From IMG/VR virus record IMGVR_UViG_3300020475_000135, positions 1 to 21,797 of that record: a DNA stretch of 21,797 nucleotides, one strand, 5' to 3'. The notes under the pieces are model-generated. The model searched no databases. It saw only the letters and a program-made list of their open reading frames with translations, and was not told the DNA's origin. The position numbers and the translations under genes were made by a program. Each line of letters opens with the position of its first letter. Position 1 is the first letter of the stretch. Positions 1 to 21,797 of this stretch are shown here, piece after piece. Origin of the DNA: a virus.

Positions 1-158
1 AAATTAATCTTATCAAACATTGCATCTAATTCTGCAAGTTTTTCTCTACACTTTATTTTTGCAAAACCATTACCAGGCGTCTTTTTTTGTTTCTCAAGAC
101 GTTTTAACATATTTTCAAAATACTTATAATCTTTTTGTAATTTTGTAATAAAGTCCAT
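1..158 (-). CDS. Hypothetical protein, C-terminus cut by window edge
   Basis: An open frame starts with ATG at 158-156 and runs off the left edge without a stop, giving about 52 residues (begins MDFITKLQKDYKYFENMLKR). It is rich in Lys and Glu, looks helical and possibly coiled-coil, and has no recognisable motif in the visible part. The start overlaps the stop of the preceding gene by one base (TAATG), and an AAGG Shine-Dalgarno-like sequence lies about 10 nt upstream, so translational coupling to the gene at 158-334 is likely. It belongs to the operon driven by the promoter at 365-393. The function is unknown. Confidence 0.6.
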   Translation of the reverse strand, partial: MDFITKLQKDYKYFENMLKRLEKQKKTPGNGFAKIKCREKLAELDAMFDKIN

Positions 159-334
159 TACACATTAACCTTGATATAACTTTTATACATTTTTTTAGCT
201 TCTTTTCTCAAATCAGAAACTGATATTTTTTTATTCATTAATCTATACATACAATCGGTAATCCAATCTTGGGGATCATGTCCTATAAAATGTTCTACTT
301 CTTTATATGATATTTTCTTTTTTAACTTAGTCAT
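158..334 (-). CDS. Hypothetical small protein (58 aa) behind a strong promoter and a GA-repeat RBS
   Basis: This 58-residue basic protein begins MTKLKKKISYKEVEHFIGHD and contains no motif I recognise. The start at 334 was chosen over an upstream GTG at 460 because a GAGAGAGAG ribosome-binding site sits about 5 nt before this ATG and a consensus sigma70 promoter (365-393) would initiate near 358, which excludes any start further upstream. The longer frame would read through a terminator and the promoter. The ribosome-binding site is complementary over 9 nt to the CU-rich loop of the candidate RNA at 625-715, so this gene is the most obvious local target of that RNA. Function unknown; confidence is in the gene's existence. 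Confidence 0.65.
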   Translation of the reverse strand: MTKLKKKISYKEVEHFIGHDPQDWITDCMYRLMNKKISVSDLRKEAKKMYKSYIKVNV

Positions 335-364
335 AATTCTCTCTCTCTTGTTAACTATATCTAT

Positions 365-393
365 ATTATACACTGATTCGTTTTGTATGTCAA
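365..393 (-). promoter_or_regulatory. Consensus sigma70 promoter (P1)
   Basis: Minus strand: -35 TTGACA (393-388), 17-nt spacer, -10 TATAAT (370-365), a perfect match to consensus. Transcription should start near 358, giving a leader of about 24 nt that contains the GAGAGAGAG ribosome-binding site of the gene at 158-334. It begins immediately after the terminator at 395-422. The spacer and leader share the core ACGAATCAGT and the leader TATAGTTAA with promoter P2 at 581-609. Confidence 0.85.
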
Positions 394-394
394 G

Positions 395-422
395 TAAAAA
401 AGAGGGAACTATGTTCCCTCTT
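395..422 (-). terminator. Intrinsic terminator between P2 unit and P1
   Basis: A perfect inverted repeat, arms 400-408 and 414-422 (AAGAGGGAA/TTCCCTCTT), with an extra C-G pair and a 3-nt loop, is followed on the minus strand by a T run. It ends transcripts from P2 (581-609), and the P1 -35 box begins 2 nt further on, isolating the downstream gene from read-through. Confidence 0.85.
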
Positions 423-431
423 GAGCCCTTG

Positions 432-539
432 TCAGTTGTCATCAAGCTTCGGACACCCACCCTTGATGCAGTAACTTTTATAAGAGTCTTGAGTCCTTGA
501 GTTTACCAAACTTGTAACTCACTCTGTTACCTTCGTCAT
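432..539 (-). pseudogene. 36-codon frame interrupted by one in-frame TGA (broken or recoded miniprotein)
   Basis: An ATG at 539 opens a frame reading MTKVTE, then TGA (521-519), then 28 further codons (beginning VTSLVNSRTQDS, containing CIKGGC, ending PKLDDN) before a second TGA at 434-432, just ahead of the terminator at 395-422. The post-stop segment looks like real protein, with two cysteines in CxxxxC spacing. The unit has its own promoter (P2) and an AGGGAG ribosome-binding site, which is better spaced to an ATG at 544 that reads only two codons before a TGA. Options are a decayed gene, TGA read-through or a sequencing error. It could also be a non-coding RNA: a 7-bp inverted repeat (440-446 with 462-468) lies inside. 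Confidence 0.35.
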
Positions 540-580
540 GTCATTGGTTCTGATCTCCCTCTTTTATTAACTATACTTAC

Positions 581-609
581 AGTATATACTGATTCGTTTA
601 CTTTGTCAA
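581..609 (-). promoter_or_regulatory. Sigma70 promoter (P2), near copy of P1
   Basis: Minus strand: -35 TTGACA (609-604), 17-nt spacer, -10 TATACT (586-581). The spacer shares AACGAATCAGT with P1 and the downstream leader shares TATAGTTAA followed by a purine-rich AAAAGAGGGAG tract, so promoter plus leader look duplicated. The predicted start near 574 gives a transcript of about 175-180 nt ending at the terminator at 395-422. It lies just beyond the terminator at 625-652. Confidence 0.8.
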
Positions 610-624
610 TACTTTTTGTTATTA

Positions 625-652
625 AAACAAAAAACCCTCCTAAGAGGGTTTT
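625..652 (-). terminator. Intrinsic terminator of the hairpin RNA unit
   Basis: Arms 631-639 and 644-652 are perfectly complementary (AAAACCCTC/GAGGGTTTT) around a 4-nt TTAG loop. On the minus strand they are followed by TTGTTTT, so the U-tract is strong. It ends the short RNA from P3 and probably also read-through from the endolysin operon. Confidence 0.88.
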
Positions 653-715
653 AGTTTGTCGTGGGTTATTAGATTTAGAGAGAGTGAGAGAGAGGACTAA
701 CAATCCCACGACACA
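625..715 (-). ncRNA. Candidate small RNA: long hairpin with a CU-repeat, anti-SD-like loop
   Basis: A transcript of about 90 nt runs from the predicted P3 start (near 715) to the terminator at 625-652. The 5' part folds into one long hairpin: 9 perfect pairs (TGTCGTGGG 713-705 with CCCACGACA 665-657), one bulged A (704), then 7 more pairs including one G-U (703-697 with 672-666). The 24-nt loop (696-673) is almost pure pyrimidine, with the core CCTCTCTCTCACTCTCTCT. That resembles the 16S anti-SD region and is complementary over 9 nt to the GAGAGAGAG ribosome-binding site of the gene at 158-334. There is no open reading frame of note inside. Stem, loop, promoter and terminator are seen directly; expression and base-pairing in trans are inferred. 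The design (exposed CU motif plus 3' terminator) recalls cyanobacterial Yfr1, without evident sequence homology. Confidence 0.7.
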
Positions 716-721
716 TGGATT

Positions 722-750
722 AGACTATCATATCATAATATAAATGTCAA
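722..750 (-). promoter_or_regulatory. Sigma70-type promoter (P3) for the hairpin RNA
   Basis: Minus strand: -35 TTGACA (750-745), 17-nt spacer, -10 TAGTCT (727-722; a weaker -10). The predicted start is near 715, just at the foot of the hairpin RNA stem. An 8-bp inverted repeat, ATGGATTA (715-722) and TAATCCAT (759-766), brackets the promoter and could be an operator; its distal arm covers the end of the endolysin gene. Confidence 0.7.
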
Positions 751-757
751 TAGTTTT

Positions 758-1213
758 TTAATCCATTAACTCAAAATGTGGCCCATCAATAAATGGGCGT
801 CTGCCTTGTGAACGTCTTAGATCAATATATGCATTCATAGCATCTTCCATTGTTGCATCCCAATCTCGCATATCATCAACGTGCCATGCAGCTCCCCAAC
901 GTATTTGTACATCTTCTTGAATAGCTGCTTCTTTCATTGCATCTGCAAGATCATCATAAAGATTCAGTTCCCATGATCCTCTTGAACCCACATAGGCCAT
1001 GAGGTCAACTGCTTTACCTTCTAGATGTTTACTTTTCATAGTTTGACTTGCGCCTTTCGCTACAAGTTCTTTTTGTTGTGCTTCGGTTCTCATACCTTGA
1101 ATCACGCCAAAGTCAGTTTTAGTCAATCCTATTGCAGTTTTGACAACTCTTTGCATACGTTCATCAACACCTTCTAGTTTATCTAGTGATCTTTGTGATA
1201 ATTTAAATGCCAT
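758..1213 (-). CDS. Endolysin, M15-type D-Ala-D-Ala/L-Ala-D-Glu peptidase
   Basis: This 151-residue protein carries the zinc peptidase M15 signature: SKHLEGKAVD (61-70) supplies the His and Asp metal ligands (H63, D70) and GPHFEL (144-149) supplies the second His (H146). Family members such as the T5 endolysin and VanY-type carboxypeptidases cut peptide cross-links or stems of peptidoglycan, so the inferred role is host wall degradation at lysis. The length is typical of a single-domain phage endolysin. There is no signal peptide, so release to the wall needs a holin; holin candidates lie about 11 kb away (12434-13026). It ends its operon and is followed directly by promoter P3. A GGAG-type site precedes the start. 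Confidence 0.88.
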   Translation of the reverse strand: MAFKLSQRSLDKLEGVDERMQRVVKTAIGLTKTDFGVIQGMRTEAQQKELVAKGASQTMKSKHLEGKAVDLMAYVGSRGSWELNLYDDLADAMKEAAIQEDVQIRWGAAWHVDDMRDWDATMEDAMNAYIDLRRSQGRRPFIDGPHFELMD

Positions 1214-1215
1214 TT

Positions 1216-1668
1216 TTAACTCCTACTAAAATTATCGTTCCAATTAAACGCTTCTTTGACAACAGCTGCAGATAATCCTTTATACACTTGATGTAATTTT
1301 TTATCCTTTACATTTATTACTAACTCTGCTTCTGATTGATGCAATCCTTCAAGTAATTGTATAAACATATCTTCTCGTCTAAATTGTGGTAATGGATCGT
1401 TACCGCCTTTTATATAATTATATAATTTTCTTGCTTCTTTTGCAAGAACTGTATGTTCTGTTCCTTCTTCTGATTCATTTGCTTTGTATGGAACATCGCC
1501 TTTTGGAAGTTTCCATTCAATATTCGGATCAAAAGAACCTTTTAGTATCATTCTCAATGGTTCAGTATCATTTTCTTTGAGAATTGCAACTTTTTTATCT
1601 TTTGTTTTTGCATTGTTTACTTTCTTTAAAACTTCAGAAAGTAATGGTGTGTATGTTTTTATAGCCAT
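1216..1668 (-). CDS. DUF6433-like conserved phage protein
   Basis: The likely protein of 150 residues begins MAIKTYTPLLSEVLKKVNNA and matches, from memory, a family widespread in marine T4-like phages (DUF6433), with conserved stretches KLYNYIKGG, MFIQLLEGLH and GLSAAVVKEAFNWN. No enzymatic function is known to me. The start at 1668 was chosen over an ATG at 1683 because GGAG lies about 8 nt before it and it follows the RNase H stop (1670) by one base, giving tight coupling. The Lys-rich amphipathic N-terminus and conserved LEGLH segment suggest a protein-binding role, but that is a guess. It is usually seen beside DNA-metabolism genes, as here. Confidence 0.75.
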   Translation of the reverse strand: MAIKTYTPLLSEVLKKVNNAKTKDKKVAILKENDTEPLRMILKGSFDPNIEWKLPKGDVPYKANESEEGTEHTVLAKEARKLYNYIKGGNDPLPQFRREDMFIQLLEGLHQSEAELVINVKDKKLHQVYKGLSAAVVKEAFNWNDNFSRS

Positions 1669-1669
1669 A

Positions 1670-2536
1670 TTAAAAATCTCCAATATCGTTCATAAGATTT
1701 CTCAATCTTTTTTGTATAAAATAATTTAGTAGATTTGATCTTTCACCTTTTGGTGGTTTACGATACTCAATCATTATTTCTCTTTTCACATCTTTTGGAA
1801 TACATTCTAAATCAATTAAAGTTTTATTTCTTTGATAGTTTCTTAATTGTTCTGCATTACAAAAATCTTCTGGTTCTTGTTTGGATGTAAGAATTGAATC
1901 TTTTCTTTTTTTAGTGAAAGGTTTTTGTCTTAATCCATCAACAAAAGTATTATCTGGTGATAAGATATTTGGAATACTATCGCTTCTATCTCCTACTAAT
2001 ATATGTTCTTTTATATATAGGTAGGGATCAATACCATTAATAAACTTCTTGTTTACTGGGCTATATTGTTTAACAAAGTTATATTTTTGTAATTGTATAA
2101 AATCTTTGTCACTTGATAATATTAATACCTTTTCATATTCATCTGGTGTTTTGTTAATATGCATACAGATAGTCGCAATACAATCGTCTGCTTCTGCACC
2201 ATCAACTTCTATTACTTTGTATGGAAATATTTCTCTAATTTCATCACGAATAGCATTTAGTGTTTCAAATATTAAGTTCCAATCTAGACCAGAGTTAGCT
2301 CTGTCTTTTCTTCGATTGCATTTATAATTTGGAAAATAATCTCTTCTCCAATATCTTTTGTTATCATAACATAATACTAATTCTCCAAATTCTTCAAAGA
2401 ATCTAGATCTATACATTCTTAAAGAGTTGAGAACCATGTGTCTAACAAGGTTCTCATCTACATCATTTTGTCTTTTAGAACCAACTTGCATCATAAGATT
2501 ACTGATGGTTACTTGATTCATGTCAACTAATATCAT
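1670..2536 (-). CDS. rnh: T4-type RNase H (5'-3' exonuclease, FEN-1/Rad2 family)
   Basis: This 288-residue protein is close in size to T4 RNase H (305). Acidic metal-binding residues appear in the family's order: MILVDMNQ at the N-terminus, LCYDNKRYWRR near 60, VDGAEADDCIAT near 110, ILSSDKDF near 135 and VGDRSDSIPN near 180. The enzyme removes RNA primers and short flaps from Okazaki fragments during lagging-strand synthesis. It is encoded with a gp61-like primase in the same window, fitting a T4-style replisome. The downstream DUF6433-like gene starts one base after its stop, and its ribosome-binding site is inside this gene's last codons. Confidence 0.9.
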   Translation of the reverse strand: MILVDMNQVTISNLMMQVGSKRQNDVDENLVRHMVLNSLRMYRSRFFEEFGELVLCYDNKRYWRRDYFPNYKCNRRKDRANSGLDWNLIFETLNAIRDEIREIFPYKVIEVDGAEADDCIATICMHINKTPDEYEKVLILSSDKDFIQLQKYNFVKQYSPVNKKFINGIDPYLYIKEHILVGDRSDSIPNILSPDNTFVDGLRQKPFTKKRKDSILTSKQEPEDFCNAEQLRNYQRNKTLIDLECIPKDVKREIMIEYRKPPKGERSNLLNYFIQKRLRNLMNDIGDF

Positions 2537-2545
2537 AATACATTC

Positions 2546-2776
2546 CTAGTGTAGTGTTTCTTTATCTGCCCCTAGTTCAGTTGAATGATCTACCACCATA
2601 GCCATTAAACTCAAAAATTCTTTTTCAGACAACACTGATTTATATATACGTGTTGCTGTTGCTTGCATTATGCCTGCAATTTCTAATATACTAACATTCT
2701 TTTCTGTAACTAACTCTTCAACTACTTTTACAATGCGTGTATGAGCTTCTTCAAATCTTTTTACAGACTTTTCCAT
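2546..2776 (-). CDS. Hypothetical small helical protein
   Basis: This 76-residue protein (MEKSVKRFEEAHTRIVKVVE...) is mostly amphipathic helix and ends DKETLH. I recognise no motif. Its start overlaps the end of the preceding gene by 16 nt and it ends 9 nt before RNase H, so it is part of the same operon and probably early or DNA-metabolism linked. The segment VSILEIAGIMQATATRIYKS resembles a short helix-turn-helix-like arrangement, but this is too weak to call DNA binding. Confidence 0.6.
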   Translation of the reverse strand: MEKSVKRFEEAHTRIVKVVEELVTEKNVSILEIAGIMQATATRIYKSVLSEKEFLSLMAMVVDHSTELGADKETLH

Positions 2777-3147
2777 CTTACTCTCTTCTCTTGATATTCA
2801 CCATAGAAATCATCACACCAATCACCATGTTTCAGATAGTATTCACAGTTACGAATATAACCCTCAATACTAGCAACTCTTGCAATTGCACCTTTGATGT
2901 TATCTCTTACAGACCTACGTTCTACTGTAAGTAGTTCTTTTTGAGTTTTAATCCACATACGAATATTCTTTAAACATAGAACATGATCATCTGGTAAGTT
3001 AAGAACTTCCGTAGCAATATTTTTGTATTGTGGTGGATTTTCTTTCAACCTTTTCTCCCTTGCTTTTGCAAGTCTTTCGGTTGCAGCTATTCTTTGTTCA
3101 ACCGACATTGGTTTTCTTGGTTTCTTAAATTTTTTCACAGTATTCAT
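2761..3147 (-). CDS. Conserved marine T4-like hypothetical protein
   Basis: This 128-residue protein has a very basic N-terminus (MNTVKKFKKPRKPMSVEQR) followed by a helical region and a Trp/Tyr-rich end (YGEYQEKRVRWKSL). The pattern, with ERLAKAREKR and IEGYIRNCEYYLKHGDW, recalls proteins conserved among cyanomyoviruses and pelagiphages, for which I know no function. The basic lead suggests nucleic-acid contact, which is inference. A strong AGGAGAGG ribosome-binding site precedes the ATG. It sits directly after the bS21 gene (12 nt gap). Confidence 0.65.
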   Translation of the reverse strand: MNTVKKFKKPRKPMSVEQRIAATERLAKAREKRLKENPPQYKNIATEVLNLPDDHVLCLKNIRMWIKTQKELLTVERRSVRDNIKGAIARVASIEGYIRNCEYYLKHGDWCDDFYGEYQEKRVRWKSL

Positions 3148-3158
3148 TATAACCTCTC

Positions 3159-3404
3159 CTATAATCTCTCTTCTAATTCTTTTTGCATTTTACGTTTGTA
3201 TCTACGTATTGCAGCTGCTTTCTCTTTCCTACGTTTCTCACCTCTAGATTGATAGTAAGTTTTCTCACGCAGTTCTTGAATGATACCATCTTTGACAAGA
3301 CGTTTTCTAAGAACACGCAATGCACCATTTACATCATTGTTCCTAACAGATACTGCCAACCCTTTAGGTTCATCTACTTTATTTGATTTCTTTTTATACT
3401 TCAT
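3159..3404 (-). CDS. rpsU: Phage-encoded ribosomal protein bS21
   Basis: This 81-residue protein has the bS21 core VSVRNNDVNGALRVLRKRLVKDGIIQELREKTYY... and ends in the basic helix AAIRRYKRKMQKELEERL. E. coli bS21 is 71 residues and has the same layout; the extra length here is a Lys-rich N-terminal lead. bS21 binds the 30S platform next to the 16S 3' end that carries the anti-SD sequence, and aids initiation. Phage copies are known in marine phages and are thought to replace the host protein in ribosomes. Oddly, no Shine-Dalgarno sequence precedes the start (upstream bases CTGTCTAAATACTACT), so translation may rely on coupling to the gene ending at 3413 or be self-controlled. Confidence 0.93.
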   Translation of the reverse strand: MKYKKKSNKVDEPKGLAVSVRNNDVNGALRVLRKRLVKDGIIQELREKTYYQSRGEKRRKEKAAAIRRYKRKMQKELEERL

Positions 3405-3412
3405 AGTAGTAT

Positions 3413-3697
3413 TTAGACAGATATACCTTTCGCATATTCTTCATGTATGTCAATGATCTTGTATGCTTCAATACAAGCAGCTTCTAAAAGATCATGAGCA
3501 CCATCCATTGTTTCAAACCCATACTCATCTGCAAAGTCTAATGAAGAAGAAGTTCTGAAGAAATCTCCAAAACCATAGTTCGCAAGACAATTTGCAAGTT
3601 CATTAACATTGTTTGAAGAACAAACAATCTCATGGTTACCATTTTCATAATGGTGCAAATCTAATTTACCTTCACTACAACTCAAATATGAAATCAT
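3413..3697 (-). CDS. Hypothetical protein, first gene after promoter P4
   Basis: This 94-residue acidic protein (MISYLSCSEGKLDLHHYENG...) has two short Cys-containing segments and a hydrophobic/acidic C-terminal half (DGAHDLLEAACIEAYKIID). I recognise no family. A purine-rich AGAGAGAAAGG ribosome-binding site lies 8-10 nt before the ATG, and a sigma70-type promoter (3727-3755) lies just upstream. It ends 8 nt before the bS21 start, and coupling between the two is likely because bS21 lacks its own ribosome-binding site. Confidence 0.65.
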   Translation of the reverse strand: MISYLSCSEGKLDLHHYENGNHEIVCSSNNVNELANCLANYGFGDFFRTSSSLDFADEYGFETMDGAHDLLEAACIEAYKIIDIHEEYAKGISV

Positions 3698-3726
3698 TAT
3701 TAATACCTTTCTCTCTATTACGAATC

Positions 3727-3755
3727 ATATTAACATTTTTTGCATATGGAGTCAA
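3727..3755 (-). promoter_or_regulatory. Sigma70-type promoter (P4) for the bS21 operon
   Basis: Minus strand: -35 TTGACT (3755-3750), 17-nt spacer, -10 TAATAT (3732-3727). The predicted start is near 3720, giving a leader of about 22 nt before the ATG at 3697. It lies immediately after the terminator of the PiT-like gene, so bS21, RNase H and endolysin form a transcription unit separate from the transporter genes. Confidence 0.78.
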
Positions 3756-3764
3756 CCCTAAAAA

Positions 3765-3795
3765 CAAAAAAAAGTGCCTCGAAAGACACTTTTTT
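3765..3795 (-). terminator. Intrinsic terminator after the PiT-like gene
   Basis: Twelve-base arms (3784-3795 and 3768-3779) pair with one G-U wobble around a TTCG tetraloop and are followed by more T on the minus strand. It lies about 20 nt past the stop of the permease gene, and promoter P4 follows. Confidence 0.85.
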
Positions 3796-3813
3796 CTGAT
3801 AGTGGTAAAAATG

Positions 3814-4773
3814 TTACAGACCATTTGGTACTATAACATAGTGTATTGATAAGACTACTCCAACTGAAGCTGCAAGTCCAATCATCATTTTAAAGAAGTC
3901 TTTTCCAATCAATGGAAAGACAACCTTAAATTTTTCTTTACCAGTAACTGTAGCCATTGCAAGTTCTCTACCACAAAGAAGTCCTACAAATACCCATGTT
4001 GTTGACATAGGAATATCATTAAGTTCTTTAAAGAAGTATAGTATTAACCAATACACACCATCAATGATAGTTGCACTTCGTACATATCTAGTGTTGTGTT
4101 TTTCCAGAACTATGTTCTGAATTTTACCACCACCTTCTCTAAACATATACCACAAACCAAATACAAAAACTGCACTAATAATAATCATCAAATCCACTGG
4201 AATTTGTCTTGGTAAAAATACTGCAATATTCGCCATATCATGTGATAACCAAGTCCACCAGAGAAATCCTGTGGTAAACCATTGACCTACTCTCCAATAA
4301 ATTTTGTGATTTTCTTTTACAGGTTTTGCTTCGTCTAATATTTTACTAACTCCAATCCAAATAGCATATGCTGCTACAGCTGCAACTGCATATCCCATCA
4401 TAGATTTCATTAGCATTTTTTCTAGTATAAACGTACTAGCAAAGGCAGATAAAACTAAAAAAGACGTACTCACTGGTACGCCTACTCTTGTTAGTATTAA
4501 TAATAATGCAGGCGCCATTGCATGATACCATTGTATCTCTTGAAATGGTATTTTGTTAAGTCTACCATATGATATATCACCACCATACATATACCAACCA
4601 TACCATAACGCCCAAAGAAGAACTGCACTTGCAGCTCCCCACATTATTTTCCAATTAACCTTTTGATTGTTTGATGCGATCCATGTACCCAATGTTTGTA
4701 CTGAATCATTTGCGATTACTGAATAAGCAGCGAACAGAAATCCGATACCCATCCACAGAGTTATAAGTTCCAT
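3814..4773 (-). CDS. PiT-like (PHO4-type) integral membrane permease, putative phosphate transporter
   Basis: This 319-residue protein has about nine or ten hydrophobic helices. Two inverted half-sites resemble the PiT family's duplicated signature: IANDSVQTLGTWIASN near residue 20 and LSHDMANIAVFLPR near 178. Each half also has a PVSTSF/PMSTTW segment (near 100 and 254), as in PiT transporters. PiT proteins import inorganic phosphate with H+ or Na+. Transport of phosphate is inferred; the subfamily is a less studied bacterial one, so another anion is possible. GGAG sits 8 nt before the ATG. It has its own promoter (4825-4853) and terminator (3765-3795), an independent unit right after the BMP gene. 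It looks host-derived, an auxiliary gene for nutrient uptake during infection. Confidence 0.7.
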   Translation of the reverse strand: MELITLWMGIGFLFAAYSVIANDSVQTLGTWIASNNQKVNWKIMWGAASAVLLWALWYGWYMYGGDISYGRLNKIPFQEIQWYHAMAPALLLILTRVGVPVSTSFLVLSAFASTFILEKMLMKSMMGYAVAAVAAYAIWIGVSKILDEAKPVKENHKIYWRVGQWFTTGFLWWTWLSHDMANIAVFLPRQIPVDLMIIISAVFVFGLWYMFREGGGKIQNIVLEKHNTRYVRSATIIDGVYWLILYFFKELNDIPMSTTWVFVGLLCGRELAMATVTGKEKFKVVFPLIGKDFFKMMIGLAASVGVVLSIHYVIVPNGL

Positions 4774-4790
4774 TATAATTTCTCCATGTT

Positions 4791-4825
4791 AAATTAAAAA
4801 GGGTAAAGAAACCTCTACCCTTTTT
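4791..4825 (-). terminator. Intrinsic terminator after the BMP gene
   Basis: Arms 4816-4825 and 4796-4805 (AAAAAGGGTA/TACCCTTTTT) are perfectly complementary around a 10-nt loop and end in a T-rich tract. It stops transcripts from the BMP gene. The promoter at 4825-4853 would initiate inside the 5' arm, so its transcript cannot form this hairpin. Confidence 0.8.
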
Positions 4826-4853
4826 ATATAGTTTACCACCATAAACTTGTCAC
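4825..4853 (-). promoter_or_regulatory. Sigma70-type promoter (P5) nested into a terminator
   Basis: Minus strand: -35 GTGACA (4853-4848), 17-nt spacer, -10 TATATA (4830-4825). The predicted start near 4818 removes most of the terminator's 5' arm, so new transcripts into the PiT-like gene escape while read-through ones stop. Box match is moderate and no other promoter is visible before the permease gene. Confidence 0.55.
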
Positions 4854-4866
4854 AAAAGTTTTACAA

Positions 4867-5883
4867 TTAATTTGGATTTGGTGCATCTATGCCTGGAAGA
4901 TACTTAGACATACCTAACAGTTCACCATCAGTAAATTGACCATCAAATGGATCAATTACACCATTGGTAATTGCATCAGCCAAATTATTTGCTGTTATTT
5001 TAACTGCTAATGGCATATTTGTCATAGGAGCCATTTTAACCATTCCAGTATCCATACCACCCCAAGTATCTGAAGTTTCCCATGTACCATCTAATGCAGC
5101 CTGTATTCTTTTAATATAATAAGGGCCCCAATCATCTATAATAGCAGTAAGTTGGGTATTAGGAGCAAACTTAATCATATCAGAAGCTTGACCAAACGCC
5201 TTAATACCTTTCTTTTCAGCAACTTGTAATGCAGCTGTTGAATCTGTATGTTGAGTGATAATATCAGCTCCTTGATTAATTAGTACTTCAGCAGCATCAC
5301 CTTCTTTAGCTGGATCATACCAAGTATTAACCCATACAACATCTATGTCAAAATCTGGATTTACAGAAGCTGCACCTAAGTAAAATGCATTAATACCACG
5401 AATAACTTCTGGAATTGGAAAGGATGCAATATACCCTGCTTTACCCTTTTCACTCATCATTCCAGCGATTACACCTTGTATATACCTTCCTTGATAAAAC
5501 TTAGAAGAATACACTGACATATTTTCAGAAGTTTTATATCCAGTTGCGTGTTCAAACTTTACGTCTGGAAATTTCTCTGCGACATTTAACATTTGTTCCA
5601 TATATCCAAATGATGTTGCAAATATAATATCAACGCCTTGCATAGCCATTTGCGTCATAACTCTTTCTGCATCAGGCCCGTATTTGACATTTTCAACATA
5701 AGTTGTTGTTATATCATCACCGAAATGTTCTTCAGCTGTAATTCTTCCTTGGTCGTGCATATATGTCCAACCATGATCTCCAACTGGCCCAACATATATA
5801 AATCCAACTTGTATTTTGTCTGCATATGCAGAAGATACACTTAATGATAATAATAGTACTGATAAAATTTTAAACAGTTTCAT
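4867..5883 (-). CDS. BMP-family (PnrA/Med-like) periplasmic ABC substrate-binding protein
   Basis: This 338-residue protein starts with a clean Sec signal peptide (MKLFKILSVLLLSLSVSSAYA, cut before DK) without a lipobox, so the mature protein should be free in the periplasm. The rest is a full type I periplasmic-binding fold of the basic membrane protein family: GPVGDHGWTYMHDQGR near 32, FATSFGYMEQM near 88, EKFPDVKFEHATGY near 103, GYIASFPIPEVIRGINAF near 151 and ITQHTDSTAALQ near 209. Characterised members bind purine nucleosides or related bases and feed an ABC importer. No permease or ATPase is present here, so it would work with host components. The length is complete. It looks acquired from an alphaproteobacterial host. 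AAAGGTAG precedes the ATG; a terminator follows. Confidence 0.88.
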   Translation of the reverse strand: MKLFKILSVLLLSLSVSSAYADKIQVGFIYVGPVGDHGWTYMHDQGRITAEEHFGDDITTTYVENVKYGPDAERVMTQMAMQGVDIIFATSFGYMEQMLNVAEKFPDVKFEHATGYKTSENMSVYSSKFYQGRYIQGVIAGMMSEKGKAGYIASFPIPEVIRGINAFYLGAASVNPDFDIDVVWVNTWYDPAKEGDAAEVLINQGADIITQHTDSTAALQVAEKKGIKAFGQASDMIKFAPNTQLTAIIDDWGPYYIKRIQAALDGTWETSDTWGGMDTGMVKMAPMTNMPLAVKITANNLADAITNGVIDPFDGQFTDGELLGMSKYLPGIDAPNPN

Positions 5884-5926
5884 TTTCTACCTTTCTTTGT
5901 TATGGGTGTTCTTTAACTAAAATGCT

Positions 5927-6262
5927 TCACCCTTTTTGATGTATTTTCATAAAATATTCAGCGTCAACTACTACGAGAGGAGTCTTGCCGTTTTTCTTCA
6001 TAACAACTATAGGTTCATAGTTATTACTATTTTCACACGCCTGAGAATAAGCATCCCAGACATTTAGTTTCTCCACGTTCTTGCATTCTATAGAATATGG
6101 GAATTTCTTTCTCGCATCACGAGCCATGATTAAATCTTCACCACCAGCTCCCATTGAACGAGATTCTATATCTTCTGGATGTACGTCAAGTTCTTCTATT
6201 AACCTATCACGTACCCATTGTTGTAATCTTCTACCTTTTGCTTTTGCACTTTGTGTTTTCAT
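5927..6262 (-). CDS. PD-(D/E)XK-type nuclease, Holliday-junction-resolvase-like
   Basis: This 111-residue protein has a basic N-terminal helix (AKGRRLQQWVRDRLIEEL), then SRSMGAGGEDLIMARDARKKFPYSIECKN. D43 in GGEDL and E59/K61 in IECK fit the D-(E)xK catalytic core, and the following W/Y-rich helix (VWDAYSQACENS) fits the Hjc-like or VRR-NUC-like arrangement. Such enzymes cut branched DNA or act as structure-specific endonucleases, so a role in recombination or DNA packaging is likely but not shown. It lies between the zinc-ribbon miniprotein and the BMP gene, transcribed with both. T4 endonuclease VII is unrelated, so this could replace it. Confidence 0.68.
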   Translation of the reverse strand: MKTQSAKAKGRRLQQWVRDRLIEELDVHPEDIESRSMGAGGEDLIMARDARKKFPYSIECKNVEKLNVWDAYSQACENSNNYEPIVVMKKNGKTPLVVVDAEYFMKIHQKG

Positions 6263-6264
6263 AG

Positions 6265-6432
6265 TTAATCATCACTATCGTAGTATTCCTCATCATACAT
6301 AATATCTTCATCATTATCTATAAGTTCTTCTCCACAAAAAGGACAATATGTAATATTGTAATATTTCTCTTCCATGTCATATTGAATTGTATACTCTACA
6401 TCACATGATTCACAAACTATTAGTTTTTTCAT
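6265..6432 (-). CDS. Zinc-ribbon miniprotein (55 aa)
   Basis: This short gene has an intact frame of 55 codons from ATG at 6432 to TAA at 6267-6265. The protein begins MKKLIVCESCDVEYTIQYD and has two knuckles, CESC (7-10) and CPFCGEE (30-36), a typical zinc ribbon, followed by a strongly acidic tail (DNDEDIMYDEEYYDSDD) that may mimic DNA or bind a basic partner. The start lies 1 nt past the stop of the DoxX-like gene, so it is translationally coupled. Similar miniproteins are common in T4-like phages as host- or polymerase-binding factors, but no specific role can be given. Confidence 0.75.
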   Translation of the reverse strand: MKKLIVCESCDVEYTIQYDMEEKYYNITYCPFCGEELIDNDEDIMYDEEYYDSDD

Positions 6433-6433
6433 C

Positions 6434-6856
6434 TCATGATACTCTATTGCCTCTTAAAGCAAAGAATAAACCACCTACCCAAAGAAATACGTGTAGGTTA
6501 TCATACAACAAAACATCTATAAAACTTTCAGGCTCTCCTATCCATATCACACCTGTCATAATACAACACATAGTGATACCACTAAATCTTGTAACTATGT
6601 CACCGATCCAATCTTGCATTTCAGTATACATCCATGCAGATGTTAGTATACCACCGATTAATAAACCTATTCCAGATAAAAATTCACCATAGGATACAAA
6701 CCACCATACTAATACAGATAAATCATATGATGCAGCTTCATCTGCATCAACTGGTATTTTCATCCAACCTTGTTGAATAAAAACTATTGCTAAAGGTATT
6801 CTTAATAACCAATGACTTAAATAAAAATCTGGTATTTTTTTAAAAAATTTATTCAT
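6434..6856 (-). CDS. DoxX-like small integral membrane protein
   Basis: This 140-residue protein has about four hydrophobic segments. The first (LLRIPLAIVFIQQGWMKI) with its Arg and Gln-Gly, and the second (WWFVSYGEFLSGIGLLIGGI), match the DoxX/DoxD-type layout. Such proteins sit in the inner membrane and in some bacteria take part in quinone- or thiol-linked redox steps. Its function in a phage is unknown. It overlaps the end of the upstream membrane protein gene by 8 nt, so the pair is co-translated and perhaps a complex. The zinc-ribbon gene follows at once. It could be a host-derived auxiliary gene. Confidence 0.65.
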   Translation of the reverse strand: MNKFFKKIPDFYLSHWLLRIPLAIVFIQQGWMKIPVDADEAASYDLSVLVWWFVSYGEFLSGIGLLIGGILTSAWMYTEMQDWIGDIVTRFSGITMCCIMTGVIWIGEPESFIDVLLYDNLHVFLWVGGLFFALRGNRVS

Positions 6857-7259
6857 GTTCTCCGCCTGGATCTTTAGGATCTAGTCTTAAAGTCTTTCCA
6901 TCTATTACCATAGTTTGTCTTGCTCTTGGATAACTATGATAACCTTCTCTTAATTTAAATACAGTTTTATTAATAGATTCTGGTCTTTTATCTGCTTCAT
7001 TAAAAACAACTGCTGTTATCATAATACCACTGATCAATACAATGTGTGCAATTGCACTTATACCAAATATACCTACACTACCAATCATAACTGCAAATAT
7101 TCCACTCCACATAAATGCTAATATTAAAAATAACATATGTGCTACTTGTGGGTGTAATTTTCTTAATGGTGAATGTTCTATTGTCATTACACCTTTCCAA
7201 CCAAATTTGAATATTTCATATATTGCATATGGTGGGAATGCTTTCCAACTATTTTTCAT
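6849..7259 (-). CDS. Membrane protein of unknown function, partner of the DoxX-like gene
   Basis: This 136-residue protein has a soluble basic N-terminus, two or three hydrophobic helices (about residues 40-90, HMLFLILAFMWSGIFAVMIGS... and IAHIVLISGIMITAVVF) and a charged C-terminal tail of about 45 residues that probably lies in the cytoplasm. I do not recognise the family. Its ATG overlaps the TGA of the ribonucleotide reductase gene (ATGA), and its own end overlaps the DoxX-like start. The three genes are therefore one tightly coupled set, which suggests a link to redox or membrane function, though nothing in the sequence proves it. Confidence 0.6.
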   Translation of the reverse strand: MKNSWKAFPPYAIYEIFKFGWKGVMTIEHSPLRKLHPQVAHMLFLILAFMWSGIFAVMIGSVGIFGISAIAHIVLISGIMITAVVFNEADKRPESINKTVFKLREGYHSYPRARQTMVIDGKTLRLDPKDPGGEHE

Positions 7260-9175
7260 ATTTCACAGCCTCCTGCTGTACACGCTAATTCTTGAGAACT
7301 TGTTGTCATATCTTGTTTCTCATATTCTCCTAGTAAATTCCAATCAACACCTTTAGGCATATTATTCAATGTGTCTTTATATTGTTTTTCGTCACAATCT
7401 TGATATGGTGCTTGTTTATATGTATGTTCCGAAAATGGTAGGAAACTCACACCAGACATATAATCAAAGTGGTCATAAACCCATGCACCAACTTCTAACC
7501 ATTCATGTTCCTTTACAGATATAGTTACAGATGGTTTATGTTCACACCAATGCTTCTGATAAATTAACCACAATTCTAATTGTTGTATTGCAGACATATC
7601 AGTTCTGAATACTGCATTTTTATCTACCTTCATAGGAAAAGAAAATACTGACGTATGATTTGGATTCATAACATCATCTTCTACAGGAAATCCAGAGTCT
7701 ACCATCATCTGTGTAAGTGGATCTTTCTTGTCACCTCTTACAGTTCTAATATAATAAGGATTATGTCTTGCATGAATACCAGAAGCTGCATCAACTAATT
7801 GTGAAACTGTACCAGAGGGTTTCACACAAGTAATTGCAGTTGCTTGATTTATACCTAACTTCTTAGACCATATTTTATTTGTTTCTACTGCAACTTCTCT
7901 AAGTTCATCTAATAAACCCTCAAGACTAGATGAATTTTTTTTGCCATTTGTTAAAGGATTATCCATGATGCCTGTAAGTGATACACCAAGTAATCTTTCC
8001 TCTGAACAATTCTTTTTCCACATATTAGAAACATACTTAAAGTTAGTAAGTGTAGATTGAAATGTACCAAGTATAGTTGCAAGTCTAACTTTCTCTATCA
8101 GACTTTCTCTTGTATCAGTTGCTCTAATAACAGATTCACTTAAATTACAAAATTCTCTATCTCTTAGTATGATTTCAGAACATGGGTTTGTACCAAACTC
8201 ATGTCCATCAATAGTTCTTCTACCATTCTTTTCAGCCATCTTGTTTGCAGATGCACGATTAAAAATACCTCTTTCACCAGACTTTGAATCATAAAGTGAT
8301 TTCCATTCGTCCATAAAGATACCAATATCTGGTTTCTCTGTATAACACGCAGAGTTATTTGCAAGTGCTCTCTGACCATGATGTTCCCACCATTGACCAG
8401 ATTTTGCATGACGCATCCGATCATCAGATAAATTAGATAGTGAGATAAGAGCAGATCTTCTTACACCACCTACAACCACAATCTCGGCAATCTTACACAC
8501 TATATCGTGACATTCTATTGATGATAGTTTTCTACTTTTTGCATTTGTAAATGTTTTCTCAACAAATCTAAATAAACTATCTAGTGGTTCTGGGCCTGAT
8601 GCACGACCACCAAATGTTTTAAGTGGTGTTCCTGCTGGTCTAACCTTTGATAAATCCCATTTTGGTATCTGACCAATATACAACATACCTATAAGTTCTT
8701 TGAGTGCTTTTGCCCAACCTAGTTTACTATCTGCAACTTGTATCATTGTATCAGAATGATAAAACTCCTCTGCAATAATAGGAAGTTTTGCAGTGAACTG
8801 TCTTTCTACAGAAAAACCAACACCAGTACCATTCATCAACACATAAAGTATTTCATCAAAAGCTGCAACTCTATCAACTGCAACATAAGAACAATTATAC
8901 CCAGCAATATTTTCTCTTTTCAATGCTTCACCAGCGGTCATCAAACATCTCATAGAAGGCATTACTTTAATATCTAATACTGCTTCCTCTAATTCTTTTC
9001 TTGTTTTATTATCTAAATCATAGTCGCACATTTCTTTTAAATGTTCAGTAAAAAAATCAAAGTATCTTTCGATAGTTTCACTCCATGTTTCTCTGCGTCC
9101 TTTGTCTGGTAACCATCTAGAGTATCTAGATAGGTGAATAAATTGTTGATATTGTGTTGGTAGTTGATTAGACAT
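7256..9175 (-). CDS. nrdJ: Class II (adenosylcobalamin-dependent) ribonucleoside-triphosphate reductase
   Basis: This 639-residue protein is a monomeric class II RNR like the Lactobacillus leichmannii enzyme. Key residues keep the family's exact spacing: C95 in NCSYV (first redox Cys), then N330, C332 and E334 in NPCSE and C343 in EFCNLSE, giving the radical-cysteine site, plus C632 and C637 in the C-terminal CTAGGC, which re-reduce the active site. The enzyme makes dNTPs from NTPs for phage DNA synthesis and needs coenzyme B12 but no oxygen or iron subunit, which suits marine hosts. The B12 must come from the host. The start overlaps the primase stop by 8 nt, so the primase-RNR pair is coupled. 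Confidence 0.95.
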   Translation of the reverse strand: MSNQLPTQYQQFIHLSRYSRWLPDKGRRETWSETIERYFDFFTEHLKEMCDYDLDNKTRKELEEAVLDIKVMPSMRCLMTAGEALKRENIAGYNCSYVAVDRVAAFDEILYVLMNGTGVGFSVERQFTAKLPIIAEEFYHSDTMIQVADSKLGWAKALKELIGMLYIGQIPKWDLSKVRPAGTPLKTFGGRASGPEPLDSLFRFVEKTFTNAKSRKLSSIECHDIVCKIAEIVVVGGVRRSALISLSNLSDDRMRHAKSGQWWEHHGQRALANNSACYTEKPDIGIFMDEWKSLYDSKSGERGIFNRASANKMAEKNGRRTIDGHEFGTNPCSEIILRDREFCNLSESVIRATDTRESLIEKVRLATILGTFQSTLTNFKYVSNMWKKNCSEERLLGVSLTGIMDNPLTNGKKNSSSLEGLLDELREVAVETNKIWSKKLGINQATAITCVKPSGTVSQLVDAASGIHARHNPYYIRTVRGDKKDPLTQMMVDSGFPVEDDVMNPNHTSVFSFPMKVDKNAVFRTDMSAIQQLELWLIYQKHWCEHKPSVTISVKEHEWLEVGAWVYDHFDYMSGVSFLPFSEHTYKQAPYQDCDEKQYKDTLNNMPKGVDWNLLGEYEKQDMTTSSQELACTAGGCEI

Positions 9176-10178
9176 TTACTTTTCTCCACATTGAAAACTG
9201 CATCAAGGCCGTAGTACCTTGATAGGTATTATTGTCAATTATTGTTTTTATTTCTTCTTTTGTTTTTCCAGATAAAATCATTTCATTAATATCTTTTTCA
9301 ATAACAGTATCAGGCCACAAAACGACTTTGTAACCATTAACTATAAACTTTTTTATTTGTTTACAGACTTCTCTGTTTCTAGGTTCGTTATCTGGAACAA
9401 GGACAGAATTGTTTTTATATTTCTTAATACGTAAATCACCTTGAGCAACTGCAATACAGTTGTCAACGAAAAGACTATCAAAGGGGCCTTCAACAATATA
9501 TATATTCTTTTCTTCATCTATCCTATCCATTCCATATATTTTAGAACAATGCTTGTTCAAAATTACTGTTAGATACTTAGGTATCTCTTTTCCAAATGCT
9601 CTTCCTTGATACCCTATAATATCTCCATCTTTATCCCTAAAAGGAATTATTATTCTAGGATGGTCACCATCCAAAGAGGGAAACTTATTCTCTATATGTT
9701 TGTTAGAGAAACCAAAGAAATTTGGACAGTAATATATATCATTCCAATATTCTCTAGGTATCAATCTTCGTGACAAAAAGTCAACAGCTGGGTGACTTTT
9801 TTCAAGATTCTCAAAACTTTTTAAATCAAATTTTGTTTTGAATTTTGGTTGTTTAAATTCATATTGTTCTTTTGGTACTGACTTACCAGTGTAGTTCTGA
9901 CCATACCCTTCTTTATATCTTTCTAGACGATATTCACTGAAAAGGTTTGTATCCATGAACTCAATGAGTTTAGGTAAAGTAGTTCCCATAGAACAGTTAT
10001 GGCATTTATAGAACAATTCAGTTTTTGTTCTATAGATAAACCCTCTGGCCTTCTTTGTATTTCTTTGAGAATCACCACAATAAGGACAAGAGAAATTCCA
10101 CAGATAATCACTTTTTTTTGTGAAGTTTCTAAGTCTTGGTGATATTAAAGATATGTATTTACTGTCAATGTAATTCAT
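9168..10178 (-). CDS. 61: T4 gp61-type DNA primase
   Basis: This 336-residue protein (T4 gp61 has 342) has an N-terminal zinc site, C31-x2-C34 in CPYCGDSQRN and C59-x2-C62 in CHNC, then a TOPRIM domain with the glutamate motif IVEGPFDSLF near 228 and DNEPRN/LWPD metal-binding acids near 265 and 290. It lays RNA primers on the lagging strand and in T4 works with the gp41 helicase; no helicase gene lies in this window. A consensus promoter (10187-10215) lies just upstream and would start transcription within about 3 nt of the ATG, so the message may be leaderless, though only a weak GAAAAG lies before the start. It is coupled to RNR by an 8-nt overlap. Confidence 0.93.
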   Translation of the reverse strand: MNYIDSKYISLISPRLRNFTKKSDYLWNFSCPYCGDSQRNTKKARGFIYRTKTELFYKCHNCSMGTTLPKLIEFMDTNLFSEYRLERYKEGYGQNYTGKSVPKEQYEFKQPKFKTKFDLKSFENLEKSHPAVDFLSRRLIPREYWNDIYYCPNFFGFSNKHIENKFPSLDGDHPRIIIPFRDKDGDIIGYQGRAFGKEIPKYLTVILNKHCSKIYGMDRIDEEKNIYIVEGPFDSLFVDNCIAVAQGDLRIKKYKNNSVLVPDNEPRNREVCKQIKKFIVNGYKVVLWPDTVIEKDINEMILSGKTKEEIKTIIDNNTYQGTTALMQFSMWRKVNV

Positions 10179-10186
10179 TACTTTTC

Positions 10187-10215
10187 ATAATATATAATTC
10201 AAACTGATTTGTCAA
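10187..10215 (-). promoter_or_regulatory. Sigma70 promoter (P6) for primase and RNR
   Basis: Minus strand: -35 TTGACA (10215-10210), 17-nt spacer, -10 TATTAT (10192-10187). The start is predicted at about 10180-10181, only 2-3 nt before the primase ATG at 10178. It separates the replication genes from the preceding lysis block. Confidence 0.75.
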
Positions 10216-10221
10216 TAGATA

Positions 10222-10662
10222 TTAAACATTTATCGTAATTACTTTCTGTATAATAAATCCTAAAACAATAGATCCACCGATAATTAACCATCTCCATTTT
10301 TCTAAGACACCGACACGATTAGACATATCTTGTCGCATCTTTTGAAATTCTTCCACGAGTCTACGTTCCATCTCATTCATTGCTAGATGGGTTTCTTTTG
10401 TGTTAGTGGTAATGCGAGAGTGTAATTCTTGTACACTATCTCTAAATTCTTTTTCTTGTTGTTCCAAATTTTCTTCCTGGCGTATTAGTTTTTCTTCATG
10501 CACAGCCATTATAGTATGTAAAGAAGAAGATACATCTGCAATCTTTTCTATTGCAGAATCAAGTCTATGGTGTATTTGTTTCATGTCGTTTACTTCTCTT
10601 TTGAGAAGTGCAACTTCTGTTTCTACACTCTTACTATTCACCATCTTTTTCACTTTCTCCAT
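10222..10662 (-). CDS. Tail-anchored coiled-coil membrane protein
   Basis: This 146-residue protein (from the longest ATG) is a long charged coiled coil, about residues 10-120, ending in a single C-terminal hydrophobic segment (WRWLIIGGSIVLGFIIQKVI). That layout is a tail-anchored protein, with the coil likely in the cytoplasm. It overlaps the end of the gene before it. The start is unsure: ATG at 10662 has AGAGG only 3 nt away, and ATG at 10644 (MVNSKSVETEV) has GGAG 12 nt away. It lies in the lysis/membrane block. No function known; a role in membrane remodelling or superinfection control is possible but unsupported. Confidence 0.62.
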   Translation of the reverse strand: MEKVKKMVNSKSVETEVALLKREVNDMKQIHHRLDSAIEKIADVSSSLHTIMAVHEEKLIRQEENLEQQEKEFRDSVQELHSRITTNTKETHLAMNEMERRLVEEFQKMRQDMSNRVGVLEKWRWLIIGGSIVLGFIIQKVITINV

Positions 10663-10936
10663 GCACCTCTAATATATGCAATCTTCGTTCCAGTTCTTCA
10701 ATTTTTCTAGCAATTTTTGGATTTACTTTTTTCCACGCATCATCTGGTTGATCAAACCATGTCCAACCATAACGATCTCTAACAAAATCTAATATCTTAT
10801 CAAATTGTGAATAGACCCATAGACCTATTCTTGTATCTCTCATGTATGCAATAAACAATGCACCAAATATAGAACCACCAATACCTGTGTAAATCCACAA
10901 CCTGTCGTTCACCATTCTCTCTATCATATCCCACAT
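10634..10936 (-). CDS. Membrane protein with C-terminal helix, hypothetical
   Basis: This 100-residue protein has one hydrophobic helix near the N-terminus (LWIYTGIGGSIFGALFIAYM), a short amphipathic stretch and a C-terminal coiled coil (KIARKIEELERRLHILEVHG). It is preceded by the lipase gene and followed by the tail-anchored coiled-coil gene with a 29-nt overlap, so the two products may pair through their coils. It is likely bound to the inner membrane. I recognise no named family. The ATG follows the TAA of the lipase gene directly (TAATG). Confidence 0.6.
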   Translation of the reverse strand: MWDMIERMVNDRLWIYTGIGGSIFGALFIAYMRDTRIGLWVYSQFDKILDFVRDRYGWTWFDQPDDAWKKVNPKIARKIEELERRLHILEVHGESEKDGE

Positions 10937-11667
10937 TATTTATTTTCCTTGGTATAGTCTATATAAAAATTCATACCATGATCTATTGTTCCATCAAATG
11001 GGTGTAACTTTTTTATTGCAGCCCATCTACCACGCATCTTATCTTTTAACCTTTGCCACAATGTCATAGTTCTTATCTGTCCATAATAATTAATATATAC
11101 AAGAAATCCATGATGTTTATATCCCATCAAAAATAATGGTACTCTTGTAACTATGTCATTATTATTAACGATACGATAATGTAAAGTTTTAATATTTTTT
11201 ACAAATCTTCGTGTTCCAACTCTAGGTGATCCAAATGTTGTTAATTGACTTACATGACAGTATTCTTCAAACCTTGACGTTGCAATTGTAGCCATAGCTG
11301 CACCTAGAGAATGTCCAGTTATATAAAACTTTTTATCTTGATGTTTTTGTTGGTGATTGTTAATTGCATCCCACAACTTATCCACTTCACCTTTAAACCC
11401 AGCGTGTACTAATCCATTAGTCATAGAACCTCTAGGCCACGCTTTTAAATCTGCAAATATATCAGATATTTCTTTTGGTTCTGTACCTCTAAAACATAGA
11501 CAATATTCTTCATCATTCCATACTGCATGACATTGAGCACCATCAACATCAAAATATTTGTGTCCAGTGTATCCTAGTTTTTGAAAATTTGATTTAGAAT
11601 TTTTACCTTTGTATGCCAGTTGTGACAACTGAGCCATAAGGTTAATTTTTTCCAGGCTGTATGACAT
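10936..11667 (-). CDS. Class 3 lipase, alpha/beta hydrolase
   Basis: The protein of 243 residues from ATG at 11667 (an ATG at 11685 would add six) has the lipase nucleophile elbow GHSLGAA (GxSxG), with the oxyanion-loop segment CLCFRGTEP before it, the acid residue in NDIVTRVP and the likely catalytic His in TIDHGM near the C-terminus. These are the Ser-Asp-His of fungal-type class 3 lipases. It should hydrolyse acylglycerols or phospholipids. There is no signal peptide, so it would act from the cytoplasm on the inner membrane. It begins inside the end of the o-spanin-like gene, which places it in the lysis block; a membrane-damaging role is inferred. Confidence 0.82.
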   Translation of the reverse strand: MSYSLEKINLMAQLSQLAYKGKNSKSNFQKLGYTGHKYFDVDGAQCHAVWNDEEYCLCFRGTEPKEISDIFADLKAWPRGSMTNGLVHAGFKGEVDKLWDAINNHQQKHQDKKFYITGHSLGAAMATIATSRFEEYCHVSQLTTFGSPRVGTRRFVKNIKTLHYRIVNNNDIVTRVPLFLMGYKHHGFLVYINYYGQIRTMTLWQRLKDKMRGRWAAIKKLHPFDGTIDHGMNFYIDYTKENK

Positions 11668-12073
11668 TTTGAATAGTATCTCCATCTTCTGTATTATCCT
11701 CTCTTGGTGTAACCGCTTTTTCGTAGTATAGAATAATTTGATTTTGTTCTTCTATAAATCTTTTAATCTCTTCAAAATTAAGTGCAAGAGATTCAAAACT
11801 ACTAGCGGTCATTGCATATAATACAAACTCTCCTTGTGTGTCTTTGATACGACTAATAACATCTTCTAAATTATTTTCTGTGACTACAACAATGTCAGCG
11901 TCTTTCATTTTAACTGGATTTGGACGATTAACAATCTGTATTATAGGAGCAGGAATTTCTACTGTTTCAACTACTGTAGGTACTGTTACAATTTCTTTCT
12001 CACGAAAACTACTGCAAGCACTTATCATCAGTAACACAACTAATGTCACCAAAAAATATGTCAACTTCTTCAT
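11642..12073 (-). CDS. Putative o-spanin, outer-membrane lipoprotein
   Basis: This 143-residue protein begins with a lipoprotein signal (MKKLTYFLVTLVVLLMISAC) with lipobox I-S-A-C20, so mature C20 would be lipidated. A Val/Pro-rich stretch (VTVPTVVETVEIPAPIIQ) and a soluble helical region follow. Its first 65 nt overlap the end of the upstream membrane-anchored coiled-coil gene. A type II membrane protein followed by an overlapping lipoprotein gene is the classic Rz/Rz1 spanin layout, in which the pair bridges the periplasm and fuses the two membranes at lysis. It is longer than typical Rz1, so the call is tentative. The lipase gene overlaps its end. Confidence 0.66.
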   Translation of the reverse strand: MKKLTYFLVTLVVLLMISACSSFREKEIVTVPTVVETVEIPAPIIQIVNRPNPVKMKDADIVVVTENNLEDVISRIKDTQGEFVLYAMTASSFESLALNFEEIKRFIEEQNQIILYYEKAVTPREDNTEDGDTIQNVIQPGKN

Positions 12074-12431
12074 TTATTTTTTCCTCACTTGCTTTTGGAT
12101 TTGCAAGGCTATTCTTTATTATATCTGTATTCGCAAGCAATTTCGATATTTCTTTATTTGCGTCCTGTACTTTTTTGAGATTTGTATTCAATTCGGTATT
12201 TAATTCTTGTTGTTTCTTTACTTCTGCTTTAAAATCTTCTATTTCTTTTTTTACAGTTTTACGATATTCTTCAAATTGTACTGTTACTTGTTTGTTTACT
12301 GTTTCAAGTGTTGCATTATTTGTTCTCAAAACAGAAATAGTTTGTTGGGTTGTGTCATAGTAATACTTGGCCCCATACGCTACAGAGCCAAGTATCAACA
12401 TTATTATTATAGTAATATATACACGAAACAT
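12009..12431 (-). CDS. Putative i-spanin (Rz-like), inner-membrane coiled-coil protein
   Basis: This 140-residue protein has an N-terminal membrane segment (VYITIIIMLILGSVAYGA, residues 4-21) and then a long periplasmic coiled coil (about 28-105; TQQTISVLRTNNATLETVNK, KKEIEDFKAEVKKQQELN), as in Rz i-spanins. A short cysteine-bearing tail (ISCVTDDKCLQ) could form a disulfide. Its 3' end overlaps the lipoprotein gene by 65 nt in another frame. The pairing supports the spanin call; without homology evidence both are marked putative. It is preceded 2 nt away by a small membrane protein gene. Confidence 0.68.
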   Translation of the reverse strand: MFRVYITIIIMLILGSVAYGAKYYYDTTQQTISVLRTNNATLETVNKQVTVQFEEYRKTVKKEIEDFKAEVKKQQELNTELNTNLKKVQDANKEISKLLANTDIIKNSLANPKASEEKINEEVDIFFGDISCVTDDKCLQ

Positions 12432-12433
12432 GA

Positions 12434-12616
12434 TTACCCTTTGATCTTTTTAGTAACCCATAATACAAGTGCATACACTACTAGACCATAAAGAGTTGCA
12501 ACTCCAATATCTAATAAGTGTTCACGCATATGATATATAAACTCTATACCAGCTTGAACATCACCCATACCTTCATTAATTGTTTTTGAACCATTTATGG
12601 TTTGTTCTATTTCCAT
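12434..12616 (-). CDS. Small membrane protein (60 aa), holin or antiholin candidate
   Basis: This 60-residue protein has a polar N-terminal part (MEIEQTINGSKTINEGMGDV) and one C-terminal hydrophobic helix (IGVATLYGLVVYALVLWV) ending in KKIKG, so a basic cytosolic end. It starts on the last base of the preceding stop (TAATG). It is the third of three tiny membrane genes in the lysis block before the spanin pair. Holins are small proteins with one to three helices and are otherwise diverse, so any of the three could be the holin; this assignment is inference. Confidence 0.55.
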   Translation of the reverse strand: MEIEQTINGSKTINEGMGDVQAGIEFIYHMREHLLDIGVATLYGLVVYALVLWVTKKIKG

Positions 12617-12777
12617 TATTCAGATTTCCAAATAGTCCATAAACCCCACGCAATGGCAGCACCAGCTGCAATCTTAGCGAGTGGTGTCATGAATAGAACT
12701 AGTAGACCCATTGCAACACAAACTGCACCATCCCACGTAGTTCTTTCTGATATTCTATTTTTAATCCAAGTAATCAT
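12616..12777 (-). CDS. Small membrane protein (53 aa), holin candidate
   Basis: A complete short frame runs from ATG at 12777 to TAA at 12618-12616, encoding 53 residues that begin MITWIKNRISERTTWDG and continue into a hydrophobic region (AVCVAMGLLVLFMTPLAKIA, then AAGAAIAWGLWTIW), giving one or two membrane helices. A GGAG-type site lies just upstream (AAGGAGAAC). Its stop overlaps the next start by one base. The ISERTTWDG motif recalls small holin-like proteins of other marine phages, from memory only. Confidence 0.7.
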   Translation of the reverse strand: MITWIKNRISERTTWDGAVCVAMGLLVLFMTPLAKIAAGAAIAWGLWTIWKSE

Positions 12778-12792
12778 AATGTTCTCCTTATA

Positions 12793-13026
12793 TTATCGCT
12801 TTTGCCAAATTTCATATAGAATCCACACAGCGATTAAACCAATAATACCTTGTGAACCTAGTCCAGACATAATATTACTTATATTGGTAATCACAGACAT
12901 TTCGGAAGGCATGAATGGTATAGCACCCAAACCTAACACTTCTAAAATAATTGCAAGAGCAGCGAGTGAAACACCTAGATTAGCTAGTCCACCAGCCCAT
13001 TCTCTTACTTTATTTAATATTTCCAT
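12793..13026 (-). CDS. Small membrane protein (77 aa), holin candidate
   Basis: The start at 13026 (MEILNKVREWAGGLANLG) is favoured over one at 13071 because AAAGGAG lies 8 nt before it. The 77-residue product has two hydrophobic helices (VSLAALAIILEVLGLGAIPF and GIIGLIAVWILYEIW) with a short polar turn between and a basic C-terminus (WQKR). That is a typical class II holin layout, the best of the three candidates here. It directly precedes the 53-residue membrane protein, with the spanin-like pair following. Confidence 0.68.
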   Translation of the reverse strand: MEILNKVREWAGGLANLGVSLAALAIILEVLGLGAIPFMPSEMSVITNISNIMSGLGSQGIIGLIAVWILYEIWQKR

Positions 13027-13039
13027 ATTACTTTCTCCT

Positions 13040-13492
13040 TTAGAATGATAGTTTAGGATTTGGAGTTCCAAAGTTCTTTTTTCTCATAACAGTTTTTGCT
13101 ACCAAATCCAGTTCTTTTCCATCCCACTTTAACACAAACGGAACATTGATATCTGTTTGCATATCGTTGAGCACAGCTTCAGCATCAGGCCCAAGTTGTG
13201 CTATTTTCTTGCCGTGTTTTTTGTATGATTGTCTAAACATACGTATCAACTCTGCAACTGTAATTTGTGTTTTGTTGCGAACATCATTAACACGATCCAG
13301 AAAATGCCGTGTAAACTCAACATCAATACCGACAGATTTATACAATCTATCTGCATATTTCTCTACTGAGTCTAAATCTTTTTTGGATACTTTTGCGTCA
13401 GATGTAGACGCATTTAAATCTGCAATAGGTTTAAAATTACCTAAAGCATAGGAATAAGACACCTCTTTAAGAAAATCTTTAAATGTTTTCAT
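13040..13492 (-). CDS. Conserved phage protein with capsid-targeting-like N-terminus
   Basis: This 150-residue protein starts MKTFKDFLKEVSYSY, which resembles the T4 capsid-targeting sequence MKTYQEFIAE of the internal proteins; L-K-E followed by V fits the (L/I)-x-E cut site of the T4-type prohead protease. The rest is conserved in marine T4-like phages by my recollection (HFLDRVNDVRN, KHGKKIAQLGPDAEAVLNDMQ, TDINVPFVLKWDG), with no function known. The inferred fate is packaging into the head and cleavage after residue 10. The ATG overlaps the stop of the preceding gene by one base. Confidence 0.65.
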   Translation of the reverse strand: MKTFKDFLKEVSYSYALGNFKPIADLNASTSDAKVSKKDLDSVEKYADRLYKSVGIDVEFTRHFLDRVNDVRNKTQITVAELIRMFRQSYKKHGKKIAQLGPDAEAVLNDMQTDINVPFVLKWDGKELDLVAKTVMRKKNFGTPNPKLSF

Positions 13493-14004
13493 TACTTTAT
13501 TTTTGAAAGTGCAAAATCAGCTACTCGCATAAACTGAACCTTATTTCCATTTACCATCTTTTTCATTTTTTCTTGATTAGATTTATTAATCAAGTCAAAA
13601 ACTTTTGTAATTGCAGATGCAGTAAACATATCAACTTTCAAAGAACCATCTTTAAACTTTATTGTTTTATGTTGTTTATTTTTTACAATATTTTTAAGAA
13701 TATCTATATTATCTTCTGCAAGTAAATATTCATTTTCAAAGTTTAAAGTATTCTCTTGCACTTTTTTTGCAAGTTTTGATTCTCTTTTTGATCTTAGAGT
13801 TTCTATTCTTTTCATAAAAGATTTTGCTTCTTTAGTTCTACCATCATATGGTTTCTTTTTTCTTTTAACTATAACTGTAGAAGAATCATCTCCAGTTCCA
13901 GCAACAGCAGTTCCAGTTGCGTTAGTTGGTGCATCTTCTGATTGTATCCCTAATTTTGGATCATCATAGAACCTTTTCATTAAATCGTCAAAACTTATAC
14001 TCAT
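13492..14004 (-). CDS. Conserved marine T4-like hypothetical protein (170 aa)
   Basis: This protein begins MSISFDDLMKRFYDDPKLG, has a low-complexity Ala/Thr/Gly linker (about 24-42) and then a highly basic, helical middle (VIVKRKKKPYDGRTKEAKSF, IETLRSKRESKLAKKV) and a C-terminal helical domain (FTASAITKVFDLINKSNQEK). I recognise no enzyme motif. The overlaps on both sides (ATGA with the preceding gene, TAATG with the next) put it in a tight set with the genes at 14001-14980 and 13040-13492, a group that recurs in marine T4-like phages. A structural or nucleoprotein role is possible. Confidence 0.6.
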   Translation of the reverse strand: MSISFDDLMKRFYDDPKLGIQSEDAPTNATGTAVAGTGDDSSTVIVKRKKKPYDGRTKEAKSFMKRIETLRSKRESKLAKKVQENTLNFENEYLLAEDNIDILKNIVKNKQHKTIKFKDGSLKVDMFTASAITKVFDLINKSNQEKMKKMVNGNKVQFMRVADFALSKIK

Positions 14005-14618
14005 AATAGATCCCCTAATTGTAATTCTTTTATATCTTCTGCACTTACAAATATTTTTTGTTTCGTTTTTTTATGTATAACAGGAAAAACATCAACTCCT
14101 AGTATTGTATCAGAGGGTGAAAGATCTTCAAAGGCTTCAACTTCATCACCTTCTAATGCATCTATTTCATCTTCCTCATCATCTCCTGTTACGATAACAT
14201 CTTGTGTAAGTAAATAAATTCCTTTTGATAGTTTACCATTATCTAATGTTACTTCTTCTGAAATATCATCATCTAAATCAATATTGTTTTCTTTAAGATA
14301 CTTCATAAACTCTTTTTCAAACATCTCTGGATCTTCTATATGTTCTTTAAAAGTATCTTTTAGTAAGAATAGAGCAGCTGCATATGTACCTAACTTTGTT
14401 CTTAAACCTGGCACCTTTTGAAATATTTTCTTAATGTTAAAAACAAGTTTATGTAAAACTGTATATGCATTTTGTTCTACAGCTTTATACAATCTCTTTT
14501 TTGTTCTGACTCCTTTTTCATCAATGATGCCTAATTTAAAAGCATCTGTTTTTTCAAAAGGTGTAACCAATAGTTTAATAAACCTATAAGTTACAAATAA
14601 ATCAATCGCTCTACCCAT
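14001..14618 (-). CDS. Conserved marine T4-like hypothetical protein (205 aa)
   Basis: This 205-residue protein has a basic, aromatic N-terminal half (MGRAIDLFVTYRFIKLLVTP, FKLGIIDEKG) with a hydrophobic stretch TYAAALFLLKDTF and a very acidic C-terminal half (VTGDDEEDEIDALEGDEVEA). The pattern matches a family I have seen across cyanomyoviruses and pelagiphages with no assigned function. The acidic tail could contact DNA-mimicking or basic partners. Start and stop are each linked to the neighbours by overlaps, so it is made in step with them. Confidence 0.6.
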   Translation of the reverse strand: MGRAIDLFVTYRFIKLLVTPFEKTDAFKLGIIDEKGVRTKKRLYKAVEQNAYTVLHKLVFNIKKIFQKVPGLRTKLGTYAAALFLLKDTFKEHIEDPEMFEKEFMKYLKENNIDLDDDISEEVTLDNGKLSKGIYLLTQDVIVTGDDEEDEIDALEGDEVEAFEDLSPSDTILGVDVFPVIHKKTKQKIFVSAEDIKELQLGDLL

Positions 14619-14980
14619 TATAGTTTCTCTAACACTTTCTTTACCTTTAGATCTTCTTCTATCTCTTTAAGTTCATTATCAGAAATCATATTTAAAAATT
14701 TCATAAATGTTTTGACAACACCCCAAAATTCACGTTCAATTTTAAATAATAATAAAGTAGACCCAGCGTCTGCACCAAAAACATTATATATAACAGTTAT
14801 ATGGTTTAATATAAGTCTTTCTTTTAGTTCACCAGTTTCATCATACTTTCTTAATAATCGTTTAATGTACTTGAATCGTTTCATATCATCATGAAATTCG
14901 TATTCACCTTCACATTGTGGATTATCGTAATGTCTGATTGCAAACATTAAGATGTTTTCATTCGTTAATTTTTCATACAT
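14618..14980 (-). CDS. Conserved T4-like hypothetical protein (120 aa)
   Basis: This 120-residue protein begins MYEKLTNENILMFAIRHYDN and contains DDMKRFKYIKRLLRKYDETG and LILNHITVIYNVFGADAGST, a pattern that recurs in T4-like phages. The product looks mainly helical and mixed-charge, with no signal peptide. I know of no function. It overlaps the next gene by one base (TAATG) and leads the group 14980-13040. Weak Shine-Dalgarno; an AT-rich gap of 12 nt separates it from the gene before. Confidence 0.62.
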   Translation of the reverse strand: MYEKLTNENILMFAIRHYDNPQCEGEYEFHDDMKRFKYIKRLLRKYDETGELKERLILNHITVIYNVFGADAGSTLLLFKIEREFWGVVKTFMKFLNMISDNELKEIEEDLKVKKVLEKL

Positions 14981-14992
14981 AATATAATTATA

Positions 14993-15418
14993 TTAAACTA
15001 TTTTAGCCTTTATAAAATGAGTTCCAGATTCTGTTTTTACATGATCAATCTGCAATGATAATCCACCTTCTATCTTATGTGAAATACCATCATCATCTGC
15101 ACTTATATCGTCACCATTTTCTTCTTTACCAGACCTAGCGTACTGTGATAATGGTAAAGACATTTTACCACCATCTTCTGATAAGTCAACATCGCCAAAC
15201 GAAATATGTAATCTTGAAAGTCTTTCTCTTAATTTACTAATGGCGTGTTCTGCAACTAAATGTTCCATACTACCCATCACACCAAGAAATGCATTAATTC
15301 TTTCAATGACTTCTGGATTAGCTAGGTTACCCATACCATAAGAGAAATCACTATCTGCATTCACTTGACCATCAGTAGTCTTAGCTCCTTCAGAAATGTA
15401 TTGATTAAATCTTTTCAT
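14993..15418 (-). CDS. Conserved phage protein with capsid-targeting-like N-terminus
   Basis: The start at 15418 (MKRFNQYISEGAKTTDGQVN) is preferred because AGAGGAAG lies 7 nt before it and it follows the previous stop by one base; a longer frame from 15490 has no such site. The 141-residue protein has a T4 capsid-targeting-like lead (MKRFNQYISE, cf. MKTYQEFIAE) with I-S-E before G, a good prohead protease site. It then has SYGMGNLANPEVIERINAFLG and MEHLVAEHAISKLRERLSRLH, a helical conserved part, and an acidic disordered section (SEDGG, ENGDDISADDDG). It is probably a head-internal protein, by inference only. Confidence 0.63.
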   Translation of the reverse strand: MKRFNQYISEGAKTTDGQVNADSDFSYGMGNLANPEVIERINAFLGVMGSMEHLVAEHAISKLRERLSRLHISFGDVDLSEDGGKMSLPLSQYARSGKEENGDDISADDDGISHKIEGGLSLQIDHVKTESGTHFIKAKIV

Positions 15419-15419
15419 T

Positions 15420-15635
15420 TTAATCTTCCTCTTCATTGTGCTCATGTGGTTTGTCACCACCTTTATGTGAATGTTCCACACCATTATCATGTGTATGTAA
15501 CATTGGATCTTTTTTCTTATGAAGTTTTACAACATTAGGATTTTCCTGTAATATTTCCTGTAAAACTTCAGAACTTTCAGATATGGGTTTACCATTTGCA
15601 CCATATCTGATAGGATCTATAGGAGATTTTTTCAT
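15420..15635 (-). CDS. Small protein with His-rich acidic tail
   Basis: This 71-residue protein (MKKSPIDPIRYGANGKPISE...) has a polar N-terminal half and a C-terminal tail that contains seven His within about 25 residues (HTHDNGVEHSHKGG, PHEHNEEED). That composition would bind Ni, Zn or Cu ions, but it also occurs in disordered tails with no metal role. A GGAGAG ribosome-binding site 6 nt before the ATG supports the start. It lies between the beta-rich protein and the capsid-targeting-like protein, so it is most likely a virion or assembly part. Function unknown. Confidence 0.62.
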   Translation of the reverse strand: MKKSPIDPIRYGANGKPISESSEVLQEILQENPNVVKLHKKKDPMLHTHDNGVEHSHKGGDKPHEHNEEED

Positions 15636-15646
15636 GATTTACTCTC

Positions 15647-16108
15647 CTATGATAATGATGCGCCGAGATTTGATACAATGTACCATTTATCTGTGACCCA
15701 AACACAAACAATAGCTTCTCCAGCTGCATCAAATACTGCTTGATTATTACTAGCAAGTGCAGAAGTAATTGTTAAAGTATATGTTTTACTACCAGAACGT
15801 GCTTTACATATGATAACTTTTACTTGTCCATTATTTGTACCATTTGCAAGTGTACCAGTTATATTACCAGCTGCCGTATCTAAATCAATTAAACTAATTG
15901 AATTTGTTACATCTGGATTTGCACTAGTAGTAATGTCTGCTTGTATTCCACCTAATGTAATAAATGTAGGTATATTATTAAAAAGATTTGCAATTGTCAT
16001 CTTTTTATTAATTGGATTACCAGAAGGATCATCTATTACGTGCAGTAAATCTGCACCAGTAATAGTTGAACCGATATCTGTTAACGCAGTTATTTTCTTA
16101 TCAGCCAT
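15647..16108 (-). CDS. Beta-rich virion protein, fibre/decoration type
   Basis: This 153-residue protein begins MADKKITALTDIGSTITGAD, a lead common in marine phage fibre and baseplate-attached proteins, and is rich in Thr, Ala, Asn and Ile with alternating hydrophobic strands (GQVKVIICKARSGSKTYTLT, AIVCVWVTDKWYIVSN) that suggest a beta-sandwich fold. Its position downstream of the LamG and Ig-like genes supports a tail-fibre or decoration role. A TAGGAG site 7 nt before the ATG supports the start. The exact role is not known. Confidence 0.65.
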   Translation of the reverse strand: MADKKITALTDIGSTITGADLLHVIDDPSGNPINKKMTIANLFNNIPTFITLGGIQADITTSANPDVTNSISLIDLDTAAGNITGTLANGTNNGQVKVIICKARSGSKTYTLTITSALASNNQAVFDAAGEAIVCVWVTDKWYIVSNLGASLS

Positions 16109-16132
16109 TTTTATCTCCTATATTTTAAACCC

Positions 16133-16387
16133 TCAACTCAATGCAGTAGTTACTGCACTATTGTCTTGCGAGGGGATGCTACTGACGTTATTCGCCCCAC
16201 TTAATTGTTCAATAAACGAGTCACATTGTTGTATTGCACCATTGAGTGCATTGTGTTGAGCCGTCAACTGAATCTTCATTCTCTCTGTTTGTTCCAACTG
16301 TTTCTGAACTTGTTTCATATCAGTTTGCAACATTTCTTTTCTTTTTTCAATATCATCAACACTTAAAGTGTTACCATTCTTTTTCAT
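16133..16387 (-). CDS. Short coiled-coil protein
   Basis: This 84-residue protein is almost all coiled coil (about 12-62; IEKRKEMLQTDMKQVQKQLE, then QLTAQHNALNGAIQQCDSFI) with a short Ser/Ala/Thr tail. AAGGA precedes the ATG. It lies between the Ig-like and the beta-rich genes, so it could be a trimer-forming stalk or a chaperone for fibres, but the sequence shows only oligomerisation ability. The 3' end holds a perfect 7-bp palindrome without a T tract, so I do not call it a terminator. Confidence 0.62.
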   Translation of the reverse strand: MKKNGNTLSVDDIEKRKEMLQTDMKQVQKQLEQTERMKIQLTAQHNALNGAIQQCDSFIEQLSGANNVSSIPSQDNSAVTTALS

Positions 16388-16406
16388 AATTATCCTTAAT
16401 TATTTA

Positions 16407-16949
16407 TTATGTAACTACTGACATACTAGCAGTATTTGTTGGAACTGCAACACTAGAGTTTATAACTGTTCCAGCATCTCTTATATGTTCACCACTTGCT
16501 TTTGTAATATTTTGGGCTGCAACACTAAGAGTATTTCCAGCACCAGTAGCAGCTGCACCCCCACTTAGAGCTATTCTAAACACAAGTCTATTAGTACCAG
16601 TACCAGAATTATATACAGTATTTAATGTTGCTGAACCACCACCAGTTTGATTATTTGTCACAACAAGTACTGGAGTTCCAACAACATCTACTTTTTCATT
16701 ATAGGTAACTCTTACCTCTATATTACCACCAGCTGCTTTACTAAATGTTTTTGTAACAAATGCAATTCTAGTAATGTCTGCACTAACTACTGAAGTAGAT
16801 AGTCCACCAATTGCACAAAGAACTTCTTCTTGTCCTTTACCATCTAATTTTACCCAACCTCTGTCAGTTGCAAAGGTTGTATCTTTTTCGTCAGTTGTAA
16901 GCCACTTTGGTTTGGCTTCATCTGCATCTGTATTTCCCCATAGGGCCAT
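16407..16949 (-). CDS. Ig-like virion surface protein
   Basis: This 180-residue protein has an N-terminal segment MALWGNTDADEAKPKWLTTD found in many marine T4-like phages, then VKLDGKGQEEVLCAIGG, then an Ig-like beta-sandwich domain (about 60-150; IEVRVTYNEKVDVVGTPVLV, TNRLVFRIALSGGAAATGAG) with the Gly/Thr-rich look of surface decoration domains. The role is probably on the capsid or tail surface, with glycan binding possible. A GAAGGAG ribosome-binding site is well spaced. A T4-late-promoter-like GATAAATA lies at 16982-16989. Confidence 0.68.
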   Translation of the reverse strand: MALWGNTDADEAKPKWLTTDEKDTTFATDRGWVKLDGKGQEEVLCAIGGLSTSVVSADITRIAFVTKTFSKAAGGNIEVRVTYNEKVDVVGTPVLVVTNNQTGGGSATLNTVYNSGTGTNRLVFRIALSGGAAATGAGNTLSVAAQNITKASGEHIRDAGTVINSSVAVPTNTASMSVVT

Positions 16950-16981
16950 ATCATTTCTCCTTCTCTAAGAATTTACTCTTC

Positions 16982-16989
16982 TATTTATC
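16982..16989 (-). promoter_or_regulatory. Possible T4-type late promoter
   Basis: GATAAATA on the minus strand differs from the T4 late consensus TATAAATA at one position and lies 33-40 nt before the ATG of the Ig-like gene, overlapping the stop of the preceding gene. Predicted initiation near 16975 would give a leader of about 26 nt. An octamer in AT-rich DNA is weak evidence. Confidence 0.35.
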
Positions 16990-17642
16990 TATTTCTCAAT
17001 CTTGTCTTTTGGAGATGTTTCAACCTTAGACATTGGTTTGCCTGTCATGGTCTTTTTACCATTCTTAGGTTCTTCCTCATCTTCATCATCCATTTCTTCT
17101 TCATTTTTTACCTTTGCAGACTTTTCCCACATTTTTGTGATTTGATTTGCAGCTCTTTGAATTAATGTTTCATTCTGTTCTTTAACTGCTTTTGATATTG
17201 CTTTACGTCTTTTGTGTAAATATTTGTCTGTAGAATCAGTATCACCATCATTGTCAATATCTTTATCTTTACGATCTTTAAATTTCTTTTTGACAGCATC
17301 TGGATTTACTGGATCTAGTTTATCTTCATCTGTAAGTTTCTTTTCTTGAGTCATTACTTTTGGTTTAAACTTTTTCATAACTTCTTTGTGATACTTGGTC
17401 ATATCTTTGTTACCAGCATCCACCATAAGTTCTCCATTACTAATGTTATCATCATTCACATCAAAAGTCATTAGTTGGATACCCCCAAAGTATGACTTAG
17501 CAGAACTTGCATCCTTAGAATTTTTAAATTTATATTCTACATACTCAATCTTTTCTGCAATTGTTTCAGAGTGTGAAGGCGACATCGCCTCAAGCACAGC
17601 CTGTTCTAAACTATCTTTTTTAGTTTCAAAGTACTTGGGCAT
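16989..17642 (-). CDS. Charged protein with Ca-binding-like loop
   Basis: This 217-residue protein starts MPKYFETKKDSLEQAVLEAM. It has a folded N-terminal part to about residue 60 and a long Lys/Asp/Glu-rich tail. The loop DKDIDNDGDTDSTDKY (126-141) has the spacing of a calcium-binding DxDxDG loop (dockerin/EF-hand type). The acidic stretch EEEMDDEDEEEPKNGKK follows near 180. It shares EKKLTD with the upstream neighbour (22 identical nt: 17327-17348 and 17900-17921), so the two genes share an ancestor or exchange parts. It directly abuts that gene. Likely virion-associated; function unknown. Confidence 0.63.
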   Translation of the reverse strand: MPKYFETKKDSLEQAVLEAMSPSHSETIAEKIEYVEYKFKNSKDASSAKSYFGGIQLMTFDVNDDNISNGELMVDAGNKDMTKYHKEVMKKFKPKVMTQEKKLTDEDKLDPVNPDAVKKKFKDRKDKDIDNDGDTDSTDKYLHKRRKAISKAVKEQNETLIQRAANQITKMWEKSAKVKNEEEMDDEDEEEPKNGKKTMTGKPMSKVETSPKDKIEK

Positions 17643-18944
17643 TTATTTCTCCTGTGTATTCAATTTATTAATGGTTTCAGTTGCTTTCGCAATCTGTAGT
17701 TGTAATTGTGCGATACGTGTTTTCTTTTTATCATCACGCATCTGATCTACTTGTTTCGCAGTATCTGGTTTATCTGGTTCTTCTTCCTCTGCGACTTTCT
17801 TTGCAGTTGCAGTTGCAATCGCCATCTTCTTATCCATAGGCATATCTGGATCATCTTTTTCTATAGCCTTTGCGATCTCTTCTCTTTTCTTCATCTCTGC
17901 ATCTGTAAGTTTCTTTTCTTGCATCTTACCTTTTTGAACATCAACACTAGGTTCAATACCTTTGTCGTTTAGATGTTTCATAAACTTAACAAGGTTTGCA
18001 CCTTTACCACCAAGTCTAACTTTACCTTTAGTTTGTAAGTCTTTCATAGCTTGTGGTGCGTTGTATATTGTAAGACCTAATTTTTTGGACATTTGAAGAA
18101 CTGCATTGTAAAGACCTTTTGGATTTTTAGAATAATCCAAATCTACAATCATTGCATCTTCATCAAGTTCAATTTCTTCTTTGTACATATTTAATTCAAA
18201 TGGTTTTGATCCACCTTTGTTATATACTTGAATTTGTAAAGTTCCACCCTTACCCTTTAACCTATACTTATTAGTTTTACCATCAGAAGGTTTTTTCGGG
18301 CCAGTTGCAACCTTATCATCAATTTCTTTTGGATCAACTGCAATACCCATTTTACTTTTTGCATAGTCTACAGCGTGTTTCATTGCATCTGAAAAAGACT
18401 TATGATACAAATCATACTTCTCATCAACTGTTTGTCCTGGCGTCATATTTTTTGTATGATCAGCATATTCTTTTGTTCCTATTTCATAGACCTCTGCCAT
18501 TAGTTTATCATGATTGTCAATTGCATATTTATTAGCATCTTCTTCATTATCAAACTCTTTTGCAACACTACCATCTGCATTATATACACAATACTTGTCA
18601 CCTTTTTTCTTAACATGATCAGTTGGATTCATTTCATCAAGTTCAACTTTTTCTGCCATATCGTAGTACTTACGAATAATTGCATCTCTTTCTTTTTGAT
18701 CTTTATGTTCAATAGATCCAGCTCTATTATGTCTTTTATTAATGTCTTGAACTGTTTTAATTTCTTTAGGAGTACCAAAAGATTGTGCAAGTTTGAGTGC
18801 AACCATTCCATGTTCATTGCCATCTTCTAACTTATCAATTTCTCGTTTGGATACTTTCTTTTTCTCTTGAAGTTCATGTGCAGTTACTGTCCACTCTAAA
18901 ACCTCTTGATATGAGTCTGTTATTGTTTTTCCATATTTTCTCAT
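17643..18944 (-). CDS. Large charged phage protein, likely virion or head-internal
   Basis: This 433-residue protein starts MRKYGKTITDSYQEVLEWTV and is made of short folded patches joined by Lys/Glu-rich linkers. Patches include GDKYCVYNADGSVAKEFDNE near 115, a NKYRLKGKGGTLQIQVYNKG beta segment near 225, and MIVDLDYSKNPKGLYNAVLQ near 265 leading to KVRLGGKGANLVKFMKHLND. VELDEM (about 100) and IELDED (about 258) are repeated linker motifs, and several L/I-x-E sites could be cut by a prohead protease. The C-terminal 90 residues form a coiled coil. AGAGGAAAA precedes the ATG. I do not recognise a named family. Confidence 0.62.
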   Translation of the reverse strand: MRKYGKTITDSYQEVLEWTVTAHELQEKKKVSKREIDKLEDGNEHGMVALKLAQSFGTPKEIKTVQDINKRHNRAGSIEHKDQKERDAIIRKYYDMAEKVELDEMNPTDHVKKKGDKYCVYNADGSVAKEFDNEEDANKYAIDNHDKLMAEVYEIGTKEYADHTKNMTPGQTVDEKYDLYHKSFSDAMKHAVDYAKSKMGIAVDPKEIDDKVATGPKKPSDGKTNKYRLKGKGGTLQIQVYNKGGSKPFELNMYKEEIELDEDAMIVDLDYSKNPKGLYNAVLQMSKKLGLTIYNAPQAMKDLQTKGKVRLGGKGANLVKFMKHLNDKGIEPSVDVQKGKMQEKKLTDAEMKKREEIAKAIEKDDPDMPMDKKMAIATATAKKVAEEEEPDKPDTAKQVDQMRDDKKKTRIAQLQLQIAKATETINKLNTQEK

Positions 18945-18961
18945 TTTATTTTCCTCTAATT

Positions 18962-21797
18962 TTAGAATGGACTAAGTCTTGTTGCGATTGCATCGCCATT
19001 AACAGTTAACGATACACTTTCTGAACTTGCATCAATTATTTTGTTACTATGTTGAGCAGTTAAAAGTTTAGTATTTGTTACAGCAGTTAATGCACTTGTA
19101 GGCGGTGTTATTTGTCCTATAAATGGATGTATTCCAGTAGCTGGGTGATAAACACTTCCAGTAGCTGCAGCTACATTTCCAGGCGATGTTATAGTCAGAC
19201 TATTAGAACTTGCATCAGTAATACTACCAGAACTATTTTGACAAGTTAATAATTGACAGTTTGTAATATTAGTTAATGGTGACCAAGGCACGATAAAGTC
19301 ACCAGTATAAACTTTAGCTTTAGTTATTCTAACATTTGAAATATAACGATAAGCTGTATTTTTAATTGCACCACTGTACCATCTTCCACCTATAATTACT
19401 GTATCTTCTGTATATGTATATGCAGTGCTTCTTGATCCAGTATTAGGATCAGCAACACCATTGATATACGTAGTTTGAGTATTTGCTGTTCCATCATTAA
19501 CAACTGCAACATGATGCCAACCATTTGTTGTTATTTGTGTAGCACTAGTATAACCAGCTCCTGTTTGATTTCCTTCTACTATAACATTACCACTTGCGTT
19601 CATATATATAGATAAAGAACCATTATCTTTTCCAACTTGAACAAGACCCATTAGAAAAACGTGAGAACCTTTAAAATAACATTCCACTGTCCAATCATCA
19701 GTGCCTAAGGCAGGCATACTAGCAGCAAGAAGAGCATCATTACCACCATTAGGAAAATTAGATGAACCACCAGTACTATAACCACTAGCAGTATAAGGAG
19801 ATGAACCAACAATATATCTGAAATTTGAAATATAACCATACATACTAGATGCAGTACTACCATATGCACCAAGAGAAAAATGTGTTGATGTTGAATAATC
19901 GGTTGTATCATTTTCTATTTTAAGAACACCTTTACCACCAACAAATAACCTTAAAAGTGTACCTGTTCTTATGTATGCAACATGAGTCCAAGAATTAGTT
20001 GGAGGGGCAAGAGCAGGATTGTTTATGAAATCATAAGTCACATCATAAGTGCCTGCGTAAAGATGAAGCCACCTATTAAAATTTCCAGTACCTGTTCCGC
20101 CGCCTTGATAGTTAAATCCAATTCCACTATTTGTATGAGTACTACTCATAGCAGTAGGACGAATATGTACCATACCATTATACGTACTATTATATAAACC
20201 ATTAGTAATTGGTTTAACAAACAATTCCATTACAAAATCACCAGTTCCTGCTCCTGCTACTGTGCCCGATATCCAATCAGTAGTTCCATCAAAATATATT
20301 GAACCACCAGAACCTTGTAAAAATGGAGTAGCATAACTATGAGCAACATCACCTGTTTTAGTTACAGTTTTTCCAGTAACATCTGATGTAGTGGCTCCGC
20401 CAGATGGTGGTTCAGATTCAGTTAATGTTAATAGTTTTGTATTTGTTATATTAGTTAATTTACTAGTTGGTACAGTAAATACTGGAAATGGCCCAGATGC
20501 ATTCGCAGCTGCATTTCCATTTGCTGCTATTGAATGATTACTTGAACTTGCATCATTGATAGAACCACTACTATTTTGACAAGTTAACAATTTAGTATTT
20601 GAAACTGCTGTAAGTGCGCTAGTTGGTGGAGTAAAGTTACTAGTATAAAGAGCAGTACCTTTTACAACCCTAACATTACTTATGTTTCCTTCCCATACAT
20701 ATTGTCCTGTAGCATAAGCACCTAAAGAAACACCAATAGAAGCTGGAACTCCTAAAGCGTTACTTGATGAGCTACTTGCTGCCTGAATGCCGTTAATAAA
20801 GAGCCGAAAAGTATTTCCAGATCTAGTGATTGCATAATGATAAAATGTATTTAGTACAACTGAAGTGCCATTATAACCTGTAATAGCAGTGTCTGCATTT
20901 AATTTTCCAAAGTATCCTGGCGAACCATCTCCAGTTGTACTAAGAAAAACTTCTGGCCTACCACTAACCAAGTAAAATTGAATTGCAAGATTATTAGAAT
21001 AAATACAACTATAGCCTGGGAAAGAACTGCCTGTATATTTAGCAAACATTTCTACTGTAAAATCTCCAGAGCCAAACTCTAAATCTGTAGTTTTAGATAT
21101 ACTAAGGTAATCTCCTGTTCCGTCAAAGACAGTGCTATTACCACTGCTGCCTGGAGTGTAAACAGCAGATCCTTTAACAATTCTTGCATTTGAAATATAA
21201 CCATTCCAAGTTCCTCCAGTTGAACTTGTTACTCCCCCACCAATTGTTAAAGGTGAAGATGGATTATTGAAATCGTTATTATTACTAACAGAAAAATCTT
21301 CAACGCCGTTTATGTATTGTTTTATAGTTCCGCTGGATCTTTGTAGAACAGCATGATACCACTTATTTAAATCTAAAGTTATTGATCCTGTATGACTAGT
21401 CATGGTTGTTCCACCATGTAAAGTATAAAAATTTAAGTTACTACCAACTGTTTCCCAAACAAAAGAATTATTTGCATTAGCACCATTATTAGGCCATTGA
21501 CCCATAATAGCATTGAATCCGTTAGCAAAAGATTTAGAATAAATAAATGCTTCCAGTGTAAAATCACCAGTTCCAAAATACCAATCATCACTGTCTGCTA
21601 ATGTTAGCTTATCACCAGTTCCATCAAAGAAAAATGAAGTAGAAACAGTAAATTGTAAAGTAAATGAAGATGCACTTGAATTTGCAGTATTAACGCCATC
21701 AGTTACAGAAAATGTAATTGCAAATGTACCAGCATGGGCTGAATTGGTACTAGGCGTAACTTTAAAAAATCTGTTATTACTATAAGTATTAGCGGCT
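18962..21797 (-). CDS. Multi-domain LamG adhesin/tail fibre, N-terminus beyond the window
   Basis: The frame stays open to the right edge, giving 944 visible residues; the ATG at 21505 is internal. The visible part begins with a cadherin-like stretch (about 1-52; FAITFSVTDGVNTANSS), then four LamG/concanavalin-like domains, starting near residues 57 (FDGTGDKLTLADSD), 224 (FDGTGDYLSISKTT), 498 (FDGTTDWISGTVAG) and 680 (FPNGGNDALLAASM). Each contains a GDFT/DDWT strand and a YISNVRIVKG-type strand. Between or after domains comes a repeated linker, PPTSALTAVSNTKLLTCQNS, seen four times in variants. LamG domains bind glycans, so the likely role is host-surface recognition on the tail. It starts the series of genes read leftward. 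Confidence 0.82.
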   Translation of the reverse strand, partial: AANTYSNNRFFKVTPSTNSAHAGTFAITFSVTDGVNTANSSASSFTLQFTVSTSFFFDGTGDKLTLADSDDWYFGTGDFTLEAFIYSKSFANGFNAIMGQWPNNGANANNSFVWETVGSNLNFYTLHGGTTMTSHTGSITLDLNKWYHAVLQRSSGTIKQYINGVEDFSVSNNNDFNNPSSPLTIGGGVTSSTGGTWNGYISNARIVKGSAVYTPGSSGNSTVFDGTGDYLSISKTTDLEFGSGDFTVEMFAKYTGSSFPGYSCIYSNNLAIQFYLVSGRPEVFLSTTGDGSPGYFGKLNADTAITGYNGTSVVLNTFYHYAITRSGNTFRLFINGIQAASSSSSNALGVPASIGVSLGAYATGQYVWEGNISNVRVVKGTALYTSNFTPPTSALTAVSNTKLLTCQNSSGSINDASSSNHSIAANGNAAANASGPFPVFTVPTSKLTNITNTKLLTLTESEPPSGGATTSDVTGKTVTKTGDVAHSYATPFLQGSGGSIYFDGTTDWISGTVAGAGTGDFVMELFVKPITNGLYNSTYNGMVHIRPTAMSSTHTNSGIGFNYQGGGTGTGNFNRWLHLYAGTYDVTYDFINNPALAPPTNSWTHVAYIRTGTLLRLFVGGKGVLKIENDTTDYSTSTHFSLGAYGSTASSMYGYISNFRYIVGSSPYTASGYSTGGSSNFPNGGNDALLAASMPALGTDDWTVECYFKGSHVFLMGLVQVGKDNGSLSIYMNASGNVIVEGNQTGAGYTSATQITTNGWHHVAVVNDGTANTQTTYINGVADPNTGSRSTAYTYTEDTVIIGGRWYSGAIKNTAYRYISNVRITKAKVYTGDFIVPWSPLTNITNCQLLTCQNSSGSITDASSNSLTITSPGNVAAATGSVYHPATGIHPFIGQITPPTSALTAVTNTKLLTAQHSNKIIDASSESVSLTVNGDAIATRLSPF

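Follow-up and report, generated by a model that had tools for sequence, protein, structure and literature searches.

The timing of gene expression in T4-like phages is generally ascribed to promoters and to a few protein repressors such as RegA. In alphaproteobacteria, the small RNAs Cuckoo and CcsR carry anti-Shine–Dalgarno (anti-SD) loops, in which a stem-loop holds an unpaired C/U motif of a fixed CCUCCUCCC type. Three bacterial systems are close to the locus described here in one respect or another. RepG, an sRNA of Helicobacter pylori, binds a purine repeat in the leader of an mRNA through the C/U-rich loop of its terminator hairpin (PMC8295292); OppZ and CarZ of Vibrio cholerae are autoregulatory sRNAs derived from 3′UTRs and released by RNase E (PMC7398697); and in Staphylococcus aureus a pyrimidine motif in the icaR 3′UTR blocks initiation by pairing with that mRNA's own SD (PMC3868564). 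Phages also encode antisense RNAs that act by base pairing, among them OOP, sar, and PreS, and the passages of a phage sRNA review covered here describe neither a CU display loop of this kind nor loop–leader co-variation (PMC12197685).

The RNA considered here lies in a 21,797-nt stretch of viral DNA (the window), a T4-like marine phage fragment with RNase H, bS21, DUF6433, and lysin genes. A phage-carried gene for a PnrA/Bmp-type substrate-binding protein (4867–5883) is also found in the window, as is the bS21 gene (3162–3404). Among cultured phages, its closest relatives are the four Melnitz phages, which infect OM43 strain H5P1 (RNase H identity 72.6%); BLASTN of the window region against isolated phages returned chance matches only. 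On the minus strand, directly after an M15-type endolysin gene (761–1213, minus strand) that serves as a synteny marker and corresponds to a GH108 lysin in Melnitz, sequence, fold, Melnitz synteny, and related loci together define a predicted transcript of ~90 nt (626–715). Its promoter (722–750), read from the sequence, comprises a TTGACA −35 (750–745), a 17-nt spacer, and a TAGTCT −10 (727–722), and the same promoter element occurs in four related loci (L094, L124, L157, and L180). Folding gives a 16-bp stem, whose 5′ arm (697–713, likewise backed by stem co-variation) contains a single bulged residue, A704, and whose 3′ arm spans 657–672, enclosing a 24-nt loop, UCCUCUCUCUCACUCUCUCUAAAU (673–696), the proposed antisense sequence, which is also defined by loop scans and alignment conservation. 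The intrinsic terminator AAAACCCTCTTAGGAGGGTTTTTT (625–652), predicted at 652–631, follows 3′ of the CU hairpin, so that loop and terminator occupy separate hairpins. Pyrimidines fill 18 of the 19 positions of the loop core and 20 of the 24 in the whole loop. The minimum free energy of 720–625 is −34.1 kcal/mol, against −15.8 ± 2.8 for dinucleotide shuffles (z −6.55).

The sequence-only reading had placed a small-RNA gene at minus-strand 750–625, with a strong-looking promoter, a 16-bp stem interrupted by a single bulge, a loop of 24 nt, and a terminator. All of these elements are present, and the description of the promoter was half right, since the −35 is perfect but the −10, although the best-spaced one for that −35, is weak. 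As far as sequence can establish it, the window RNA is confirmed as a gene for an RNA of ~90 nt, with transcription predicted. Rfam 15 contains no match to it at the gathering threshold; the weak best matches are leader and RNAI models (E 0.035, about half the cut-off score). A coding explanation of the hairpin was rejected because loop lengths differ out of frame (24 nt in the window, 25 nt in L157).

A syntenic RNA, likewise following the lysin gene, is found in Melnitz at 38547–38601, with a TTGACT-17-TATGAT promoter, stem AATGGATGGGAATTC, loop ACCTCTCTCTCGACTTTCTCTCTCA, a perfect 3′ arm, and a terminator; in Melnitz and most relatives the −10 is better than that of the window. This RNA is unannotated, and a CDS, MelnitzEXVC044M_66, is drawn over it and its terminator (MZ577097.1, 38547–38726; locus L406); the CDS is probably spurious. 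Few regulatory elements are reported in the Melnitz paper, where the term "small RNA" does not occur (PMC9004378). In the window, a probable second RNA gene of ~165 nt separates the CU-loop RNA from the next ORF (minus strand, 400–575), with a TTGACA-17-TATACT promoter (609–581) and a terminator (422–400). It has no Rfam match, and is conserved in the same four loci that share the CU-loop promoter element, with a compensatory change from TCAAG/CTTGA to CCAAG/CTTGG. The promoter and leader of this second RNA (543–600) and those of the 161–334 ORF (338–393) are ~80% identical copies, ending in AGAGGGAG and GAGAGAGAG, respectively.

The loop is more widespread than the window lineage. When viral contigs were searched for exact matches to the 19-nt loop core, irrespective of structure, the identical loop turned up on unrelated stems, and a 15-mer loop scan added further loci, including an upper group with strong flanking stems. 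A flanking-stem score of 25 or more was reached by 0.37% of random 15-mers versus ten loci from the two scans, with the window-type loci, whose stem is bulged, ranking next at 23. Because strong stems are rare around random 15-mers yet recur among the loop matches, the CU-loop hairpin is not a product of chance. In bacterial genomes the 19-mer gave five scattered matches, in unrelated bacteria. Additional hairpin loci were fetched through neighboring proteins. Across clades, 36 distinct hairpins show all four Watson–Crick pair types at each stem position, and within the window lineage 41 distinct stems keep their pairing by compensatory change; stem co-variation around a conserved CU loop is the outcome that the sequence-only reading had named as supporting. 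RNAalifold found no pairs in a MAFFT alignment of the lineage hairpins, an outcome that probably reflects gaps opened by MAFFT in the diverged stems, and stem pairs were therefore counted on individually folded hairpins.

Within the window lineage, the hairpin is found in 57 of 79 related loci. A (CU)n-purine-(CU)n core, in loops of 18–32 nt, characterizes the window and 35 of the 41 lineage loops, and the loop holds most of the invariant and nearly invariant columns of the lineage hairpin alignment. An early-type promoter match lies directly upstream of the hairpin in 39 of 44 window-lineage relatives, and a T-run follows within 75 nt downstream in 19 of the 44. In several relatives (including L521, L522, L530–L532, and L534), a tRNA-like sequence, gcgGGTATCGTATAATGGTATTACCTTAGATTTCCAATCTAATGACGATGG, replaces the terminator 3′ of the hairpin. 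There is a single hairpin per genome in genomes of 165, 137, 141, and 100 kb. The hairpin is absent from the complete genome of Mosig and from the regions of phiM12, Slickus01, Mydo, KB57, Atu_ph07, and DLP_6 that were covered.

In other marine T4-like phages the hairpin occupies different positions. In the clamp-site clades it follows the VWA, CobS, and DUF3310 genes and precedes a T4-type late promoter, TATAAATA, upstream of gp45; at helicase-site loci it stands directly 3′ of the gp41 helicase gene; and in a third set of clades (L092/G007) a series of small genes precedes it. Given these placements, it looks like the 3′-end hairpin of an early transcription unit, and some copies are followed by U-runs and mark early-unit ends. 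("VWA" is a working name for a 765-aa protein assigned to a PHROGs peptidase family, phrog_459, for which a Pfam search gave no match.) Loop identity, rather than shared position, suggests a common origin for the window RNA and these 3′-end hairpins. A small GC-rich inverted repeat of the CCGGC-AACC-GCCGG type lies immediately 5′ of the CU hairpin in four clamp-site loci (L210, L211, L215, and L221). The idea that GA leaders follow late promoters genome-wide was rejected, as it is mainly the late promoter adjoining the hairpin that has one.

The loops and the leaders of nearby early genes change together. In L211 and L213 the VWA leader contains GAGAGTGAGAG, which complements the loop exactly over 11 nt and stops 4 nt short of the ATG, and the L218 CobS leader is complementary to its loop over 14 nt. 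The 5′ half of the L260 loop departs from the CU repeat, reading TTTCCTAACTATA, and both the CobS leader TATAGTTAGGAAA (13 nt) and the VWA leader TATAGTTAGGA (11 nt) match it. The L278 loop, with matches of 10 and 9 nt, pairs with GAGGAGTTAG in the VWA leader and GAGAGGAGT in the CobS leader; that of its relative L414 matches ATAGTGAGGAG in another register (11 nt); and the loops of L253 and L256 match GAGAGAGGTCA (11 nt in L253). In the L275 and L424 clades the VWA and CobS matches extend over only 7 nt. CU loops pair with any GA-rich SD, and weak CU/GA matches therefore carry little weight; those of 7–8 nt are also reached by shuffled and non-cognate loops.

Each loop was paired with each clade's VWA and CobS leaders, and the cognate sum was compared with permuted sums. 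Cognate complementarity amounted to 152 nt versus 116.1 ± 6.5 over 15 clades (0 of 200,000 permutations), and to 100 versus 75.3 in the ten major groups (5 of 200,000), with per-gene values of 1 in 50,000 for VWA and 0 in 50,000 for CobS, although none of these figures is an exact probability because the clades are related. Internally shuffled loops gave a sum of 79.8. In the control leaders (gp45 and the next two genes) cognate complementarity is no different from permuted, and shared ancestry of the clades would not by itself give target leaders a complementarity that control leaders lack. At the helicase site, the SD of the gp41 leader complements the loop over 9–10 nt in six of six loci, where it ranks as the longest, tied, or near-longest match. 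An early gene cluster in G007 has the hairpin at its end, and four genes of that cluster have loop-matching leaders of the AGAGAGG type. The earlier suggestion that the RNA blocks phage ribosome-binding sites is thus well supported at the level of the family, by the VWA/CobS co-variation and the gp41 matches.

It is probable, in our judgment, that the CU-loop RNA is a phage-encoded antisense regulatory RNA that pairs with the SD leaders of early genes, likely repressing translation starts. The strong hairpin would keep a pyrimidine loop of 20–25 nt single-stranded; the loop would base-pair with purine-rich SD leaders belonging to early genes of the phage itself; and pairing would most likely block ribosome binding, resulting in negative feedback on early functions. 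In the 3′-end clades an operon would feed back on itself, in trans or inside one mRNA. In the window lineage the element would be a free-standing small RNA, which, having its own early promoter and terminator, must act in trans. Beyond transcription itself, we infer repression (rather than activation) and its timing.

Several other readings of the hairpin may be weighed against antisense control. The loop could be the site of a phage or host RNA-binding protein (S1-like, Hfq-like, or a phage repressor) acting in RNA stability or sequestration, as its strong conservation on freely varying stems and the regular flanking of the purine by two pyrimidine tracts might suggest. However, loop changes have counterparts in particular mRNA leaders but not in the controls, and where the L260, L278, and L414 loops leave the CU repeat, their target leaders change with them; we consider a protein site unlikely. 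Less likely still is a cis pseudoknot, in which the loop would pair with the adjacent late-gene leader in read-through transcripts and control that gene only. The clamp-site loop and this leader do co-vary (88 vs. 76.2; 135 of 50,000), and L224-type phages have an 11-nt match there, but the co-variation is weaker than that with VWA and CobS, an adjacent late leader of this kind is absent from the helicase-site phages and from the window, and the window RNA stops at its own terminator.

The proposal that the loop mimics the 16S anti-SD, titrating host or phage SDs generally, was raised in the sequence-only reading and now appears very improbable. Purine-rich SDs do pair with the loop, and the anti-SD-loop sRNAs of alphaproteobacteria offer a precedent; but the family loops have CU repeats in place of a conserved CCUCC, the leaders of gp45 and the following genes have no match, and mimicry is disfavored because conserved pairing extends past the SD into phage-specific sequence (TATAGTTAGGAAA, GAGAGAGGTCA, and ATAGTGAGGAG). 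A hairpin serving simply for termination or stability, its loop under no selection, might be argued for from the U-runs after some copies at early-unit ends, but can be dismissed as scarcely credible, as the stems vary while the loop is constant, the opposite of what a plain terminator would show, and the window RNA has a separate terminator.

If antisense pairing is the mode of action, the targets of the window RNA itself remain candidates, because the neighboring leaders compared in its lineage lack co-variation and counts of long matches are only a little above background. The gene 0.3 kb downstream had been proposed as a partner, and the leader of this 161–334 ORF does contain a 9-nt loop complement, GAGAGAGAG (339–347, minus strand), ending 4 nt before the ATG at 334; but cognate complementarity among relatives (130) hardly differs from permuted (129.2), and the site is a candidate only. 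Similarly, the proposed site at the bS21 operon exists as AGAGAGAAAGG (3706–3716, minus strand), in the leader of the 3413–3697 ORF upstream of bS21, with an 8-nt exact complement, TAGAGAGA, but this leader does not co-vary among relatives and is a weak candidate. Five neighboring leaders were compared across the window lineage, those of the next gene, DUF6433, RNase H, the 3147 ORF, and bS21; for none is cognate complementarity better than permuted, and all were set aside as unproven targets. In the longer lineage genomes, long complements are only slightly more numerous than for other lineage loops. Leaders of phrog_10415 are complementary to the loop in Melnitz (TGAGAGAGG) and G005 (AGAGAGAGA), the two window-lineage genomes in which this gene was found; a search of 14 longer lineage fragments did not recover it. 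A MTNETIFIGANNGG gene has a 9-nt loop match in G017 and G023, and a G018 gene with a similar start has one of 11 nt. Judged by these matches, phrog_10415 and the MTNETIFIGANNGG gene are better target candidates than the downstream gene. The window copy would appear to use the same principle as its relatives, with targets mostly outside the window.

There is, in our estimation, an even chance that these hairpins represent a widespread and previously undescribed class of riboregulator, one hairpin per phage tuned to a set of early-gene translation starts and coordinately turning early functions down during infection, which exists both as an early-operon 3′-end element and as a free-standing gene. 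Were a conserved antisense RNA indeed to follow the SDs of replication and other early genes, the early switch of abundant ocean phages would have a further, RNA-based layer. Loop–leader co-variation also offers a route to target prediction from sequence alone, and a cultured phage–host pair makes the CU-loop RNA testable.

The known systems resemble this RNA in separate ways. RepG shares the pairing of a C/U-rich hairpin loop with a purine-rich mRNA leader, but it is a bacterial gene that targets a homopolymeric G-repeat lying a long way upstream of the RBS, and no sequence relation is seen; the CU loop, in contrast, co-evolves with several phage SDs. Where RepG carries its antisense in the terminator-hairpin loop itself, the window RNA does not, and some relatives have a U-run directly after the hairpin. 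OppZ and CarZ are comparable as operon 3′-end RNAs that inhibit translation of their own transcript, as proposed for the 3′-end clades, but they depend on RNase E release, whereas the phages use hairpin-loop display. The relatives do place the RNA at the 3′ end of the mRNA that would be regulated; the window copy is free-standing, having its own promoter and following a lysin gene that lacks a complementary SD. In icaR a pyrimidine motif likewise covers an SD, but in a single bacterial gene with no family of display hairpins, as opposed to several genes and co-varying loops here. Cuckoo and CcsR also expose an unpaired anti-SD-like C/U motif on a stem-loop; the family loops have no conserved CCUCC core, instead carrying CU repeats around a purine that are tuned past the SD. 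The sequence-only reading knew of no described phage RNA of this form, and we found neither an Rfam family nor a description among openly licensed papers. RepG, OppZ/CarZ, and icaR each share one aspect with it. We therefore regard the CU-loop RNA as a new RNA family that probably uses base-pairing control, set apart by an unusual display loop and by co-variation with multiple genes.
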